A DNA stretch of 64,000 nucleotides from assembly GCA_030431455.1 (NCBI GenBank), contig JAUIJE010000013.1, positions 62,001 through 126,000 on the forward strand. Reading direction: 5' to 3'. Positions within the stretch are counted from its first letter, which is position 1. Each line of letters starts with the position of its first letter. Below are positions 1 through 64,000 of the stretch, piece after piece. Below the pieces are notes generated by a model. The model saw nothing but the letters and a program-made list of their open reading frames with translations. It did not search any database and was not told where the DNA came from. The translations under genes were made by a program, and so were the position numbers. This stretch comes from a bacterium. Lineage in GTDB: Bacteria; Myxococcota; UBA727; JAUIJE01.

Positions 1-1
1 C

Positions 2-1165
2 AAGGCCAAACAGAACGACACGCCCAATGCTTATGTCAAGGACGTGCTCAGCGACCCCGAGGTCCAGGCCCTGGTGGGCAAGATGGTGCGCTTCGAGGTC
101 ACCGGTGACGGCTACCAGATTCGCGAGGCCACCGCCCAGGAGGTCGAAGACCACTTCGCGTCCATCCGGCCCACCGAGGTGCAGACCCCGGCCCGCAACC
201 TTGCGGTCAAGAACATCACCAAGCTCGCCGACGTCGGCACCCGCGACCTGACCACCTTTGGGGCCAAGGCGGCCAACCTCGGCGAGCTCGCCGACATCCT
301 GCCCCCGGGCATGGTGCCCGATGGATACGCGGTGCCGTTTTCGATGTACGACGACTTCATGAAGGCCAACGGGCTGTACGACGAAGCCCAGGCGATGATG
401 CAAGACGCCACCTTCCAGTCCGATCCGGTACAGCGCGAAAAGATGCTCAAGGCGTTCCGCAAAAAGATCGAAAAGGCGCCGGTGCCCGACGCGCTCGCGC
501 AGAAGTTCGCCGCCGTCCACGCCGACCTCAAAGCGACCTACGGCGACGAGCAACCCTTTCGTTGCCGCAGCTCGACCAACAACGAGGACCTGGAGGGCTT
601 CAACGGGGCCGGCCTGTACGAGTCCAAGACCCACCGGCCCGACGAGGGTGACCTCGAGAACACCATCAAAGAGGTGTGGGCGGGGCTGTGGACGTTCCGC
701 GCGTTCGAGGAGCGGGAGTTTTGGCGCATCGATCACATGACCGCGGCGATGGGCGTGGCCATTCACCCCAACTTTGACCTCGAGCGGTCCAATGGGGTGG
801 CGGTGACCAAGAACATCTACGACCCCAACTGGGAAGGGTTCTACGTCAACGTCCAGGTGGGCGAGGACCTGGTCACCAACCCCGAGGGGGGCGCGGTGCC
901 CGAGGAGTTTCTCATCTCCGCCATCGGGCCCAACCGGGAATGGGAGACGCAGTTTATTCGCCGCAGCAACCTCACCGAAAACGGCGAGACGGTGATGAGC
1001 GACGAGCACATGACCCAGCTGCGCGAGGCCATGCGAAAGATCCAGTCCCATTTCAAACAGGTCTATCGCCAGCAGGGCAACGACAGCTTCGCCATGGACA
1101 TCGAGTTCAAGGTCGACGCCCAAGGCAAGCTCGTGATCAAACAAGCCCGTCCCTGGGTCGACTGA
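2..1165 (+). CDS. PEP/pyruvate-binding domain protein, C-terminal part
   Basis: The reading frame is open from base 2, so the gene starts left of the window. About 387 residues are visible. They match the N-terminal nucleotide-binding domain of pyruvate phosphate dikinase and PEP synthase: a GAKAANLGEL segment, a FRCRSSTNNEDLEGFNGAGL segment (the ATP-grasp arginine region) and a C-terminal MDIEFK...LVIKQARPW segment. No phosphohistidine swivel domain or PEP-binding barrel follows before the stop, so this is not a full PpsA or PpdK. In the family the domain binds ATP and transfers phosphate; the substrate here cannot be told. The hybrid kinase gene begins 188 bases downstream. Confidence 0.85.
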   Translation, partial: KAKQNDTPNAYVKDVLSDPEVQALVGKMVRFEVTGDGYQIREATAQEVEDHFASIRPTEVQTPARNLAVKNITKLADVGTRDLTTFGAKAANLGELADILPPGMVPDGYAVPFSMYDDFMKANGLYDEAQAMMQDATFQSDPVQREKMLKAFRKKIEKAPVPDALAQKFAAVHADLKATYGDEQPFRCRSSTNNEDLEGFNGAGLYESKTHRPDEGDLENTIKEVWAGLWTFRAFEEREFWRIDHMTAAMGVAIHPNFDLERSNGVAVTKNIYDPNWEGFYVNVQVGEDLVTNPEGGAVPEEFLISAIGPNREWETQFIRRSNLTENGETVMSDEHMTQLREAMRKIQSHFKQVYRQQGNDSFAMDIEFKVDAQGKLVIKQARPWVD

Positions 1166-1353
1166 CCCTCGGGCGGGGCGAAGCCGGCCCGGGCCGCACC
1201 GGGCGGACGGCACACGCTCGGTTCGCCCGGCCCTCGCCCCCTCGCCGGACCGGGGTCGCGCAAGGGGGAGCCGGTCTCCTCCCTGACCTGACAAACCCGC
1301 GGGTACGCGGGCCGGCGTGGGCCGCGGGCCACGAGGCGCGCTAGACTCGGCCC

Positions 1354-2823
1354 GTGCCCGAGCCCATCACCGCCGAACAAACGTTGTCCGCGCTGCGCAA
1401 GAGCGCGCGGGGTTTTGTCGTCTACCGCCTGCGGGTCACCCCCGACGCCCCCACCGGGGGCGTGGTCGAGTTCGTCACCGACTCCATCCGCGACGTGATG
1501 GGGGTGAGCGACCCGGCGGATCTCAACACCTGGTTTGCCGCGATCCACGACGAGGACCTGCCGCGGGTGATGGAAGTGCAACATCATTGTCGCAGAACCG
1601 GCGAGGCGTTCGACGAGACCTTCCGGGTGGTGCTGCACGGGGAGACCCGCTGGCTGCGATTTCAGTCCAATCCCATTGTCAACGAACAAGGGGAGCACAT
1701 CGCCTTCGCGGGCATGGCCATCGACGTCACCGAGCGCGAACGATCCCGCGAAGCCCAAGCCTTGGTCGCCCAGCGGCTGCACGACACGCACCGGCTCAAC
1801 GCCTTGGCACAGTTTTCGGCGCGCACCGCCCACGACGTGAACAACCTGCTGCAGGGGGTGATGGCCCTGGCCATGCTCCACCAGCACACCGAAGACGAAG
1901 GTCGCCGCGCGGCCCTGGTCGACGACATCGTGGGCCTGATCGAACGCGGCGGGCGCATGACCCGCGACCTGCTCGGCTTCGCCCGGGCCCGGGAAGCCTC
2001 CGACCGCGCCATCGACGTGGCCGAGGTCGCGGCCCGGTCCGCGCGCATCGCCGACCAGATGTTCCCCGGGCTGCGGGTGCGGGCGGTGACCGAAAGCGCC
2101 ACCGTGCACCTCGACCCCGCCGAGCTGGAGCAGGCCCTGCTCAACCTCTTGCTCAACGCCGCCCACGCCAGCGACGAAAAGGGCGAGGTCGTGGTGCGGG
2201 TCTCGGGCACCGAGCAGGAGGTGCGCATCGCGGTCGAGGACCGGGGCAAAGGCATCGCCCCCGACGACCTCGAGCGGGTGACCCAGCCCTACTTCACCAC
2301 CCGCAGCGACGAGGGCGGGACCGGGCTCGGGCTGGCCGCGGTCAAGCTCACCGCGGCGCGCTTCGGCGGGCGGTTGGTGATCGAGTCCACCCTCGGCCAA
2401 GGCGCGACCTTCACGTTGGTGTTCCCCCCGGCCGCGGGCGAGGCCAGCCCCGCCCCCCCGCGCGTGCCCGTGCCCGCCGGCACCCAGGTGTTGCTGGTCG
2501 AGACCGACCCCCTCTTGCGCGAGAGCCTGTCGTTGCTCCTGCCGAAATACGGACTCAAGCTGCACACCGCCGCCGACGGCCCGGCCGCGCAAGAGGTGCT
2601 CGCGGGCCTCGACCACCTCGACCTCGCGGTCATCGACACCAACATCACCGCCCGCGAAATCGAGGCGTTGCGCGCCACCCTCGACGAGCGCTTCGCGGGT
2701 TTGCCGTTGGTGCTGCTCGCGGCGAGCGCGGCCGAACCCATCGAGCGGGCGGTCCAGCTGACAAAACCATTCCACCTCGACGCCTTGCTCGACGGGATGG
2801 GCGCGGCCCTCGACGCGGCCTGA
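1354..2823 (+). CDS. PAS-containing hybrid sensor histidine kinase
   Basis: This 489-residue protein has no membrane segment, so it is probably a cytoplasmic sensor. A PAS fold spans roughly residues 15-128 and ends in the usual DVTERE sequence. The HisKA helix carries the phosphoacceptor His160 in ARTAHDVNN. The ATPase domain follows, with an N box (LLNLLLNAAHAS, near 262-273), G1 (EDRGKG, 295-300) and G2 (GGTGLGLA, 321-328). A C-terminal receiver (about 378-485) has an acidic pair at 383-385, a candidate phospho-acceptor Asp428 in VIDTN and a KPF lysine at 471. The start is a GTG. The partner regulator is not evident nearby. Confidence 0.93.
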   Translation: MPEPITAEQTLSALRKSARGFVVYRLRVTPDAPTGGVVEFVTDSIRDVMGVSDPADLNTWFAAIHDEDLPRVMEVQHHCRRTGEAFDETFRVVLHGETRWLRFQSNPIVNEQGEHIAFAGMAIDVTERERSREAQALVAQRLHDTHRLNALAQFSARTAHDVNNLLQGVMALAMLHQHTEDEGRRAALVDDIVGLIERGGRMTRDLLGFARAREASDRAIDVAEVAARSARIADQMFPGLRVRAVTESATVHLDPAELEQALLNLLLNAAHASDEKGEVVVRVSGTEQEVRIAVEDRGKGIAPDDLERVTQPYFTTRSDEGGTGLGLAAVKLTAARFGGRLVIESTLGQGATFTLVFPPAAGEASPAPPRVPVPAGTQVLLVETDPLLRESLSLLLPKYGLKLHTAADGPAAQEVLAGLDHLDLAVIDTNITAREIEALRATLDERFAGLPLVLLAASAAEPIERAVQLTKPFHLDALLDGMGAALDAA

Positions 2824-2867
2824 CCGGCGCGGGGAATGCCCAACGCGGCCGCGCGGTTGAGGGGCGC

Positions 2868-3569
2868 ATGGACATTCGTTGGCAGATCCTCGACCAGGCC
2901 CGCGGGGTGTTTGCCGTCGAGCGCCACCAGGGCGGGGCCTGTGACCTGCGCGCCACCGTGGTGCGCCTGGCCCGCGGCGATCTATTGGTGCAAAGCCCCG
3001 TGCGCGGGCTCACCGACGAGGTCGCCGCCGCCCTCGACGCGGTCGGCCCGGTGCGCTGGCTGCTGGCCCCCAATCATTTTCACAACCTCGGCCTCGCCCC
3101 GTGGCAGGACCGCTACCCCGACGCGGTGATCGTCGGGGCCGATCCCGCCCGCGCCCGGTTGGCGCAAAAATCCGGCCGTACTGTGGCCGGTCTCGACGCG
3201 CTGGCTCCTGCGCTCGACGCGCGGGTCGCGGTGTTCGCCCTGGCCGGGACCCGGGCCGGCGAGACCTTCGTCGACGTGCACGACGGGACCGAGCGGGTCT
3301 GGATCGTAGGGGATGCGTTCATGGCCCTGGCCCAGCCGTGGACCACCGCGGTGGGGCTCGCCTACCGGGCGATGGGTTTTTTCCCCGGCCTGCGGGTGTC
3401 CTGGAGCTTTCCCCGCATCGCGGTGCAGGACCGGGCCGCCTGCCGGCGGGACCTGCTCGCGCGCTTGGCGACCGCGCCGCCGACCATGCTCGTGCCCGCC
3501 CACGGCGAGGTCGTGCGCGGCCCGCACCTCGCCGCGCGGCTCACCGCGCTCGTCGAGAAGAGCATCTGA
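2868..3569 (+). CDS. DUF4336-like metallo-hydrolase-fold protein
   Basis: The product has 233 residues, and the ATG start follows the kinase stop by about 44 bases. Its layout is that of DUF4336, a family related to metallo-beta-lactamases: an N-terminal beta-rich half, then LLAPNHFHNLGLAPW, then PDAVIVGAD, and a late PAHGEVV segment where a metal-binding histidine would sit. The full HxHxDH signature of true metallo-beta-lactamases is not present; only the two histidines of NHFHN are in place. There is no signal peptide, so it is cytoplasmic. No substrate is known for the family and none can be assigned here. It lies in line with the kinase upstream and the DUF971 gene downstream. Confidence 0.75.
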   Translation: MDIRWQILDQARGVFAVERHQGGACDLRATVVRLARGDLLVQSPVRGLTDEVAAALDAVGPVRWLLAPNHFHNLGLAPWQDRYPDAVIVGADPARARLAQKSGRTVAGLDALAPALDARVAVFALAGTRAGETFVDVHDGTERVWIVGDAFMALAQPWTTAVGLAYRAMGFFPGLRVSWSFPRIAVQDRAACRRDLLARLATAPPTMLVPAHGEVVRGPHLAARLTALVEKSI

Positions 3570-3615
3570 GCCCGACCGCCTGGACAAGTCCGCGGGCAGA
3601 GGCCACCCTCGCGCC

Positions 3616-3960
3616 ATGAGCGAGCCGAGCTTCACCCCCCGCCACATCGACGTCGACAACGACGCCGAAGTCATGCGCGTGGATTGGGCCGACGGGCACC
3701 AGAGCCGCATCCCGATCACCCGGCTGCGCGGGTATTGCCCGTGCGCAGAATGCCAAGGCCACGGCGGGCCCATCGCCTGGCACGACAACCACGTCACCGG
3801 CATCAGCCACGCGGAAATGGTCGGTCGGTACGCGGTTTTGCTCGTCTTTGCCGACGGACACGACACCGGGATTTTCCGTTGGGATTATTTGCGCAAGCTT
3901 GATCCGGAAGAACGTTCCCGCTGGGGGGAGCCGGAGAACTTCGGGCGGGCCACGCCCTGA
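3616..3960 (+). CDS. DUF971 domain protein
   Basis: This is a short 114-residue protein. The ATG at 3616 is chosen because family similarity starts directly after it. It shows the DUF971 pattern: a ligand-like beta strand ending in WADGHQSRIP, the RLRGYCPCAEC segment with two cysteines, VGRYAVLLVFADGHDTGIFRWDYL and a short acidic tail. Members include stand-alone proteins and the N-terminal domain of gamma-butyrobetaine hydroxylase; in some organisms they lie beside Fe-S or Mrp/ApbC genes. The paired cysteines suggest metal or Fe-S handling, but that is inference. It is followed 17 bases later by the DUF2058-like gene. Confidence 0.88.
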   Translation: MSEPSFTPRHIDVDNDAEVMRVDWADGHQSRIPITRLRGYCPCAECQGHGGPIAWHDNHVTGISHAEMVGRYAVLLVFADGHDTGIFRWDYLRKLDPEERSRWGEPENFGRATP

Positions 3961-3977
3961 GGTTTGCGAGAACAGCC

Positions 3978-4838
3978 ATGCTCGATTTGAAAAAACAGCT
4001 TTTGCAGGCCGGCCTGGTCACCGAACAGCAGGTGGAAAAGGTCGAACAGGAAGAGGCCGAAGCCCGCGAAAAAAAACGCCAGCGCCGGGCGGCGCAAAAG
4101 GCCCGGGAGAAGGGCGGCCCCGCCAAGGGGGGCAAAGGCAAGGGCAAGGGCCCGCGCAAAGGCAAAGGCGGCGGCCGGGGCAAAGGCAAGGGCAACCCCG
4201 AGGCGGCCGAGGGCAAAGACCGGCCCGACGACGCGACCCTGTGGGCGCGCCGGATCGAAAAGCTCGCCCAAGAGGGCCGCACCGAGCAGTACGAGGTCAT
4301 TCGCAAGTGGGTGGACAAGACCCGCCTCGACAAGGCGGGTGAGCTCCCGAGCGAAAAGGCCGAGCGCTTCTTTTTCGAAAAAGGGGACAAGCAGGTGGGC
4401 TGGCTCACCGTCGAGCCGGACCTGATCGAGAAGCTCAAGGCCGGCCAAGCCGGGGTCATCGCCTACGTCGGGTTCAACGGCATGAACCACTGCGCGGTCC
4501 CGCGCGACGTGTGCATCGACGTGCACAAGGTGCGGCCCGAGTTCTTGCGGGCCCTGGCCGACTACGAGTTTGCGCTGTTGCCGATCCTCACCGGCAAAGA
4601 CCGGCGCAAAAAAGAGCGCGCGGACAAACAACCCGACGAGGAGGGGGCGGCGCCCGACGCGGCGCAGGCCGACGCGACCACGACGGACACACCCGCAGCG
4701 GACGCGCCGGTGGCGGACGCGCCGGTGGCGGACGCGCCCACGGCCTCGGCTCAGCCCGGGGGCGACGCCGCGGCGCAGGATGGACCGTCGGCGCCGACCA
4801 CGCAGGCGCCCCCCGACCCGTCCGCCTCGTCACAGTAG
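3978..4838 (+). CDS. DUF2058 (YaiL-like) nucleic-acid-associated protein
   Basis: The 286-residue product begins with MLDLKKQLLQAGLVTEQQVEK, the usual start of the DUF2058/YaiL family. Residues 25-80 are an extremely Lys/Gly/Arg-rich segment, as expected for nucleic-acid contact. The conserved globular part (about 85-215) contains EKLAQEGRTEQYEVIRKWV and GFNGMNHCAVPR. The last 70 residues are low-complexity Asp/Ala/Pro/Thr with a tandem VADAP repeat and are not part of the family core. The 3' end overlaps the end of the opposite-strand lipoprotein gene by 88 bases. That overlap falls within the low-complexity tail, so the tail may be a late extension. Confidence 0.85.
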   Translation: MLDLKKQLLQAGLVTEQQVEKVEQEEAEAREKKRQRRAAQKAREKGGPAKGGKGKGKGPRKGKGGGRGKGKGNPEAAEGKDRPDDATLWARRIEKLAQEGRTEQYEVIRKWVDKTRLDKAGELPSEKAERFFFEKGDKQVGWLTVEPDLIEKLKAGQAGVIAYVGFNGMNHCAVPRDVCIDVHKVRPEFLRALADYEFALLPILTGKDRRKKERADKQPDEEGAAPDAAQADATTTDTPAADAPVADAPVADAPTASAQPGGDAAAQDGPSAPTTQAPPDPSASSQ

Positions 4839-6007
4839 ACCCGGTGCCAGGCCAAACACCCCAGGGTGTCGTAGGCGCACAACTGGTAATAGGCCCCGCC
4901 CTCGTCGGCGCGGCATCCCCCGGTGGTCTCGCCCGCGGCCTCACACTCCGACAACGCGCAGTCTTGGGCCCGGCACGCGGGTTCGCCGTCGACGTAGACG
5001 CATCGCTCGCCGGGGTCGCAGAAGTTCTCCTGCCACTTGGCGCACCCGGCGTAGGCGGCATTTTCGCAACGAAGCACAAAATGGCCCCGGCCGTCTGACC
5101 CACACGTGGCCGGGCCGTTGAGGTCACACTCGTCGGCGCAGGTGCACGCCGAGCAGTCCTCGTCGCGGCCGAGCATCTCGTTGCAGGCCTCGCACACGCA
5201 GCGGTCGTCGTCTTCACAGGTCGAGAAGTCGCGCTCGTCACAATGCTCTTGCAGCCGGCCGGTGCCGCAGCCGTTGGTCCCGCCCCCGCCGAACTGGGTG
5301 GCCACCGCCCAGGTGGTGCAGGTCAACAGGTCACCCCCCGCTTCGGTGCAACACGGCCGGATGCGGGCGTTGCAGCGCTGGATGCACGCGGTGCCCCGGC
5401 ACGCGCCGTCCTCGCCGAGGGGGCAGGAGTAAAAACACGCGTCATGTTCGGCACAGCAATAGGACACGTCCTGCACGCCCTTGGCCGGGGTGAAGGCGAC
5501 CCCGACCCAACCGGTGCAGATCTGGTCGCCCTGGACCCGCGGAAGTTCGCGGCAGTCGGCCCGGGCCTGCGCGTCCCGGGGGCGCTGCCACCCCGCCAAC
5601 AATGCCAATGCACGGTCTTGGCCAAACGGGGCAAAGCCGGTGGCCTCGACCGCGCCCCCGTCGCCGTCGCCGCGCTCGCAACCGGGCTCTTGGAGGCAGG
5701 CCGCGCGCAAGCGAGCCGCGGCGTAGACCAAGGGGCCCATCAGCGCCGCGGTGTGCAGGGCCGCGGGCACCTGGCCCCGGGTCACGTCGTCGTCGCCGAT
5801 GCGCAACGCGAGCGCGCCGTCCTCGAGGTGGGCCCGCGCGAAGGGGGTGGGCGCGTCGGCGCCGGCCTGGAACACGGTCGCGCGGAGCCCGTCGCCCCGG
5901 CCTTGCACCACCACCGCGACCCCGTCGTGGGCGAACGCCCAGCGGGCCGCGTCGTCGGTGCACCCGGCCAGGCAAAGGACCCCCAAAGAGACAAGCATCG
6001 CCCGCAT
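4751..6007 (-). CDS. Cys-rich lipoprotein with phospholipase A2 active-site motif
   Basis: This 418-residue protein starts at the ATG at 6007 because a lipoprotein signal follows immediately (MRAMLVSLGVLCLAGC, lipobox Cys16). Residues 161-222 hold a dense cysteine cluster with CCAEHDAC at 184-191. It fits the PROSITE phospholipase A2 histidine signature (C-C-x-x-H-x-x-C), with His188 followed by Asp189, and the next residues (FYSC) resemble group XII-type enzymes. The C-terminal 200 residues are a string of Cys-rich modules. It is predicted to be anchored in the envelope or surface-exposed. A calcium-binding glycine loop is not obvious, so catalysis is unproven. The frame stays open upstream to 6157, but that stretch has no signal. 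Confidence 0.8.
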   Translation of the reverse strand: MRAMLVSLGVLCLAGCTDDAARWAFAHDGVAVVVQGRGDGLRATVFQAGADAPTPFARAHLEDGALALRIGDDDVTRGQVPAALHTAALMGPLVYAAARLRAACLQEPGCERGDGDGGAVEATGFAPFGQDRALALLAGWQRPRDAQARADCRELPRVQGDQICTGWVGVAFTPAKGVQDVSYCCAEHDACFYSCPLGEDGACRGTACIQRCNARIRPCCTEAGGDLLTCTTWAVATQFGGGGTNGCGTGRLQEHCDERDFSTCEDDDRCVCEACNEMLGRDEDCSACTCADECDLNGPATCGSDGRGHFVLRCENAAYAGCAKWQENFCDPGERCVYVDGEPACRAQDCALSECEAAGETTGGCRADEGGAYYQLCAYDTLGCLAWHRVYCDEADGSGGACVVGADGPSCAAASPPG

Positions 6008-6102
6008 CTCGATCAGCCTAACGTAGGCCCGGGCCCGCCGCCGCTCGTCTTCGCGGCCGGGGGCGTTTTGCCGGGCCTGCACCGGCGCGCTACCCTGGGC
6101 CG

Positions 6103-7497
6103 GTGCTGCGCGTCGCCGGCCCCGTCCTGTCTGCACTCGTGTGCGCGGGCCTCGCACCCGGTTGCGACGGCGTCGAGCCGGCGCCCGCCTTCCCCCGCGC
6201 GCCCGCCGCCCCCGCCCCCGCCGACGACGACGACGAACGGCCGCCGCTGCCGCTGGGGTTTCGCGACCTGCACATCACCCCCGTGAGCGCGCCGGCCTTG
6301 ACCTCCCTGGGCTACGCCCTCGACCACGCCGGCGGCGTCTGCGCGATGACCGTGCGCGAGGGGGAGATGGTGCTCGCCACCGCCCTCGGGGGGCAACAGG
6401 GCCGCCTGTCGCTCGCGGTGGCGCCGGGTCCAGCCGCGCGCACGATCACGTTTTCGCTCTTGTGTGTGGCCGGGGACGCGCGGGTCGAACACGAGAGCGC
6501 GGTGACCTACCCCGCGGTGCCCGCGCTCGACCTCGACCCGGTCGTCGCCCCGCCGGGCACGCCGCGCACCCTGTGCTGGTCGACGACGGGGGCCGCGACC
6601 TGCAGCGCGGGGCTGCTCGACGACGACGGCCAGGTCGTGGCCGGCATCGCCTCCGACGTGCCCGGGGGCAACGCGTGCCGCACGTTTGTGCCCGCGGTGT
6701 CCGGCCAGGTCGGGGTCGCGTGTCGCCAGGGCACGTTTGACCTCGTGGCCCAGCGGCCGCTGGTGAGCGGGACCGGGGCCCTGCGCCTCGAGGTTGTGCC
6801 CGCCGCGCTCGATCGCCCCGGCCGCGTGCACGTGGCCTACGAAGGCGCAGGGGCGAGCACGTGCGACCTGCGCGCGGGCGAGGCGGTGGTGGCCACGGGC
6901 CTGTCCGGCGCCGCCGACGTCGAGCTGGCCGCGAGCACGCCGGTGGATTTGGTCTGCGACGGCGCGACCGTGGCCAGCCGGTGGGTGGCGGTGGGGCCGG
7001 AGATTTTGCATTTGTCCGCGTATGTCGATCGCGCCCTCGACGAGGTCATGGTGACCTGGCAGGCCCCGGGGGCGACCCAATGCAGCCTGCACGCCGACGA
7101 CGGGACCGCGGCCCGGGTGCTCTCCACCTTGGGGCCCGCGGGGTCACGAACGATCACCTGGCCCCTCGGGGGCGTGCCCGCGCTCGATCTCGCGCTCGCG
7201 TGTTTCGCCCCGGGGCAAAGCGACGTGACCGAACACGCCGCGCCGGTGCCCCACCTCGTCGAGGTCGCCACCACCCCGCGGCCCTGGGGCGTCGATGTGT
7301 GCTACCAGGCGACCGGCTTGGTCGACGGGGGGTGCGCGCTGCACGAGCCCGGCGTGGTGTATCTCTACCCCCTCCCGGTGCAGGGCTGCGCCGAGGTCGA
7401 GCTGTCCGCCAGCAGCGGCGCGCTTTTGTATTGTTCCGGCACCAACGGGTATGTTGCCCAAGAGGTCTTTCTCGACGTAGACGCCCCCGGGACGTGA
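6103..7497 (+). CDS. Exported lipoprotein of unknown function
   Basis: The 464-residue product has a GTG start and an N-terminal hydrophobic stretch ending in a lipobox-like LAPGC (Cys21). A Pro/Ala linker and an acidic DDDD stretch follow. The rest looks beta-rich, with regularly spaced cysteine pairs (CWSTTGAATC, CDLRAGE, CSLHAD, CYQATGLVDGGC) suggesting four or so similar beta-sandwich units of about 90 residues, each with a disulfide. I do not recognise a family. It is divergent from the phospholipase-like lipoprotein, with 95 bases between starts, so the two could share a regulatory region. It precedes the pseudo-receiver gene by 9 bases. Confidence 0.75.
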   Translation: MLRVAGPVLSALVCAGLAPGCDGVEPAPAFPRAPAAPAPADDDDERPPLPLGFRDLHITPVSAPALTSLGYALDHAGGVCAMTVREGEMVLATALGGQQGRLSLAVAPGPAARTITFSLLCVAGDARVEHESAVTYPAVPALDLDPVVAPPGTPRTLCWSTTGAATCSAGLLDDDGQVVAGIASDVPGGNACRTFVPAVSGQVGVACRQGTFDLVAQRPLVSGTGALRLEVVPAALDRPGRVHVAYEGAGASTCDLRAGEAVVATGLSGAADVELAASTPVDLVCDGATVASRWVAVGPEILHLSAYVDRALDEVMVTWQAPGATQCSLHADDGTAARVLSTLGPAGSRTITWPLGGVPALDLALACFAPGQSDVTEHAAPVPHLVEVATTPRPWGVDVCYQATGLVDGGCALHEPGVVYLYPLPVQGCAEVELSASSGALLYCSGTNGYVAQEVFLDVDAPGT

Positions 7498-7506
7498 GGT
7501 TCATCG

Positions 7507-9645
7507 GTGTCCTTTGACGCCTCCATCTACGACATCCTGCTCGCCGGGCCGAAGGTGTCCCGGCTGCAGCCCTTTTTTGCCCAGCGGGGCTACCGGGTGC
7601 AGGCGGTGCCGTCGGGCGGCGCGGGCCTGTCCGCGATGCAGCAACAGAGTTTTCACCTCGTCGCCCTCGAGCTCGACCTCGAGGACGTGGACAGCCATGA
7701 CTTTTTGGAGCGCGCCCAGCAGCTCAGCCACACCAGCGCGTTCATGCTGCTCGAGGACGCCTCCAAGACCCACCACATCGTGAGCACGTTGGTGCACGGG
7801 GTCGACGTCTACGTGCCCGTGCCCCCGGACGAGACCCGGCTGTTCGAGCAGGTACAGCGACATTGTATCGCGGCCGCGGCCCGGGGCGGCGGCACGGGTA
7901 CGCGCGACGACCAGCTCGAGGCCCAACTCGAAAAAAACCGCGAGATGCTCAAGTCCACCGGGGCCAAGGTCCGGGCCCTCAAAGAAGAGAACAACAGCCT
8001 CGAGGCCGCGCTGTCGCTGGAGCGGGAAAAGGTCACCACCTTGTCCGAGCAGGTCGAGCGCCTGCACGCCGACGTGGCCGCGGCCGAACGCAAGGCCGCC
8101 GAAGCCACCGAAGCGGCCCCCGCCGGGACCGGCAAGCTCACCCGTGAAGAGCTCGAGGACCTCAAGGCCAAGCGCGACTTTCTCGCCTTCCTCGAGAGCG
8201 AGAACGATGAGCTCAAAAAGGAGCGCGACCGCCTGTTGCAGAAGCTCCGCGACGTGGGCGCGGCCGAGGATGATTTCGACGAGCCCACCGGCGAGTCGGT
8301 GATCAGCGAGTCGGGGGTGGATGGGTCCGACGACGGCCTGCTGCTGTCGTTCGATGGGCCGGGCACCGACCCCGGCGACAACGCGGCCGGCGCGTCGAAG
8401 TCCGACGACATGCTGCTCGACCTCGACGCCCCCAGCACCCCCGCGGGCGAGATGGTGCAAGACAGCGTCGACGATCTGGTCGAGGCCGCGATGCAGCAAC
8501 TCAGCGGCGGGGGCGGGCCCGAGGCCGCGGACGCGGACGAGGACGACGACGGCACCGACGTGATCCCCCTCGAGCTCGCGGTGCCGAAGACCCCGCCGCC
8601 CACCCCGGTGGAGGCGCCCATGGGCGAGCGCCCGGCCCCCCCCGAGGAGCCCTTGGAGGGCACCATCGCCGGCGCGGTGGGGCTCGCGGACATGCCCACC
8701 GGCATCCTCGACGGGCTGCAGCTGGAGATCGCCGCCGCCCTGGACTCCGACGAGGCCGGCGCGCCCCCGGTGGGCCCCGCCAAAAACGAGTTCGCCTCCG
8801 GGGAGGAGGTCAGCGAGTCCCGCATCGACGAACTGCTCGCGGGGGTGAGCGAGGAAGACGACGACAGCGACCTGATGAGCGTGCCCGACGACATGCTCGG
8901 CGACGACAAGGCCCTGCCCGTGCGCGACTTCCACGACTTGATTTCGCCCGCGGGCAAAGGCCCGCCCAAGCCCCGCCGCAAACGGGCCCCCGCCCCCACG
9001 GTGGAGATCGCGCGCCCCCCCGAGGCGAGCCTGCGGTTTGACGGGAACGACCTCGACATCGACCCCACCGGGGACACCGCGCTGTCCCTGCGCCCCGACG
9101 ACGTCGAGCGCACCACCGCGGGCAAAGAGTTGGCCAAGGTCGGCCAGGCCCTGAGCGCCATCGACGCGTCGTTGGTCGGCATCGACGAGGGCCTCCCCGA
9201 ACGCACCAAGACCGCGGTCAGCAACCCCCTCCAGGCCGAGCCCCCGGGGTGGGGCGACTCGTTGACCCCGACCCGCACCGTGGCCAACGAACCCCGGGGC
9301 TTCGACGAGAGCGACCTCAGCTTCTCGGTCAGCGACGGCGCCGCCGACGACGTGTTCGACGAGGACAACGCCTTCGACGAAGCCACCATCAACCACGACA
9401 TGCTCGCCGAGCCGGACCTGGGCGCGGACGACATCGCCTTCGACGACGCCACCGCCGCGCGCCCCATGGTGCCCGAGGCCTTGATCAAAGCCGCGCTGGA
9501 CAAGGCCAAACGCGACCGGGGCCCCGACGAGGCCACCGCCACCCGCACCAACGTCGTCGGGGTGCGCGCCGGTCCCGGGGTGCGCCGCGCCTCGGGCGCC
9601 CCGCTCGACGAGGACGACCTCGGGTTCGACATCGATCTCGATTGA
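7507..9645 (+). CDS. Pseudo-receiver, coiled-coil and acidic low-complexity protein
   Basis: This is a 712-residue protein with a GTG start. Residues 1-115 have the length and alternation of a response-regulator receiver, but the phospho-acceptor position holds Glu55 (VALEL) instead of Asp and the KP motif is absent. It is therefore probably a constitutive or protein-binding receiver. Residues about 130-255 are a coiled coil (EKNREML...LKEENNSLEAAL...EELEDLKAKRD). The remainder is acidic, Pro/Ala-rich and repetitive (recurring DDLxFD and DEDD patterns), likely disordered. The layout recalls the pseudo-receiver/coiled-coil polarity and motility proteins of myxobacteria such as FrzS and AglZ; that link is by architecture only. 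Confidence 0.8.
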   Translation: MSFDASIYDILLAGPKVSRLQPFFAQRGYRVQAVPSGGAGLSAMQQQSFHLVALELDLEDVDSHDFLERAQQLSHTSAFMLLEDASKTHHIVSTLVHGVDVYVPVPPDETRLFEQVQRHCIAAAARGGGTGTRDDQLEAQLEKNREMLKSTGAKVRALKEENNSLEAALSLEREKVTTLSEQVERLHADVAAAERKAAEATEAAPAGTGKLTREELEDLKAKRDFLAFLESENDELKKERDRLLQKLRDVGAAEDDFDEPTGESVISESGVDGSDDGLLLSFDGPGTDPGDNAAGASKSDDMLLDLDAPSTPAGEMVQDSVDDLVEAAMQQLSGGGGPEAADADEDDDGTDVIPLELAVPKTPPPTPVEAPMGERPAPPEEPLEGTIAGAVGLADMPTGILDGLQLEIAAALDSDEAGAPPVGPAKNEFASGEEVSESRIDELLAGVSEEDDDSDLMSVPDDMLGDDKALPVRDFHDLISPAGKGPPKPRRKRAPAPTVEIARPPEASLRFDGNDLDIDPTGDTALSLRPDDVERTTAGKELAKVGQALSAIDASLVGIDEGLPERTKTAVSNPLQAEPPGWGDSLTPTRTVANEPRGFDESDLSFSVSDGAADDVFDEDNAFDEATINHDMLAEPDLGADDIAFDDATAARPMVPEALIKAALDKAKRDRGPDEATATRTNVVGVRAGPGVRRASGAPLDEDDLGFDIDLD

Positions 9646-9652
9646 TGACGCG

Positions 9653-9675
9653 CCTCGCCCGCGGTCCGGGCGAGG
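9653..9675. terminator. Hairpin between convergent genes
   Basis: A perfect 9-bp inverted repeat (CCTCGCCCG / CGGGCGAGG) with a 5-base loop lies between the stop of the pseudo-receiver gene (9645) and the stop of the HD-domain gene (9690). There is no U-tract on either side. Position and symmetry suggest a two-way terminator or transcript-end stabiliser, but it is not a canonical intrinsic terminator. Confidence 0.5.
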
Positions 9676-9689
9676 AGCGGGGCACGATC

Positions 9690-10817
9690 TCAGGCGTCGT
9701 GGATGGCCTCGGCGGTGAACCAGCTGGCCCGAAACTCTTTGAACGCGTCGATCACCAGCTCGCTGTCGAGCCCGGCCTCCTCGAGGAGGGTGGCGATCTT
9801 GGGCAGCTCGGCGTCGATGCTCTCCACCGTGGCCGGTTGGTTGCCCTTGGCCAAGCTGTCCGCGAGCAGCACCAACATCGCCTCGCCCAGGGTCTGCTCA
9901 TCGGTGCACAGGCCGCGGATCTCGTCGGCGTCCATCGTCCGGTAGTCGCCGTGAAACCGCACGTGCAGGAGCATGTCGGCGTCGAACCCCCGCGCTTCGA
10001 GCCAAGCCGCCCCCGCCGCCTCGTGGCCCTTGAACGAGTAGCCGAGCAGGCTGCCGTCGTCGTGGGTCCACAGTTGGCGGTCGATGATCTTGCCCACGTC
10101 ATGCAGCAACATGATCGCGGGCCCCGCGTCGAACGACGTGCCCGCCGCGGTGTTGAGGGCGTCGATGGCCTTCACCGCGTAGGCGGTGTGCTCGAGCACC
10201 GACAGGCTGTGGTACCGCGGGTTGTGCCGGGCGGCGTTGCGCAGCAGCTCGGGCATGCCCACCGCGTCGCTCTGCTGAATCGCCTCGTCGAGGAGCGCCC
10301 GGAACGGGGCGTTCTTTTCGGCGGTGCCGGCCGGCACCTGGGCCAAGGCGAGCCGCAGGTTGAGCACGTTGGCCAGCGGGGCCCCGTCCCCTTCGCCCCC
10401 GTAGCCGAGCGCCCCCGCGAGCTCGATGATCGCCTCCGCGTCGGGCACAAAAAAGGGCAGCGCGGCGAGGGTGAACCGGGCGACCTTGTCGATCTCGGCC
10501 GCGGACAGATGGCCGTCGCTGTCGCCCCAGACCGCGTCGAGCTCCAACGCCAACCCCCGCAGCGCCGGCGGCAACGCGACCAGCGCCGGGGCCAAGGTGC
10601 GCACGGTGGTGGCCTCGGCGGTGCCCTGGAGGGCCTGGTAGGCGGCCCGTCCGGCGTCGTTCTCGCCGTCCAAGGTCCAGTCCTGGAGGTTGTCCGGTAC
10701 GCGTAAGCCCTTGATTTCGCTAGGAGAAGCGACCCCGTCTCGGTTGCCCTGGAGGTCCGCGGCCTGGGCCAGGCGGCGGGCCACGTGGGCGACGTCGGTG
10801 GTGGGGATTTTGACCAT
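9690..10817 (-). CDS. HD-domain phosphohydrolase with EF-hand-like loops
   Basis: The product has 375 residues. The C-terminal half is an HD domain: His210 (VLEHT), His239-Asp240 (LLHDVGK), His265 (FKGHE) and His289/Asp291 (VRFHGDYR) are spaced as metal ligands of HD phosphohydrolases. The N-terminal half contains two loops resembling EF-hand or dockerin calcium sites, GNRDGVASPSEI (24-35) and GDSDGHLSAAEI (98-109). Both have Asp or Asn at position 3, Asp at 5, Gly at 6 and Glu at 12, though position 1 is not acidic. There is no signal peptide. The substrate could be a nucleotide or cyclic nucleotide; none is shown. It sits 63 bases downstream of gatB, on the same strand. Confidence 0.85.
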   Translation of the reverse strand: MVKIPTTDVAHVARRLAQAADLQGNRDGVASPSEIKGLRVPDNLQDWTLDGENDAGRAAYQALQGTAEATTVRTLAPALVALPPALRGLALELDAVWGDSDGHLSAAEIDKVARFTLAALPFFVPDAEAIIELAGALGYGGEGDGAPLANVLNLRLALAQVPAGTAEKNAPFRALLDEAIQQSDAVGMPELLRNAARHNPRYHSLSVLEHTAYAVKAIDALNTAAGTSFDAGPAIMLLHDVGKIIDRQLWTHDDGSLLGYSFKGHEAAGAAWLEARGFDADMLLHVRFHGDYRTMDADEIRGLCTDEQTLGEAMLVLLADSLAKGNQPATVESIDAELPKIATLLEEAGLDSELVIDAFKEFRASWFTAEAIHDA

Positions 10818-10880
10818 ACAGGGAGTATATCGGCCCGGTCGCCGGCTTGGCGCGCCAACCTCGCAGACCGCGCGGGGCGG

Positions 10881-12344
10881 TCAGGACAGGGCGGCTTGGA
10901 GCAGGCGGCGCACGTCCGCGGGGTCGGCCTGGCCCTTGGTCCGCTTCATGACCTGGCCGACGAAGAACGCGAACAGCTTGTCTTTGCCCGCTTTGTACTG
11001 CGCGACCTGGTCGGGGTTCTGGGCCACGATCTCGTCGATGAGGGCCCGCAGCGCGCCCTCGTCGCGCTGGACGCGCCAACCTTTGGCCTCGACGATGTCC
11101 GCCGGGCGCAGCCCCGGGTCGGCCGCGAGCTCAGCGAACACCTTTTTGGCGATGGTCGAGGAGATGACCTTGTCGTCGATGAGGGTGACGAGCCCGGCGA
11201 TGGCGGCGGGGGGAATGCCCACGGTGGCCGCGGAGAAGCCGCCCTCGTCGTCGTCGGTCCGGCGTTCGCCCATCAGGCGGGACAGGTCGTTGAGGATCCA
11301 GTTGGCCACCGACACGGGGTTTTTGTGGCCCGCGGCGGCCTGCTCGAAGTACTCGGCGAGGGCGAGGTCGGCGCACAGCGTCGCCGCGGCCTCGGGGGCC
11401 AGCCCCAATGTGTCTTGGTAGCGGGCGCGGCGGGCCCGGGGCAGCTCGGACATGCCGCTTTCGATGGTGGCGAGGTCGGCCGCGGTGAGCACCACCGGGG
11501 GCAAATCGGGGTCGGGGAAGTACCGGTAGTCGTCCGCTTCCTCTTTTTCGCGCATCACCCGCGATTCTTTTTTGTCCGCGTCCCACAGGCGGGTCTGGGC
11601 CTTGATCGTGCCCCCCGCGGACAGCTCCACCACCTGGCGGTGGGCTTCGGCCTCGATGGCTTGTCCCAAAAAGCGGATGGAGTTGAGGTTCTTGGTCTCG
11701 GTGCGCTGGCCGAGGGCGCCACTGCCCTTCTTTCGCACAGACACATTGGCATCGGCCCGCATCGAACCCTCCTGCAGGTTGCCGTCGCAGATGCCGAGGT
11801 GCACGACCACTTCCCGGAGGGCCTTGTAGTAGGCCATGGCCTCGTCGGCGGAGAACAGGTCGGGCTCGCTCACGACCTCGAGCAGGGGGGTGCCGGCGCG
11901 GTTGTAGTCACAGAAGCTCGCGGTCTCCCCGGGGCGGTGCAAGGTCTTGCCCGCGTCCTCTTCGATGTGGATGCGGGTGAGCCGCACCTCGCGCTCGCCC
12001 TGGTCGGTCTCGATGGTCACCGACCCCCCGGTGCAGATGGGGCGCGCGAACTGCGAGATTTGGTAGCCCTTGGGCAGGTCGGGATAAAAGTAATGTTTGC
12101 GCGCAAAGACATTGGTGAGGTGAATGTCGCAGCCGAGGGCCAACCCGAGCCGCACCGCGAATTCCACCGCCCGCCGGTTGGGCACCGGGAGCACGCCCGG
12201 GAGCCCCGCGTCGACGACGTCGACGTTTTCGTTGGGGGCGTCGCCGTAGCGGTTGCGGGCGGGGGAAAAGAGCTTGGACGCGGTCTGGAGCTGTACGTGA
12301 CACTCCAGGCCGATCACGGTCTCGTAGTCGTGGTGCACGCTCAT
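10881..12344 (-). CDS. gatB: Asp-tRNA(Asn)/Glu-tRNA(Gln) amidotransferase subunit B
   Basis: This is a full-length 487-residue GatB. The N-terminal YETVIGLECHVQL, the cradle motif FYPDLPKGYQISQ, the signature DYNRAGTPLLEVV, ADANVSVR and the C-terminal YqeY-like helical tail are all present. With GatA and GatC it converts mischarged Glu-tRNA(Gln) or Asp-tRNA(Asn) to the correct aminoacyl-tRNA; GatB supplies the kinase and tRNA-binding subunit. GatA and GatC are not adjacent, as is common outside Firmicutes. It starts 12 bases after the stop of the nucleobase permease gene, so the two are likely co-transcribed. Confidence 0.98.
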   Translation of the reverse strand: MSVHHDYETVIGLECHVQLQTASKLFSPARNRYGDAPNENVDVVDAGLPGVLPVPNRRAVEFAVRLGLALGCDIHLTNVFARKHYFYPDLPKGYQISQFARPICTGGSVTIETDQGEREVRLTRIHIEEDAGKTLHRPGETASFCDYNRAGTPLLEVVSEPDLFSADEAMAYYKALREVVVHLGICDGNLQEGSMRADANVSVRKKGSGALGQRTETKNLNSIRFLGQAIEAEAHRQVVELSAGGTIKAQTRLWDADKKESRVMREKEEADDYRYFPDPDLPPVVLTAADLATIESGMSELPRARRARYQDTLGLAPEAAATLCADLALAEYFEQAAAGHKNPVSVANWILNDLSRLMGERRTDDDEGGFSAATVGIPPAAIAGLVTLIDDKVISSTIAKKVFAELAADPGLRPADIVEAKGWRVQRDEGALRALIDEIVAQNPDQVAQYKAGKDKLFAFFVGQVMKRTKGQADPADVRRLLQAALS

Positions 12345-12356
12345 GGCCGTTCTGCC

Positions 12357-13832
12357 TCAGTGTCCTTGCGACCAAGCCACCAGCCCGCGCTCCTCGTCGG
12401 TGCCGGGAATGGTGTTGTCCAAGAAGAGGGCGATGCCCGCGCCCACCGCCATCGAGGTCGTGCCCAGGGTATTCACAATTTTCGGGACCTCGACGAGGAG
12501 GGCGCCGAGGGTCTGGCCCAGCACGTCCTGGTACGCGGAGAAGTACGCCCCCCACCCGGTGAACCACGCGCTCTCAAACGGCGTGGTGCTGAAATAGTGG
12601 CGCAGGGACAGGCCCATAAAGAACGCGAACCCGATGATGAACAGATTGCGGGCGCTGTTGAGATTGACGAACTGGAGGTTGGACATGCCCACCGCCGCGA
12701 TCATGCCGAACATCGCGCAGTACATGCCCCCCACGATGGGCTGGGGAATGGTGGTGAACAACCCGCCGAACTTGCCCACGAAGCCGAGCACCAACATGAG
12801 CGCGGCGCCGATCTGCACCACCCGCCGCGAGCCCACCCGGGTGAGGCCGATGGCCCCGATGTTCTCCGAGTACGACGTGGTGCCGTTGCTGGTGCCGAAC
12901 ACGCCGGCGACCAGGCAGCCGACGCCCTCCATGCCGATGCCGCGGTTGATCACGCGTTCGTTGGGGACCGGGGCCCCGGCCAGGCGCGCACACGCAAAAT
13001 AGTCGCCCACCGACTCGACCATGCCGGCGATGAAGCCGGCGAACATGCCCACGGTGGCGGCGATGGAAAACTGTGGCCAGCCCCATTGGAAGGGGTACGG
13101 CATCGCCAGCCACTTGGCCTGCTCGAGCTTCTCCGTCGACACGTAGGCGGGGTGACCGGGCTCGAACAACCCCACCCCGGTGCACACCGCGGCCACCCCC
13201 CAGGCGATGAGGATGGCCAACAAAATGGGGAACAGCTCAAAAATGCGGCTCGTCCCGCGCAGGTACTGCGAAAAGAGGATGATCAGCACCAGGGTGAGCC
13301 CGCCGATGCCCCAGTGTTTGCCCGCTTCGGGCGCGCCGAACTCAAACAGGGCCAAGCCGATGAGGGCGATGGTGGGCGCGATGGTCACCGGGCCCACGAA
13401 GCGCAGGAGCTTGCCGGCCAACCCTGAATAGCCCATGGCGATCTGCACGAACGCCCCGATGATCACCGCCCCCGAGATGTATTGCATCTTCACCTCGAAG
13501 GGCTGGTCGGCGACCCCGTCGAGGGTACAGATCACGATGGCGGGCCCGAGGAACGAAAACGTCCCGCCCTGCACGATGGGCAGCCGGTTGCCGAAGGTGG
13601 TCTGCAACAAGGTGGTGATGCCGCTGACGAAGAACATCGTCGAAATCAGCATCGCGAGCTCGGCCGGCTTGTCGGCGATGCCCAGGGGCTTGCTCATGAT
13701 GAGCGGGATCGCCACCGTCGAGCCGAACATCGTGAGGTAGTGCTGAAACCCGAGGGTCAACGACTCGCCCAGCGGCGGAATGTCGTCGATGCCGTAGAGC
13801 AGCTTATGGTTGTCTGGCGTCGCGTCGGCCAT
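12357..13832 (-). CDS. NCS2-family nucleobase:cation symporter (uracil/xanthine permease)
   Basis: The 491-residue product starts at the ATG at 13832, which has a good Shine-Dalgarno sequence (GGGGAGGG) and precedes the family's conserved YGIDDIPPLGESLTLGFQHYLTMFGSTVAIPL. About 12-14 hydrophobic helices follow. The QGGTFSFLGP segment and the VESVGDYFACARL segment, with the substrate-site Glu of NCS2 carriers, are present, as are the NGTTSYSENIGAIGLTRV helices. It imports uracil, xanthine or a related base with a proton or sodium ion across the inner membrane; specificity cannot be read from sequence alone. The frame is open nine codons further upstream, but without a ribosome site. Confidence 0.95.
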   Translation of the reverse strand: MADATPDNHKLLYGIDDIPPLGESLTLGFQHYLTMFGSTVAIPLIMSKPLGIADKPAELAMLISTMFFVSGITTLLQTTFGNRLPIVQGGTFSFLGPAIVICTLDGVADQPFEVKMQYISGAVIIGAFVQIAMGYSGLAGKLLRFVGPVTIAPTIALIGLALFEFGAPEAGKHWGIGGLTLVLIILFSQYLRGTSRIFELFPILLAILIAWGVAAVCTGVGLFEPGHPAYVSTEKLEQAKWLAMPYPFQWGWPQFSIAATVGMFAGFIAGMVESVGDYFACARLAGAPVPNERVINRGIGMEGVGCLVAGVFGTSNGTTSYSENIGAIGLTRVGSRRVVQIGAALMLVLGFVGKFGGLFTTIPQPIVGGMYCAMFGMIAAVGMSNLQFVNLNSARNLFIIGFAFFMGLSLRHYFSTTPFESAWFTGWGAYFSAYQDVLGQTLGALLVEVPKIVNTLGTTSMAVGAGIALFLDNTIPGTDEERGLVAWSQGH

Positions 13833-13883
13833 GGTCCCTCCCCGGGGGGCAGAGACCACGTTTTGCGCGGTCTGAGTAGGGGG

Positions 13884-14388
13884 TCAGGGCGTCGCGGGCG
13901 CGGGGGGCGGGGCCTTTTTCGGGGGCGACGGGGCCGCCCGGCGTCGGGCCTCGACGGTGGCGGGGTCGGTGAGGCTCTTGATGAAACAGACCATGGCGTC
14001 TTGGTCGGCGGGCACGTGTTTGGACGGGGGCATCGCCGGCGGGTAGCCGGCGACGAGGTCGGTGGCCGGGTCCCGCAACGACCGCAACAAGTACGCGTCG
14101 TCGGCGATGACCGTTTCGGTCTTGCCTTGGACCGGGCGCGGCGAGGTAGAGATCCTGAAACGTCGGCCCCACCCGACGGGAACCGTCCGTGCTGTGACAG
14201 GCCATACATTGGGTGCGGTGCAACCGCTCGCCGGTGCGCACCTGCTCGGGGGTGCAGCCCGGCACCTCGACGGGCTGGTCCTTCGCGGGCGGGGACGCGG
14301 CCGGGGGCGCGCCGGCGTGGGCGTCCTCGCAGCCCGTCATCCAACCACCCAATCCCACGACGACCAACAACGCCACCCGCACCAACAT
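13884..14388 (-). pseudogene. c-type cytochrome lipoprotein, frame interrupted
   Basis: The ATG at 14388 opens a lipoprotein signal (MLVRVALLVVVGLGGWMTGC) followed by a class I cytochrome c start with the haem site CMACH and GPTFQDLY. The frame then leaves the family. The next frame (+1) restores it with QGKTETVIADDAYLLRSLRDP, the Met-ligand segment GYPPAMP and a Pro/Ala tail ending at 13884. One extra base near the GGG run at 14134-14136 would explain the switch. Joined, the protein is about 167 residues, normal for a single-haem cytochrome. It may be a sequencing error rather than a dead gene. It is divergent from the M20 peptidase. Confidence 0.75.
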
Positions 14389-14479
14389 GTACACCTCCCC
14401 CCGGAGGGTCGCACACCGGTCAGGGCTTTCAAGGCATGAGCCGTTTGTGTTCTCCTCGCCGCGACCGTATGTCTGCCCC

Positions 14480-16054
14480 ATGACGACCACGCCCGACCTC
14501 GGCGCCCGCGGGGCCGACTTTCTGCAACAGGTCATCGCCATCGATTCGCACAGCGACGAAAAGAGCGAGACCATCCCCTCCACCGAAGGCCAGCGCGTGC
14601 TGGGCCGCTTCCTCGGCGGCTTTTTCGAAGCCCGCGGCTTCTCTGTGTCCTTCGACGCCAGCGCCAACTTGATCGCGGAAAAGCGCGGCACCGGGGGCCC
14701 CAAGCTCGCGCTCATGATCCACATGGACACCGCCCAAGGCACCGCCGCCGTCGACCGGCTCCAGCGTCTGCCGGGCTGGACCGGGGCGCGCATCCCCTAT
14801 CCACAAAATCACAAGCTCGAGGTCACCGCCGCCCACTACCCCGAGACCGAGGCGTATGTGGGCCAAGACCTGTTGTTTGGCCCCGGCACCGCGCCCATCG
14901 GCCTCGACGACAAACTCGGGCTCTGCCAGATGATGACCCTCGCCGACGTGCTCCACCAGGAGCCGGGCCGGCCCCACCCCGACCTCATCTTGGTGTGCCG
15001 CCCCGACGAGGAGATCGGGCGCATGGCCGCGGTGGTCGGCCTGGCCGAGACCTTGGCCCAAAAGGAGGTCCGCCACGGCTACACACTCGACGGGCTCGCG
15101 CCGTTCGAGATCAACACCGAGAACTTCAACGGGGCCCGGGCCACGGTGCGCATCGACGGGGCGGCGCGCGCGCTCCCGCCCCTGCCCGTCGAGCGCGCGG
15201 TCACGCTCCTGGTCCACGGGGCCAAGTCGCACGGGGCCACCGCCAAAGCCGAGGGCTATCTCAACGCCACCGTGGTGTTCGCGCGGGCCTTGGCCCCCAT
15301 GTCGCGGCGCACAGACATTGTCCCGCTGTCGTTTCAAAGCGACCCCCTGGCCGAGACCTCGGCCCGCATCACGTTTGTGGTGCGCGGCGAGCACGAAGCC
15401 GACGTCGACCAAAAACAACAGGTCCTGCTCGACGCGTTCTCCACCGTGCTCGCCCCCGCCGCGTTCCGCGGGGCCGAGGTCACGGTCGAACGGCAAGCGC
15501 CGTTCACCGGCCCGTTCACCGATCAGGGCATGCGGTTGTTCGCCCACCTCGCGACCTTCTTGCGCACCACCGGGCCAAGCCCGTTGCTCAGCGAGGACAG
15601 CGACGGGTACGGCGGCTACTCGAACCCGTGTTTTGTCGAAGCGGAGGGCGACACCCTCCGGCTCGAGTACCGGCTGCGCGACTTTGATCCAGCCGCATTG
15701 GCGGCGCGCAAGGCCCACGTCGAACAGGTCGCGGCCGAGGGCCCGGGACCGATGCCGGTGGTGATCACCGACCAATACGAGAACATGGGCCCGGCCATGG
15801 CCGGCTGCCCCGAGCTCGCGGCGTGGGCGGAAAAAGCCGCCCAACGGGCCGAGGTCCCGGCGGTGCGCCAGCCCATTCGGGGCAGCACCGGGGTGGATCC
15901 GTTCTTGGCCCAGGGCACCTTCGTGGCCAACCTCGGCACCGGATACTTCGCCCCCGAGAGCGAAAAGGAGTTCACGTCGGTGCAGATGATCGAACGGCAC
16001 GTGCGTTGGCTGCTCGAGCTCGTCGAGGTGGTGGCCCGGGAGCCGGTCTCGTGA
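14480..16054 (+). CDS. M20-family metallopeptidase, tripeptidase (PepT)-like
   Basis: This 524-residue zinc peptidase has the M20 ligand set: His81 and Asp83 (MIHMDT), Asp143 (GLDDK), the catalytic Glu177-Glu178 (PDEEIG) and a C-terminal histidine in the last domain. The bacterial dimerisation domain is in the middle, including VHGAKSHGATAKAEGYLNA. The ATG at 14480 begins the conserved part; the longer open frame upstream is not needed. The best comparison is peptidase T, which removes the N-terminal residue of tripeptides in the cytoplasm. Its stop overlaps the GTG of the sugar dehydrogenase (GTGA at 16051-16054), so the three genes 14480-18086 form one translationally coupled unit. Confidence 0.9.
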   Translation: MTTTPDLGARGADFLQQVIAIDSHSDEKSETIPSTEGQRVLGRFLGGFFEARGFSVSFDASANLIAEKRGTGGPKLALMIHMDTAQGTAAVDRLQRLPGWTGARIPYPQNHKLEVTAAHYPETEAYVGQDLLFGPGTAPIGLDDKLGLCQMMTLADVLHQEPGRPHPDLILVCRPDEEIGRMAAVVGLAETLAQKEVRHGYTLDGLAPFEINTENFNGARATVRIDGAARALPPLPVERAVTLLVHGAKSHGATAKAEGYLNATVVFARALAPMSRRTDIVPLSFQSDPLAETSARITFVVRGEHEADVDQKQQVLLDAFSTVLAPAAFRGAEVTVERQAPFTGPFTDQGMRLFAHLATFLRTTGPSPLLSEDSDGYGGYSNPCFVEAEGDTLRLEYRLRDFDPAALAARKAHVEQVAAEGPGPMPVVITDQYENMGPAMAGCPELAAWAEKAAQRAEVPAVRQPIRGSTGVDPFLAQGTFVANLGTGYFAPESEKEFTSVQMIERHVRWLLELVEVVAREPVS

Positions 16055-17238
16055 GCGCGCCCCGCCCCCCGCACGCGGTGGCCCTCACCGCCCTGGCCCT
16101 GCTCACCGCCTGCACCGAGAAGCCGGCCGCGGCAAAGAGCGCCCCGGTGCGCTTTACCCTCGAGAAGGTGGCCGACGGCTTCGATCAACCGCTGTACGTG
16201 ACCCACGCCGGGGACGGGTCCGGCCGGCTCTTTGTCGTCGAACAAACCGGCAAGATCCGCATCGTACAAAACGGCCAGGTCTTGCCGCGGCCATTTTTGG
16301 ACGTGAGCGATCTCCTGCACAGCGCCCGGGGCGAAATGGGACTGCTCGGGCTCGCTTTTCACCCTCAGTACAAAGAGAACGGCCGGTTCTTCATCGGCTA
16401 TACCCAAAAAGGGTTGTACGACGCGGTGGCCGAGCTGCAGGTCGACGGCAAGGACAAGAACCGGGCGGACAAAGCCTCGCTGCGGGTCCTGCTCTCGATC
16501 AAAGACCCCGCGGGCAACCACAACGGGGGCATGCTGCTGTTCGGGCCGGACGGCTATCTCTACGTCGGGACCGGCGACGGGGGCGCGGCCAACGACAAGT
16601 TCAAGAACAGCCGGGACAAGTCGAAGCTGTTGGCCAAGATGTTGCGCCTCGACGTCGACAAACAAGACGCGGGCAAGGGCTACGCAGTGCCGAAGACCAA
16701 CCCATTTGTGGGGCAAAAGGGCGTGGCCCCGGAAATCTGGGCCACCGGCCTGCGCAACCCCTGGCGGTATTCGTTTGACCGCAAGACCGGCGACCTTTGG
16801 ATCGGCGACGTCGGGCAGAACAAGTACGAAGAGATTCACCGCCAACCGGCGAAGAGCAATGGCGGCGAAGACTACGGCTGGAACGTGATGGAGGCCTCCC
16901 ATTGCTTTGTGCCCCCCCGCGGCTGTGCCCAAAAAGGCCTCGAGATGCCGGTGGCGGAGTACGACCACGACAAGGGCTGTTCGGTGACGGGGGGGTATGT
17001 GTACCGGGGCAAGTCGTTGCCCGGGCTCGACGGGGTGTACCTGTTCGGCGATTACTGCACGGGCACGGTGTGGGGGCTGTTCGGCGATCTGCGCGAAAAG
17101 ACCGGCTACCAAATGCACCTGCTCGCCGAGACCAAGATGAACATCAGCTCGTTCGGCGAGGACGAGGCCGGTGAGCTGTACCTGACCGACCACCAAAAGG
17201 GCCGCGTGTACCGCTTCGCCCCCGCGCCGAAGCCGTGA
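16051..17238 (+). CDS. PQQ-dependent sugar dehydrogenase lipoprotein
   Basis: The 395-residue product has a GTG start that overlaps the previous stop. An N-terminal hydrophobic stretch ends in a lipobox (LALLTAC), so it is predicted to be anchored in the periplasm or outer membrane. The mature part is a six-bladed GSDH/YliI-type propeller: ADGFDQPLYVTHAGDGSGRLFVVEQ, MGLLGLAFHPQYKENGRFFIGYT, HNGGMLLFGPDGYLYVGTGDGG, GLRNPWRYSFDRKTGDLWIGDVGQN and the blade-6 GGEDYGWN. Family members oxidise aldose sugars with PQQ and calcium. No PQQ biosynthesis genes lie in the window. It is flanked in a coupled operon by a tripeptidase and a fructosamine kinase. Confidence 0.93.
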   Translation: MSAPRPPHAVALTALALLTACTEKPAAAKSAPVRFTLEKVADGFDQPLYVTHAGDGSGRLFVVEQTGKIRIVQNGQVLPRPFLDVSDLLHSARGEMGLLGLAFHPQYKENGRFFIGYTQKGLYDAVAELQVDGKDKNRADKASLRVLLSIKDPAGNHNGGMLLFGPDGYLYVGTGDGGAANDKFKNSRDKSKLLAKMLRLDVDKQDAGKGYAVPKTNPFVGQKGVAPEIWATGLRNPWRYSFDRKTGDLWIGDVGQNKYEEIHRQPAKSNGGEDYGWNVMEASHCFVPPRGCAQKGLEMPVAEYDHDKGCSVTGGYVYRGKSLPGLDGVYLFGDYCTGTVWGLFGDLREKTGYQMHLLAETKMNISSFGEDEAGELYLTDHQKGRVYRFAPAPKP

Positions 17239-18086
17239 GCGCCCTCGACGAGCTCTTTGAAAAGACCCGGCTCGGCCCGGTGAAGAGCCGGCGGCCGCTG
17301 TCCGGCGGCTGCGTGGGCGAGGTCGAGGAGATCACCACCGCCCACGGGCGCTACGTGGTCAAACGCGACCGAAGCGGGGCCGGCCCCCTCGCGGCCGAAG
17401 GCCGCATGCTGCGCTACTTGGCAGACCACACCGACCTGCCGGTGCCGAAGGTCCTGCGCACCGACGCGACGTGGTTGGTCATGACCTTCGTGCCCGGCGA
17501 GACCGGTGCGCGCGGCCCCGCCGAGGACCACGCCGCCGACCTGCTCGCGGCGCTGCACGGGCACACGCACCCGTCGTTTGGGTTTGGCTTTCCCACCGTG
17601 ATCGGCGGCCTCTGGCAAAACAATGACAAGCAGGCGCATTGGCCGACGTTCTACTTGCGCCAACGGGTCATGGACATGGCCGGCCAAGCCCACGACGCGG
17701 GCCAGCTCCCCGACGCCCTTTTCCAACGACTGGCCGGCGCGGAAGCAACGCTCACCGCGCTTCTCCCCGACGACGTGCCCCCCGCGCTCATCCACGGCGA
17801 TGTCTGGAGCGGCAACGTGCTCAGCGCCGGGGGGCGTGTGACCGCGTTCATCGATCCCGCGATTTCGTTTTGCCACGCGGAGATGGAGCTCGCGTTCATC
17901 ACGATGTTCTCGACGTTCGGCGATCGATTCTTCGCCCGCTACGCCGAACAGCGACCGCTCAGCGACGGTTTTTGGGACACCCTGCGCCCGCTCTACCTGC
18001 TCTATCCCCTGCTCGTGCACGTGCGCCTCTTTGGCGGGGGCTATGTGCACCAGGTGAGCGCCACCCTCGATCGCTTCGGGGTGTGA
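17235..18086 (+). CDS. Fructosamine kinase family protein
   Basis: This 283-residue protein has a GTG start overlapping the previous stop (GTGA). The fold is the fructosamine-3-kinase / aminoglycoside-kinase type: a nucleotide-binding lobe with VVKRDRS and a conserved Glu in LAAEGRMLRYL, the family-specific GGLWQNN and WPTFYLRQRV segments, the catalytic loop HGDVWSGNVL, and IDPAISFCHAEMELAF with the magnesium-binding Asp. Such enzymes phosphorylate Amadori products (ribulosamine or erythrulosamine in bacteria) so the sugar falls off. Its place after a peptidase and a sugar dehydrogenase suggests use or repair of glycated peptides, which is inference. Confidence 0.92.
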   Translation: MSALDELFEKTRLGPVKSRRPLSGGCVGEVEEITTAHGRYVVKRDRSGAGPLAAEGRMLRYLADHTDLPVPKVLRTDATWLVMTFVPGETGARGPAEDHAADLLAALHGHTHPSFGFGFPTVIGGLWQNNDKQAHWPTFYLRQRVMDMAGQAHDAGQLPDALFQRLAGAEATLTALLPDDVPPALIHGDVWSGNVLSAGGRVTAFIDPAISFCHAEMELAFITMFSTFGDRFFARYAEQRPLSDGFWDTLRPLYLLYPLLVHVRLFGGGYVHQVSATLDRFGV

Positions 18087-18710
18087 TCACGTCGCGCGGA
18101 CCTCGTCGGCGGCGAGGCCGGCGCGCAGGTGCGACGCGAGCCGGATGAGCAGCGCGCCGGGCTCGACCTCGCGCAGGTTGCGCGGCAGCTGGTCGTCGAG
18201 CACGAGGTCGGCCAGACCGTGGGCCAACACCCGGCACAACAAAGCCACCTCGAGGGCGTCGACCGGGCGCATCGCGCCCGCGGCTTGGGCCTCGAGCACC
18301 GCCTGGGTGAGCAGCGCCGCCGACGAGGTGGCCTTGGCCTTGAGGGTCGGCAGCTCGTCTTTGTCCGCGACCTGGGCCCCGGTCATGACCCGAAACAGCG
18401 CCGGATGCGCCACCGCAAACCGCACATAGCCGGCCCCGATGGCGTCGAGCCGGGCCACCGCGTCGTCGCCCGCCGCCTCACGGGCCGCGCCCAAATGTGC
18501 CTGCAACCGCTCGAACCCGAGCTCGGCCACCGCCACCACCAGCGCCTGCTTGTCCGCGAAGTGCCGGTAGGGGGCCTGGTGGGTGACCCCCACCCGGCGC
18601 GCCACCTCCCGCAGGCTCAACGCCTCCAGGCCGCGCTCGGCGATCAGATCCACCGCCGCGTCGATGAGAGCGGCGCGCAGATCGCCGTGGTGGTACGCGG
18701 GTTTTGGCAT
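18087..18710 (-). CDS. TetR/AcrR-family repressor (WHG-domain type)
   Basis: The 207-residue product has an N-terminal TetR helix-turn-helix: LIDAAVDLIAERGLEALSLREVARRVGVTHQAPYRHFADKQAL at about 14-57. The C-terminal half fits the TetR_C_33/WHG ligand-binding domain (YVRFAVAHPALFRVMTG). It is divergent from the CrtI-like oxidoreductase gene. A 20-bp perfect palindrome overlaps its own start codon, so it very probably represses itself and the oxidoreductase. Its end is immediately adjacent to the fructosamine kinase stop, with convergent transcription. Confidence 0.95.
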   Translation of the reverse strand: MPKPAYHHGDLRAALIDAAVDLIAERGLEALSLREVARRVGVTHQAPYRHFADKQALVVAVAELGFERLQAHLGAAREAAGDDAVARLDAIGAGYVRFAVAHPALFRVMTGAQVADKDELPTLKAKATSSAALLTQAVLEAQAAGAMRPVDALEVALLCRVLAHGLADLVLDDQLPRNLREVEPGALLIRLASHLRAGLAADEVRAT

Positions 18711-18728
18711 GTAGACAACCGTCTACAT
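18709..18728. promoter_or_regulatory. Palindromic TetR operator
   Basis: Perfect 8-bp arms ATGTAGAC / GTCTACAT are separated by AACC. The left arm includes the last two bases (AT) of the complement of the repressor's ATG codon (18708-18710), and the site lies upstream of the divergent oxidoreductase. The arm length and divergent placement are typical of autoregulated TetR operators. Confidence 0.8.
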
Positions 18729-18784
18729 GAACAAAGCCATACCCGCAAGCGTTCCTGACAACCGAGGACACCGGGCCGCGCCAT

Positions 18785-18803
18785 ATGTTGACACTGCCTA
18801 CAT
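18785..18803. promoter_or_regulatory. Second, imperfect TetR operator overlapping a promoter
   Basis: ATGTTGAC-ACT-GCCTACAT repeats the upstream operator with two arm changes and a spacer one base shorter. It contains TTGACA (18788-18793), which with TTTGAT at 18811-18816 (17-base spacing) makes a plausible sigma-70 promoter reading rightwards. The predicted start is at about 18823, the proposed ATG of the oxidoreductase, so the message may be leaderless. Confidence 0.55.
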
Positions 18804-18822
18804 TTTGCCGTTTGATCGACCC

Positions 18823-20502
18823 ATGCCTGACGGAACCCGCGCCTCCTCTCCCCGCGATGACAAACCCTGGAGCAAACCCCCGCCGAAGGGCGGCGGCCCT
18901 TATGACGTGATCGTCATCGGGTCGGGCATGGGGGGCATGACCGCGGCCGCGATGCTCGCGGACCAGGGCAAACGCGTGCTCGTGCTCGAACAACACTATG
19001 TCCCTGGAGGCTTCACCCACGCGTTCAAGCGGCACGGCTGGGAATGGGACGTGGGCGTGCACGTGGTGGGCGAAGTCACCGAGCGGTCCATGACCGGGCG
19101 CCTGTTGCGTCACCTCACCCGGGGCAAGCTCGAGTGGACCAGCGTGGGCGACGTCTACGACCAGTTCGATTTCCCCGACGGGTTTTCCATCGGCTTTGAA
19201 GGCCATCCCGACCGGTTTCGCCACCGGTTGCTGGACGCCTTCCCCGACGAGGCCCGGGCCATCGACCGCTATTTCGAATTGGTGCGCGAGTCGGCCAAAG
19301 CCATGCGCGGCCACTTCGGGGCCCGGCTCTTCCCCAAAGGCGTGGGCGGTTGGATGGAGCGCGCGGTGCACGCCCAGGGCAAGACCCGGCTCGAGCGCAC
19401 GGTCAAGGACGTGCTCGACGAGCTCACCGACAACGAGCGGCTCAAGACCGTGCTCTGTGGACAGTGGGGCTACTACGGCTCGACCCCGTCGCGCGCGTCC
19501 TGGGCGATGCACGCCCTGGTGGTCAAACACTTCGTGTGGGGTGGCTATTACCCCGTGGGCGGGGCCAAACAGATCGCGCGCCACCTGCTGCAGACCGTGG
19601 CCGACGCCGGAGGCTGGACCCGGGTGCGCGCCGACGTCGACGAGATCTTGGTCCGCCGTGGCAAAGTCACGGGCGTGCGGCTCACCTCGGGCGAGGTCAT
19701 CGCCGCCCCCGTGGTGGTGAGCGCGGCCGGGGTGCGCGCCACCGCCGAGCGGCTGTTGCCGAAAGACGAACGCGAAAAGGCCTGGGCCCAGCGCGTGGCG
19801 CAGCTGCCGTCGGGGCCGGCCCATGTGTGCGCCTACCTCGGCTTCAAAGGCGACGTCGAACAAGCGGGGGCCACGTCGTGCAACCGCTGGTTCTACGACA
19901 CCTGGGACACCGAAGCGGCGTACTGGGATGTGGCCCACCAAGACCGCGCGCCGGTGCTTTACGTGTCGTTCCCCTCCATGAAGGACCCGAGCGCGTTTGC
20001 GCAGCAAACCGCCAAGACACACGCTGAGGGCCGCAGGCCTCTCGGCGTGGATCCTCTGCACGAGGCCGGTCCCGAGCAGAAGCACACCGGCGAGGTGGTC
20101 ACGTTTGTGCCCTGGGAGACGTTTGCCCCCCACCGCGGCACCCAGTGGATGAAACGCCCCGCGGCCTACCGCGAGCTCAAGCACAAGATGGAAGAGGGCC
20201 TGCTCGCGCAGCTTTCCGAGAATCTGCCCGACCTCGCCCCCCTCGTCGAGCACGTCGAGGTGAGCTCGCCTTTGTCCACCGACCACTTCGTGCGCCCGGT
20301 GCGCGGTTCGATCTACGGGCTCGAGCCCACGGTCGAACGGTTCCAGTGTGATTGGTTGCGCCCCCGCAGCCCGGTGAAGGGCCTCTACTTCGCGGGCTGC
20401 GACACCGGTTCGGTCGGGGTCATCGGCGCGATGCTCGGCGGCATGATGGCCGCGGCCGCGGTCGCCCCCCGCGCCACCGTCGGCCTGATGCGCGCGGTAT
20501 AG
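18823..20502 (+). CDS. CrtI/retinol-reductase-like FAD oxidoreductase
   Basis: The 559-residue flavoprotein has an N-terminal Rossmann dinucleotide site (DVIVIGSGMGGMTAAAMLADQGKRVLVLEQH), PGGFTHAFKR and a C-terminal FAD-closing motif (GLYFAGCDTGSVGVIGAMLGG). This is the phytoene desaturase / all-trans-retinol 13,14-reductase group, which saturates or desaturates polyenes. The ATG at 18823 is preferred because it lies just after the candidate promoter. An in-frame ATG at 18727 would place the operator and promoter inside the gene, so it is less likely. It is regulated by the divergent TetR. The substrate is unknown; no carotenoid genes are nearby. Confidence 0.88.
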   Translation: MPDGTRASSPRDDKPWSKPPPKGGGPYDVIVIGSGMGGMTAAAMLADQGKRVLVLEQHYVPGGFTHAFKRHGWEWDVGVHVVGEVTERSMTGRLLRHLTRGKLEWTSVGDVYDQFDFPDGFSIGFEGHPDRFRHRLLDAFPDEARAIDRYFELVRESAKAMRGHFGARLFPKGVGGWMERAVHAQGKTRLERTVKDVLDELTDNERLKTVLCGQWGYYGSTPSRASWAMHALVVKHFVWGGYYPVGGAKQIARHLLQTVADAGGWTRVRADVDEILVRRGKVTGVRLTSGEVIAAPVVVSAAGVRATAERLLPKDEREKAWAQRVAQLPSGPAHVCAYLGFKGDVEQAGATSCNRWFYDTWDTEAAYWDVAHQDRAPVLYVSFPSMKDPSAFAQQTAKTHAEGRRPLGVDPLHEAGPEQKHTGEVVTFVPWETFAPHRGTQWMKRPAAYRELKHKMEEGLLAQLSENLPDLAPLVEHVEVSSPLSTDHFVRPVRGSIYGLEPTVERFQCDWLRPRSPVKGLYFAGCDTGSVGVIGAMLGGMMAAAAVAPRATVGLMRAV

Positions 20503-20529
20503 ACGGGCAGCCCCTCACACAAAACAGAC

Positions 20530-21407
20530 TCACCCGAAGCGGTGGTCGAGCTCGGTGACCAACGACGTCGCCGCGGGGGACAGCTCCGCGCGTTTTTGAA
20601 AATAGAGCCCGAAGGTGCGCTCCACCGCGCCGAAGTCGAAGGCGTTGAGTTGGCGCAGACCTTTGCCCCGGCCCCGACGACGAACATAGATCTCGGGGAG
20701 GTAGCCGATGGCGGTGCCGGCGGCGATAAGGTCGAGGCGCAGGACCAGGCTGGTGACCTCCCACACCCCGGCGAAGCGGTACCGCAGGCGCTGGCGGGCG
20801 GGGCGGTGCTCGAGCGGGTCGAGGTGCGAGGTGAGCAACACACACTGTTTGAGCGCGTCGTCGTCGCCGCGCTTGAGCGCGGCCAAGAGCGGATGGCGGT
20901 CCGCGGCGTAGAGATGAAACGCCTGCTGAAAGTACGGCCGGCGGCTGAGCCCTTCCATCTGAGATTGAAACGGGCCGAAGCCGAGCGCGAGCTCGCCCCG
21001 GCGCACCTTTGTGACAAGCTCGCGGCTCGGCAGGGTGCGTACGTCGACGACGTGGTGGGGCGTACGCTGCCGCAGGGCCACGAGCACATCGGGCAGAAAG
21101 AACTCGGTGATGACCCGCGACGCGCCCAACGACACCCGGCTGAGCGCCGGGCGCGAGAGGTCGGCGAGGTCACGCTGCAGCGCGCTGGCGCCCTCGAGGG
21201 CGTCCCGGGTGTAGGCGAGCACGCGCCGGCCCGCGGGGGTGGCGGTGGGGGGCGTGCGCGCTCGACCAGCTTGGTGCCGAACCGGTCCTCGAGCCGGCGG
21301 ATGGTCTGGGACACCGCGGACTGGGTGAGGTGCAGGCGCTTGGCGGCTTTGGAAAAGCCCCCCGCGTCGATGACCTCCTGGAGCACGGACAGGTCGTCGA
21401 GGTCCAC
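20530..21407 (-). pseudogene. LysR-family regulator, frame interrupted at a G6 run
   Basis: The GTG at 21407 opens a LysR helix-turn-helix (LQEVIDAGGFSKAAKRLHLTQSAVSQTIRRLEDRFGTKLVER). The frame then turns to a proline run. The family continues in the -1 frame with TATPAGRRVLAYTRDALEG and a complete type 2 periplasmic-binding-fold effector domain to 20530. A seventh G in the G6 run at 21247-21252 would give LVERARPPTATPAGRRVL and a 292-residue LysR of normal length. An operator-like repeat remains between it and citrate synthase. The gene may therefore be intact in the organism, with the break being a base-calling error, or it may be phase variable. Confidence 0.8.
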
Positions 21408-21427
21408 GCGTGGATATTAGCAATACT

Positions 21428-21449
21428 GATGGATTGAACAAAATCTATC
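21428..21449. promoter_or_regulatory. LysR operator-like inverted repeat
   Basis: GATGGATT and AATCTATC form 8-bp arms with one mismatch around a 6-base A-rich spacer. The site lies in the 97-base divergent region between the LysR start (21407) and the citrate synthase start (21505). It is the most AT-rich part of this interval and a plausible regulator-binding site. Confidence 0.5.
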
Positions 21450-21504
21450 GTTTTCCTTGCTGGGCCCGGACCCCCTACGGTGACAGGCAACCAGGAGGCA
21501 TCCC

Positions 21505-22617
21505 ATGAGCAAAGGGTTGGAAGATGTGGTGGTGGACGACAGTTCGCTGTGTTTCATCGACGGGCAGGCGGGGGTGCTGCGGTATCGCGGGTACGCGGTG
21601 GAGGACCTCGCCGCCCACACAAGCTACGCCGCCTGTGTGGACCTGCTGCTCGACGGCGAGATGGCCGCCGGCGGTGGGTCCCGCTGGTTGGTCGATCCCC
21701 GGGACACGGATTGGTTCACCCCCGCGCGGTACGCGGAGATGGTCGAGCAGGCCCGGGCCCTGCCCCAGGACGCGCCCCCCATGGCCGGGCTCGCCGCGCT
21801 CTGTGCGTTGGTCCCGATGGCGGGGGACGACGCGGGCCATGACGAGGACGCGCAACGCCTGCTGTCGCTGTTCCCGCTTTTGGTGTTGCTGGCCCATTTT
21901 CGCAACAAGCTCGATCTGTCCGCGGTCCCGGCAGGCACATTGGCGACCCCGGCGGGGTTTTTGGCCCTGCTGCACGGACGCGCCCCCACCGAAGAGGAGC
22001 GCGCGCCGTTTGAGATGGGGCAAGTGCTCCAGCTCGAACACGGCCTGAACGCCTCGACCTTCACCGCGCGGGTGGTGGCGTCCACCCGCGCCACCCTCGC
22101 CGCGTCGCTGTCCGCGGCGGTGGGCGCGCTGTCCGGCAGCCTGCACGGGGGGGCGGACGAACGCGCCTACCGCTTCGCCAAAGGCATCGTGCAACGTGGC
22201 CAGGACCCCGACCGGGCGGTGCAACAACATTTGCAACGGGGCGGTCGCCTCATGGGCCTCGGCCACCGGGTGTACAAGACCATCGACCCCCGGGCGGTGG
22301 CGTTGCGGGCGGCGGCGGACGCGCTCACGAAGCACAAAGGCGGCACCATCCGCGCCGTGTTCGAGGTTCAAGAAGCGATCCGGGCCGCGGCCAAAAAGCA
22401 CCTGAACAAGCCCGGCATCGAGCCCAACGTCGAGTTCTACAAGGGCGTGGTGTTCGCGGCCCTGGCCATCCCCACGTCGCTGTTCACCCCCGTGTTCGCC
22501 CTCGCCCGGGCCGCGGGCTGGACCGCCCACGTGCGTGAGCTCTTGACCGCCCCGCGCCTGTACCGCCCCCGCCTGCGGTACCGCGGCGAAGGGCCACGCG
22601 TCCTGCCGATGGGGTAG
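21505..22617 (+). CDS. Citrate synthase family protein
   Basis: The 370-residue product has a strong ribosome site (AGGAGG) before the ATG. It carries the citrate/2-methylcitrate synthase landmarks: His179 (LEHGLNAST), His214 (GSLHGGADE) and His254 (GLGHRVYKTIDPRA). The catalytic aspartate of the family (NVDFY) is Glu310 here (PNVEFYKG). Family members condense acetyl-CoA or propionyl-CoA with oxaloacetate; the Glu substitution makes activity and substrate uncertain. A LysR-type gene lies divergent upstream and probably controls it. Whether this is the main TCA-cycle enzyme or a secondary paralogue cannot be told from the window. Confidence 0.9.
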   Translation: MSKGLEDVVVDDSSLCFIDGQAGVLRYRGYAVEDLAAHTSYAACVDLLLDGEMAAGGGSRWLVDPRDTDWFTPARYAEMVEQARALPQDAPPMAGLAALCALVPMAGDDAGHDEDAQRLLSLFPLLVLLAHFRNKLDLSAVPAGTLATPAGFLALLHGRAPTEEERAPFEMGQVLQLEHGLNASTFTARVVASTRATLAASLSAAVGALSGSLHGGADERAYRFAKGIVQRGQDPDRAVQQHLQRGGRLMGLGHRVYKTIDPRAVALRAAADALTKHKGGTIRAVFEVQEAIRAAAKKHLNKPGIEPNVEFYKGVVFAALAIPTSLFTPVFALARAAGWTAHVRELLTAPRLYRPRLRYRGEGPRVLPMG

Positions 22618-22620
22618 TGG

Positions 22621-23445
22621 TCACTTGCGGAACGATGCGTCCACCGCCCCTTGGTGGCATTTGACCAACCAAGGGTAGGTGTTGGTGACGTAGTAGCCGT
22701 ATTGGCCGCCTGTGGTCATGCCATTGCAGGCGTCGAGGTCGCCGGCCCCGGTGTGTTCGTAGTCGTCGACGTACATGCCGTCGTAGGCGCCGCCGGGGTC
22801 GTTGGCCCCGCTCGGCCGTGAGCCACCTTTGAGCGTGTAGCCGGATTCGGCCCGCCGCACCTGGGTGGTGTCGGGGTCGACGAAGTACGGCCCATAAATG
22901 GGGAACCCATCGGCGGCGAAGCCGATGGGGTCGGCCATGGGATCGTTTGGCCGGTAACAACCCGCGGAGAGCATGTCGACGACCACGCCGTTGAGCAGCA
23001 CCGCGTCGAAGGTCTGTTGGGACAAGGCGGTGGTGGTCGACGCCGCGCTCGGCAACCGGGGAATGGTGTAGCTGCGATCGATCTCAGACACCGCCGTGGC
23101 GAAGGATGCGCCGCTGTCGTTGAAGTCATGGTTGGGGATGGTGTCGGCCAGGAGGGTGCAGCTGTCGTCGCCGGCCTCGATGATCACGGTCGACGTGAAG
23201 CTCATCTCGCGTTGGAGGTCGGTGACCCCGGCGGTGTATTCGCCCGCGTAGTCGGCACAGTCGGCGGAGCGGTTGGTGAAGATGGCGTCGGTGATGTCCT
23301 GTGCGTCCTCGGACGGCTCCAAGGTCGAGCCCGGGCCACAGCCGAGGCCCCAGAGCGCCGCCGCCCAGGTGAGCGGGAGCAGGCCCCAAACCAGACGGGG
23401 CGCGCAGAGAACGGAACGGGCGGGCGGGAGAAGAGAGTGCGTCAT
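22621..23445 (-). CDS. YHYH-domain lipoprotein with altered signature
   Basis: This 274-residue protein has an N-terminal hydrophobic signal ending in a lipobox-like GLGC. The ATG at 23445 is used because upstream codons carry no signal. The body matches the YHYH family: NGVVVD, GFAADGFPIYGPYF, then LDACNGMTTGGQYGYYVTNTYPWLVKCHQG. The namesake Tyr-His-Tyr-His is Tyr-Gly-Tyr-Tyr here, so both histidines are gone. The family is secreted and of unknown function, with occasional links to metal binding. It converges on citrate synthase with 3 bases between stops. Confidence 0.82.
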   Translation of the reverse strand: MTHSLLPPARSVLCAPRLVWGLLPLTWAAALWGLGCGPGSTLEPSEDAQDITDAIFTNRSADCADYAGEYTAGVTDLQREMSFTSTVIIEAGDDSCTLLADTIPNHDFNDSGASFATAVSEIDRSYTIPRLPSAASTTTALSQQTFDAVLLNGVVVDMLSAGCYRPNDPMADPIGFAADGFPIYGPYFVDPDTTQVRRAESGYTLKGGSRPSGANDPGGAYDGMYVDDYEHTGAGDLDACNGMTTGGQYGYYVTNTYPWLVKCHQGAVDASFRK

Positions 23446-23651
23446 GTGTGTGTACGCGCCAAAGCATCGCCGATCCCGCGTGCGCGGGCGCACGTCGAGA
23501 CATTTGCGCCCACGGGGCGGGCGATGTCGTCTTTTGCCACATGCCCCCCGCGCGGATCGCGCCGCCAAGCGGGACCGGGGGCTTGGCCCGCCCAGTGCAA
23601 TGACCCTCTGTGACTCAGCGGCCGCTCCGCGGCCCGACGAATGGAGGAAGA

Positions 23652-23819
23652 ATGTTGAAGTGGAGCCTGATCTTTTTTGTGTTGGCGTTGATCGCCGCGT
23701 TCTTGGGCTTCGGCGGCATCGCCAGCACCGCGGCGTTCGCGGCCAAGATCTTGTTCATCGCGTTCATCATCGTGGCGGTGGTCACCGCCGTCACCGGCCT
23801 GTTCAAGAAGGCGGGGTGA
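23652..23819 (+). CDS. DUF1328 small membrane protein
   Basis: This 55-residue peptide starts at the ATG at 23652, preceded by GGAGGAAG. It has two hydrophobic helices around a GFGGIAS turn ([21 protein letters not shown]...[18 protein letters not shown]), matching DUF1328/YtjA in length and sequence. Family members are inner-membrane peptides, often stress-linked; no molecular role is established. The outer-membrane protein gene begins 3 bases after the stop, so both are probably on one message. Confidence 0.93.
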
Positions 23820-23822
23820 ACG

Positions 23823-24386
23823 ATGACCCGGCTTGTGACGACATGCGCGTTTGCCCTCGCCTTGAGCCTCGGCCTCGCCGCCCCCGCTTCGGCGGGTCCG
23901 GGGGTGAGCCCGGGGGGGCGCACCCTGGGGGTTGGATTTCAGGTCGGCGCCCCGACTGCAATCACATTGAAAACGATGGGCGGGCCCGGCTTCGGGGTGC
24001 AAGGGGGCATCGGGGGTGGCGCACCGTGGCTGCTCGGTCCCACTTTGAGCCTGCACCTCGACGGGGTGTGGCACCCGGTGATGCTTCTCGACGACCCCGA
24101 CTTCGGGCTGAGCCCCTACTTCGGCATCGGGGGTCAAGTCGGTCTCGCCCCCTTTGAGCTTGTGCCCAACCCATACTTTTCAAAGAAACACACCGTCTTC
24201 GGCTATCCCTATTATCCCTACACCAACCTGGGGTTGTCGGCGGCGGTCCGCGCGCCCATCGGCCTGAGCTTCGTCCTGCACCAAGTGCCATTGGAGTTCT
24301 ACGGGTCGCTGGTGCCTTCGCTGCTGTTCTTCCCCGCCATCGGCGGCGGCCTCGGCGGCAACCTCGGGATGAGGTTCTGGTTCTGA
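23823..24386 (+). CDS. Small exported beta-barrel-like protein
   Basis: The 187-residue product has a clear Sec signal peptide (MTRLVTTCAFALALSLGLAAPASA, cleavage after ASA). The mature chain is Gly-rich with alternating hydrophobic and polar strands, and ends in MRFWF, a C-terminal aromatic signature of outer-membrane barrels. Its size fits an 8-stranded barrel. I find no recognisable function. It lies 3 bases downstream of the DUF1328 gene. Confidence 0.8.
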   Translation: MTRLVTTCAFALALSLGLAAPASAGPGVSPGGRTLGVGFQVGAPTAITLKTMGGPGFGVQGGIGGGAPWLLGPTLSLHLDGVWHPVMLLDDPDFGLSPYFGIGGQVGLAPFELVPNPYFSKKHTVFGYPYYPYTNLGLSAAVRAPIGLSFVLHQVPLEFYGSLVPSLLFFPAIGGGLGGNLGMRFWF

Positions 24387-24391
24387 GCCTC

Positions 24392-24415
24392 GCGAGGGGG
24401 CATCGGCCCCCTCGC
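24392..24415 (+). terminator. Hairpin after the outer-membrane protein gene
   Basis: Nine-bp GC-rich arms (GCGAGGGGG / CCCCCTCGC) flank a 6-base loop and begin 5 bases after the stop at 24386. There is no U-tract (CGCTTCAC follows), so it is a likely but non-canonical terminator. Confidence 0.5.
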
Positions 24416-24550
24416 CGCTTCACGGCGCGCGCGCATCTGCGTCGAACGAGGTCTTTCCGGGGAGGTTCCGAACAGAGACTGGTTGTTGCACGTGCGTGAC
24501 GCCGGTGGTCGACGACCCATGACCAAGAGATGGAATGCATGAACTCGAGT

Positions 24551-24591
24551 GAGTTGTACGCGGCGGTCCGGGGGGTCGCCGCGTACAGCTC
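24551..24591. terminator. Long hairpin downstream of the RNA ligase operon
   Basis: Fifteen-base arms (24551-24565 and 24577-24591) pair completely if one G-U pair is allowed, around an 11-base GC-rich loop. It starts 11 bases beyond the RNA ligase stop on the minus strand and is followed by ATTTT on the plus strand. It probably ends transcription from both sides. Confidence 0.6.
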
Positions 24592-24602
24592 ATTTTGGTG
24601 CT

Positions 24603-25265
24603 CTACGGTTCGGGCCGGATTTGGTTGAGCGCGCCGGAGAGACGTCCCGCTTTCGGGTGGCGGTAGGATGGGTCGACCCACTTCAGCCAGCGGGTCTCGG
24701 CCACGGGCACGTCGCGCTCGAAGATGAGCCCTTCCATGCGCCGGGGGGCGTAGGCCGAACCGCCCGCCGCCGCGCGGGCCGCCGCGCAGGTCATGCGCCC
24801 CGCCGCGCGGGGGGTCACCACCGACAACCCCGCCGCTTCACAATGAGTCTGCAGCGCGGGATAGGGCACAAACCGCCGCGCCCGGGCGTCCCACAGGGCG
24901 AAGGCCACAAACGGGGCGGGCAGGTCGCGGTACCCCACGTGCACCCGGTGCAGCAGCCACTCGCCGAACAGGGTGTTGCCGGGACGGACCGCCGACCGCA
25001 GCCGGTCCGCCTCGAGCCGCGCCCAAATGTCAATGCAATCGAACAGGCGACCGCCCAGGGCCCGGCGCCAGGCGGGCTTCAGCCCTACGTCGAGTTTGCC
25101 GCGGGCCTGGTGGGTGAGACTCACGTTGATGCCGTCGAGCTTTTCGAACACCCAGACCTTGGTGCGAAAAAACCGTTCAACCGTCTCGCGGTCGGCCACG
25201 AGGTCGCCCCGGTCCGCGTGGCTGCCCGGTACGTGCTCGATGCGGGGAAAGGTCGAGACGTTCAC
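24603..25265 (-). CDS. RNA ligase family nucleotidyltransferase
   Basis: This 220-residue protein starts at the GTG at 25265, which overlaps the stop of the kinase fusion (GTGA). It shows the covalent nucleotidyltransferase motifs in order: motif I EKLDGINVS with the AMP-accepting Lys42, motif III-like LFGEWLLH near 99-106, motif IV EGLIFE at 178-183 and motif V WLKWV with Lys195. It is about the size of the catalytic core of Rnl2-type RNA ligases and lacks extra DNA-ligase domains. It should adenylate a 5'-phosphate RNA end and seal a nick. The target is unknown. Coupling to a kinase-like gene suggests end healing followed by sealing. Confidence 0.88.
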   Translation of the reverse strand: MNVSTFPRIEHVPGSHADRGDLVADRETVERFFRTKVWVFEKLDGINVSLTHQARGKLDVGLKPAWRRALGGRLFDCIDIWARLEADRLRSAVRPGNTLFGEWLLHRVHVGYRDLPAPFVAFALWDARARRFVPYPALQTHCEAAGLSVVTPRAAGRMTCAAARAAAGGSAYAPRRMEGLIFERDVPVAETRWLKWVDPSYRHPKAGRLSGALNQIRPEP

Positions 25266-26971
25266 CGTGCGTGGCCCTCGATGAGCTGGCACAAGGCCTC
25301 GATGCAGCGCCGCGCGCTCTTGGTTGTGGTGTCGATGCGCGCGGCGCCCGCCGGGACCACAAACGGGTCGACCGCCCGGGACCGATCGTGGGCGTCCCGC
25401 CGCCGCACCCAACCCCGCACCGTGCGGACCGGGACGTCCCGGCCCAGGCGCTCTTGAATGCGCGCGGCCCGCACCGCCTCGTCGGCGTCCACGTACACCC
25501 GCACCGCCGCGTCGGGGGCGATGACCGTGCCCGCGACCCGGCCCTCGATGATCACCCCGCCCCGCCCCGCCGCGTCGCGGGCCGCGGCCTGGACCCAATC
25601 CCGCACCCCGGGGACCGTGGCCCACGCGGCCACGGTCTTCTCCACCCCGATCAGGTTCAACCGCCCGTCGAGGGGGTCCTCGCCCACCACCGCGATGCCC
25701 TGCGCCAACCGCAACCGGCGCCGGCGCAAGCTCCGCACCAGCCGGGCCACATCGTCGGGCCGGGCCGGGTCCCAATCTTTCTGCAACGCCAAATGGGCCG
25801 CGGCCCGGTACCCGGCCCCGAGGTTGATGTGCCCGAGGCCGAACCGGGCCGCGGCCGCGGTCACCAGCGTCGAGCTGCCCGACCCGGCGGGGCCGTCCAC
25901 CGTGACCACCTCGCCCCGGCGCCGCTTTTTTGTCCCCCCGCGCCCGGGGGCGCGGGGGGCGGGGGCCCACCGGGGCCGCTGGCCCAACACCGCCTCGAGG
26001 TCGTCCTCGACCCGGGCGCGATGAAACTGTGCATACCCGCGCGCCCCCCCCACGCTCGGCGCCCCCGCCTGCACCGCGAGCAACGCCTGCAAACCCGCCA
26101 GGGCCCCGAGCATCGCGGCCAGGCCCCGCCACTGGATCGCGCGGTCGACCACCTTGCGCCCCGGCCCCCGCCCCCCCTGGTAGGCATCGAGAAACACCAC
26201 CTGGTCGACGACCGAGAGCCGCTCCCGGACCAGAAAGAGCGCGAGATCGAGCGCGGGGTCGCCGGCGCCGGCGTGCTCGAAGTCGATGAGCCGGAGCGCC
26301 CCCCGGTGAGCAACCACATTGTGCAGCCGGAGGTCACCGTGACAGAGGCGCGGGGGGGCCTTGACCAATGCTTTTGTGTCATGGTCTTGTTCGAGGTCCC
26401 GCAACACCCGGCCCAACCTTCGCCGCGTGGGGGGCGCCAACGCCGGACCGGTCCAGGCCGCGAGATCGTGCACCCGGCGCCACACCGCCCCCGGGTGCCC
26501 CCCGCTGCGCAAGGGGCCAAGCCGTCCCGGCGACCGGCGGTGCAAAGCCGCGACCAAGCCACCGAGCGCGGCCATCGTCACCGGCCCGGCGGGCGGGCGC
26601 CGGCCGGGCAACGCCTCGAGCACCAAGCTGCCGCCGAGCGCGATGTCGAGCGCGCGCAGGTCGCGGGCCACCGCCCGGGACGGGCGGGACGAGACCTGCT
26701 CCAACCGCGCCGCGAAATCACCCGCGTACAGCACCCGGGGCGCGCCCGCGGGTGTGCCCCGGGCCAACGCGCGGGCCTCGTCGGACACGCCTTCGCGCCG
26801 GTCCACGCGGGCCTTGATCACCACCGGGCCCCGGTCGGTGCGGGCCCGCCACACCAAGTTGGCCCCGCCCACGGTGGGCAACGGGGCGCTCACCCGGGCC
26901 GCCGAGAGCCCGGCCAAACGACAAACAGCGCGCACAAAGGCGCGCTGTTGTGAGGGGGTGGGCAACGCCAC
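25262..26971 (-). CDS. APH-type kinase fused to a cytidylate-kinase-like domain
   Basis: The 569-residue product has a GTG start 6 bases after the stop of the upstream small gene. Residues 30-330 are an aminoglycoside-phosphotransferase fold: VVIKAR with the ATP-site lysine, catalytic HGDLRLHN (211-218) and LIDFEHAG with Asp230. After a basic linker (GGTKKRRRG), residues 354-569 match cytidylate kinase: VTVDGPAGSGSST, NLGAGYRAAA, EGRVAGTVIAPDAAVRVYVDA and RRDAHDRSRAV. The Walker A lysine is replaced by Ser366 (AGC codon), so nucleotide binding may be altered or lost. I know of no standard enzyme with this architecture. It is coupled to the RNA ligase gene. Confidence 0.88.
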   Translation of the reverse strand: MALPTPSQQRAFVRAVCRLAGLSAARVSAPLPTVGGANLVWRARTDRGPVVIKARVDRREGVSDEARALARGTPAGAPRVLYAGDFAARLEQVSSRPSRAVARDLRALDIALGGSLVLEALPGRRPPAGPVTMAALGGLVAALHRRSPGRLGPLRSGGHPGAVWRRVHDLAAWTGPALAPPTRRRLGRVLRDLEQDHDTKALVKAPPRLCHGDLRLHNVVAHRGALRLIDFEHAGAGDPALDLALFLVRERLSVVDQVVFLDAYQGGRGPGRKVVDRAIQWRGLAAMLGALAGLQALLAVQAGAPSVGGARGYAQFHRARVEDDLEAVLGQRPRWAPAPRAPGRGGTKKRRRGEVVTVDGPAGSGSSTLVTAAAARFGLGHINLGAGYRAAAHLALQKDWDPARPDDVARLVRSLRRRRLRLAQGIAVVGEDPLDGRLNLIGVEKTVAAWATVPGVRDWVQAAARDAAGRGGVIIEGRVAGTVIAPDAAVRVYVDADEAVRAARIQERLGRDVPVRTVRGWVRRRDAHDRSRAVDPFVVPAGAARIDTTTKSARRCIEALCQLIEGHAR

Positions 26972-26977
26972 CGCCGA

Positions 26978-27403
26978 TCAGGTCCCGGCGTAGCGGCTGG
27001 TGCGCGGGGTGTACGACCGGCGCGAACGGCCGCCGCCCCCGGAGTACCCCACGCGCGAGCTGCGCGAGCTGCGCACGTCGGCGCGGATCTCGTCGAGGGC
27101 GTCGTCCAGGGTGCCTTTGTCGGTGCCGGTGAGGAACGCCTCGACGATGTCCTGGGCGGAGTTGCCGCGGATGAAGCCCTTGTTGACCGCGAGCTCGAGG
27201 GTGTTGCGGATGGCGTCGGCCGAGCGGGTCAAGCCACGGGTCGAGGACGAGTACTGAAAGTCGTCCTTCAGGTCCTGCACGGTGCTCTTGATGATCTTGT
27301 TGACCTCGGCCTTGCTGACGGTCCCGCCCGACTGGCTCGCGAGGGCGAGCTTGCCCAGCAGGTCTTGGTCGATGACGCTTTTGCCTTTTCCGATGATGTT
27401 CAC
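26978..27403 (-). CDS. Small protein with Arg/Ser/Gly-rich basic tail
   Basis: This 141-residue protein is the first gene of the RNA-ligase operon. The GTG at 27403 is supported by AGGAG seven bases upstream; the open frame continues further up but is unlike coding sequence. Residues 1-112 are helical and charged, with a loop SQSGGTVSKAEV (23-34) that resembles a degenerate EF-hand or dockerin loop. Residues 112-141 are Arg/Ser/Gly/Tyr-rich (RSSRSSRVGYSGGGGRSRR), like disordered RNA-binding tails. No family is recognised. A role in bringing RNA to the kinase and ligase is inference from position and tail. Confidence 0.78.
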   Translation of the reverse strand: MNIIGKGKSVIDQDLLGKLALASQSGGTVSKAEVNKIIKSTVQDLKDDFQYSSSTRGLTRSADAIRNTLELAVNKGFIRGNSAQDIVEAFLTGTDKGTLDDALDEIRADVRSSRSSRVGYSGGGGRSRRSYTPRTSRYAGT

Positions 27404-27423
27404 GATGTGCTCCTGGGTGGCGG

Positions 27424-27444
27424 TCTGCCCTCCCGTCGGGCAGA
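27424..27444. promoter_or_regulatory. Inverted repeat in the leader of the RNA-ligase operon
   Basis: TCTGCCC / GGGCAGA arms around 7 bases lie 21 bases upstream of the GTG at 27403. It could be an operator or an mRNA leader hairpin. The divergent HEAT-like gene starts at 27564. Confidence 0.45.
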
Positions 27445-27563
27445 AATCGGCCTGCATGCGGCAGGGTGTGAGGAATCTAGCCCTGGGCCGCGCCTTTTGG
27501 CGGCTGATCCTGCCCCGCACCGGCCCATTGGCGTCCCGCGGCCAACCCCGTACAAGCCCCTTC

Positions 27564-28181
27564 GTGGCCGAAGCCCCCGACCTCGTTGCGCGCTGCCGGG
27601 ACCTCCCCGCCGAGGCCCTGTGCGCGCTGTTCGTGGAGGGGCTGCAGAAAAAACACGACGCCACCTGCGAGGTCGCGGCCCGCGCCCTGCGCGACAAAGC
27701 CCGGGCCGGGGCCCTCGATGACGACACCTGGCCGGTGTTGGTCGCCTGCCTGGTCGACGCCCCCACCCTGCGGTCGGCGCTGCACGTGGCCAAGGCGTTG
27801 GCCGCGTTTGGCCGGCGGGCCGGTCCCGCTGCCCCCTATTTGATCGAGCGCATCCGCGCGGTGCTCGTCACCGACGACGAGTCCTTTTGGGCTTTGGACG
27901 GCATGCTGCACGCGCTGTCCTACGTGGGCGATGGGCGCAACGTGACCTTCACCAACGAGCTCGCGGCCCAGACCCCCTCGGTGGTGATGGTGTCCCGGTC
28001 GGTGTACCGGGGGGCCCTCGGGGACGACGACCGCGAGGCGATGTTCTACGACACGCTGGAGGACGTCGCCGACCGGCTCGAAAGCGATGACCCCGGAACC
28101 TGGCGGACCAAGACCACGCGCTTGGCCGCCGCGGGGGACGACGACGCGGGCGGCGGGCTCAAGCCCTGGATGACGCGCTGA
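27564..28181 (+). CDS. Helical repeat (HEAT-like) protein
   Basis: The 205-residue product has a GTG start. The sequence is almost wholly amphipathic helix, with recurring units such as LFVEGLQKKHDATCEVAARALRDKA and LVDAPTLRSALHVAKALAAFGRRAGPAAPYLIERI, as in HEAT/ARM repeats. It has no signal peptide and no catalytic motif, so it is likely a protein-binding scaffold. It is divergent from the RNA-ligase operon with 160 bases between starts. Its last 23 bases overlap the 3' end of the opposite-strand hydrolase gene. Confidence 0.7.
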   Translation: MAEAPDLVARCRDLPAEALCALFVEGLQKKHDATCEVAARALRDKARAGALDDDTWPVLVACLVDAPTLRSALHVAKALAAFGRRAGPAAPYLIERIRAVLVTDDESFWALDGMLHALSYVGDGRNVTFTNELAAQTPSVVMVSRSVYRGALGDDDREAMFYDTLEDVADRLESDDPGTWRTKTTRLAAAGDDDAGGGLKPWMTR

Positions 28182-29112
28182 TCGGTCGCGGCCCCCCCGC
28201 CGCCGCGGCCATGAACCGGCAATGTTCCTGGACGATCTGGCGGGCCTGGGCGGTGCTGAACGCGATCGAGGTGTGGGTGTAGCCGGCCCCGTACTCGCGA
28301 TACTTCGCGCCGGGCAGAACGGTGGAGAGCTCGCGGGCCATGCCCACCGGCAGGGTCTCGTCCGCGGTGGCGTGTTGAAGCAACACCGGGCGCGAGGCGA
28401 GCGCGGCCAAGCCGTCGCGCAGCACCGGCTCGTCGGCGCGCAACCCCTCGGCACAATACGCGAACCATTCGTGAATCTGACCGATGGGGGTCGGGCGCAG
28501 CAGGGGGTACAGGACGTGACGGAGCACCGGATCCTTGAGGCGCTGGGCGAACGAGAGCGCGGCCCACGACGACGCGCCGGTCAACGCCGGGCGATAGACC
28601 TTGTCCCACAGCGCCTCGAACCCGCCTCGGTCGAGGGGGGCATCGAACAGATCGCGCAGCTGCTCGAGGGGGCCGAGGCGTTCGGCGATGCGGGCCGCGA
28701 CCTGTTCGATCTGGGAATGGCCGCCGTAGAACCACCCGTAGCCCGCGGCGGACAGAATGCGCTCCGGCGCCCGGGCGGCCAAGGCTTGGAGCACGATGGT
28801 GCCCTGGCTGATGCCATAAAAGTGCGCGCGGGGAATGCCGAGGCCATCGAGCAGGTCGCACAGCTCCTCGGCGAGGACCTCGACCCCGACCGGGCCGGGC
28901 CGGGGCGACGACCCCCCGGTGCCCGCGTAGTTGTACCGGATCACGTGATGGGCCTTGGTCCAGCCGCCTTTGTCCACCAAGCGCTGCCACTGGCCGAGAT
29001 GGAACGCGGCGCCGTTGAGCAGCACCAAGGGCGCGCCCGCCCGGGTGCCGTCGTGGCGCAGCTGCACGGTGCGGCCCGCGGGGGTCACGAAGGCGTGATC
29101 AGACCCGGTCAT
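28159..29112 (-). CDS. Alpha/beta hydrolase
   Basis: The 317-residue product starts at the ATG at 29112, one base after the previous stop. It has an LVLLNGAAFHLGQW oxyanion region, nucleophile Ser in YGISQGT, Asp in HATADETLP and a late His in YTHTSIAF. It has no signal peptide. It is the last of three co-oriented genes (TetR, esterase lipoprotein, hydrolase). The substrate is unknown. Confidence 0.88.
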   Translation of the reverse strand: MTGSDHAFVTPAGRTVQLRHDGTRAGAPLVLLNGAAFHLGQWQRLVDKGGWTKAHHVIRYNYAGTGGSSPRPGPVGVEVLAEELCDLLDGLGIPRAHFYGISQGTIVLQALAARAPERILSAAGYGWFYGGHSQIEQVAARIAERLGPLEQLRDLFDAPLDRGGFEALWDKVYRPALTGASSWAALSFAQRLKDPVLRHVLYPLLRPTPIGQIHEWFAYCAEGLRADEPVLRDGLAALASRPVLLQHATADETLPVGMARELSTVLPGAKYREYGAGYTHTSIAFSTAQARQIVQEHCRFMAAAAGGPRPISASSRA

Positions 29113-29113
29113 G

Positions 29114-30136
29114 TCAATGCTCCTGGAACCACTGGGGAATCGCCTGGGGGGCGGCGTCGATCCAACCGTGGCCGGCCTCTTCGTCGAGCACGGTGGCGGT
29201 CTCGACCCCGAGGGCATCGAGGGCGTCGCGGTACTCGGCCATCGTCTCCACCGGCACGATGTCGTCTTCCTCACCGTGCAGGAACATGGTGGGGAGGTGG
29301 GCCGCGTCGAGGTCATCGGGGACGTCACACAGCGGGCCCGAACAGGTCGCGTAGGACGCCGAGTGGATGGCCAGGGCCTGAAACCGGTCGCGGTAGGCTT
29401 CGTCCATGCGGCTGGTCATGTATCCCCCCGACGAAATGCCCGCCGCGTACCAGCGCAGAGGATCCACCGGGCCGAAGGACATCTCGTCGATCTCGTCGAA
29501 CAGGTCGAGCATGAACTGGTGATCTTCGGCCGTCTCCCACAGCAATGACATGGGGGGGATGTTCGTGTCCCAGGCGGTGGTCCCGCCCGCGTGGGCCTCG
29601 GGGGTGATCACGGTGAACCCCGCGTCGAGCAGGGCTTTGGTGAGCAGCCCTTGGTTCCAAAAGCCGAACGTGTCGGTGTCGAGCACCACCCAGAACAGCT
29701 CGGCGGTGAACAACGAACCCTGGAACAGGATCACCGCCGGCCACCCCGCCGCGGGGGGCTCGCCGAGCGGGGTCTGCCAATGCACCTCCCGCGGCAACAA
29801 CCCGGAAAAGCCCGTCCACACCGTCGTCGACTGCCGGGTGCAGGTCAGGGTGTGCTCGCCCAGGTCACACCGCGACGTGGGCGCCCCGGCGTCGAGCCCG
29901 CCCCCGTCAGAGGCGCCACCGTCGAGCCCCCCGTCGCCTCCCCCGCCCCCGTCGGGGCCCGCGTCCGCGGCCGCCGTGCCCCCGGCGTCGGGGGCCGCCG
30001 ACGCATCCGGGGCACCGGTGGCCTCGCCTCCCGCGTCTGACCACCCGGCGTCGGGGGGGCCCCCGTCGGGACCCTCCATCGCCCCCGGACACCCGCTGAC
30101 GGACAACAGTGCCAAGCCGATCAACCACCGCCTCAT
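29114..30136 (-). CDS. Esterase/depolymerase-like lipoprotein
   Basis: This 340-residue lipoprotein has its signal ending in SVSGC (Cys16), followed by about 70 residues of Asp/Ala/Gly/Pro linker (repeated PDAG, DGG), the kind that tethers surface enzymes. The catalytic domain has VILFQGSLF, nucleophile Ser in GISSGGYMTS, Asp in HGEEDDIVP and His in AGHGW. This is the esterase D / polyhydroxybutyrate-depolymerase (LpqC-like) group. Its ATG overlaps the TetR stop (ATGA), so the regulator and enzyme are coupled. Confidence 0.88.
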   Translation of the reverse strand: MRRWLIGLALLSVSGCPGAMEGPDGGPPDAGWSDAGGEATGAPDASAAPDAGGTAAADAGPDGGGGGDGGLDGGASDGGGLDAGAPTSRCDLGEHTLTCTRQSTTVWTGFSGLLPREVHWQTPLGEPPAAGWPAVILFQGSLFTAELFWVVLDTDTFGFWNQGLLTKALLDAGFTVITPEAHAGGTTAWDTNIPPMSLLWETAEDHQFMLDLFDEIDEMSFGPVDPLRWYAAGISSGGYMTSRMDEAYRDRFQALAIHSASYATCSGPLCDVPDDLDAAHLPTMFLHGEEDDIVPVETMAEYRDALDALGVETATVLDEEAGHGWIDAAPQAIPQWFQEH

Positions 30137-30762
30137 GTCCCCTCCTCATCATCGCGGACCCCGAGATAGGTCAGCAGCACCCGGGACAGCTCCGCGCGCA
30201 ACGCCGCCGGGTCGTCGCGCAAGCTGCCCCCCACCAAGGTCTGGTGGTTGAGCGCCCCGAGCACCACCTCGGTGCCAAAGGCGAACATCGCCGCGCCTTG
30301 GGGGTGACCCACCTCCTTGGCCCGGGGGGTCACCAGGGCATGCAGGGCCGCGGCCACGTGCCGGTTGAGGGCGTGAACCCGCGCGCGAAAAGCCGGGTCC
30401 GCGGAGCTGCGCACGATGAGCGCACGCAGCAAGCCTTCACGGCCGGTGTAGACCTCGACCAGCAGGCCGACAAAGGCGCGCACCACCGTGGACAGCGGGC
30501 GGCCAACAAAATGTGCGGGGTCGAGGCGCTCCTCGAGCAACGCCTGGCTATCCACCATAAAACGATCGTGAATCAGACAGAGCAGCTGCTCCCGGTCCCC
30601 CACCACCCGGTAAAACGTGCCCACCGAGGATCGGGCCCGGGCCGCGATGTCCGCGACCTTGGTGGTCTCGAACGCGTGGACCGCGAGCAAGTCCTCCCCC
30701 GCGGCGATCAAACGCTCCAGCGCGGCGCGGCTGCGGGCTTGGGTGGGCGGCTCAAACGGCAT
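30133..30762 (-). CDS. TetR-family transcriptional regulator
   Basis: The 209-residue product starts at the ATG at 30762. It has a TetR DNA-binding region (RLIAAGEDLLAVHAFETTKVADIAARARSSVGTFYRVVGDREQLL, about 14-58) and a helical effector domain. It is the first gene of an operon with the esterase and the hydrolase at 28159-30136. A palindrome 23 bases upstream of the ATG is its likely binding site, implying autoregulation and control of the two enzymes. Confidence 0.93.
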   Translation of the reverse strand: MPFEPPTQARSRAALERLIAAGEDLLAVHAFETTKVADIAARARSSVGTFYRVVGDREQLLCLIHDRFMVDSQALLEERLDPAHFVGRPLSTVVRAFVGLLVEVYTGREGLLRALIVRSSADPAFRARVHALNRHVAAALHALVTPRAKEVGHPQGAAMFAFGTEVVLGALNHQTLVGGSLRDDPAALRAELSRVLLTYLGVRDDEEGT

Positions 30763-30784
30763 GGGACCTTGCTCTCCGGGTGAT

Positions 30785-30808
30785 ACGGAATCGGAACTCT
30801 GATTCCGT
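30785..30808. promoter_or_regulatory. Palindromic TetR operator
   Basis: Perfect 8-bp arms ACGGAATC / GATTCCGT with an 8-base spacer lie between the end of the neighbouring hydrolase gene (30851) and the TetR ATG (30762). Arm sequence and spacing are typical of TetR-type sites. Confidence 0.75.
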
Positions 30809-30850
30809 TTACCCCGGCGCGCGGCGTCGGGCAAGGGCGATCTTTCGGGG

Positions 30851-31726
30851 TCAGGCGGGCATGGCCGCGGCCGGCGCGGGTTGCGGCTTGGCCGCGTGCG
30901 CGGTGTCGGGGCGGTGCCGGTCCGCTTCGGCGAAGTGGGCGAGCAGGTGCTTGTTGACCAGACCCGCCCGCTCATGGGTCACCCCGTGGCCGCCGCGCTG
31001 AATCCCGAGCAGCACCGAACCCGGGATCAACTTGTGCAAGTGATCGGACGCGGTGGGTCGGACCAGCTTGTCTTGGTCAGGTCGCACGATGAGGGTGGGC
31101 ACGTCCTGCAACTGTGCCAAGCGGCGCCCAGGCTGGTGCCGGAAGATGGCGCGGAGCTGGTACATCAAGGTGCGGCGATCCGCGGGCACCGCGAACATCT
31201 CGATGCTGTCTTCGGGGAAGTCATCAAGGGCGGGATTGTCGACGAACTCGTCGGTGTACAGAAGGTTGCGCAACGACGAGATGCGCACGTCGCCCGCGGA
31301 GGTGTTGGCGCGCAAGAACAGGCGCAGGCCCCGGGCGGTGGGGAACCACCGGTGGGGGGAGCCCCCGGGGTGGGTGGCGATCAGGGTCAAGCTGCGCACC
31401 CGGTCTTTGTGGCGCAGGCCGATGTGTTGGCTGATCATGCCGCCCATGCTCACCCCCACGACGTGGGCGTTGTCCCAGCCGAGGATGTCGAGCAGCCGCA
31501 TGGAGTCGTCGGCGAGGTCGTCGAGGAGATAGGGCGTGCTCGACGGCTCGGTCTCGCCGATGCCGCGGTTGTCGAAAAACGCCACCCGGTGTTGCTGTTC
31601 GAGTTCGCGGACTTGGGGCGCCCACGCGCGCCCCGAGATGCCGAACCCCATCACCAACAGCACCGGGGTGCCCCGGTCTCCGGAAGTTTCAAAAAACGTG
31701 CGACGGCCACCGATCTCAGTCCACAT
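30851..31726 (-). CDS. Alpha/beta hydrolase
   Basis: This 291-residue cytoplasmic hydrolase has oxyanion segment LLVMGFGISGRAW, FFDNRGIGETEPS, nucleophile Ser in VGVSMGGMISQ, Asp in RPDQDKLV and a final His in GGHGVTHE. It resembles the lipase/esterase and aclacinomycin-methylesterase branch. Its tail (PQPAPAAAMPA) is low complexity. It lies just upstream of the TetR operator on the same strand; whether it belongs to that regulon is unclear because the operator is downstream of it. Confidence 0.88.
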   Translation of the reverse strand: MWTEIGGRRTFFETSGDRGTPVLLVMGFGISGRAWAPQVRELEQQHRVAFFDNRGIGETEPSSTPYLLDDLADDSMRLLDILGWDNAHVVGVSMGGMISQHIGLRHKDRVRSLTLIATHPGGSPHRWFPTARGLRLFLRANTSAGDVRISSLRNLLYTDEFVDNPALDDFPEDSIEMFAVPADRRTLMYQLRAIFRHQPGRRLAQLQDVPTLIVRPDQDKLVRPTASDHLHKLIPGSVLLGIQRGGHGVTHERAGLVNKHLLAHFAEADRHRPDTAHAAKPQPAPAAAMPA

Positions 31727-31773
31727 GCGGTGGATCTAAGCCCAATCGACGCGGCTTGACGAGGGGGCTCCGG

Positions 31774-32712
31774 TCACGGTCGTGGCACACTGTGAGGGAC
31801 GTGTGGGACGTGCTCAACGTCGTCGAGCTCGAGGTCAAACGCCACCCGGCCCCGGGTCAAACTCAACCGCAGGGGAAGCCGGTCCCGGTCGTCCGAGATC
31901 CAGGCGTAGATCGCGAGGTCGTTTTCCTCCCGGGGGCGTGGGTCCCGGATCGCGATCTTGTACGCCCACCGCTCGTCGTAATCGACGTCCACCTCTTCCC
32001 GGGCCACGACCTCCGCGCGCAGCGACCCGGGGTTGTCGACGAAATGCAGGGCCGGACACACCACCATGCCCACCGCGAGCTCTAAGGTCCGGGCCGCGTA
32101 GACCACGCTCAACCAATCCTGCAGCCCAGGTTGGCTTTTGTAGGCCAGGGCCTTGCGCTCCTCGACCGGTTCGCCCCCGCGCTCGTGGTGCACCCAATGG
32201 TTCTGGACGTCCACCCGCCCGGGGGCGGAGAACACCACCCCGCTCTCCCCAAAAAAATCGAACTCCGGGGTCCGCGCGGACATGCGCCAGGCGGTGCGCG
32301 CGGGGGCCAAAGTCGCGGGGTCGACCCACGAGCGCATGTCGCCGTCGAACGCGGCCACCAACCGGATGGTCCAATCCGACGCCACCTGCGCGGACAGCGG
32401 CCACATCCCCTGCCCGTCGACGAGCACCGGCGCGCCCACCTCGGTGCGGACCTCGGCGATGTCGAGACCGAGCACATCGGCCTCGAACACCAACCGCTCC
32501 CCCGGGGCGAACGGCACCGGCCGCCGGGCCGGTCGCTGGCAGTGCGCGGCCACCGGGGGTTGGCGCACCGGTGCGCTCGCCCCGGCCCCGGCGGGGGGCT
32601 CGGGCATGCGCAGGGGGCCCTCGAGGCGCGGCACCGCCCACGCCACCGCGGGGACGGCGAGGACCAGAAGTGCCCAGCGGGCCCGGCGGGGACGTGGCGC
32701 GGTCATGCCCAT
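31774..32712 (-). CDS. DUF3108 exported protein
   Basis: The 312-residue product has an N-terminal signal or anchor (RARWALLVLAVPAVAWA) and a Pro/Ala linker. It then has the DUF3108 pattern: FAPGERLVFEADVLGLDIAEV near residue 85, WTIRLVAAFDGDMRSWVDPATLAP, and YAWISDDRDRLPLRLSLTRG near the C terminus. The family is periplasmic or outer-membrane associated and of unknown function. The start may be either ATG at 32712 or 32706. It overlaps no neighbour; the methyltransferase gene ends 49 bases upstream. Confidence 0.82.
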   Translation of the reverse strand: MGMTAPRPRRARWALLVLAVPAVAWAVPRLEGPLRMPEPPAGAGASAPVRQPPVAAHCQRPARRPVPFAPGERLVFEADVLGLDIAEVRTEVGAPVLVDGQGMWPLSAQVASDWTIRLVAAFDGDMRSWVDPATLAPARTAWRMSARTPEFDFFGESGVVFSAPGRVDVQNHWVHHERGGEPVEERKALAYKSQPGLQDWLSVVYAARTLELAVGMVVCPALHFVDNPGSLRAEVVAREEVDVDYDERWAYKIAIRDPRPREENDLAIYAWISDDRDRLPLRLSLTRGRVAFDLELDDVEHVPHVPHSVPRP

Positions 32713-32761
32713 GAGGCAGCGTACCCGCTCGGGCGGTTCCCCGCCGTCCGCCCGGCGCCGA

Positions 32762-33643
32762 TCAACCGCCCGGGGCCGGCGCCGCGGGGCGCTGGGCCAG
32801 GGTGTAGCGCGCGAACAGGGCGGTGAGATCCATGTCCGCGTCCCACCCCAAGGTCTTGGCCAGGGCGCGGATCGGCTCGTCGTCGGAGACATCGAACGCG
32901 TGCACGGTCAGGCCCGCGGCCGCGAACGCCTCGGGAGCAAACGGGCTCGTGCCGTCGGCCCACGGGATGTACGCCTCGCCGGGGGGCGCTTGGGCGGGGA
33001 AGAGGTTGTAGATCAAAAACCACCCCCCCGGCCGCAACAGGGCGTGCACCTTCTGCAAGAACGCGACGTCGTCGTGCCCGAGGTCAATGTAGCTGGTCTT
33101 GCCCTCGGGGGGCACGCGGGGGTGAATGTACCCCTTCTTGAGCACGTTCTTGCTCATCACCAGATCAAATGTGCCAAGCGCCGCGGGGGACAGGCCCTCG
33201 TCCACGAACAGCCGCCCGTGGTGCAGGGTCACCGCCCCCCCCGCGGGCCGCGGGCCGACGTGGTCGGCGTAGAGCACGGGCAGGATGGGGTCGACCTCCA
33301 CCCCGTGCACGTCGTGGCCCAAGGACGAGAGCATGGCCAGGTGGCCGAGGTAGCCATACCCGAAATCGAGGATCCGTCCCGGTGCAGTCACATCGTAGCC
33401 GGCGGCGTCGAGCACCTCGAGGGGGCGGGCGTAGGAGAGCGGCGAGCCGTACTTGGTGGTGAAGAAGTACTCCGCGTCGTAGGGCTTCGCCCCCGCCGCG
33501 TCCGGCGCGGTGCGCACGCACGGCCCGTCGTCGGGGCACGCGATGTACACCGTGGCCGGGTCGGGCAGCGCCGCGGTGGCGTCGAGGAAGGCGTGCACGC
33601 CCGGGGCGACCTGGGGCTTGAGCGCCGCGCCCTCGGCCTGCAT
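32762..33643 (-). CDS. Class I SAM-dependent methyltransferase
   Basis: This segment of 293 residues contains a seven-strand methyltransferase fold: motif I RILDFGYGYLGHLAMLSSLG with the glycine-rich loop, the acidic VEVDP at strand 2, FDLVMSKNVLKKGYIHP at motif II/IV and LLRPGGWFLIYN at motif III. The ATG at 33643 is an internal start. A lipoprotein signal lies just upstream in another frame (33644-33816), and a single missing G in the GGG at about 33650 would join the two. The true product may be a secreted lipoprotein methyltransferase of about 351 residues. The substrate is unknown. Confidence 0.8.
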   Translation of the reverse strand: MQAEGAALKPQVAPGVHAFLDATAALPDPATVYIACPDDGPCVRTAPDAAGAKPYDAEYFFTTKYGSPLSYARPLEVLDAAGYDVTAPGRILDFGYGYLGHLAMLSSLGHDVHGVEVDPILPVLYADHVGPRPAGGAVTLHHGRLFVDEGLSPAALGTFDLVMSKNVLKKGYIHPRVPPEGKTSYIDLGHDDVAFLQKVHALLRPGGWFLIYNLFPAQAPPGEAYIPWADGTSPFAPEAFAAAGLTVHAFDVSDDEPIRALAKTLGWDADMDLTALFARYTLAQRPAAPAPGG

Positions 33644-33816
33644 CCGGTCCCGCGGGCGACGGCCTCCCCCGGGGGGACGGCCTCGGTCGCGTGTGCCCCG
33701 TCGACGGCGCGGTCGGCGGGGGCCTCGTCGTCGACGACCGGGGAGGAGGCGCAGGCCGCGGCCAGCGCCGCGACGAGCACCACGACGAACCGGGGGCGGG
33801 CCGGGCTCACCACCAT
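33644..33816 (-). pseudogene. Lipoprotein signal segment in a different frame from the methyltransferase
   Basis: The ATG at 33816 opens MVVSPARPRFVVVLVAALAAAC, a textbook lipoprotein signal with Cys22, then a short acidic linker to GEAVARG. The frame then runs into non-family sequence while the adjacent frame begins the methyltransferase. Adding one G in the GGG run at about 33650 restores a continuous protein. The ATG overlaps the end of the kelch lipoprotein gene (stop at 33807). Confidence 0.6.
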
Positions 33817-34985
33817 GTCAGCGCCTCGGACGACGCGTTCAAGGTCCAGAGGTCGGGCACGATGTCGAGCATGTCGTAGCCGTACATCAACGTGCCGATT
33901 TCGCCCCACCCACCGGGGAGGGCGCGGCTGAAGCTGCGGGCCAAGGGGGCGGGATCGAGGTCGACCGCGGTGAAGGTGTTGTCGGCGAGGTCGAAGGTCC
34001 AGAGGTCATCGAGGGGCTCGCCGAAGTTGTTGCCGAACCCGAAGTAGAAATGTGACTGGTCGGGGGCGACCCGAACCCAAGGCACCCGTCGGCCGGTGGG
34101 TTCTTGTGCGTTGGGGGACAGCTCGACCCACTTGTTGTTGGCGGGATTGAACGACCACACGTCGCTGCGGAAATCATTCTGCGCCGACGCCGCCCCCCCG
34201 GCCACGATCAAGCGGTCGGACAGCGCGAAGAGCTCGGCGTCGTACCGGGCCGACGGGGGATCCACGTCTTCGATCTCGGTCCAGGTGTCGTCGCTGAAGT
34301 CATAGGTCCAAAGCCGGTTGCTCGAGCCCCCCGCGGACGCCCCGCCGAACTTGTAGACCTTCCCGTCGCCCGGGTAGTAGGCCATCGAACAGCCGAGCCC
34401 CGGGCCCGAGCCGAACGGGGTGCTGATCGTCCAGCTGTTGTCGTCGAGGTCGAACACCCAGGTGGTGCTCCCCATCAACGCGCCCAAGTCGCGTCCGCCA
34501 TACAGCAACACTTTGTTGTACTCGGGGTGATAGGCGGCGCAACCGCAGTAGCGTGGCTCCGGCGAGCTGCCGATGGCCGGCGTGACCTCGGTGAACCCCG
34601 GCGGATCTTGGTTGGCGTCAAACAGGTACGTGTGGCCGAGCACGCTGCCGCCACCGAACGCCCCGACGTCGATGCCGCCGAACACAAACGCCCGGCCGTC
34701 GCCGAGGTCGGCGGAGATGTGGGCCCACTGGGCGTCCATGATGCCGTCGGGCGGATCGAACGATTCCCAGCCCAGGTCCTGTTCTGGAATCTCTTGGGCA
34801 TCCGGCGGTCCCGCGTCCACCCCGTCGCCGGCGTCGTCCCCGCCCGCGTCCGCGCCGTCGCCCGCGTCGGCCGCGGCCGCGTGGGGGGCGCCCGCGTCGG
34901 GGCCCGCATCCTCAGGACCGGGGCCGGGGCAGGCGGTGAGCACCACAGGACACGCCGACAACAACAAACACAGCACACGGGTCAT
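33807..34985 (-). CDS. Kelch-repeat lipoprotein
   Basis: The 392-residue product starts at the ATG at 34985 with GGGAG upstream. The signal ends in VVLTAC and is followed by a 50-residue Asp/Ala/Gly linker. The rest holds at least five kelch blades of about 50 residues: RAFVFGGIDVG, KVLLYGGRDLG, KVYKFGGASAG, DRLIVAGGAAS and HFYFGFGNNFG, each followed by LWTYDF- or VWSFN-type strands. It is predicted to be a surface-anchored beta-propeller. The ligand is unknown. The downstream methyltransferase start overlaps its end, so they are probably co-transcribed. Confidence 0.9.
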   Translation of the reverse strand: MTRVLCLLLSACPVVLTACPGPGPEDAGPDAGAPHAAAADAGDGADAGGDDAGDGVDAGPPDAQEIPEQDLGWESFDPPDGIMDAQWAHISADLGDGRAFVFGGIDVGAFGGGSVLGHTYLFDANQDPPGFTEVTPAIGSSPEPRYCGCAAYHPEYNKVLLYGGRDLGALMGSTTWVFDLDDNSWTISTPFGSGPGLGCSMAYYPGDGKVYKFGGASAGGSSNRLWTYDFSDDTWTEIEDVDPPSARYDAELFALSDRLIVAGGAASAQNDFRSDVWSFNPANNKWVELSPNAQEPTGRRVPWVRVAPDQSHFYFGFGNNFGEPLDDLWTFDLADNTFTAVDLDPAPLARSFSRALPGGWGEIGTLMYGYDMLDIVPDLWTLNASSEALTWW

Positions 34986-35069
34986 ACGCACAACACTCCC
35001 TTGTCGATCGGTTGTGGGGGCCGGAACTGCAAATGACGCGCCCAGTCCTCCTGAGCGCCAAAAGTCCTT

Positions 35070-35098
35070 TTTATTCGAAGGGTTACATGTAGCGTCAA
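35070..35098 (-). promoter_or_regulatory. Sigma-70-like promoter for the kelch gene
   Basis: On the minus strand TTGACG (35098-35093) and AATAAA (35075-35070) are 17 bases apart in a locally AT-rich stretch. A transcript would start near 35063, about 78 bases before the kelch ATG. Confidence 0.45.
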
Positions 35099-35223
35099 GA
35101 GGGCGATCGGCGCCGGTGTGCGTGTCGCGCACAGGTGTACACACGTGCGCGCCGCGCGCGCGGGAATGGCCGCGGCCGGCCGAGGCTTCAGCCCCACCGG
35201 TGGATGTGCGAACGGGAGGCATC

Positions 35224-36225
35224 ATGAACCAGCCAAAAACCCTCGTCGCCCGGTCCCTGTTGTGTGCGCTGACATTGGCGGCCGCGCTGGGGTGTCAGGA
35301 CAGAACCGTCCCGGCGACGCCCGCCGCGCCCCCGACCGCCGCCCCGCTGTTTGTATTTGGGAGCAGCGCGCCCCTCAACCTGCACGAACGCGTGTTGCTC
35401 GCGGCCACCGCCCGCTTTCCGCCCCCCGCGGGCAGCGCAAGGGACTTCCCCCCGGCCGCGCTCGACGCCGCCTGGGACACGGCGGTGCGCGGGTACGCCC
35501 GCGCGTTCGGCTCGATGTTTTCCCCCGCGGCCACCGCCGCGCAGCGGGGGCTGTCACGCGCCGACGCCGCGCGCTTTTGCGCCCCCGACCCGACCCCGGT
35601 GGTGCCCCATGCGGTGTGTGCCTTGTGGCCGGCGTACCAGCGTGACCAGTGGGCGAAGGACGACGCCAAGAACAAGGCGTTCATCGACCGGCTGCAAAAG
35701 ACCCGCCCCGAACTGTGGCAAGCCATCGCCGACGACCTCGTCCGGCTCTATGGCATGCCGTGGCCGAAGCACCCCCTGCGGGTCGAGGTCGCGGCCGAGG
35801 TCGGGGGACCGGGCGCGGCTTACACCACCGACGCGGGGTATGTGACATTGGCAAGCACGGACGCGCGACACCAAGGGGATGCCGGGCTCGAGATCTTGTT
35901 CCACGAGGCGTCCCACTTGATGTTTGCCGAGGTGGAAAAGGCCCTGGCCGCGGCGGGGGAAAAGACCGGGCGTCCGGTGCCCGACGCGCTCTGGCACGCG
36001 TTGCTCTTCTACGGCACCGGCCGGGTGGTGCAAAAACACATCGGTCCCGGCTACACGACCTACGCCGAGGCCCAGGGGCTGTACACGCGGGGCGGCTTCG
36101 ACGGCTTTGCCCCCGCCCTCGACGCCCACTGGCGTCCCTACCTGGACGGGGAAGTCACATTGGACACGGCCCTGGCCGGCGTGCTCACCGCCTTGCCCCC
36201 CGACGACCGCGGGGTCGACCCGTAG
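35224..36225 (+). CDS. HExxH-containing lipoprotein (putative zinc protease)
   Basis: The 333-residue product starts at the ATG at 35224. The signal peptide ends in LAAALGC (Cys24) and a Pro/Ala/Thr linker follows. The body has the zincin signature HEASH at 227-231 inside LEILFHEASHLMF, which fits a zinc-binding helix with its catalytic Glu228. No third ligand is obvious from sequence, and I do not recognise the family. It is probably an envelope-anchored peptidase. It is divergent from the kelch operon with 238 bases between. Confidence 0.8.
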   Translation: MNQPKTLVARSLLCALTLAAALGCQDRTVPATPAAPPTAAPLFVFGSSAPLNLHERVLLAATARFPPPAGSARDFPPAALDAAWDTAVRGYARAFGSMFSPAATAAQRGLSRADAARFCAPDPTPVVPHAVCALWPAYQRDQWAKDDAKNKAFIDRLQKTRPELWQAIADDLVRLYGMPWPKHPLRVEVAAEVGGPGAAYTTDAGYVTLASTDARHQGDAGLEILFHEASHLMFAEVEKALAAAGEKTGRPVPDALWHALLFYGTGRVVQKHIGPGYTTYAEAQGLYTRGGFDGFAPALDAHWRPYLDGEVTLDTALAGVLTALPPDDRGVDP

Positions 36226-36230
36226 CCCCG

Positions 36231-37208
36231 TCAGGGCAGCGCGTCGTCGAGACCGAGCAGCTCCACCAGTTCGGTGAACGCGGCGCGGTAGTTCGCCTCG
36301 TCGTCGTCATCCCACGGGCGGATGCCGGCCTCGAGCTGCTCGTCGGTGATGTCCTCGGGCGACAGGCGATCGTTTTTGCGGGTGAAAATGTGGTGTTCGC
36401 TTTGGTACTCGGACAAGACCACCGGTTCGGTGGTTTCAAAACCGTCGAGGATGACGTCCGCGCTGACCTCCGCCACCGTGGTCTCGTCGCTGGCGCGGAG
36501 AATGCGTGCGTGCATGCCGTCGGGCCAGGCAAGGCCTGCCTCGACCGCGGGCCGGGCGAGGTTGATGCAGTCCACGAGGTCGACAAACACCGTCCACGGG
36601 CGGTTGTGGTAGTAGTGCCGCATCTCGTCCTCGGTGGAGGCGGAGGGGAGATTGCCGATGGCGGGGCCGACGATGCGGGCTTGGTAGAGCAGCTCGTTCT
36701 GCGGGGCCAAAAACGGCGCGACCATGACGAGATTGCGCAGGGGGGTGAAATCGTCGAACCGACCCTCGGCCTGGTGGATGAACGTCAGGGGACAGCCGGT
36801 GGATGAACAGAAGATGGAGATGTTCTCGTAGCCGAGGGCATCGAGGGCCGCGTATTCGTCGAGGATCGGCGCGCCCCAATCGGGGTGGTGCGTCTCGACC
36901 CAGGCCTCGGTGCTCCGGCCGTGTCCGCCGAGCACCACCAAGGACACCAGGGCCCCGCGCGCCTCGGCGTACTCGCGAAACTCGACCCACTCGTAGCTCG
37001 AGGCCTGAAAACCGTGGGCGGTGATCACCACTGGACGTTGCCGGTCGGCGTTGGTGGGCGAGGGGAGGCGCGCCGAGAGCAGGTAGGCATCTGGGTCCAC
37101 CAGGGCCGGGTCCAATGTATCTGGACTGTCCATGGCATCATCCCGCTCCGGCACCGGCAAGCCGCAGCCGAGGCCCAAGGTCAGCAACCACACCGGCATC
37201 CATCGCAT
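36231..37208 (-). CDS. Alpha/beta hydrolase lipoprotein
   Basis: The 325-residue product has a signal ending in LTLGLGC (Cys14) and a short acidic linker. The fold has VVITAHGFQASSYEW (oxyanion), VLGGHGRSTEAW, nucleophile Ser in IFCSSTGCP (an unusual Cys-flanked elbow, C-S-S-T-G) and a C-terminal acidic region. It appears to be an envelope-anchored lipase or esterase. It converges with the HExxH gene (5 bases between stops) and lies 25 bases downstream of another hydrolase on the same strand. Confidence 0.82.
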   Translation of the reverse strand: MRWMPVWLLTLGLGCGLPVPERDDAMDSPDTLDPALVDPDAYLLSARLPSPTNADRQRPVVITAHGFQASSYEWVEFREYAEARGALVSLVVLGGHGRSTEAWVETHHPDWGAPILDEYAALDALGYENISIFCSSTGCPLTFIHQAEGRFDDFTPLRNLVMVAPFLAPQNELLYQARIVGPAIGNLPSASTEDEMRHYYHNRPWTVFVDLVDCINLARPAVEAGLAWPDGMHARILRASDETTVAEVSADVILDGFETTEPVVLSEYQSEHHIFTRKNDRLSPEDITDEQLEAGIRPWDDDDEANYRAAFTELVELLGLDDALP

Positions 37209-37233
37209 CGGTCCCCCGGGGAAGAAGGCCACG

Positions 37234-38727
37234 CTACAGGGCGAAATCGTAGTGTATCGCGAACGTCGCCGGCCCACCGGCCGCCTGTTCACAGCTGGCG
37301 GTGCAGGTCGCGTCCCCGCAGGGGAACGTCGCGTCCTCCTGCACCGTCTTGGCCGCCACCGCCGCGCGCAGGTTCGCTTCGATCGCGAGGGGCTTGTCGG
37401 TCCCGTCGTCGCTGCGTTCGCGCAGGCCGGTGAGCGCGTCGAGCGCGCCCTGGGCCTCGTCGAGGCGGGTGGCGGGACAAGCCTTGTGCCCGGGGGCGCG
37501 GATTTCGATCGCGTCGTGCAGGTGCACACATCCGCCGCGGGTGCGCGTGACCTGGCGGCCGTCGGGGAGGGTCACGGTCTCGGTGATCTCCCGGCCGCGG
37601 CGAGACCAGGTGTGCGGGCCGGGGTTGTTCCCGAGGGTGGGCGGGAGCACAAAGTGGTCGAGGGTGCAGTCGGGCTCGAGCGCGCGGGACAAAAACGCCC
37701 GGGTCTCGGCCACGAACTTGTCCGGCGCCTCGAGATACACGAAGTGGCCAGCGCCGGGGAAGGTGACCACGGGGGCGCCCCACACCGCGGCGTTGTCCTC
37801 GTGCGCGGGGGCCCCGATCACCTCACTGCGCGCCCCGCGAAACTCGATGGCGGCGTCGAGGGCCACGCGCACGTTGCGCGGGGCGGCGGACAGGCCGCCC
37901 TCGTCGGTGTAGGCCGCGACCAGGGCCCCGCGGGTGCACGGCAACAGCCGGCTCTCGGCGTCCCACGCCTCCATGCGGTCCTGGGCCGCGGGGGTGGCGT
38001 AGTGGAGGCGCGCTTGCACCGGCAGGCGCCCAATGAGGCTGTACGCGTCCGCGAGCCGGACCATGGCCGGCCGGGCGTCGGCCGCGAGCGCCGCGAGCTT
38101 GGCGTCGTCCCAGCCCTGGGCCAGCGCGGACTGGGCGAGGGTCGTGACCTGGTGGCCGAGGGCGAGCTCGAGATTGGCCGCGGTGTCGACGAGAATCAGA
38201 CGGTCCACATGACGGGGAAACGCGGCCTTGTATTGGACGGCGACGACCCCGCCGTAGCTGTGGCCCATGACGTGCCAGGCCTCGACGCCGACGTGCCCGC
38301 GGAGGGCCTCCAGATCGTCGAGGGTGGGGGCGAGACCGAGCGCGGCTTTGGCCCCCAATTGGTGCGAACGGCCCGCGCCTCGTTGGTCGACGTAGACCAT
38401 GCGCAGGTGGGCCTCGAGCTCGGCCCCGACGGCCCGTCGAAATGAATGGGCATTGTAGCCGGGGCCCCCGTGCAAAAAGAGCACCGCGGGCGCGTCGGCG
38501 GGACCGGCCACGTCATACCAGAGCTTCGTGCCGTCCGGGCGGACCAGGAAGCGGCCGCCGAAGGCGAGCAGGTCGTCGCGACAGGTCGAGGGCGCCGCGT
38601 CGGCGACGGGGGCGGTCGAGGCAGCGGCGGACGACGACGGGGGAGCGGGCGCGAGGGGGGCTTGCTCGGTGCGACAGCCGACGACGAACAACAGCGCCAG
38701 GACCGGGGCGGTCTTGGTTGACATCAT
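37234..38727 (-). CDS. Exported alpha/beta hydrolase (proline iminopeptidase-like)
   Basis: The 497-residue product has tandem ATG codons with AGGAGG upstream; 38727 is used. The signal (VLALLFVVGC) marks a lipoprotein and is followed by a Ser/Ala/Pro linker. The enzyme domain has AVLFLHGGPGYNAHSF, YVDQRGAGRSH, nucleophile Ser in VMGHSYGG and His in GAGHFVYLE, as in S33 peptidases. After about residue 340, an extra C-terminal domain of some 130 residues carries several cysteines (CGDATCTASCEQ) and matches nothing I recognise. It probably releases N-terminal residues from peptides or hydrolyses esters outside the cytoplasm. Confidence 0.85.
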   Translation of the reverse strand: MMSTKTAPVLALLFVVGCRTEQAPLAPAPPSSSAAASTAPVADAAPSTCRDDLLAFGGRFLVRPDGTKLWYDVAGPADAPAVLFLHGGPGYNAHSFRRAVGAELEAHLRMVYVDQRGAGRSHQLGAKAALGLAPTLDDLEALRGHVGVEAWHVMGHSYGGVVAVQYKAAFPRHVDRLILVDTAANLELALGHQVTTLAQSALAQGWDDAKLAALAADARPAMVRLADAYSLIGRLPVQARLHYATPAAQDRMEAWDAESRLLPCTRGALVAAYTDEGGLSAAPRNVRVALDAAIEFRGARSEVIGAPAHEDNAAVWGAPVVTFPGAGHFVYLEAPDKFVAETRAFLSRALEPDCTLDHFVLPPTLGNNPGPHTWSRRGREITETVTLPDGRQVTRTRGGCVHLHDAIEIRAPGHKACPATRLDEAQGALDALTGLRERSDDGTDKPLAIEANLRAAVAAKTVQEDATFPCGDATCTASCEQAAGGPATFAIHYDFAL

Positions 38728-38880
38728 GTGCCACCTCCTGTGCGGGTGTACCACAACCAAGCGCGGACCCCGGCGGGGGACCAAGAACAGTGCAAGGTCA
38801 GGGACCTGCCCGCGCTTGCTCAGGCGATGCCCCGGCTTGCGACGAGGGGGGCACGCAAATGTCACCCGCTTGTTGCCCAA

Positions 38881-38900
38881 TGAAATTGTCTGCGATTTCA
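38881..38900. promoter_or_regulatory. Inverted repeat upstream of the TonB locus
   Basis: TGAAATTG and CGATTTCA are 8-base arms that pair except for one T-G position, around TCTG, in a locally AT-rich stretch 102 bases before the beta-helix lipoprotein ATG. It has operator geometry but does not match a standard Fur or Zur box. Confidence 0.5.
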
Positions 38901-39001
38901 GCGGCGTTCGCTTGTCGATCGAGACTGTCTCGGACCCGTCATCCACCTGTCACCCAGTGTGCGCACAAAGCCCCCAACGGTTTTTCTTCAGGAGCTTTCT
39001 C

Positions 39002-40321
39002 ATGCGCATTCTTTCCTCTGTTGTTTCGCTCAGCCTTCTTTCCCTGGCGGTGGCCTGCGACGGCACCTCCGGCATGACCGAACCCGAGCCCTCGGGCGAG
39101 CTGCCCTACGAGTGCGAAGACACCTTCTGCGTGCTCAGCGGCGAAGTCCTCGAGGACGTGACCCTCACCAACGACGTGGACTGGCTGCTCCGGGGCGGTG
39201 TGTTCATCGGCGACGACGACAACGAAGTCACGCTCACCGTCGAGCCCGGCACCCAAATCTTTGGCGAGACCAGCACCCGCGGCATGCTCGTGGTGCGCCG
39301 GGGGAGCAAGCTGATGGCCGAAGGCACCAGCGACGCGCCCATCGTGTTCACCTCGTCGCAAGAGCCCGGCTCCCGCGCCCGCGGCGACTGGGGCGGGGTG
39401 GTGCTCAACGGCCGCGCCCCCGTCAACGGCTGCGACACCGGCGTGTGTGAGTCCATCGGTGAAGGCGATACCGGCGTGTACGGCGGCGACGACGAAGACG
39501 ACAACAGCGGGGTGATGAAGTACGTCCGCATCGAGTACGCGGGCGCGCTCATCAGCCCCGACAACGAACTCAACGGCCTCGGCTTCCAAGGCGTCGGCCG
39601 CGCCACCACCATCGACTACGTGCAAGTGCACATGGCCAAAGACGACTGCGTCGAGTTCTTCGGTGGCACCGCGGAGGCCAAGCACATCCTCTGCACCGGC
39701 ACCGCCGACGACAACCTCGACTGGACCGACGGCTGGCGCGGCAAGCTGCAGTTCTTCATCGCGCAGCAGTACGACGACGCGGGCGACAACGGCATCGAAG
39801 CGGACAACAACGGCGAAGACAACAACTCGAGCCCGCGCAGCTACCCGACCTTGAGCAACCTCACCCTCATCGGCGTGCCCGGCTCCGACACCAGCGACAT
39901 CGGCGCCCTCCTCCGCGAAGGCACCGCGGCGCAGATCAACAACATGGTGGTGCAAGGCTTCGGCGAGTCCTGCCTCGACATCGACCACGACGCCACCTTC
40001 ACCCAAGCGGAAAACGGCGACCTCACCATCCAAAACTCCATCTTCGACTGCGTCACCCCCTTCGGCACCGACGCGGAAGACCCCATGGACGTCGGTGACT
40101 TCGTCATGACCACCAACGAAGGCAACCTCAACACCGACCCGGTGCTGAAAAACGCGTTCGCCACCGGCATGGACCGCGACTTCGCCCCGTCGAGCGGGTC
40201 CCCCGCCGCCACCGGCGCGTCGATGCCGTCCGGCGGGTTCTTCGACACCGTCGACTACATCGGCGCCATGGACCCGGACGCGGACTGGACCGCGGGCTGG
40301 ACCACCGCCGACCGCAACTGA
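39002..40321 (+). CDS. Right-handed beta-helix lipoprotein of a TonB system
   Basis: The 439-residue product has CAGGAG before the ATG and a lipobox ending SLAVAC (Cys19). It has the features of a family found beside TonB-dependent receptors: VTLTVEPGTQIFGE, GSKLMAEGTSDAPIVFTS, GDWGGVVLNGRAPV, VYGGDDEDDNSGVMKYVRIEYAG, NELNGLGFQGVGRATTIDYVQVH, CVEFFGGTAEAKHIL, DDNLDWTDGWRGKLQFFI. Repeated rungs predict a parallel beta-helix anchored at the outer membrane, likely capturing substrate for the receptor encoded at 45181-48285. That role is inferred from neighbourhood. Confidence 0.88.
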   Translation: MRILSSVVSLSLLSLAVACDGTSGMTEPEPSGELPYECEDTFCVLSGEVLEDVTLTNDVDWLLRGGVFIGDDDNEVTLTVEPGTQIFGETSTRGMLVVRRGSKLMAEGTSDAPIVFTSSQEPGSRARGDWGGVVLNGRAPVNGCDTGVCESIGEGDTGVYGGDDEDDNSGVMKYVRIEYAGALISPDNELNGLGFQGVGRATTIDYVQVHMAKDDCVEFFGGTAEAKHILCTGTADDNLDWTDGWRGKLQFFIAQQYDDAGDNGIEADNNGEDNNSSPRSYPTLSNLTLIGVPGSDTSDIGALLREGTAAQINNMVVQGFGESCLDIDHDATFTQAENGDLTIQNSIFDCVTPFGTDAEDPMDVGDFVMTTNEGNLNTDPVLKNAFATGMDRDFAPSSGSPAATGASMPSGGFFDTVDYIGAMDPDADWTAGWTTADRN

Positions 40322-40359
40322 TGCCCACGCCCGTGACCGGACCTCGAGGAGCCACACAC

Positions 40360-41130
40360 ATGCACTCCAAATGGATCGCACTTTCTCTTTGTCTGGCCGC
40401 GGGCACCGCGGTCGCCGCCGGGTCCTCGTTGCCCCGCGCGGTGGCCGATCTCCTGACCGAGGTGGAATCCCTCGGTCAGGAGATTTCTCTTCTGCGCGCC
40501 GAGACCCAATCTCTGCGCATCGAGGGCGCGGCGCAGCTCGCCGCCCTCGACGGCGATGTCGAAGCCGAGCGCCGGCGCCTCGCCGACCTGCAACAAAGCG
40601 CGCGGGACCGCCGCCCCCCAGGCGACGATGACCAATACGACCTGCGCGCGGCGGTCTCGTACGGCCTAAAGGAGGCACGAGCGCTCATCACCAAAGGCGC
40701 GCCCTACCGCGTGGCCGAACGCACCCAAGAACTCGACGACCTCGCCGCCAGCCTGGACGCGGGCGCGCCCCCCGCCGAGGTGGCGGCCCGGCTGTTCTCA
40801 TTCCTCGACGACCACCGGCGCCTCGCCACCCGCATCGGCCGCGACACGGTGGACGTCACCGGGCCCGACGGCACCCGCCGGCTCGGCACCGCGCTGCGCA
40901 TGGGCACCTTGGCCCTGTTCGCCGAGACCCAGTCCGGCGCCGTGCTCCGCAGCGACACCCACGCCGACGGCACCTACGCCTGGACCACCCTCGAGGGACC
41001 GGACGCACAGCTCGTGCAGGAGGCCCTGGAGGCGATGAAGAACGGCAAACAAGCCGGCCAGTTCACCCTGCCGGTGGGGCCCTTGCCCACCCAGAAAAGC
41101 GCCGCGCCGGTGGTGGAGACAACGCCATGA
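40360..41130 (+). CDS. DUF3450 periplasmic coiled-coil protein
   Basis: The 256-residue product starts at the ATG at 40360, preceded by AGGAG. It has a Sec signal (ending AAGTAVAA) and then a coiled coil (LTEVESLGQEISLLRAETQSL, residues 28-75). The C-terminal half matches DUF3450, including LFSFLDDHRRLATRIGRDTVDV and LRMGTLALFAETQSG. In known gammaproteobacterial loci this family precedes a TtpC-like ExbB homologue, exactly as here. Its stop overlaps the next ATG. Confidence 0.9.
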   Translation: MHSKWIALSLCLAAGTAVAAGSSLPRAVADLLTEVESLGQEISLLRAETQSLRIEGAAQLAALDGDVEAERRRLADLQQSARDRRPPGDDDQYDLRAAVSYGLKEARALITKGAPYRVAERTQELDDLAASLDAGAPPAEVAARLFSFLDDHRRLATRIGRDTVDVTGPDGTRRLGTALRMGTLALFAETQSGAVLRSDTHADGTYAWTTLEGPDAQLVQEALEAMKNGKQAGQFTLPVGPLPTQKSAAPVVETTP

Positions 41131-42512
41131 ACAAGCCCACCATCTGGTCGCTCTCCGCCGCAATCTTTACGACACTTTTGGGATCGTCTTCGGCGCTGGC
41201 CGCCGGGGGCGAGACCCCACGTCTCAAGGCCGCGTACCAAGAAGAGGTCGCCTACCTCCGCGAGGAGCAACGCGCGCTCAAGACCCTGCGCGACGACCTC
41301 GACAAAGCGCTGCAAGCAGCCCAGCGCGACCTCGCGCAAAAACGCGCCGCCCGCACCGCGGAGCTGTCCCGCCTGCGCCGAGAGTCGGCCGCGCTCGAAC
41401 GGTCGTTGGTGCTGCTCGAGGACCAAGCCGCCCAGCGCGACGCGGTCCGCGACCAGCTCGAGACCCTGGTCGCCGCGGCCCGCGGGGACACCCTGGCCGC
41501 GCGGCTGCGCGCGGCGGTGGACACCAATGTGACGGCCTTGGCCGCCCTCGGGGCCGTGACCAAGGCGCCGGGCACGTTCTTCAACCCCGCCGGCGAAGAG
41601 GTGAACGGCACCGTGGTCCACGTCGGGGGCGTGGCCGCCTACGGGCTTTTGGGCGGCCGAGGCTTCGTGCTCACCCCCGTGGGCGGCGGCGCGCTCAAGG
41701 CCAGCACCCCGCTGTCGGCCGAGGCGATCGAACGCATCGCGCGCGGTGACGCCGCGGGCACGGTGCCGGTCCTGCTGTGGCCGGACAAAGACGTGGCCTT
41801 CACCCCGCGGGCGGAAAAGACCTTTGCCGACACATTGCGCGCGGCGGGGCCCATCGGGGGCGTGATCGTGGCGCTGTTCTGTCTCGGGGTGTTGCTCATC
41901 TTGGCGCGGGCGGGGCTGTTGTTGTCCGCGGCGCGCAAGGTCGACAAGTACCGCTTCGGCATCGTCGAGCAGGCCATCGCGCACAACCTCGCCGCGTGCC
42001 GTGCCCTGTGCGAACAGCACGGGGTGTTGCGCCGCGCGGTGGGCCCGGTGATCGACGCCGCTCACCTCGACTGGGACGCGCGCGAGGACATCGCGGGCGA
42101 AGGCGTGCTCGCCGCCAGCGAGACCCTCGAGCGGTTCTCGACGGTGATTCTCGTCATCGCCGCGGTGGCGCCCCTGCTCGGCCTGCTCGGCACGGTCACG
42201 GGCATGATCGCGACCTTTGATTCCATCACCGCGTTCGGCACCGGGGACCCCCGCGTGCTGTCTGGCGGCATCTCGGAAGCGTTGATCACCACCGAGCTCG
42301 GTCTCATCGTGGCCATCACCTCGCTGTTCTTGGGCCAGGTGTTGGCCGCGTACGGCCAGCGCACCCTCGGCCGGCTCGAGAGTTGTGCCCTGTCGGTGGC
42401 CCACGCCCTGGCGGACAATCCCGCCCACGTGGTGCGCGCCGACGTGCGCCGGCACCCGCTGGCGAACGACACCGGCCGGTCGGCGCCGGCCAAGGAAGTG
42501 GCCCACGCATGA
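41127..42512 (+). CDS. TtpC-like MotA/TolQ/ExbB proton channel family protein
   Basis: The 461-residue product has an ATGA overlap with DUF3450. It has a signal peptide, a periplasmic coiled coil (about 30-115), a beta-rich periplasmic domain (160-235), a membrane helix (IGGVIVALFCLGVLLILARAGLLL) and a C-terminal TolQ/ExbB module with APLLGLLGTVTGMIATFDSI and SEALITTELGLIVAITSLFLGQVLAAYGQR. The arrangement is that of TtpC, the accessory protein of Vibrio TonB2/TonB3 systems. It should join ExbB/ExbD in coupling proton flow to TonB. Confidence 0.9.
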   Translation: MNKPTIWSLSAAIFTTLLGSSSALAAGGETPRLKAAYQEEVAYLREEQRALKTLRDDLDKALQAAQRDLAQKRAARTAELSRLRRESAALERSLVLLEDQAAQRDAVRDQLETLVAAARGDTLAARLRAAVDTNVTALAALGAVTKAPGTFFNPAGEEVNGTVVHVGGVAAYGLLGGRGFVLTPVGGGALKASTPLSAEAIERIARGDAAGTVPVLLWPDKDVAFTPRAEKTFADTLRAAGPIGGVIVALFCLGVLLILARAGLLLSAARKVDKYRFGIVEQAIAHNLAACRALCEQHGVLRRAVGPVIDAAHLDWDAREDIAGEGVLAASETLERFSTVILVIAAVAPLLGLLGTVTGMIATFDSITAFGTGDPRVLSGGISEALITTELGLIVAITSLFLGQVLAAYGQRTLGRLESCALSVAHALADNPAHVVRADVRRHPLANDTGRSAPAKEVAHA

Positions 42513-43009
42513 GCGCGTTCGCCCTCGCCGGCCCCCTCGGGGTGGTGCTGCTGTTGTGCGCGGCGCTGCTCGGCGCCGCCCTCGGCGACCGCGCGCTGAC
42601 CTTGTGGGGGGCACGACGGCAGGTGCGCGCGCTCGCGCCCCCCGCCCCCTCGGCGGACGGCACCGCGCGTTTTTTCCACGTCGTGGGCGCGTTGGATGCG
42701 CTGCTCGGGCGACACCGGGCGGTGGTGCACGTGCTCGTGGTGCTCGCGCCGCTGCTCGGCCTGCTCGGCACGGTGATGGGCATGATCGACACGTTCTCTG
42801 CTTTGACAGATGCAGAAGTCTATGAACGAAGCGGCGGGGTGGCCGCGGGGGTGAGCCAGGCCTTGATCACCACCGAGCTCGGTCTGGTGATCGCCGCCCC
42901 CGGGGTGTTGCTCTCGCGCATGCTCACCCGCCAAGAGGAGAGCGTGCGCAACCGGCTGGGGGCGGCGGTGGCCGACGCGCGCCGACGACGACGAGGAGTG
43001 GCGGCATGA
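42509..43009 (+). CDS. exbB: ExbB-type proton channel subunit
   Basis: This short 166-residue ExbB has an ATGA overlap with the TtpC-like gene. Three membrane helices are visible, with the conserved APLLGLLGTVMGMIDTFSAL and GVSQALITTELGLVIAAPGVLLSRML pair that line the channel. The length is typical of the second, shorter ExbB in TtpC-containing operons. It forms the inner-membrane proton-conducting complex with ExbD. Confidence 0.93.
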   Translation: MSAFALAGPLGVVLLLCAALLGAALGDRALTLWGARRQVRALAPPAPSADGTARFFHVVGALDALLGRHRAVVHVLVVLAPLLGLLGTVMGMIDTFSALTDAEVYERSGGVAAGVSQALITTELGLVIAAPGVLLSRMLTRQEESVRNRLGAAVADARRRRRGVAA

Positions 43010-43422
43010 GTGCGCTGTCTGTGAGCCGACGCAAATCCCAGGACACCGGCGTCGACATCTCGCCGCTGATCGACATGGTGTTCATCCTGCTCATCTTCTT
43101 CATGGTCACGACCACGTTCGTGAAGGACAAGAAGCTCGACATCGAACGCCCCAGCGCGTCCTCGAGCGAGACCGTGTCCGACACCGCGGTCCGGGTCCAG
43201 GTCACCGCCGATGGCGCGGTCTACGTCGGGGGCGTGCTCACCCGCTCGTTTATGGTCAAAGACCGGGTCGAACACGCCCTGTCCGCGGGCGCACAAAAGG
43301 ACGTGGTGGTCATCGCCGACCGCACGACCTCCGCCGACCGCCTCATCGACGTCGTGGACCAATGCCGCCAAGCCGGCGCCGCCCACGTCGGTGTGGCCAC
43401 CTCGGACGAGGCCGGCGGATGA
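43006..43422 (+). CDS. exbD: ExbD-type proton channel subunit
   Basis: The 138-residue product has an ATGA overlap with exbB. An N-terminal cytoplasmic segment is followed by VDISPLIDMVFILLIFFMVTTTF, which contains the single membrane helix with the proton-carrying Asp. The periplasmic domain carries AVRVQVTADGAVYVGGVL and VVVIADRTTSADRLIDVVDQCRQAGAAHVGVAT, as in ExbD/TolR. Confidence 0.95.
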   Translation: MSALSVSRRKSQDTGVDISPLIDMVFILLIFFMVTTTFVKDKKLDIERPSASSSETVSDTAVRVQVTADGAVYVGGVLTRSFMVKDRVEHALSAGAQKDVVVIADRTTSADRLIDVVDQCRQAGAAHVGVATSDEAGG

Positions 43423-44069
43423 TCGTGAAGGGGCCGCCCCGCCTCGTGCGCGCCGCCGCCGCTCTGTGTGGCGCGGCGGTGTTCGTCGCCGCCTTCGCCG
43501 GCGCGCTCTACGCGGTGTCGCAAAAGCCCGAGCCCCCGGCGAAAAAGACCGCCGCCGCCCACGCGGTGGTGCTCACCAAGACCAAACCCCCGCCGCAGAA
43601 AAAGAAGACCCCGCAGCGCACGCGCCGGCGCGCGGCCCGGGCCTCCAAGTCGTTGGCCCCGCCCCCGGTGGGCGGCGGGCTGACCCCGGGGGGCTTTTCC
43701 CTCGGCCCGGCCCTCGACGCGGCCCAAGCCGACAGCCTCACCGACGAGCTCGTGGGCGACACCTCGGACATCGCGCTCACCGCCGACACCGTGGACAGCC
43801 CGCCGCGCATCGTGAAGGGCGCGACCCCCGAATACCCCGCCGCTCTCCGGCGGCGTGGGGTCGAAGGCGAGGTCCTGCTCGCTCTCGTCATCGCCCCCGA
43901 CGGCCGGGTCACCTCCTCGCGGGTGCTCGCGTCCGAGCCGCCCGGCGTATTCGATGCCTATGCATTGGCGGCGGCGGACAAGACCCGATTCAATCCCCAA
44001 ACCAAAAACGGCGAACCCGTGTCCACCCGGGTCGAGCTGCCCTACGTCTGGAGCTTGTCCCAACCATGA
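43419..44069 (+). CDS. tonB: TonB energy transducer
   Basis: The 216-residue product has an ATGA overlap with exbD. It has one N-terminal membrane helix (about 10-35), a Lys/Pro-rich periplasm-spanning segment (KPEPPAKK, TKPPPQKKK) and a C-terminal TonB domain: IVKGATPEYPAALRRRGVEGEVLLALVIAPDGRV...VFDAYALAAADKTRFNP. It transmits proton-driven force to the receptor encoded downstream. Confidence 0.95.
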   Translation: MIVKGPPRLVRAAAALCGAAVFVAAFAGALYAVSQKPEPPAKKTAAAHAVVLTKTKPPPQKKKTPQRTRRRAARASKSLAPPPVGGGLTPGGFSLGPALDAAQADSLTDELVGDTSDIALTADTVDSPPRIVKGATPEYPAALRRRGVEGEVLLALVIAPDGRVTSSRVLASEPPGVFDAYALAAADKTRFNPQTKNGEPVSTRVELPYVWSLSQP

Positions 44070-45190
44070 CCGGACTCTGGCTCGCCCTGTGGCTCGTGGG
44101 CGCGACCCCGTCGGCGGCCGACGACGTCGATCCCGTCGACATCGCGGCCAAGCTGCTCTCGGCCCGCGACCACCAGGGCGCGCTCACCGTGCTCGACGAG
44201 GCCGCCCCCCCGGAGGAGGACCTCGCCCGCGCCCGGTTTCACACCATGAAGGGGCTCGCACACCTCGGGCTGCACCAAGCCCACGACGCCAAGCGAGAGC
44301 TGCGCGACGCGGTGCGCTTCTCCGCCCGCGGGGGGGCCGATGACCGCCGGCTCTTTTTGGCCCTGGCCCGGGCCGCGGCCGACGACGAAGACTGCGCGAT
44401 GGCCCTCGATGCCCTGCAGAGCTACGGCCCGGATTTGTATCGAAGGCCCGACGCGGTCCGCCTGCGGGCCCGGTGCTTCGTCGAGCAAAAGCGGCCCGGC
44501 GCGGCCTACGCGACCTTGCGCCGCGGGGCCGAGACCATCCTCACCGCCGACGCCCTGAGCGAACAGCAGGTGGTGTTCTTGCTCGAACGCAAACTGCGCC
44601 AAGCCGCCCTCGACGTGGCCCTGGCCCGCGCGCCCCACCAAGAGGCGGACGCGGGGTTGTCGCTCATCGGCCGCTTCGCCGAACACGGCGCGCACCGCGA
44701 GGCCCACGCCCTTTGCTTGGCCCTGATGACGGTGTTTCCCGACGACGCGCGGTTCGTGCGCCGCCGCGCCTATGCCTTGATCGACATGGGCCACCTCAGC
44801 CGCGCGGCCCGGGTGCTCGAGGGCCTCGCCCACCAAGACGGGGCGCTCTACCGCGACGCGGCCGAGCTCTACCGACGACAAGGCCGGCTCTCGCGCGCCC
44901 TGGTGCTCAACCGCCGGGTGCCCGACCAGGACGAACGCTTGGTGCAACGCTTCGGTCTGCTCGTCGACGCCGGCGCCGACGCCCGGGCCCGCGCGTTGTT
45001 GCCGCGGCTGTCGCGGCGCGGCCTGCTCGATTCCGACGACATGCGCTACGCCGCCGCCTACGTGCACCTGCGCGTGGGGGCCATCGACGATGCCCGCGAA
45101 GCGGCCCGCGACATCCACAACCATGAACAGCGGGTGGCCATCACCGAAGCCCTCGACCGCTGCAGCACGGGGGAAGCGGCGTGTTTCTAG
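44066..45190 (+). CDS. TPR-repeat periplasmic protein of the TonB operon
   Basis: The 374-residue product has an ATGA overlap with tonB. It has a Sec signal (MTGLWLALWLVGATPSAA) followed by helical TPR-like units of about 34 residues (ARFHTMKGLAHLGLHQAHDAKRELRDAV, LYRDAAELYRRQGRLSRALVLNR). TPR proteins occupy this position in related TonB3-type loci. They probably scaffold the TonB complex or receptor; the precise role is unknown. Its end overlaps the receptor's GTG by 10 bases. Confidence 0.88.
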   Translation: MTGLWLALWLVGATPSAADDVDPVDIAAKLLSARDHQGALTVLDEAAPPEEDLARARFHTMKGLAHLGLHQAHDAKRELRDAVRFSARGGADDRRLFLALARAAADDEDCAMALDALQSYGPDLYRRPDAVRLRARCFVEQKRPGAAYATLRRGAETILTADALSEQQVVFLLERKLRQAALDVALARAPHQEADAGLSLIGRFAEHGAHREAHALCLALMTVFPDDARFVRRRAYALIDMGHLSRAARVLEGLAHQDGALYRDAAELYRRQGRLSRALVLNRRVPDQDERLVQRFGLLVDAGADARARALLPRLSRRGLLDSDDMRYAAAYVHLRVGAIDDAREAARDIHNHEQRVAITEALDRCSTGEAACF

Positions 45191-48100
45191 TCTCTGCGCT
45201 CGGCCTCGTGCTCGCCCTGCCCGCGTCCCAGCCCGACGACGTGGCCCATGCCCGGGTCGAAGCGACCGCGCGCGCGCCGGTCACGGTGCTCGTGTTCGAC
45301 GAGGCCGGCGCCCCCCTGCCCGGGGTCGAAATCCTGGCCAGCCCGGCCGCCACCGCGCCGGTGGCCGTGACCGACGACGTCGGGGGCGCGACCTTCCCGG
45401 GACGGGCGGTGGTCTTTCTGCGCGCCCCGGGCCAAGCCGCGGTGCGGGTGGAGCTCACCGTTGGGGTCACCGACCATGTGGTCGACCTCGGCCCCACCGG
45501 GGCGAGCGTGCGAGGGCTCGACCCCGCGGACCGCGCCGTGGCTGAAGTCGACGTTCGCGCGAGTGTCGAAGCGACCGCGCAGGCGTGGTTGCACGGCGCC
45601 GTGACCGGCGAGGACGGCACCCCGCTCGGTGGGGTGCGGGTGTTGGTCGAGGGCGTGCCCGATGCCGCCACCACCGACGACCAAGGGCGTTTCCGGGTCA
45701 AGGTCCCCACCGGGCAAAGGCGGGTAAGCTTCATCGAGGCCGACCACGCGACCTTGGAGCAACAGGTCGACATCGGCCCCGCCGGGCACGACCTCGACGT
45801 GGAGATGGTCAAGGCGGGGGCGCGGCTCGCGGCGGTGACGGTGCACGCGCCCCACATCGCGGGCAGCCTCTCGTCCGCCCTCGACGAGCGCAAGAACGAA
45901 AACGCCGTCACCGAGGTGCTCAGCCGCGAGGAGTTCAAAAAGACCGGCGACGGGGACGCGGCCAAGGCGCTCAGCCGGGTCACCGGCCTGTCCGTGGTCG
46001 GGGGCCGGTACGTCTACGTGCGCGGCCTCGGCGAGCGGTACGCGAGCTCGCGGCTCAACGGCGCGGCGTTGCCCAGCCCCGAGCCCGAGCGCCGGGTGGT
46101 GCCGCTCGACCTGTTCCCCACCGCGCTCCTCGAGAGCATCACCGTGAAGAAGAGCTACTCTCCCGAACTGCCCGGTGAGTTTGGCGGGGGGGTGGTCGAG
46201 CTCAAGACCCGTTCGATTCCGGAGACGTTGGTGGCCCGGGTGTCGTTGTCGACGGGGGCGCGCAGCGGGACCACCTTCAGCCTGGCCCCGCACAGCCCCC
46301 TGGGCCTGCTCGACCCCCTCGGGCTCGACGTCGCCCGGGGCTTGCCGGGCCCGGTGGCCGCGGCCTCTGCCGACGAGGCCCTGCTGCAAAAGGACCGCTT
46401 CTCCAGCCGGGGCTACACCGCCGAAGAGCTCGAGACCTTCGGCGAGATGATGAACAACGTGTACTCCCCCGTCGACCAGCTCGTGCTCCCCGACGGGGGC
46501 TTCTCCGCCGAGGTCGGGGGCGGGACCGCGGTTGGCCCGCTCAAGCTCGGGGGACTGTTCGGGACCACGTTCAAAAACAGCGCCGCGCGGCAGGCGTTCA
46601 CCCGCGATTACTTCGTGCTCGGCGAGGGCAAGCAGCTCGAGGACGGCCACCGCTACACCTTCGACACGTTCAACCGGCGCGTGACCGGCGGCGCGATCGC
46701 GACCCTGGGCGCGTCGCTGTACGACGACCACAAGGCGACCGCGACGTTCATGCTCGGGCGCGTCACCGACAACGAAGCGCGCTGGTACGAAGGCCACAAC
46801 CGCGACGTGGGGGGCGACATCCGGGTGTCCCGGCTGCGGTTTGTGGAGCGCACCCTCGCCTTGTCCCAGTTTGCGGTGGAAAGCCGCGTGCCCGCCTTGT
46901 GGAACCTGACCTTCAACGCCCACTACACATACGCGTTGGCCGCCCGGCACGAGCCCGACCGGCGTGAGACCCGCTACGACCGCGAGGGCACGTCCGACCG
47001 GTGGCGCCTGTCCGACCGCCCCGAGGGCAACCAGCGGGTGTTCAGCGACTTGCTCGACCACAGCCACAACGTCGAGACCAGCCTCAAGTCCAAGTTCCCG
47101 GTGTGGCTGGACCAGTGGGGCTTGGTCCAAGGCGGCCTGTCCTTCGCGTACAAGACCCGGGTGGTCGACACCCGGCGCTTCAAGTTTTTGCACAAAGGCG
47201 AAAAGAGCGGTGACAGCCAAATCCTGTCCAAGGCCCCCGAACAGATCTTCACCCCCGCCAACATCGGCAGCGACGGGTTCCAGTTGGAGGAGATCACCCG
47301 CCAGACCGACAACTACGACGCCAGCCAGCTGGTGGTGGGGGCCTTTTCCCGGGGCGAACTCCCCATCGCCTTCGGCCTGCTCCTCTACGGCGGCCTCCGG
47401 CTCGAGCACGGCCGGCAGAACGTCCGCACCTATGCATTGTTCAACCCCGACAACGAGCCGGTCATCGCCGACCTCGTCACCACCGACCTGCTCCCCTCGG
47501 TGGGCGCGGTGTGGACGATCATGGACACGGTCAAGATCCGCACCGACGGCAACGTCACCTTGTCTCGTCCCGACTTCCGGGAGCTGTCGCCCGCCACCTT
47601 CAACGACGTCACCGGCGGCCGACAAATCTTTGGCAACCCCGACCTGGAGCGCGCGCTGATCATCGCCACCGACGCCCGCGTCGAATGGTACCCGGTGGCC
47701 CTCACCCAGCTCTCGCTCGGCGCCTTCTACAAACACTTCCACCGTCCCATCGAGCAGGTGGTGGTGGTCAGCGCCCAACAGTCCGTGACGTACATGAACG
47801 CCGACGCGGCCGACAACGTCGGGGTCGAGGTCGAGGCCCGCACCGACTTCGGGTTTGTGCACGACCTCCTCGAAGGGCTCTACGTCGCGGGCAACGCCGC
47901 GCTCATCTACTCACGGGTGGACCTCGGGGACGACTTCGGCATCGCCACCGCCCAGACCCGCCCGCTGCAGGGCCAGTCGCCCTACTTGCTCAACCTCCAG
48001 ACCGGCTACCAAAGCCCGACCCAGGGGACGCGCCTGTCGGTGGCCTACAACCTCACCGGTCCCAAGATCACCGACGTGGGGGCCCAAGGCGCGCCCGACA

Positions 48101-48285
48101 TCATCGAGGACCCCATCCACCGGTTGGACGTGCTCGTCAGCCAACCGCTGGGCGCGGGCTTCAGCGTCGGGGTGAGCGTCAAAAACGTGCTCAATCTCCC
48201 CATCACCCACCGCCAGGGCGAGCGCACCATCGACCAGATCCAGACCGGCCGCCAATACGGCGCCTCGCTGTCCTGGGCCTACTAG
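45181..48285 (+). CDS. TonB-dependent outer-membrane receptor
   Basis: The 1034-residue product starts at the GTG at 45181, inside the end of the TPR gene. It has a signal peptide, two carboxypeptidase-regulatory-like beta domains (about 20-115 and 130-210; GAVTGEDGTPLGGVRVLVEGVPDAATTDDQGRF) and a TonB-box-like AAVTVHA near 220. The plug follows: EVLSREEFKKTGDGDAAKALSRVTGLSV, YVYVRGLGERYASSRLNG, LFPTALLESITVKKSYSPELPGEFGGG. A large 22-strand-type barrel ends in an aromatic C terminus (LSWAY). It imports an unknown substrate with the TonB complex encoded by the same operon. Confidence 0.95.
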   Translation: MFLVSALGLVLALPASQPDDVAHARVEATARAPVTVLVFDEAGAPLPGVEILASPAATAPVAVTDDVGGATFPGRAVVFLRAPGQAAVRVELTVGVTDHVVDLGPTGASVRGLDPADRAVAEVDVRASVEATAQAWLHGAVTGEDGTPLGGVRVLVEGVPDAATTDDQGRFRVKVPTGQRRVSFIEADHATLEQQVDIGPAGHDLDVEMVKAGARLAAVTVHAPHIAGSLSSALDERKNENAVTEVLSREEFKKTGDGDAAKALSRVTGLSVVGGRYVYVRGLGERYASSRLNGAALPSPEPERRVVPLDLFPTALLESITVKKSYSPELPGEFGGGVVELKTRSIPETLVARVSLSTGARSGTTFSLAPHSPLGLLDPLGLDVARGLPGPVAAASADEALLQKDRFSSRGYTAEELETFGEMMNNVYSPVDQLVLPDGGFSAEVGGGTAVGPLKLGGLFGTTFKNSAARQAFTRDYFVLGEGKQLEDGHRYTFDTFNRRVTGGAIATLGASLYDDHKATATFMLGRVTDNEARWYEGHNRDVGGDIRVSRLRFVERTLALSQFAVESRVPALWNLTFNAHYTYALAARHEPDRRETRYDREGTSDRWRLSDRPEGNQRVFSDLLDHSHNVETSLKSKFPVWLDQWGLVQGGLSFAYKTRVVDTRRFKFLHKGEKSGDSQILSKAPEQIFTPANIGSDGFQLEEITRQTDNYDASQLVVGAFSRGELPIAFGLLLYGGLRLEHGRQNVRTYALFNPDNEPVIADLVTTDLLPSVGAVWTIMDTVKIRTDGNVTLSRPDFRELSPATFNDVTGGRQIFGNPDLERALIIATDARVEWYPVALTQLSLGAFYKHFHRPIEQVVVVSAQQSVTYMNADAADNVGVEVEARTDFGFVHDLLEGLYVAGNAALIYSRVDLGDDFGIATAQTRPLQGQSPYLLNLQTGYQSPTQGTRLSVAYNLTGPKITDVGAQGAPDIIEDPIHRLDVLVSQPLGAGFSVGVSVKNVLNLPITHRQGERTIDQIQTGRQYGASLSWAY

Positions 48286-48296
48286 TCCGCGCCGCC

Positions 48297-48755
48297 CTAC
48301 TGGGGCGCGCTGTCCTCGGGGCGCGGCTCGCTTGGCGCGGTTTTGTCCGCCAAGGCGACGGGGAGCTTTTCGATGAAACACGAGGACTCGTTGCACACGC
48401 TCACCGCGACTTCGCCGGTGAGCGGGGCCGCGGTTTTGGCCCGGTACGGCACGGTCCACGACGCGTGCTGCTCGTCGGTGTGCGTGACCGGGGCGGGGTC
48501 CTGGAACGTCACCGCCGGGTGCTTCGCGGGGGTGAAGCGGTGGGGGTACTCTTTGTTCACGTGGGTGTCGCCGGTGGCCACCACCGCAAATGTCACTGCG
48601 CAGTCTTGGCCGACAGAACAAGCCGGGGCCTGTGCGTCGAGCACCACGAAGTTCTTTTTGGCCTGCGCCGACCGCGGCCCGATGGTCTCGGGGGCGGCGG
48701 TGGTCTGGCACCCGGCGAGGGCGGCGACGCCCAACCACAGCAGACCGCGCGTCAT
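48297..48755 (-). CDS. DsbD N-domain-like redox lipoprotein
   Basis: The 152-residue product has a lipobox ending ALAGC (Cys16). The mature part has the layout of the immunoglobulin-like N-terminal domain of DsbD: an NKEYPHRFTPAKHPAVTF stretch and a late SVCNESSCFIEKLPVAL segment with two cysteines five residues apart. It may pass electrons or contact the redoxin whose gene precedes it. The ATG overlaps the redoxin stop (ATGA). It converges on the TonB receptor gene with 11 bases between. Confidence 0.78.
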   Translation of the reverse strand: MTRGLLWLGVAALAGCQTTAAPETIGPRSAQAKKNFVVLDAQAPACSVGQDCAVTFAVVATGDTHVNKEYPHRFTPAKHPAVTFQDPAPVTHTDEQHASWTVPYRAKTAAPLTGEVAVSVCNESSCFIEKLPVALADKTAPSEPRPEDSAPQ

Positions 48756-49453
48756 GACGCGTACTTCACGCTGCAGCCATAGGCTTTGCTCGTGGGCACC
48801 TTCACGGGCTGGCCGGCGGCCAGCGCCTTGAGCGCCTCGTCGACGTAGTTGACCAAGGTTCCGCCCTCGGGGGTCTGGCCCTCGCCGTCGGGGGAGTTGT
48901 CGATGGCCCCGGCATAGACCACGGTGCCGTTCGGGTCGATCACCACCATTTGCGGGGTGTTGGTCGCGCCGTAGGTCCGGCCCACCGCCCCGTCGACGTC
49001 GCGGAGCACAGGGTGGGCGAGCTTCCACTTGGTCTTGGCGTCGCGGTTGACCGCGGGGTCGTGGCCCTGTTTGCCCGCGGCCCCGGAGTTGATGGCGAGC
49101 CACACCACCCCGTCCTGGGCGTGCCGGGCGGCCGCGTCTTTGAGCGATCCCGGCCCGTGGGAGGCCTTGACGAAGGGACACTCCGGGTTGAACCACTCGA
49201 GCACCACCGTCTTGCCGGCAAACTGTGACAAGCTGACGTCCTTGCCGTCGAGGTCGGCGAGGGTGAAGTCGGGGGCTTTTTTGCCCACCAACGTCGCGGC
49301 CTTGGCCCGGGACGGCGGGGCCTTGTCGTCGGGCGCCGCCTCGGGCGCGGCCGCGGACGGCGCGGGGGCGTCGCCGGTCGGCTCTTTGTGCTCCTTGGTT
49401 TCGCTACACGCCGACAACAACGTCAAGCCCAACAGCCAGCCCAGCTTCTTCAT
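48752..49453 (-). CDS. Redoxin (AhpC/TSA-like) lipoprotein
   Basis: The 233-residue product has GGAGGG before the ATG and a lipobox ending TLLSAC (Cys16), then a Pro/Ala linker. The thioredoxin fold has GKKAPDFTLADLDGKDVSLSQFAGKTVVLEWFNPECPFVKASHG with one active-site Cys (ECPF, no second Cys at the CxxC position), TPQMVVIDPNGTVVYAGAIDN and a C-terminal Cys (YGCSVKY) that could resolve. It is likely a membrane-anchored peroxiredoxin-like reductase, coupled to the DsbD-like lipoprotein. Confidence 0.88.
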   Translation of the reverse strand: MKKLGWLLGLTLLSACSETKEHKEPTGDAPAPSAAAPEAAPDDKAPPSRAKAATLVGKKAPDFTLADLDGKDVSLSQFAGKTVVLEWFNPECPFVKASHGPGSLKDAAARHAQDGVVWLAINSGAAGKQGHDPAVNRDAKTKWKLAHPVLRDVDGAVGRTYGATNTPQMVVIDPNGTVVYAGAIDNSPDGEGQTPEGGTLVNYVDEALKALAAGQPVKVPTSKAYGCSVKYAS

Positions 49454-49536
49454 CGCACCCTCCGTGGTTCGGTGGCGGTTGTAGCAACTTCCACCCGGGG
49501 TGCACACGCGGGGCGACCCCACGGGGGGCCAAAAGA

Positions 49537-49564
49537 AAAAGGCCCCGCTTGCGCAGGGCCTTTT
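49537..49564 (-). terminator. Intrinsic terminator of the Cys-rich protein gene
   Basis: Nine-bp arms AAAAGGCCC / GGGCCTTTT with a 10-base loop begin 19 bases after the stop at 49584 on the minus strand. The RNA made from that strand ends the stem in a U-rich tract (TTTTTCTTTT), the canonical form. Confidence 0.85.
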
Positions 49565-49583
49565 CCGCTCTTCACCATTGGCC

Positions 49584-52040
49584 TCAGGGCTGGTTCGGGT
49601 CCATCCCGTTGCCGCCGCAGATGCCGTCGATGCAGGCGCTGCCATCGGGGCAATCCGCGTCGCCTTGGCACTGCGGGTTCGGGTCATCGGGGATGACGCA
49701 GAAGCCGTAGCACTCGCCGGTGGCGGGGTCGCAGGTCTGGGGCCCGATTTCGCAGAACGCGTCGGGACCAAACTGCTGTTGGCAGTCCTCGTCGACGAAG
49801 CACTCACCCACCGGCGGGTCGACCGGCACGCACAGCGAGTAGCACTCATTGGTGAACTCGCAGAACGGGTCGTTGCCGGGGCAGGCGCACACGTCGAGCT
49901 CAGTGGCGCAGCGGAAGCCTTGCGAGCAATCCGCGTCCTCGAGGCACACGTCCTGCGGGGGCTCTTGGTACTCGCAGCGGCCGTAGCATTCCCCGTTGGG
50001 GGTGCACTCTTCGATGAGGCAGAACTGGTCGGCACCGCAGTCACCGTCGTCCATGCACTCGCCGTTGGGGTCGAGCGGCTCACACACGCCGAGGCAGGCC
50101 ACGAGCATGCCGGGGTTGCCGGGCACCGCGCAGTAGTCCTCGGTGTTGCAGCGGAAGCCGTCGCCACAGTCTTGGTCCGTCCAGCAGAGGTCGTCGGGCG
50201 GCGGCACTTCGACGCAGCGGCCGGGGCAAGCGATCAGCGCGTCCCCGTTGGGGTCCATGCCGGGCTCGCCGAAGCAGTTGGCGTCGTCGTACTCACAGTA
50301 CGCGTTGGGGCCGCAGTCCCAGTCGCTGTAGCACTCGCCGTTGTTGACCGGGGTGCAGATGCCTTCGACCCAGCATTCCTCGTCGCACGGCGGCGGGGGA
50401 ATCTGACCATTGTCGCAGTTGGGGTCATCGGGGTCGCAGGGCGCGGGGTCCGGGTACGCGCAGCCGGTGCACACGGTCACCTCTTCACACTGGTAGCCGG
50501 GGGCGCATTGGTCGTCGCCTTGGCACTCGGTGGGGTTCGGTTGGCCGGGCACACACTGGCCTTCGATCCAGCAGGGCGCGAGGCAGTTCGGGTCGCCTTG
50601 CTCGCCGCTGCAGGGCGGGCAGTAGTCTTGGACTTCGCAGTGCCAACCGTAGGGGCACTCCTCGTCGGACAGGCAGCTCGGGTTGGGAGCGGGCACGCAC
50701 ACCGGCACCCAGAGTTGGTCCATGCCGTTGCATTCGCAGTTCGCGTCGTCGGGGCCGCAGTCGCAAGGCACGCCCGGCGGGGGCAGGTCCTCGAGCAGAC
50801 AGTCGGGACGGTCGAGGCACTCCTCGGGGGACAGCGCGTAACAGTCGTCGTTGCCGCCGTCGACGCAGACACCCGGTTCTTGCCAGCACTCCTCGAAGCA
50901 GTCCGAGGTGCCGTCTTCGGCGTCGTAGCACACGGTGGTGCAGGCCACGGGCGCGTCACAACGATCGCCCGGGGGGCAGTCGGCGTTGGAGTAGCAGTGT
51001 TGGTCGGGCTGGTAGGGCAGACACACGAAGCTCTCTTCCGGCGGGGCCACCAGGCAGTCCACCATCGGCTCGTCACAGTTGCCGTCCGCGTCGCACTCGA
51101 CGGGCGCGTTGCCGCAGCCGTAGTCGTAGAACTCGGGGTAGCAAGCGTTGGACGCGTAGCACTCGTCGAGGCTCAGGTTGCCGCAGTCGTCGCCGTCGGG
51201 CACACAGATGAGCTCGGCCACGTCGGGGCAGTAGCACTGCGCGGGGTCTTGTTCGTTGTTCTGGTCGGGGTCGAACCCGTCGCACTCACACGGGGCGGGC
51301 ACTTCCTCGAGGTGGCAACCCGGCACGGTTTGGCACAGGTTGGGGTCGAGGTCGCGGCAACCCTCGGTGGGGATGCAGACCGCTTCGCCGCACACGTCCT
51401 GGGTGAAGTCGAGGGCGAGCTGGGTGCCCGGGGGGCAGGACGGCAGGACCACGATGCCTTCGCCACAGTCGACGGGCACGCACACGCCGTCGGGGTCGAC
51501 GGGGTCGCCCGGATCGCAGTTGGCGTCGTCGGGGTCACAGGCCGGGGCCTGGTCTTGCGGGCCCGGCCGGTTGGTGGGGCTTTGGCTCGGCGCCAGCGTG
51601 CGGCAGATTTTTTCCGCGCCGCATTGCGCGTCGGTGGTGCACACCGTCGGCGCTTCGACGCAGTGGCCGTAGCAGACCGCGGGGCAATCGGCGCCGTCGG
51701 CGCAGCCCGGGGGCGGCTCACAGAAGTTGGTGGTGTCGCAGATTTGGCCGGTGGCGCAATCGCCGGTGCCCCAGCAGGTGCCACCCGGGGGATTGGTCTC
51801 TTCGCAGGCGCAGATTTCGCAGCCTTCGTCGTCGGTCTGGAACTGGTCGCAGGCGAGATCGCAGACCAGCGGCTCACAGGTGCCGCCGTCGCCGTCGTCG
51901 CCGTCGAGTCCGATGATGATGCCGCACGCGGGCAGCACGGTGAACGCCATGATGGCGGTGAACACGAAGTACGCCCCGCGCAGCACGTCGATGCGGCCGC
52001 GGGGCTTCTGACACTGAGTTTGTCCGAGTTGTTTGTTCAT
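49584..52040 (-). CDS. Large Cys-rich repeat lipoprotein
   Basis: The 818-residue product has GGAGGAAA before the ATG. An N-terminal basic segment precedes a hydrophobic helix with a lipobox-like MAFTVLPAC. The remainder is made of many Cys-rich modules of about 35-60 residues, each with a C-x2-D-x-DC-x2-G-x2-C core (CTTDAQCGAEKIC, CYSDWDCGPNAYC, CWTDQDCGDGFRC, CLEDADCSQGFRC). Acidic, Pro-rich linkers separate them. It is predicted to be disulfide-stapled, surface-exposed and elongated, comparable to the Cys-rich secreted proteins common in Myxococcota. It carries its own promoter and terminator. No catalytic motif is seen. Confidence 0.88.
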   Translation of the reverse strand: MNKQLGQTQCQKPRGRIDVLRGAYFVFTAIMAFTVLPACGIIIGLDGDDGDGGTCEPLVCDLACDQFQTDDEGCEICACEETNPPGGTCWGTGDCATGQICDTTNFCEPPPGCADGADCPAVCYGHCVEAPTVCTTDAQCGAEKICRTLAPSQSPTNRPGPQDQAPACDPDDANCDPGDPVDPDGVCVPVDCGEGIVVLPSCPPGTQLALDFTQDVCGEAVCIPTEGCRDLDPNLCQTVPGCHLEEVPAPCECDGFDPDQNNEQDPAQCYCPDVAELICVPDGDDCGNLSLDECYASNACYPEFYDYGCGNAPVECDADGNCDEPMVDCLVAPPEESFVCLPYQPDQHCYSNADCPPGDRCDAPVACTTVCYDAEDGTSDCFEECWQEPGVCVDGGNDDCYALSPEECLDRPDCLLEDLPPPGVPCDCGPDDANCECNGMDQLWVPVCVPAPNPSCLSDEECPYGWHCEVQDYCPPCSGEQGDPNCLAPCWIEGQCVPGQPNPTECQGDDQCAPGYQCEEVTVCTGCAYPDPAPCDPDDPNCDNGQIPPPPCDEECWVEGICTPVNNGECYSDWDCGPNAYCEYDDANCFGEPGMDPNGDALIACPGRCVEVPPPDDLCWTDQDCGDGFRCNTEDYCAVPGNPGMLVACLGVCEPLDPNGECMDDGDCGADQFCLIEECTPNGECYGRCEYQEPPQDVCLEDADCSQGFRCATELDVCACPGNDPFCEFTNECYSLCVPVDPPVGECFVDEDCQQQFGPDAFCEIGPQTCDPATGECYGFCVIPDDPNPQCQGDADCPDGSACIDGICGGNGMDPNQP

Positions 52041-52106
52041 TGGTTTCCTCCCAAGCAGACGCCCCTGTAAAAGCATGCGTCGTGCCACCCTGGACGGATC
52101 ATTTTT

Positions 52107-52112
52107 ATTATA
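52107..52112 (-). promoter_or_regulatory. -10 element of the Cys-rich protein promoter
   Basis: A perfect TATAAT on the minus strand sits in the most AT-rich patch of the region, 67 bases upstream of the ATG at 52040. No good -35 hexamer is at 17 bases; TTGCTA lies 13 bases upstream. Confidence 0.5.
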
Positions 52113-52258
52113 TTTATCAAGAAGTTAGCAAGATGCGGGGCGCAGGCAGCATCAAAAGTCGCTGTAGGTCCGGGTCCGCAGGTGCGGGCTGCAGATCGCA
52201 CCCGCCGCGGGCAAACCCGACCTGCCCCTTCGCCGGCGACGCGGCCGGGCGGCCGGGG

Positions 52259-54418
52259 ATGCGGTATGGTCTGCGCGTGCGGTGGCGCTCTTCCCCTTGG
52301 CTGCTGACCGTCGTGTTGGGGCTGTGCGGCGGTTGTCCGCAAGACCTCGAATGCGCGGTGTCCAGCGATTGTGCGGCCCTGGAGGCGTGCACGCCCGACG
52401 GGCGTTGTGTGCTGCTCAACGTCGATGCCGGCGTGGGCGATGGGGACGGCGACGGCGACGGCGATGGCGATGGGGACGGGGATGGCGATGGCGACGGCGA
52501 CGGCGACGGCGACGCCGGGGTCCCGCTCGACCTCGCGGTCTCGCCCCTGTCCGTCGATGTCGCCGAGGGGCTCGGCGCCCAGCTGACCGCCACCGCCACG
52601 TTCAAAGACGGGCCTTTGGACGTGACCGCCCAATGCAGCTGGTCCTCGTCCGCCCCCGGCGTCATCACCGTCAGCGACGGAGACGGCACCAAGGGCGCGG
52701 TCGCCGCCCTGATGAACGCCGGCAGCGCCACCGTGACCGCGTCCTTCGGCGGGCTCACCGCCGACGCCACCGTCACCGCCCTGCCCCCCGTGGTCACCAA
52801 CCTCTCGGTGGCCCCCGCGGTGCTCGACATGTTCCTCGGCCAAACCGCGCCGGTCTACGTGCAAGGCCTCTTCTCCAACGGCACCCTCGCCCCCGTCACC
52901 GGCGCGACCTTCGACAGCGCCGACCCGTTGGTGGCCAGCGTCGACGCCGCCGGCGTGATCACCGCCGAGGCCGCGGGCGCCACCCTCATCACCGCACACC
53001 TCGACGGGCTCGACGCCGTCACCAGCGTCACCGTCACCGAGGTCACGGTGGTGAGCATCACCCTTACCCCCGACGTGGCCACCCTGCCGCAGGGCGCCGA
53101 CCTCACCTTCGTCGCCACCGCCCAGCTGTCGGACGGCGGCTCGCTCGACGTGACCCCGACGGTGGTGTTCACCTCCGATGACCCCGCGGTGGCCGACTTC
53201 GCAGGCCCGCCCGGCCGGGTCCGCGGCCTGACCACCGGCACCGCCACCATCACCGCGGTCCTCGACGGCACCTTCAACGCCACCGCCACCCTCGACGTGA
53301 CCCCCCCGGAGATCGTGCACCTCGGCACCCGCGCGGCCCACTCCCTGGTCGCGCTCAGCGACGGCACGGTCTACGCGTGGGGCCTCAACGACGCCGGGCA
53401 GCTGGCCCAGGCCGACCTCGCCACCCGCACCGCCCCCACCTTCGTGCCCGGCCTGACCACCCGCATCGTCAAGGTCGCCACCGGGGGCAACCACTCGGTG
53501 GCCCTCGACGAAGACGGCCAGGTCTGGATGTGGGGGCTCAACACCTACGGCACCCTCGGCCGCGGGGTGTTCGGGGGCTATGGCCCCACCCCCCAAAAGG
53601 TGCTCGGCCCCGGGGGCCAGGGCACGCTCAGCAACATTGTCGACATCGCCGGCGGCATGGGCCACACCCTCGCCCTCGACGAGGACGGGGTGGTCTATTG
53701 CTGGGGCGAGGGCTTTTACGGCCAATGCGGGACCGGGGCCAAGGCCGACCTCAGCGTGCCCTTCGTCGTCCCCGGGGTGGGCACGGTCACCGACATCGCC
53801 GCGGGCGCGTACCACTCCGCGGTGCGCAACACCGACCAGGACCTGTACGTGTTCGGCTCCAACACCACCGGCCAGGTGGGCAACGGGCAATCCGGCACCG
53901 GCGTCGAGCAGCTCACGCCCTACCACCAAGCGGGCTCGACGATGGAGGGGGTGACCGCCATCGCCGCGGGCTGGGCCCACACCGTGTATCTGCGGACCAA
54001 CGGCCAGCTCTACACCATCGGATGGAATGAGTACGGCCAACTCGGCAACGGCAACTTCGCCGACCAGACCACCCCGGTGAGCCACGACGTCGGCGCGGTG
54101 CGCATCGCGACCACGATGGGCACCACGATGTTCATCGACGGAGACGGGGCCCTGTGGGCGGCGGGGTTCAACAACTTTGGGCAGCTCGGCAACAACCAGT
54201 CCGGCACCAACCTGCCCACCTTCGCCCAGGTCCTCGGGGCCGGCGGCACCGGCGTGCTCGACGACGTCGATTTGATCAGCGGCGGGGCGAACAACGTGCT
54301 GGTGCTGACCGGCGCCGGCGTGCTGTTGTCCTGGGGCCGCAACCTCGATGGGGAGGTCGGCAACGGCGGCGGCGCCAACGTCCTGGTGCCCACCGTGATC
54401 CCGACCCCGGGCGGTTGA
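52259..54418 (+). CDS. Lipoprotein with Ig-like (BIG2) domains and an RCC1 propeller
   Basis: The 719-residue product uses the ATG at 52259; a GTG six codons on is an alternative. The signal ends GLCGGC. A (Gly-Asp)13 linker follows. Residues about 95-340 hold three Ig-like BIG2-type repeats (LAVSPLSVDVAEGLGAQLTATATF, LSVAPAVLDMFLGQT, ITLTPDVATLPQGADLTFVATA). Residues about 345-719 are an RCC1-type seven-bladed propeller: AHSLVALSDGTVYAWGLNDAGQL, NHSVALDEDGQVWMWGLNTYGTL, GHTLALDEDGVVYCWG and so on. It is a surface-anchored binding protein with unknown partner. Confidence 0.92.
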   Translation: MRYGLRVRWRSSPWLLTVVLGLCGGCPQDLECAVSSDCAALEACTPDGRCVLLNVDAGVGDGDGDGDGDGDGDGDGDGDGDGDGDAGVPLDLAVSPLSVDVAEGLGAQLTATATFKDGPLDVTAQCSWSSSAPGVITVSDGDGTKGAVAALMNAGSATVTASFGGLTADATVTALPPVVTNLSVAPAVLDMFLGQTAPVYVQGLFSNGTLAPVTGATFDSADPLVASVDAAGVITAEAAGATLITAHLDGLDAVTSVTVTEVTVVSITLTPDVATLPQGADLTFVATAQLSDGGSLDVTPTVVFTSDDPAVADFAGPPGRVRGLTTGTATITAVLDGTFNATATLDVTPPEIVHLGTRAAHSLVALSDGTVYAWGLNDAGQLAQADLATRTAPTFVPGLTTRIVKVATGGNHSVALDEDGQVWMWGLNTYGTLGRGVFGGYGPTPQKVLGPGGQGTLSNIVDIAGGMGHTLALDEDGVVYCWGEGFYGQCGTGAKADLSVPFVVPGVGTVTDIAAGAYHSAVRNTDQDLYVFGSNTTGQVGNGQSGTGVEQLTPYHQAGSTMEGVTAIAAGWAHTVYLRTNGQLYTIGWNEYGQLGNGNFADQTTPVSHDVGAVRIATTMGTTMFIDGDGALWAAGFNNFGQLGNNQSGTNLPTFAQVLGAGGTGVLDDVDLISGGANNVLVLTGAGVLLSWGRNLDGEVGNGGGANVLVPTVIPTPGG
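52436..52513 (+). repeat. GGNGAY tandem repeat encoding (Gly-Asp)13
   Basis: Thirteen in-frame hexamer units, with third-base variation between GGC/GGG and GAC/GAT, form a 78-base tract in the lipoprotein linker. Acidic Gly-Asp repeats can bind calcium loosely. The number of units may vary between strains by slippage. Confidence 0.9.
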
Positions 54419-54537
54419 TCCGCGCCCGCGACGCGACGAATTTTCGCTTCAAATTGAATCTCTTACGACGAGGATCGCCCGCGTTGCCGCAGATCGACGG
54501 CCGCGCGCCCGGACCCAGTGGAGCGCGCGTTTCGCTT

Positions 54538-54554
54538 GACCAAATGTTTTGGTC
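54538..54554. promoter_or_regulatory. Palindrome upstream of ssb
   Basis: GACCAAA-TGT-TTTGGTC is a perfect 7-bp inverted repeat 101 bases before the ssb ATG, within a 236-base interval that otherwise shows no gene. It could be an operator for ssb; it does not match the classic E. coli LexA box. Confidence 0.45.
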
Positions 54555-54654
54555 GAGCCAGATCGCGCCCTGCGTCTCGCATGAGTGACAGGAGATCAGA
54601 CCACCACCACGAAAACGAGAAGCACCCCCAGAAAACGACAAACGGAGTAGAGAA

Positions 54655-55125
54655 ATGGCGCAAGGCGTAAATAAGGTCATCTGCATCGGCAATCTCGGGC
54701 GCGACCCCGAGGTCCGCTACACCCAATCCGGCAACGCGGTGTGCAACCTGTCGGTCGCCGTCGGCGAGCGCAAGAAGGAAGGCGACGGGTGGCGCGACCA
54801 CACCGAGTGGATCCGCGTGGTCTGCTTTGGCCGCACCGCGGAGAACGTCGGCCAGTACATGAGCAAAGGCCGGCAGATCTACGTCGAGGGCCGGATGCAG
54901 ACCCGCTCGTACAAAGACAAAGACGGCAACGAGAAGTGGTCCACCGAGGTCGTGGCCAACCAAGTCCTGTTCCTGTCCAGCGGCGGTCCCGGCGGCGGTG
55001 GCGGCGGCGGCGGCGGTGGTGGTGGCGGCGGAGGCGGTGGTGGCGGCGGTGGCGGCGGAGGCGGCCGCGACGACGGGCCCCCGATGGACGACGGCGGCTT
55101 TTACGACGACGACCTGCCGTTCTGA
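54655..55125 (+). CDS. ssb: Single-stranded DNA-binding protein
   Basis: The 156-residue product has the OB fold (residues 1-108): NKVICIGNLGRDPEVRYTQSGNAVCNLSVAV, TEWIRVVCFGRTAENVGQYMSKGRQIYVEGRMQTR. The linker contains 25 consecutive glycines. The protein ends in FYDDDLPF, the acidic tip that recruits replication and repair proteins. It is normal apart from the pure Gly linker. A hairpin terminator follows at 55149. Confidence 0.98.
   Translation: MAQGVNKVICIGNLGRDPEVRYTQSGNAVCNLSVAVGERKKEGDGWRDHTEWIRVVCFGRTAENVGQYMSKGRQIYVEGRMQTRSYKDKDGNEKWSTEVVANQVLFLSSGGPGGGGGGGGGGGGGGGGGGGGGGGGGRDDGPPMDDGGFYDDDLPF
54991..55065 (+). repeat. GGN tandem repeat encoding Gly25 in SSB
   Basis: This is a run of 25 glycine codons mixing GGC, GGT and GGA. 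It forms the flexible linker between the OB fold and the acidic tip. Its repeat nature makes length changes between strains likely. Confidence 0.9.
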
Positions 55126-55148
55126 GCCGGTCCCGGCACGACACGACG

Positions 55149-55170
55149 ACGCCCCCGCCCGCGGGGGCGT
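55149..55170 (+). terminator. Hairpin terminator after ssb
   Basis: Ten-bp perfect arms ACGCCCCCGC / GCGGGGGCGT around two bases lie 24 bases after the ssb stop, followed by TGCCTTTT. It is a very stable stem with a short T-rich tail. Confidence 0.7.
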
Positions 55171-55259
55171 TGCCTTTTGGGGGGACCACGCGGGTCGCGC
55201 AGACGGCCTTGCCTGGGCCCGCGCGCGACCTATGCTGGGGATGTCCAGAGGAGTCCAGC

Positions 55260-55631
55260 ATGAACACCATCGGCACCGACGAGCGCAACTTTTGCACCCT
55301 TGCCCACCTCGGTCCGCTGGTGGTGTGGTTTTTCACCGGGGGCGTGCTCGGCTTCATCGTGCCGCTGGCGGTGATGTACTGGAAAAAAGACATGCACCCC
55401 TTCGTGCGTGAGCACGCCCGGCAGTCGAGCAACTTCCAGCTCACGATGCTGTTGGTGGCCGTGGTGCTGTTTGGGTTTTCGTTTTTGACCTTCGGCTTCG
55501 GCCTGTTGCTCGCCCTGCCGGTGCTGTTCGGTCTGCTGATCCTCGAGGTCATCGTGGCCGTTCGCGCCACCATGGCCTCGTCGCGGGGCGAGGCCTACGA
55601 GTACCCGCTGACGATCCAGTTTTTGCGCTGA
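55260..55631 (+). CDS. DUF4870 membrane protein
   Basis: The 123-residue product has GAGGAG before the ATG at 55260. It matches DUF4870 (Tic20-like): DERNFCTLAHLGPLVVWFFTGGVLGFIVPLAVMYWKKDMHPFVREHARQSSNFQL followed by two or three further membrane helices and a short basic end. It is an inner-membrane protein of unknown function, usually a single gene as here. Confidence 0.93.
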   Translation: MNTIGTDERNFCTLAHLGPLVVWFFTGGVLGFIVPLAVMYWKKDMHPFVREHARQSSNFQLTMLLVAVVLFGFSFLTFGFGLLLALPVLFGLLILEVIVAVRATMASSRGEAYEYPLTIQFLR

Positions 55632-55699
55632 GCTTTTGCCCCTGACGCCCTCGCGGGGCCAAAAAAACTGATCTACGTGTCACGAATGCAGCGCGGCGC

Positions 55700-56998
55700 G
55701 TGTCGGTTTGTCAGATTCACCGCGGGGGTGTTCTGGGTGTGATCGGTTGGGTCCTGGCCACGGGGTTGCTCGCGGCGGCACCAGAGGTGCTGTCGCTGGA
55801 GCAGGCGTTGGCGCACGCCGAAGCCCACGACGCCCGCGCGGGCCTGCTCGACCTCGACGAACAGATCGCGGCCATCTCCGTGGGGCGCGCGGTGGGCGAC
55901 GTCCTGCCCACCGCGACCCTGGATGCGTCCATCCTGCGCAACGCCCGCGAGGTCAAGATCGGCTCGGGCGCCGACGAGCGCGTGGTGGTCCCCCTGCTCG
56001 TGCCCGGCGCGGGCGCGACGGTGCGCACCCCGCTGTTCAACGGGACCGGGGTGCCGGGCATTTGGGAGCAGGCCCAGCGCTACCGCGCCACCACCGCGGA
56101 CGTGGCCGAGCAGCGCGATGGGCTGTTGCACGACGTGGCCGGGGTCTACCTCGACCTCGCCGAGGCCGAGGCCCTGCTCGGCTCGTTGCGGCGTTCGCAG
56201 GACGTGCTCAGCCGCCTGGTCGAGATCGAACAAGCCCGGGTCGAGCTCGGCGAAGCCACCTCCGCGGACTCGGCCGCGGCCCAGTCCGAGCTGTTGCGGC
56301 TCCAGGCCGTGATCGAAGACGCCCGGGGCCAGCGCACCGCCGCCCACCGCTGGCTCGCCCTGTACACGGGGTTGGACCCCGAACAGCCCGCGCAGACACA
56401 TTGTGTGGACTGCGTCTCGCTCCCGGACGCGCCGAGCACCGAGCACCGCACCGACCTGCTCGCCCTCGAGCGGGCCGCGTTCGCCGACCGGGTGGGCGAG
56501 GCCGCGCGCTGGCTCACCTTCCTGCCCACCGTCGACGCGGTGGGCGACGTGCAGCTGAGCCAGCCCACCTTGTTCCGGCCCGAGCCCATCTGGTGGACGG
56601 CCCGGCTGGTGGCGAGCTGGGAGCTTTTCAGCGGGGGGCGCACCGCCACCGACGCGGCCCTGCAGAATCGCCGGGCCACCCGCGCGGAGCAGGCCGCGAC
56701 CTTCGCCCGCAACGAAGCAGAGACATTGGTGCGCGCGGCCCGGGCCCGGGCCGACGCCGCCAGCCGGCTGCGCGAAGCGGAAAAGGCGCGGGTGACCTCG
56801 ACCGAGCTCGCGCTCGACCTCGGCCAAGCCCGGCACCGCGAAGGCTTGATGAGCTCGGCGGACATGCTCCTGCTCACCTCCCGCCGGGTGGACGCGGAGA
56901 CCGCGGCGGTGCGCGCCGAGTTCGCGCACTACCGGGCGATTCTGCAAGTGCGCCAAGCCCAGGGCCTCGGCCCGCTCACCACCGGGAACAGCCCATGA
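55700..56998 (+). CDS. TolC-family outer-membrane efflux protein
   Basis: The 432-residue product has a GTG at 55700; an in-frame GTG at 55739, immediately before the hydrophobic signal GWVLATGLLAAA, is an equally possible start. The mature part is mostly long helices with two repeats (LSLEQALAHAEAHDARAGLLDLDEQI and the later RATRAEQAATFARNEAETLVRAARARADAASRL), as in TolC/OEP trimers. It forms the outer-membrane duct of the tripartite pump encoded by this operon. Its stop overlaps the adaptor ATG (ATGA). Confidence 0.9.
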   Translation: MSVCQIHRGGVLGVIGWVLATGLLAAAPEVLSLEQALAHAEAHDARAGLLDLDEQIAAISVGRAVGDVLPTATLDASILRNAREVKIGSGADERVVVPLLVPGAGATVRTPLFNGTGVPGIWEQAQRYRATTADVAEQRDGLLHDVAGVYLDLAEAEALLGSLRRSQDVLSRLVEIEQARVELGEATSADSAAAQSELLRLQAVIEDARGQRTAAHRWLALYTGLDPEQPAQTHCVDCVSLPDAPSTEHRTDLLALERAAFADRVGEAARWLTFLPTVDAVGDVQLSQPTLFRPEPIWWTARLVASWELFSGGRTATDAALQNRRATRAEQAATFARNEAETLVRAARARADAASRLREAEKARVTSTELALDLGQARHREGLMSSADMLLLTSRRVDAETAAVRAEFAHYRAILQVRQAQGLGPLTTGNSP

Positions 56999-58221
56999 CC
57001 CTGCACGATGTGACCGACGACCAGACGGCCCCGGACGCGGCCGCGGCAAAGAACACCGCCTCGGCCAAGGGCCCGGTGGTGGCCGGCATTTTGCTGTTGG
57101 TGTTCGGGTCGTTGTTCGCCTGGCAGACGTTGCTGCGCAGCGATGCCCCCCCCACCGCCGGGCACGGCGGGGGCGGCGGGGACAAGGGCGAGCCCGCGGT
57201 GGTCGACGTCGCCAAGGTCACGCGCGGCCAACTGCAGAACGCCCGGCGCCTGCCCGGCGAGGTGCTCGCCCAGCGCTCGGTGGATTTGGCCGCGGCCAGC
57301 GCCGGAGAGGTCGACAGCGTGCTCGTCGAGCTCGGGGACATGGTCAAGCCCGGCCAGGTGCTGCTCAAGCTCGACCGGACCATGCCGTTCCTCGAGGTCA
57401 AGCGGGCCGAGGCGGTGCAAAAAGGCGAACAGGCCCGCTTCGACCGCGCCAAGCTGGAGCTCGAGCGCGCCCAGGCCGACCTTGTGCGGTACCGCAAGCT
57501 GCAACAAGAGGGCGCGCTGTCCGGCCGCGAGCTGCGCGACAAAGAGACCGCCACCGCGCTGCTCCAAGCCGACATGCATTTGCGCCAAGCCGAGCTCGAC
57601 CGGGTCACCGCCGACCTCGAGCTGCGCCGGGCGGCGTTGGCCGACACCGTGGTGCGCGCGCCCTTCGCGGGCACGATTTTCGAACGGCTCGTCGAGGTCG
57701 GCGGCCGGGTCGCGGTGGGCACCCCGGTGTTCCGCTTGCTCGAGCAAGGCCAGCGGCGGGTGCGCTTCACCGTGCCCCCCACCTTGACCACCCCGCCCCA
57801 GCCCGGGGATCGGGTGATGGTCACCAGCCACCAGGGCACGATGTCGGCTACGGTCCAAAAAGTGGCCCAAGGCCTGACCGAGGACACCCGCGGGCAGGTG
57901 GTGGAGGCCTTGCTCGACGAGAACGCCGAGGTGTTGCCCGGCGCGTTCGTCGAGGTGGGCCTGTCCACCGGGGCGTTCGCCGAGCATTCGTTGGTGCCGG
58001 TGGTGGCGCTGATGGGCCGGGGCAAAGAACGCACCGTGTTCGTGGCCCAAGGCGACAAGGTCGCGCTGCGCAATGTCACTGTTCTCGGCGAAGACGACGT
58101 GCACGCCGCGGTGGACGGGGTCGAGGCCGGTGAGACGGTGGTGATCCGCGGGCAGACCACGCTCTCGGACGGAGACGCGGTGGAACGCACCGAGGTCGCG
58201 GAGGACAAAGGCGATGGCTGA
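56995..58221 (+). CDS. RND efflux periplasmic adaptor (membrane fusion protein)
   Basis: The 408-residue product has an N-terminal membrane anchor (residues 26-46), lipoyl halves (DLAAASAGEVDSVLVELGDMVKPGQVLLKLD and TVVRAPFAGTIFERLVEVGGRVAVGTPVFRL) flanking a helical hairpin (about 125-205), then beta-barrel and membrane-proximal domains. It bridges the RND pump and the TolC-like duct. It overlaps both neighbours, and the operon order is duct, adaptor, pump. Confidence 0.94.
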   Translation: MTLHDVTDDQTAPDAAAAKNTASAKGPVVAGILLLVFGSLFAWQTLLRSDAPPTAGHGGGGGDKGEPAVVDVAKVTRGQLQNARRLPGEVLAQRSVDLAAASAGEVDSVLVELGDMVKPGQVLLKLDRTMPFLEVKRAEAVQKGEQARFDRAKLELERAQADLVRYRKLQQEGALSGRELRDKETATALLQADMHLRQAELDRVTADLELRRAALADTVVRAPFAGTIFERLVEVGGRVAVGTPVFRLLEQGQRRVRFTVPPTLTTPPQPGDRVMVTSHQGTMSATVQKVAQGLTEDTRGQVVEALLDENAEVLPGAFVEVGLSTGAFAEHSLVPVVALMGRGKERTVFVAQGDKVALRNVTVLGEDDVHAAVDGVEAGETVVIRGQTTLSDGDAVERTEVAEDKGDG

Positions 58222-61200
58222 CCCCGGCGCGACCACCGCCCCCGACGACACCAGCGACGTCGAGCACGGCCCCATCGCGGCCGCGGTGCGGCGCCCGGTG
58301 GCGACCACCATGCTCGCGGCGATCATCGCGGTGGTGGGGCTCATCGCCGCGTACCGGTTGCCGGTGGATCTCTTGCCCGAGGTGGTGTTCCCCACCGTCA
58401 GCGTCTACGCGCCCTATCCCGGGGTCGGGGCCGAGGAGATGGAGGCGCTGGTGCTCGAACCTCTCGAGGACGCGGTGGCCACCGTGCCCGGGCTGCGCCA
58501 CCTCAACAGCCGCACCAGCGAGGGCAGCGCGGTGCTGTGGCTGGAGTTCTCCTGGGACACCGACCTCGCGGTGGCCCTCGATGACGTGCGGGTGGCGGTG
58601 GAGCGCGCGCGCAGCAACATTCCGGACGACATCGAAGCCCCCCAGGTGTTTCGCTTCAACCCCAACCAGTTCCCCATCGTGTTTTTGCAGATCGGGGGCG
58701 ACGACCTGTTCGAGGTCACCCGCATCGTGCGGGATGAGATCCGCCCCCGCATCGCGCGCCTCGAAGGCGTGGCCGCGGTGGACCTGCGCGGCAGCCTCGA
58801 ACGTGAGGTCCGGCTCGAGCTCGACCTCGCCCGCATGCTCGACCTCCAGGTCACGCCCGACGACGTGGCCCGGGCGGTGGCCTCGCACGCCGTCGACGTC
58901 AGCGGGGGCAAGGTCCTGCGCGGGGGCAGCGAGGTCGGCCTCCGCACCCTGGCCAAACACCGCACCCTCGACGACCTCCGCCGCACGGTGGTGGCCAACA
59001 AAAACGGCACCGAGGTCCGGGTCGCGGACATCGCCGACGTCGTGCTCAGCCCGGTGGAGGCCCAAAATATTGTGGAGAGCCGGGGCCGGCCCGCGATGCG
59101 GGTGGGGGCCCGAAAGATCGATGGCGAGAACACCATCGAGGTCGCGGCCCGGGTCCGGGCCGAGGCGGACCGCCTGGCCCTCGACTACCCCCAGCTCGAT
59201 TTTGCCATCAGCCTCGACCAGAGCCGGTTCATCGAGGACAGCCTCAACGGGGCCAAGCAGGCCGCGCTGGTGGGCGCGCTGTTCGCCCTCGCGGTCCTGC
59301 TGTTGTTCTTGCGCTCCTTCCGCGCGACCTTGCTGGTGGGCATCTCCATTCCCACCAGCGTGCTGGCCGCGTTCTTGTTGATGGACCGCGCGGGGTTCAG
59401 CCTCAACCTCATGACCTTGGGAGGACTCGCCCTCGGGGTGGGCATGCTCGTCGACAACGCCGTGGTCGTGCTCGAGGCGATATTTGTCCGCCTCAAGCAG
59501 GGCGAAAGCGGGCGCGTGGCCGCGGTCCGGGGGGCGCGCGAGGTCGGCCTCGCGGTGCTCGCGTCCACCGCCACCACGTTGGTGATCTTCATCCCCGTGC
59601 TGTTCCTCGAGGGCAACCAACGCATTCTCTACGGTGAGTTGGCGATGGTGGTCTCGGTGGCCCTGGCCGCCTCTTTGTTGCTGTCGCTCACCGTGGTGCC
59701 GGCCCTGGCCGGTCAGCTCTACACCAAAAGTTCGCGCATCGCCGACGGCGGCGCGGTGGTGGGCCGGCTCGAGCGCTGGCTCGACGCGGTCCTGCAGCGG
59801 GCCCTGCACGCCCCGGGGTCCACCTTGGTCATCGCCGCGGCGCTGTTCTTGGGTGCACTGTCATTGTGGCCGCAGATCCAGACCGAGTACATGCCCGCCC
59901 CCGAGGCGGACGAGATCCGCATCTCGGTGGAGCTGCCCATCGGCACCCCCATCGAGACCACCGCCGCGGCCAGCGCCCGGATCGCGGCCGCGGCCGAGTC
60001 GCTCATCCCCGAGGCGGTCCGGGTCTCGACCACGGTCGGCCCCAGCGGGTGGTGGTCGTCGCGCACCGGTGAGGTGGCCAACATCTCCATCGAGCTGCCG
60101 CCCAAACAAGAGCGGCCCCGCGAGACCCTGAGCATTGTGGGCATGTTGCGCAAAAAGCTCCCCCGGCTCCCCGGGGTCCAGGTGGGGGTGCGGCCGGGCG
60201 GGGGGTTCTTCCTGCTTCGGATGATCCGCGGGGGCAGCGGGGAGGACAGCCTCAGCGTCGAGGTGCGCGGGGACGACCTCGACGACATGTTCGCCTACGC
60301 GGACCAGGTCAAAGCCGCCCTGGAGTCGGTGGCGGGCATCAAGGACGTGATCATCCCCCGCCGCAACGGCCGGGACGAACTCGGGGTGCGGGTCAACGAG
60401 AGCCGCGCGGTGGAGCTCGGCCTGTACCCCGCCGACGTCGGGGCCGCGGTGGAGACCTACGTCCGGGGCCGGCGGGTGGGCACGCTCCAGACCAAGCTCG
60501 AGGACCTGCCGGTGGTGGTGCGGCTCACCGAGGCCGACCGCAAGGACCCCGGCAAGCTCAAGGACCTCTTGATCTACGCCCCGGCCGAGCAGGGGGTGGT
60601 GCCGCTGTCCGACCTCGCCCAGCTCGAGGAGCGCGAAGGCCCGATCTCCATCGAACGGGCGGAGGGGTATCGCCGGGTGGGCATCGGTGCGTCGGTGGAG
60701 GGGCGCGCGGTGGGCGAGGTGGCCGACGAGGCCCGCGCCAAGATCGCCGCGCTCAAGGCCCCCAAGGGGGTGTTTGTGACCTTCACCGGCGAGGCCGAGA
60801 AAGCCGATGAGCTGTCGGGGGCGCTGTTGTTCGGCGGGCTGTTCGCGTTGATGTTGGTGTTCATGGTGATGGCCGCGCAGTTCGAGTCGCTGGTGTTGCC
60901 CATGTCGGTGATGGGGGCGGTGCCGTTCGCGGGCATCGGGGTGGTGCTGCTGTTCGGCAGTGGCCTGTCGACGTTCAATACCTATTCATTTTTGGGCATC
61001 GTGGTCCTGGTCGGCCTCTCCGTGAACAATGCCATTGTGCTCGTGGACGCCGCCGCCCGGCTCCAGATCGAGCGCGGGCTCGACGCCATCGACGCGGCCC
61101 GGGCCGCGGCCCGGCGGCGGTTGCGCCCCATCCTCATGACCAGCACCACCACCCTGCTCGGCCTGCTCCCGGTGGCGGTGTCCACCGAGGAAGGCGCGGA

Positions 61201-61321
61201 GTTGCAGGGACCGCTCGCCCGGGTGGTGGTGGCGGGGCTTTTGACCTCTACCGTGGTCAGCCTCGTCGTGGTCCCGGTGCTGTACAGCGTGCTCGCCCGG
61301 TGGTTCCCCCGCCGGTCCTGA
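58214..61321 (+). CDS. RND-family efflux pump (AcrB/HAE-HME type)
   Basis: The full-length 1035-residue pump has two sets of six membrane helices and two large periplasmic loops. Visible are PVATTMLAAIIAVVGLIAAYRLPVDLLPEVVFPTVSVYAPYPG, TM4 with SLNLMTLGGLALGVGMLVDNAVVVLEAIF (proton-relay Asp) and TM10 with FLGIVVLVGLSVNNAIVLVDAA. It overlaps the adaptor by 8 bases. It exports an unknown hydrophobic compound or metal; family variants with a single Asp in TM4 are common outside the drug pumps of enterics. Confidence 0.96.
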   Translation: MADPGATTAPDDTSDVEHGPIAAAVRRPVATTMLAAIIAVVGLIAAYRLPVDLLPEVVFPTVSVYAPYPGVGAEEMEALVLEPLEDAVATVPGLRHLNSRTSEGSAVLWLEFSWDTDLAVALDDVRVAVERARSNIPDDIEAPQVFRFNPNQFPIVFLQIGGDDLFEVTRIVRDEIRPRIARLEGVAAVDLRGSLEREVRLELDLARMLDLQVTPDDVARAVASHAVDVSGGKVLRGGSEVGLRTLAKHRTLDDLRRTVVANKNGTEVRVADIADVVLSPVEAQNIVESRGRPAMRVGARKIDGENTIEVAARVRAEADRLALDYPQLDFAISLDQSRFIEDSLNGAKQAALVGALFALAVLLLFLRSFRATLLVGISIPTSVLAAFLLMDRAGFSLNLMTLGGLALGVGMLVDNAVVVLEAIFVRLKQGESGRVAAVRGAREVGLAVLASTATTLVIFIPVLFLEGNQRILYGELAMVVSVALAASLLLSLTVVPALAGQLYTKSSRIADGGAVVGRLERWLDAVLQRALHAPGSTLVIAAALFLGALSLWPQIQTEYMPAPEADEIRISVELPIGTPIETTAAASARIAAAAESLIPEAVRVSTTVGPSGWWSSRTGEVANISIELPPKQERPRETLSIVGMLRKKLPRLPGVQVGVRPGGGFFLLRMIRGGSGEDSLSVEVRGDDLDDMFAYADQVKAALESVAGIKDVIIPRRNGRDELGVRVNESRAVELGLYPADVGAAVETYVRGRRVGTLQTKLEDLPVVVRLTEADRKDPGKLKDLLIYAPAEQGVVPLSDLAQLEEREGPISIERAEGYRRVGIGASVEGRAVGEVADEARAKIAALKAPKGVFVTFTGEAEKADELSGALLFGGLFALMLVFMVMAAQFESLVLPMSVMGAVPFAGIGVVLLFGSGLSTFNTYSFLGIVVLVGLSVNNAIVLVDAAARLQIERGLDAIDAARAAARRRLRPILMTSTTTLLGLLPVAVSTEEGAELQGPLARVVVAGLLTSTVVSLVVVPVLYSVLARWFPRRS

Positions 61322-61325
61322 CCGC

Positions 61326-61883
61326 TCACCGGCCGGCGAAGGTGAGCTCGAGCAGCAACGGCCCGCGCAACCGTTTGTCGTCGAGGACCGGGCCCCGCTC
61401 GCGCAGGCACTTGCCGAGCGCGGTCTGGCTCGCGGCGCCCGCGGGGCGCAACACCACGTGCCCGCGGTGGGTCCGCCCCACCAGGCGCACCGTCTCCCCC
61501 TGGGCCCGGGCGTGTCGTTCACAGACTTGGGCCTCCGCGGTCCAGGCCGTGATCACCTCGTGCATGAGCTTGCCGGGGGCGTGTTTGGGCCAGCGCGCCA
61601 CCACCACCCCCACCGGGCGGCCCCCGGCCTCGGGACGCGACACGTCGTGGGCGTACATCGCCCCCGCCCGGGTCTCGGCCAACAGCGCCTGCATCTTGCG
61701 CCGGGCCTGCTCGATGCCGCCATCCACGAACACCACCCGGGGCGCGGGGGGCTTTGCCTCGACGACGATCTCGTCGTCGAGCGTCATCTGACGCGGGGCC
61801 GGGGGCGCGTCCCGGGCCTCGTCCGCCCACCCCGCCGACGTCCACGCCAGCCACAACCCCAGGGTGATCCCCCGCCACGTCAC
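61326..61883 (-). CDS. Exported protein with possible AgmX/TonB-C-like end
   Basis: The 185-residue product has a GTG start that overlaps the stop of the RCC1 lipoprotein gene. A signal peptide (GITLGLWLAWTSAGWA) is followed by a TonB-box-like DDEIVVEA near 35-42. The C-terminal 70 residues have two Cys about 55 residues apart (QVCERHARAQG ... LGKCLRERG) and beta strands, weakly like the AgmX/PglI C-terminal domain of myxobacteria. It is the third gene of an overlapping trio with a caspase-family gene. The function is unknown. Confidence 0.75.
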   Translation of the reverse strand: MTWRGITLGLWLAWTSAGWADEARDAPPAPRQMTLDDEIVVEAKPPAPRVVFVDGGIEQARRKMQALLAETRAGAMYAHDVSRPEAGGRPVGVVVARWPKHAPGKLMHEVITAWTAEAQVCERHARAQGETVRLVGRTHRGHVVLRPAGAASQTALGKCLRERGPVLDDKRLRGPLLLELTFAGR

Positions 61884-63034
61884 GGGGGCACGACCGCGGG
61901 GACGTCGATTTGGCCGTGGTCGTTCATGCCCCAACACACCGCGTGGTCGTCGGTGGTCACCGCGCACGCGTGGTCGTCGTCCGCCCACACCATGCGGAAC
62001 GGGCCCTCCGCCGCGGGGGGCGCGTCGGTGACGAAGGGCTCGACCTGCTCGTCCGGGTTGCCAAAACATTCCACCAATCCCCCCCGCAGCGCGCACCCCC
62101 ACTCGTTGCCGGTGGCGACCGCGTCGTAGCCGTTGCCCGCGGGCGCGGGCGGGGGGACCAATCCCCAACACTCGATGTGTCCGTCGTCGGCGGCCACCGC
62201 ACACGCCCCGTTCCAGCCCACCGAGACCTGGCTGTAGACCCCGCCGGGGGGATCAGCCACATTGGGGGTGGGGCAATAGAGCGTTTGGTCATCGAGCGAG
62301 ACCGCGCAGAAGTCGCCCTGGTTCCCGCTGATCTGCGACGCGTACACCTCCTCGCCGTCGTCGACCGGGGGCTCCAGCGGCATGATCGACCAACAGCGCA
62401 CGCGGTGTTCGGGGGTGAGGATGCACCGGTACCCGTTGCCCGCCACCACCGCGATGGCGGTCTCGGCCGGGGCGGGGTCGGGATAGATCGGCATACACAC
62501 GTGGATGCCGCCAACCTTGATGATGCACAGGTCCCCGGACGCGAGCGCGATGTCGCGTACATCCACATTGGCGGGGCTGTTCAACGGCTGCCCCCAACAG
62601 CGGACGGTGCCGTATTTGGTCAGACCGCAGCTGGAGTTCCACGACACGATCACCTTGCACCAAGGACCGTCGCCGGGAAAATCACACCCCGATCCCCAAC
62701 TCCCGACGTCGGGCCCCGCCGCGTCGCCAAAGCCGGCGTCCCGCGGGCCGGCGTCCGCCCCCGCATCCACACCCCCGGCCGCGTCTTGGCGGGCCACGTC
62801 GGCCGCGCCCGCGTCGCGGTCGACCACCACGTCCGCGTCCCGGGGCCCCCCGTCCCGGTCGGCCGGGCCCGCGTCCTGGGGCGCAGCCGCGCACGTCCCC
62901 TCGAGCACGCAGATCCCGTCACAACATTCGTACCCGGTCTCGCCGCACGGACAGGGCAGCCCCTCGAGCTCCACCGGACAGCCACCGAGCCACCCCCCCG
63001 CCACCGCGAGGCAGGCCGCGACCATCGCTCTCAT
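61880..63034 (-). CDS. RCC1-like Cys-rich lipoprotein
   Basis: The 384-residue product starts at the ATG at 63034, which overlaps the caspase gene's stop (ATGA). The signal ends in GGWLGGC, followed by a Cys-rich module (CPCGETGYECCDGICVLEGTC) and an Asp/Ala/Gly linker. The rest has repeated propeller-like units with a paired Cys pattern: SSCGLTKYGTVRCWG, GYRCILTPEHRVRCW, GACAVAADDGHIECWG, WGCALRGGLVECFG, HACAVTTDDHAVCWG. It is surface-anchored, with no known ligand. Confidence 0.9.
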   Translation of the reverse strand: MRAMVAACLAVAGGWLGGCPVELEGLPCPCGETGYECCDGICVLEGTCAAAPQDAGPADRDGGPRDADVVVDRDAGAADVARQDAAGGVDAGADAGPRDAGFGDAAGPDVGSWGSGCDFPGDGPWCKVIVSWNSSCGLTKYGTVRCWGQPLNSPANVDVRDIALASGDLCIIKVGGIHVCMPIYPDPAPAETAIAVVAGNGYRCILTPEHRVRCWSIMPLEPPVDDGEEVYASQISGNQGDFCAVSLDDQTLYCPTPNVADPPGGVYSQVSVGWNGACAVAADDGHIECWGLVPPPAPAGNGYDAVATGNEWGCALRGGLVECFGNPDEQVEPFVTDAPPAAEGPFRMVWADDDHACAVTTDDHAVCWGMNDHGQIDVPAVVPP

Positions 63035-64000
63035 TCCACCGGCCACAGCAACAGGGTCGCCCCCGTCGCCAATGTCAATGCACCGGCCGCCACCGCCACC
63101 ACCCCGGCCACGTCGAGGCCGAGGATCACCGCGTTGGCGGTGGCCGCGTCTTCCCCGGTGGGGCCCATCCCGCCCGGGCGCCAGGGCACCACCCCCGCCT
63201 CCAGGCTCTGGGCGATGAAGAACGCCCCCCCGAGCATGGCCGCCCCCGCCGCCCCCACCGCGGCCGCGCTGATGAGCAGACCCACCCCGGTGAAGGCCAA
63301 GCCCCCCGGTCCTTGGGCCGGGCCCACGCCCCCCACCGACGAGAACTCGAAGGCGGCCACGTCCTCGGGCCCAAAGGTCTCCGCGAACACCAATGAAAAT
63401 GCATGATGGGCCGCGCCCCGTCCCCGGGCCGAGGGCGGTCGCGGCGAAAACGCGCTCAAGCGCACCGTGCCCGGCATCGGGACCACCTCATACTCCACGT
63501 CCTCGTCGACGCTGCGCACGAAGAGCACATCCTCTCGCGGGCGCAACAAGCGCACCGCGACCCCGGGCGCGTTGTGGAAGTCGGCCAGCCGCACCCCGCT
63601 CTCGGTCTCGACAAAATACCGCGCGGCCAGCCCGCCATCGATCTCCAGGACCTGGGCCTTCACGTCGCGCAGGTCGACCAACACAGAGTCATTGGCGGGG
63701 GCCCGGGCGTGCAGCTGGGGGCGGTACTTCTGATTGGGGATCGCCCCGTTGGCGGTATCCACAAAAGCCGCCAACTCCCGGTAGGTGATGCGCCCGTCCT
63801 GGTCGGCGTCCGCCGCCCCGTACAGACCCGAGCGCACCTCGTGGGAGAACACCCCGGCCTGAAACGCGTCCCATTCGTGGCTCTCCGCCGCCGACGACGT
63901 CGACAAGATGAGCCCCACCTTGCGCCCGTCCGCGAGGGTGGCCATCTTGGAAAAGCCCTCCGCGGAGCGTCGTGCCCCCCCGGCCCCGCGGTCGTACGCG
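63031..64000 (-). CDS. Caspase-family (C14) protein with EF-hand, C-terminal part
   Basis: The frame is open to the right edge, so the N terminus with the caspase His/Cys dyad lies outside the window. The visible 322 residues begin with GLILSTSSAAESHEWDAFQAGVFSHEVRSGL, typical of the end of the bacterial caspase-like fold. A canonical EF-hand loop follows (DADQDGRITYREL). A beta-rich domain and two or three C-terminal hydrophobic helices (TGVGLLISAAAVGAAGAAMLGGAFF, VAGVVAVAAGALTLATGATLLLW) anchor it in a membrane. It is first in an overlapping three-gene unit. Confidence 0.82.
   Translation of the reverse strand, partial: AYDRGAGGARRSAEGFSKMATLADGRKVGLILSTSSAAESHEWDAFQAGVFSHEVRSGLYGAADADQDGRITYRELAAFVDTANGAIPNQKYRPQLHARAPANDSVLVDLRDVKAQVLEIDGGLAARYFVETESGVRLADFHNAPGVAVRLLRPREDVLFVRSVDEDVEYEVVPMPGTVRLSAFSPRPPSARGRGAAHHAFSLVFAETFGPEDVAAFEFSSVGGVGPAQGPGGLAFTGVGLLISAAAVGAAGAAMLGGAFFIAQSLEAGVVPWRPGGMGPTGEDAATANAVILGLDVAGVVAVAAGALTLATGATLLLWPVE

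What the first reader, a model, noticed from the sequence alone, without database searches (positions are those of the whole stretch)
4751..6007. Bacterial surface lipoprotein with a phospholipase A2 His-Asp motif
CCAEHDAC (184-191) satisfies the phospholipase A2 histidine-site pattern and is followed by FYSC and further Cys, like group XII-type enzymes. The rest is Cys-rich modules. Secreted phospholipase A2 is rare in bacteria and would fit a predatory or membrane-degrading lifestyle.
Basis: partly seen in the sequence, partly recalled or inferred. Interest (0 to 1): 0.6.

Follow-up and report, generated by a model that had tools for sequence, protein, structure and literature searches.

The report
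Divergent phospholipase-A2-like domain in a lipoprotein
A bacterial surface-type lipoprotein carries a small, diverged version of the secreted phospholipase A2 core (active-site histidine and calcium aspartate kept, second catalytic aspartate replaced by asparagine, calcium loop degenerate), so it is probably a real relative of these fat-cutting enzymes, but whether it still cuts lipids is unproven.

Summary
The gene (complement 4751-6007, 418 aa) and the motif CCAEHDAC (184-191) are real. The gene has a clear lipobox (LAGC16), 40 cysteines and no full-length relative in the sampled genomes of its phylum. The motif alone is rare by chance (0.4% of shuffles of this protein; CCxxHDxC[FY] 3 in 100,000). 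A GTDB scan with an extended pattern gave 23 other bacterial genes that look like phospholipase A2 (PLA2); several match Pfam PLA2 models. A profile of 25 relatives, without this protein, scores P0001 at 22.9 bits against 5.8 for the best of 4,000 decoys. C164, C184/C185, C191, C212 and C219 fit the sPLA2 disulfide frame; H187 and D188 match H48/D49. Two classic features are missing: the C-G-x-G calcium loop reads C-T-G-W-V-G, and the Asp99 position is N213, as in some plant sPLA2s. The group XII reading is not supported. AlphaFold gives the helix pair, but with too little confidence for a fold match to count. Verdict: a divergent PLA2-like lipoprotein domain; homology likely (about 0.8), catalysis about even. 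Of moderate interest. In passing I found an un-modelled bacterial PLA2-like clade with invariant Asn at the Asp99 position, on lipoproteins and Rhs C-termini.

The parts
4751..6007 (-). Whole gene, 418 aa, PLA2-like Cys-rich lipoprotein (P0001)
   Evidence: GC by codon position
5960..6007 (-). Signal peptide and lipobox, residues 1-16 (MRAMLVSLGVLCLAGC)
   Evidence: sequence
5558..5959 (-). N-terminal region, residues 17-150, no recognised domain; not detectably related to the N-terminal regions of other PLA2-like proteins
5333..5530 (-). PLA2-like core, residues 160-225
   Evidence: profile match residues 174-224; model
5501..5518 (-). Degenerate calcium-loop position, residues 164-169 CTGWVG (C164 aligns with C29 of sPLA2)
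   Evidence: alignments
5435..5458 (-). His active-site motif CCAEHDAC, residues 184-191 (H187 = H48, D188 = D49)
5351..5374 (-). Second helix, C212-N-A-R-I-R-P-C219; N213 at the Asp99 position
5120..5320 (-). Linking Cys-rich region, residues 230-296
   Evidence: sequence
4970..5119 (-). C-terminal Cys module a, residues 297-346
   Evidence: internal alignment
4775..4933 (-). C-terminal Cys module b, residues 359-411 (repeat of module a)
   Evidence: internal alignment

Best explanation
The protein is exported and lipidated at C16 (inferred from the lipobox). It displays a compact PLA2-like domain (about residues 160-225) built on two helices cross-linked by disulfides C184-C219, C191-C212 and C164-C185 (inferred from alignment to the sPLA2 frame). 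H187 would activate water and D188 would hold calcium, with N213 in place of the usual Asp99 positioning H187, as in some plant sPLA2s. It would cleave sn-2 fatty acid from phospholipids of its own or a neighbour's outer membrane. The C-terminal tandem Cys modules would be a binding or spacer part. Shown: gene, lipobox, motif, profile match, cysteine spacing. Inferred: fold, calcium binding, catalysis, target. My estimates: homology to the PLA2 superfamily about 0.8; active lipase given homology about 0.55.
For: The extended pattern CCxxHDxC[FY]-x(16-26)-C[ND]xx(hydrophobic)xxC found 23 GTDB loci, all with the motif in an open Cys-rich frame. I estimate roughly one such match by chance. Ten relatives were scanned with Pfam. 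Four have at least one PLA2-clan match over its cut-off: L049 (PF00068 and PF05826 were below cut-off) is not among them; the four are L046 (PF00068, 1.8e-10), L052 (PF00068, 1.1e-8), L032 and L053 (PF05826) (the scanned order there is L033, L032, L046, L049, L052, L054, L057, L047, L061, L053). The 12-row profile A4, which excludes P0001, matches PDB PLA2s at up to 7e-8 (114 chains; every listed one is a PLA2 or PLA2 homologue). The 25-sequence profile without P0001 scores it at 22.9 bits (residues 174-224), against 5.8 for the best of 4,000 decoys. With Cys and motif residues fixed and the rest of residues 140-250 shuffled, only 0.2% of 3,000 decoys score as high. Subfamily profile A4 finds P0001 at 15.3 bits against 4.8 for decoys. 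hhalign to A3 and A4 gives E 0.001 and 0.0017. Helices 181-194 and 206-222 and a strand pair between them are modelled; eight of the eleven weak VIA-align rows are PLA2s. Plant sPLA2s have Asn, Ser or His at Asp99 and work (PMC6635587).
Against: P0001 itself matches nothing in Pfam, NCBIfam or PDB sequences. hhalign probabilities are only 15-21%. The calcium loop lacks the canonical glycines and Asp99 is Asn. The leave-one-out scores of other members (33-70 bits) are well above 22.9. The model is weak (mean pLDDT 57.7), was guided by the relatives' alignment, and Foldseek lists no PLA2 for it at E up to 10. The family was collected with a pattern sharing ten positions with P0001, so part of the profile score is circular.
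Confidence: 0.5

Rival explanations
1. A PLA2-fold domain that has lost catalysis and now binds lipid or protein, like the known inactive PLA2 homologues; the lipoprotein is a surface binding or structural protein.
For: Degenerate calcium loop and Asn at the Asp99 position; F192 at the Tyr52 position; singleton without relatives in sampled genomes of the phylum.
Against: H187 and D188, the residues that inactive homologues most often lose (background knowledge), are kept. Other domains with Asn at this position sit at Rhs-type C-termini (L050, L051, L064, L068), a position normally held by active toxins.
Confidence: 0.3
2. No relation to PLA2: a Cys-rich lipoprotein of small disulfide modules in which CCxxHDxC arose by chance or convergence.
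For: 40 Cys in 418 aa make Cys patterns cheap (0.4% of shuffles carry the PROSITE-like pattern); no database match; Foldseek finds no PLA2 fold.
Against: Scores above all 4,000 decoys with a profile built without it and above 99.8% of decoys that keep motif and Cys; C212-N-xx-I-xx-C219 at the right spacing; two helices predicted at the right places even without an alignment, though at pLDDT under 60.
Confidence: 0.2
3. A true group XII-type sPLA2.
For: HDACFYSC matches the HDxCYxxC signature seen in the PF06951 relatives of this phylum.
Against: No PF06951 hit in this genome; a profile of seven group XII-like proteins from the phylum does not rank P0001 among its best decoys; the Cys-Asp that follows in group XII is C203-R204 here.
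Confidence: 0.04

Closest known systems
Secreted PLA2 superfamily, groups I/II/V and plant XI (Pfam PF00068; PDB 2wg7 putative plant enzyme)
   Same: CCxxHDxC[YF] helix, Cys pair C212/C219 with C98/C105 spacing, upstream C164 at the C29 position, VxDV before the CC; Asn at the Asp99 position as in some plant enzymes (PMC6635587)
   Different: No canonical C-G-x-G calcium loop, only about 20 residues between C191 and C212, no Pfam score, lipid-anchored and fused to Cys modules
Bacterial PLA2-like domains with a calcium loop and mostly Cys-Asp, many at the C-termini of Rhs-type proteins (A4: L046-L049, L052, L053, L055, L059, L060, L063, L065, L067)
   Same: Best profile match of the subfamilies tested (15.3 bits)
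   Different: Eleven of the twelve keep Asp at the Asp99 position; several are Rhs-type fusions
Bacterial PLA2-like domains with Cys-Asn (A3: L033, L050, L051, L054, L056-L058, L061, L062, L064, L066, L068)
   Same: Asn at the Asp99 position; L033, L057, L061 and the related L081 look like lipobox proteins with an N-terminal region before the domain, like P0001
   Different: Most carry PGCD or a similar GC[DN] in place of the loop, and all have an invariant W in an NxC...SW stretch that P0001 lacks; the A3 profile does not reach P0001 by hmmsearch
Tox-PLA2 of polymorphic toxins (PMC3482391)
   Same: PLA2-type domain in bacterial exported proteins
   Different: Tox-PLA2 is defined by DxC[ST] and CxxHxxxYxN, which P0001 does not have; P0001 is not at a toxin tip
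PLA2G12 / group XII (PF06951)
   Same: HDxC[FY]xxC
   Different: No profile match; next Cys is followed by Arg, not Asp

Membership tests
Secreted PLA2 superfamily (PF00068) | His active-site motif CCxxHDxC | tested here: met
   residues 184-191
Secreted PLA2 superfamily (PF00068) | Calcium loop C-G-x-G(-G) | tested here: not met
   C164-T-G-W-V-G
Secreted PLA2 superfamily (PF00068) | Asp99 of the His-Asp dyad | tested here: not met
   N213 in aligned position; Asn occurs in active plant sPLA2s (PMC6635587)
Secreted PLA2 superfamily (PF00068) | Cys frame C29, C44, C45, C51, C98, C105 | tested here: met
   C164, C184, C185, C191, C212, C219 are invariant columns of the alignments; five of these six positions were also required by the search pattern
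Secreted PLA2 superfamily (PF00068) | Score over the Pfam cut-off | tested here: not met
   no match at E up to 10; none in the genome, (control genomes also silent)
Secreted PLA2 superfamily (PF00068) | Antiparallel helix pair and PLA2 fold | tested here: inconclusive
   helices predicted at the right places, low confidence, weak PLA2 rows only
Secreted PLA2 superfamily (PF00068) | Calcium-dependent sn-2 hydrolysis | not testable with these tools
   needs an enzyme assay
Group XII PLA2 (PF06951) | Profile match | tested here: not met
Group XII PLA2 (PF06951) | Cys-Asp after HDxCYxxC | tested here: not met
   C203-R204
Tox-PLA2 of polymorphic toxins | CxxHxxxYxN | tested here: not met
   sequence is CCAEHDACFYS; definition from PMC3482391
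Bacterial lipoproteins | Signal peptide with lipobox Cys | tested here: met
   LAGC16 by inspection; no signal-peptide predictor was run

The most novel reading that the evidence does not exclude
P0001 belongs to a hitherto unmodelled group of lipid-anchored bacterial phospholipases that work with a His-Asn pair and a non-canonical calcium site, spread over several phyla both as surface lipoproteins and as Rhs toxin tips.
Probability: 0.25. Interest if true: 0.55.

Novelty: new variant of a known kind. Interest (0 to 1): 0.33.

Why it matters
If it is an active enzyme, it adds a lipid-anchored, His-Asn sPLA2 variant to bacteria, where such enzymes are poorly known, and suggests that the asparagine variant described in plant sPLA2s also occurs in bacteria. 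It would also give a candidate membrane-attacking surface enzyme in a group that includes predators. If inactive, it is one more lipid-binding PLA2 relative.

Tried and rejected
Pfam, NCBIfam and PDB searches with P0001 gave nothing. Full-length and domain searches in 97 and 195 genomes of the phylum gave only chance matches such as L003-L031, which I inspected and discarded; plasmids gave none. A peptide-pattern scan of GTDB contigs found no relative. The C-terminal modules have no relatives in 193 genomes. The group XII reading failed. Foldseek on both models listed no PLA2. The A3 profile alone finds no PDB chain, and A3 does not reach P0001 by hmmsearch. L035, a DNA pattern hit, gave no protein in my ORF screen and was dropped. 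Searches used A1, which also contains P0001 itself, so its own hit is circular and not used as evidence.

Full report
What is there. The minus-strand ORF 6007-4751 gives a 418-residue protein: signal sequence and lipobox MRAMLVSLGVLCLAGC, an N-terminal region without recognised domain (17-150), the Cys-rich segment 160-225 with CCAEHDACFYSC, a linking Cys-rich stretch, and two related modules of about 50 residues (297-346 and 359-411). Codon-position GC supports this frame. The neighbours are ordinary: PPDK_N, a PAS/histidine kinase, a protein with a weak DUF2058 match overlapping its 3' end, an uncharacterised lipoprotein-like gene on the opposite strand upstream, a response-regulator-like protein, an HD-domain protein and GatB. 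No operon partner, immunity gene or secretion gene suggests a role.

The genome. The window lies on contig 21 of a 7.7 Mb genome. The protein is a singleton: no other copy in its genome and no full-length relative in the sampled genomes of the phylum.

Is the motif meaningful? Pfam, NCBIfam and PDB say nothing. Shuffles of the protein give the PROSITE-like pattern in 0.4% and CCxxHDxC[FY] in 0.003%. I therefore asked what else carries it. In the phylum, three other genomes do. One (L032) has a calcium-loop-like CGGG and CDRALETC, and its domain passes the PF05826 cut-off. One (L033) is a lipoprotein with CNTSVRQC. The third (L035) gave no protein. Adding a downstream C[ND]xx(hydrophobic)xxC, I scanned GTDB contigs and got 23 loci, each with the motif in an open frame; I estimate about one by chance. 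By record title they come from Planctomycetota, Armatimonadetes, Deltaproteobacteria, Betaproteobacteria, Nitrospirae, Binataceae, Acidobacteria, Sorangium, Actinomycetales and others.

They fall into two sorts. One (A4) has a GNYCGPG-type loop plus, in 11 of 12, Cys-Asp. Its profile, which excludes P0001, matches 114 PDB chains at E 0.001 or better, all of those listed being PLA2s or PLA2 homologues. The other (A3) mostly has PGCD, an invariant SW-type Trp and invariant Cys-Asn; the A3 sequences L054, L057 and L061 match no Pfam model at E up to 1. A3 and A4 are related (hhalign E 8.5e-10, probability 96.5).

P0001 against this family. A profile of 25 relatives without P0001 scores it at 22.9 bits over residues 174-224; the best of 4,000 decoys reaches 5.8. 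Since the relatives were chosen by a pattern, I also fixed the motif residues and all Cys and shuffled the rest of residues 140-250: 0.2% of 3,000 decoys do as well. So there is signal beyond the motif, but it is modest; other members score 33-70 bits in leave-one-out tests. By subfamily, A4 gives 15.3 bits, while A3 and the group XII-like profile give nothing above decoys. In the family register, C164, C184, C185, C191, C212 and C219 take the places of C29, C44, C45, C51, C98 and C105; H187 and D188 those of H48 and D49; F192 that of Tyr52; N213 that of Asp99; and CTGWVG that of the calcium loop. The sPLA2 residue numbers are from general knowledge of the family.

Structure. The single-sequence model is poor (mean pLDDT 43.5) but puts helices at 181-193 and 206-222. 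With the 23-row alignment the same helices and a short strand pair between them reach pLDDT about 67-86 by block, while the rest stays low. Foldseek lists no PLA2. VIA-align on Foldseek's 30 best chains gives eight PLA2 entries among eleven rows, at Z 2.0-2.6, which is weak. The alignment guides the model towards the relatives' fold, so this is compatibility rather than proof.

Function. Plant sPLA2s have Asn, Ser or His at the Asp99 position and are active (PMC6635587), so N213 does not exclude catalysis. The degenerate calcium loop is the stronger objection. Polymorphic toxins are known to use PLA2 domains (PMC3482391), and several Cys-Asn relatives sit at Rhs-type C-termini (L050, L051, L064, L068), which suggests that the Asn form can be functional. 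Lipoproteins with an N-terminal region followed by a Cys-Asn domain occur in L033, L057, L061 and L081, so a lipid-anchored PLA2-like protein is a recurring arrangement. The N-terminal regions of the relatives tested show no detectable relation to that of P0001.

Conclusion. The group XII label is not supported, and enzymatic activity and a predatory role are open. Because two defining sPLA2 features were tested and not met, I do not file it as a canonical sPLA2. I call it a divergent PLA2-like lipoprotein domain.

Noticed in passing
A3 loci: L033, L050, L051, L054, L056-L058, L061, L062, L064, L066, L068: A bacterial PLA2-like clade with invariant Asn at the Asp99 position, mostly PGCD in place of the calcium loop, and an invariant Trp. 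Of the four members tested, three have no Pfam match at E up to 1 and L033 has only a sub-threshold PF00068 hit at 0.46. Found as lipoproteins or secreted proteins and as Rhs-type C-termini; in 3 of 199 genomes of the phylum of one Acidobacteria locus.
   Followed up: partly
L036-L041 (and weaker L042): Group XII-like PLA2 proteins (PF06951 over cut-off) in six genomes of the same phylum, several with Cys-rich N-terminal extensions ahead of the domain.
   Followed up: partly
L057 and L081 (Sorangium cellulosum So ceGT47): Two separate lipoproteins in one genome, each with a short N-terminal region followed by the Cys-Asn PLA2-like domain.
   Followed up: no
L032 (G019): A 539-aa ORF with a calcium-loop-like CGGG, CCRSHDYC and CDRALETC followed by Cys-rich modules and an Ala-Asp-Gly repeat tail; its domain passes the PF05826 cut-off.
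   Followed up: no
window 4751-4838: The gene's 3' end overlaps the 3' end of the convergent gene 3978-4838 by 88 bases.
   Followed up: no
window 6103-7497 +: Uncharacterised Cys-containing, probably exported protein divergently transcribed from the PLA2-like gene, no Pfam match.
   Followed up: no

Follow-up and report, generated by a model that had tools for sequence, protein, structure and literature searches.

A candidate four-gene RNA repair or modification cassette pairing an APH-fold kinase with an RNA ligase in Myxococcota

Organization of the locus

The window, which means the whole stretch of 64,000 nucleotides analyzed here, lies on contig C21 of a 7.7 Mb genome and harbors a compact locus of four genes (Table 1). 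Three of them are located on the minus strand and encode a small protein, a fusion of an APH domain with a cytidylate-kinase-like (Cmk-like) domain, and an RNA ligase. Here, a gap of 6 bases separates the small gene from the fusion gene, and the fusion and ligase genes share a GTGA overlap, which likely results in translational coupling. An earlier note, made from the sequence alone, had described this arrangement, and the open reading frames were located as it claimed. As a three-gene unit, however, the description was incomplete, since a fourth conserved gene, encoding a HEAT-like protein, had been missed, as had the optional status of the Cmk part. The GTG start of this fourth gene was inferred from its relatives.

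Table 1. Features of the locus (positions in the window).
Feature	Position	Strand	Description
Small protein P0003	26978..27403	-	141 aa, GTG start, AGGAG upstream; from translation
APH-Cmk fusion P0002	25262..26971	-	569 aa; Pfam and full-length relatives
APH (protein-kinase-like) domain	26159..26866	-	aa 36-271 of P0002; PF01636 and alignment
Cytidylate-kinase-like P-loop domain, degenerate	25277..25906	-	aa 356-565 of P0002; PF02224 and alignment
RNA ligase P0001	24603..25265	-	220 aa, nucleotidyltransferase domain only, predicted adenylation Lys42 (EKLDG); PF09414
GTGA start/stop overlap, fusion/ligase	25262..25265	-	GTGA or ATGA kept in 5/5 split modules
HEAT-like protein	27564..28181	+	205 aa, GTG start, divergent from operon; relatives adjoin the module in 5 other genomes

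Distribution and conservation of the module

Among 195 genomes of the phylum, the four-gene module was encountered in six: the window genome, G147, G183, G192, G185, and G193. Within these 195 genomes, full-length relatives of the fusion were found in G147 (contig JAEUJP010000693.1, Myxococcaceae bacterium) and G183 (contig JACOUT010000016.1) with 37-38% identity, and profile searches added the modules of G192, G193, and G185. An all-against-all comparison of the neighborhoods revealed the small protein, the APH-Cmk protein, the ligase, and the HEAT-like protein as the common adjacent set; one extra match of the repeat type concerned a distant window ORF at 52 kb, outside this set. Biosynthetic genes travelling with the module were not found in this comparison. 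Since the same genes recur in the same order in distant genomes, fusion and ligase being about 35% identical, the locus is not a chance arrangement of open reading frames.

The HEAT-like gene is divergent from the small protein, kinase, and ligase genes in five genomes and lies downstream of them in G147. A four-base overlap (ATGA or GTGA) connects kinase and ligase genes in all five split modules, and the sixth (G185) encodes one APH-ligase protein. Furthermore, the occurrence is sporadic: the module is present in G185 and absent from its genus mates G184 and G186.

A single-sequence scan of 84,980 species yielded no relatives of the ligase, and a scan with an alignment of four ligase sequences matched three only, all known module carriers. 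Outside Myxococcota, the sampling comprised about 190 genomes and one query. No relatives were found in viral contigs and phages, and P0001, P0002, P0003, P0010, P0014, and P0016 gave no match to the PADLOC defence models. Rfam searches of the window and the five module loci gave no nearby RNA target, the single match being a distant tRNA-Glu. This tRNA-Glu (ctc) is predicted at positions 61737-61824 of the plus strand of the window, inside a predicted minus-strand ORF (61326-61883). In the literature searched, no earlier description of the module was found; a prior mention may nevertheless exist.

The RNA ligase

The ligase belongs to the Pfam family RNA_ligase (E 8e-15; 55.8 bits vs. a cut-off of 27). 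As described in the earlier note, it is a KxDG ligase of 220 residues displaying motifs I (EKLDG), III (FGEW), IV (MEGLIFE), and V (LKWV). The key residues E41, K42, D44, G45, E102, W103, E178, G179, and K195 are invariant in 12 sequences of the family. The protein ends about 25 residues past motif V and therefore lacks a C-terminal domain.

An RNA-ligase-type fold is predicted by the AlphaFold2 model (pLDDT 92.3). The 31 best PDB fold matches of this model are all RNA or tRNA ligases (5d1o, E 2.3e-7), comprising archaeal, Naegleria, T4 Rnl2, trypanosome editing, and fungal tRNA ligases, and DNA ligases rank after them. When 38 ligases were arranged in a tree, those of the six modules came out as a single group (100/98). 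This tree sorts by partner, with five changes vs. a mean of 20.4 after shuffling, some of the partner-type joins involving long branches.

The APH domain as constant partner of the ligase

Both Pfam matches expected for an APH-kinase fold fused to a cytidylate-kinase-like P-loop domain were found. The APH match reaches an E-value of 8.8e-16 (58.8 bits vs. a cut-off of 23.2), and residues E65, HGD211-213, and D230 are invariant in an alignment of seven sequences. The ATP lysine is replaced by Arg in G193, and its alignment is uncertain in G150; in both proteins, His takes the place of the Asn following HGD. APH enzymes mostly act on small-molecule substrates, and we know of no APH-fold enzyme that phosphorylates RNA ends.

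Every module pairs the ligase with an APH domain, whereas the Cmk-like domain is present in only three of the six modules. G192 and G193 have a free-standing APH gene that lacks the Cmk part and shares four bases with the ligase gene; in G185, APH and ligase are united in a protein of 515 aa (PF01636, 1.3e-16; PF09414, 2.5e-7). Thus, the fusion or its APH part adjoins the ligase in every module found, as the check proposed in the earlier note requires, and linked or fused ligase and kinase genes, by which healing-and-sealing systems are recognized, are present in all six. The proposal that APH and P-loop domain jointly replace the usual kinase has to be narrowed accordingly: the APH part is constant, but half of the modules dispense with the Cmk part, which in the window has a degenerate P-loop.

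Within the fusion, the Cytidylate_kin match is strong (E 3.4e-37). The domain was aligned with those of two other fusions and with the canonical Cmk of the same genome, which is encoded elsewhere (G000:C24). Its P-loop reads GPAGSGSST instead of GxxGxGK(S/T), so that the Walker-A Lys has become Ser366, as the earlier note had implied by calling the P-loop degenerate, and EGRD is changed to EGRV with loss of the substrate-site Asp. The Cmk-like domains of G147 and G183 keep both the Walker-A Lys and EGRD. Against the Cmk equivalog TIGR00017, the window domain scores 107 bits, below the cut-off of 135.55 bits. Because of Ser366 and EGRV, and since a canonical Cmk is present elsewhere in the genome, the Cmk part in the window is probably not a working kinase. 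The domain is probably accessory, and in the window genome a nucleotide- or RNA-binding remnant. A P-loop 5'-OH polynucleotide kinase was not detected either, as the module proteins gave no AAA_33/PNK match above cut-off.

Fusions of APH with a P-loop kinase are known from COG2187-COG0645. This protein resembles the window fusion in that APH is joined to a P-loop kinase-like domain; its P-loop, however, is of another family than Cmk, and to our knowledge it has no link to an RNA ligase.

The small tailed protein and the HEAT-like protein

The small protein P0003 is predicted to contain about five helices (aa 13-116), followed by a low-confidence tail rich in R/S/G/Y, which agrees with the Arg/Ser/Gly tail noticed before. 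Its AlphaFold2 model is poor (pLDDT 63.6), and with it no PDB fold match was obtained (best E 0.84); no Pfam family was found above cut-off. Relatives are present in the five other modules, and all six proteins carry a Ser/Tyr-containing tail. The tail sequences diverge, and the alignment contains no invariant tail residue. A detached Rnl2 C-terminal domain was considered as its identity and is unsupported, the Pfam match having an E-value of only 0.077 and a PDB fold match being absent. Calmodulin-like matches had E-values of 0.2 or worse. In G183, a second small basic protein is encoded upstream of the module (L035:11117-11437); it ends with SPYGA and the small protein of the module with SPYGG.

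For the HEAT-like protein, a weak HEAT_2 match is present in its relatives only. A strict four-way linkage is rejected, because G181 and G182 carry the HEAT-like gene beside recJ- and mutS-like genes, without the other three. HEAT-like relatives next to recJ-/mutS-like genes (L084:4921-5655 and L085:3531-4247) have a C-terminus, GGGLKPWMTR, identical to that of the window protein.

Ligase-APH fusions in reverse order

In genus g71, the genomes G150, G151, and G155 encode fusions in the reverse order, ligase-APH. The G150 protein of 472 aa matches APH with 1.6e-15 and the ligase with 7.7e-13, and those of G151 and G155 share this architecture. A small protein with a tail rich in G/R/S/T precedes each fusion. 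These fusions are located at L071:5577-7572, L087:4266-6170, and L088:4366-6261, and the preceding tail contains repeats such as GGRSTGxTTG.

Against a profile made without g71, the APH parts of these proteins gave E-values of about 1e-15 to 1e-18. They thereby score no better than an unrelated APH protein of G366, which reached 2.7e-18 against a fuller profile. Furthermore, the ligase tree places the g71 fusions weakly (44/16). Because of both results an independent origin of the coupling in g71 is possible: without a clear affiliation of the reverse-order fusions with the module group, ligase and APH may have been coupled on two occasions.

Partners of related ligases

Related ligases are found next to kinases of a different kind. 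An HD-AAA_33 protein adjoins the ligase in G156, on a Pseudomonas plasmid, and on a Sphaerospermopsis plasmid, and HD-PNK-like neighbors are also present in G152 and G151. The kinase part of one tested HD-AAA_33 protein matches the bacterial Pnkp family TIGR04075 with 2.6e-8, which is below the whole-protein cut-off. These HD-Pnk pairs (PF01966-PF13671 beside PF09414) resemble the module in using the same ligase family and an adjacent kinase gene. In contrast, their kinase is of the P-loop polynucleotide type and accompanied by an HD phosphoesterase, whereas the module kinase has the APH fold and no phosphoesterase was detected in the module. The earlier proposal of a non-standard kinase paired with a ligase is therefore partly supported, by kinase and ligase being neighbors or fused in all modules and by the sister ligases adjoining HD-PNK. 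On the Pseudomonas aeruginosa plasmid p4782_002 (L103:4962-6980), two IS21 copies flank the pair of RNA ligase and HD-Pnk, which may therefore be mobile.

A precedent is known from D. radiodurans, where one operon encodes a ligase-like protein together with DRB0098, an HD-PNK protein with kinase activity on 5'-OH ends; the ligase-like DRB0100 takes up AMP, and ligation was not found (PMC1997131).

A second type of partner consists of an SMC-like ATPase and a protein of about 175 aa, followed by the ligase, in eleven genomes of the phylum, on plasmids of Azotobacter and Tistrella, and in two genomes from other phyla. In one example, PADLOC assigned both proteins to HEC-03B and HEC-03A, respectively. 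This HEC-03 candidate defence operon is comparable to the module in that a related PF09414 ligase is part of a compact operon; the partners, however, are the SMC-like ATPase and the HEC-03A protein and not APH. Sets of HEC-03A/B and a PF09414 ligase were observed at L070:6104-8705, L104:3057-5675, L105:3215-5675, L132, and L133, and this three-gene set may combine RNA-damaging defence with RNA repair. Another PF09414 group lies beside a gene for a Ham1-like NTP pyrophosphatase (L072:4191-6058 and L097:3735-5848; match tested in L097).

Proposed function and mechanism

The usual kinase of RNA repair operons is a P-loop polynucleotide kinase, and T4 Pnkp/Rnl1 and Pnkp1-Rnl-Hen1 contain P-loop kinase and phosphatase modules. 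None of these was found in the APH-ligase module. Since it lacks the features of a P-loop polynucleotide kinase and of a 3'-healing domain, it is not a member of the classical repair families; it would rather work like a kinase-ligase RNA repair pair. T4 Pnkp/Rnl1 and bacterial Pnkp1-Rnl-Hen1 (PMC4411300) likewise join a kinase and a KxDG RNA ligase as a unit. A kinase of the protein-kinase superfamily acting on RNA is represented by archaeal ArkI, which phosphorylates the 2'-OH of tRNA U47 and whose gene shares an operon with that of a tRNA enzyme (PMC9095486). Unlike the module kinase, ArkI does not belong to the APH family and has no ligase partner.

The observed genomic coupling, the APH-ligase fusion, the domain assignments, and the conserved catalytic residues of APH and ligase are best explained by a cassette of four genes for RNA repair or modification, the ligase of which cooperates with an APH-fold kinase rather than a P-loop kinase. 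We assign this reading a probability of about 50%. With an APH kinase in the place that a standard RNA-end kinase takes beside related ligases, the cassette points to a not yet described type of system for RNA repair or modification.

Mechanistically, we infer RNA as substrate, and the APH-fold kinase would transfer phosphate from ATP onto an RNA hydroxyl. This could be the 5'-OH of a broken RNA, providing the ligase with its required 5'-phosphate, or a 2'-OH close to the break. The ligase would charge itself with AMP on Lys42, pass the AMP to the 5'-phosphate, and seal the RNA. Binding or presentation of the RNA is the probable role of both accessory proteins, the HEAT-like one and the small one with the R/S/G/Y tail.

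The main gap in this mechanism is 3'-end healing. A 3'-end-healing phosphoesterase (HD, HAD, or CPD) gave no Pfam match in the module proteins, and a distant host gene might provide this activity. Since a 3'-phosphatase, cyclic phosphodiesterase, or HD domain is absent from the module, it could not heal 2',3'-cyclic-phosphate ends on its own. For this reason, the tRNA repair after toxin cleavage suggested in the earlier note is only a possibility. Either an enzyme of the host would process toxin-made ends of this type, or the actual substrate carries ends of another kind. The rarity of the module and the two substitutions in the APH domain of G193 also argue against the proposed function.

Alternative explanations

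The APH domain might instead be a protein kinase acting on the small tailed protein, the HEAT-like protein, or the ligase, thereby controlling a ligase with 5'-phosphate substrates. The protein-kinase-like fold, the Ser/Tyr-containing tail in all six modules, and the fusion and overlap, which would suit a regulator as well, are in line with this. Since the tails diverge without an invariant residue and the sister ligases pair with true polynucleotide kinases, we consider it unlikely.

Quite unlikely is a modification or biosynthetic pathway, in which the nucleotidyltransferase adenylates or caps a small molecule, protein, or RNA 5' end phosphorylated by APH, and the Cmk-like domain handles the nucleotide. 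The minimal ligase without C-terminal domain, the small-molecule kinase families to which APH and Cmk both belong, and the AMP uptake without detected ligation by DRB0100 (PMC1997131) would fit. On the contrary, RNA ligases are well ahead of capping enzymes in the fold matches, the same ligase family adjoins HD-PNK, and the module travels without biosynthetic genes.

The APH family also includes antibiotic kinases, and a weak APH(3') match is present in the fusion. This raises the idea of a resistance cassette, in which APH inactivates an antibiotic or toxin harming ribosomes or tRNA and the ligase repairs the resulting damage. This is very unlikely, since the match to the aminoglycoside resistance family APH(3') (NF033068) reaches 19.6 bits vs. 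a cut-off of 205 bits and an assignment to it is rejected, and since APH-ligase fusions suggest one common substrate rather than two tasks.

Finally, a plain metabolic CMP kinase with an accidental ligase link, to which the strong PF02224 match might point, can be dismissed, since the Walker-A Lys and the substrate-site Asp are lost in the window, the equivalog cut-off is not reached, the genome has its own canonical Cmk, and three modules lack the domain.

Implications

Returning to the RNA repair or modification cassette, a more far-reaching version of it is put forward tentatively. The APH-fold enzyme may be a polynucleotide kinase of a new class or, alternatively, mark breaks by phosphorylating 2'-OH groups of RNA. 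Dedicated to the ligase, it would form, with the R/S/G-tailed presenter and the HEAT-like protein, a repair route independent of P-loop polynucleotide kinases. Due to the small fusions of G185 and G150, this idea is testable with one purified protein. If true, a second kinase fold would be present in RNA repair and the large APH family would gain an RNA substrate, so that part of this family would be RNA enzymes rather than resistance genes.
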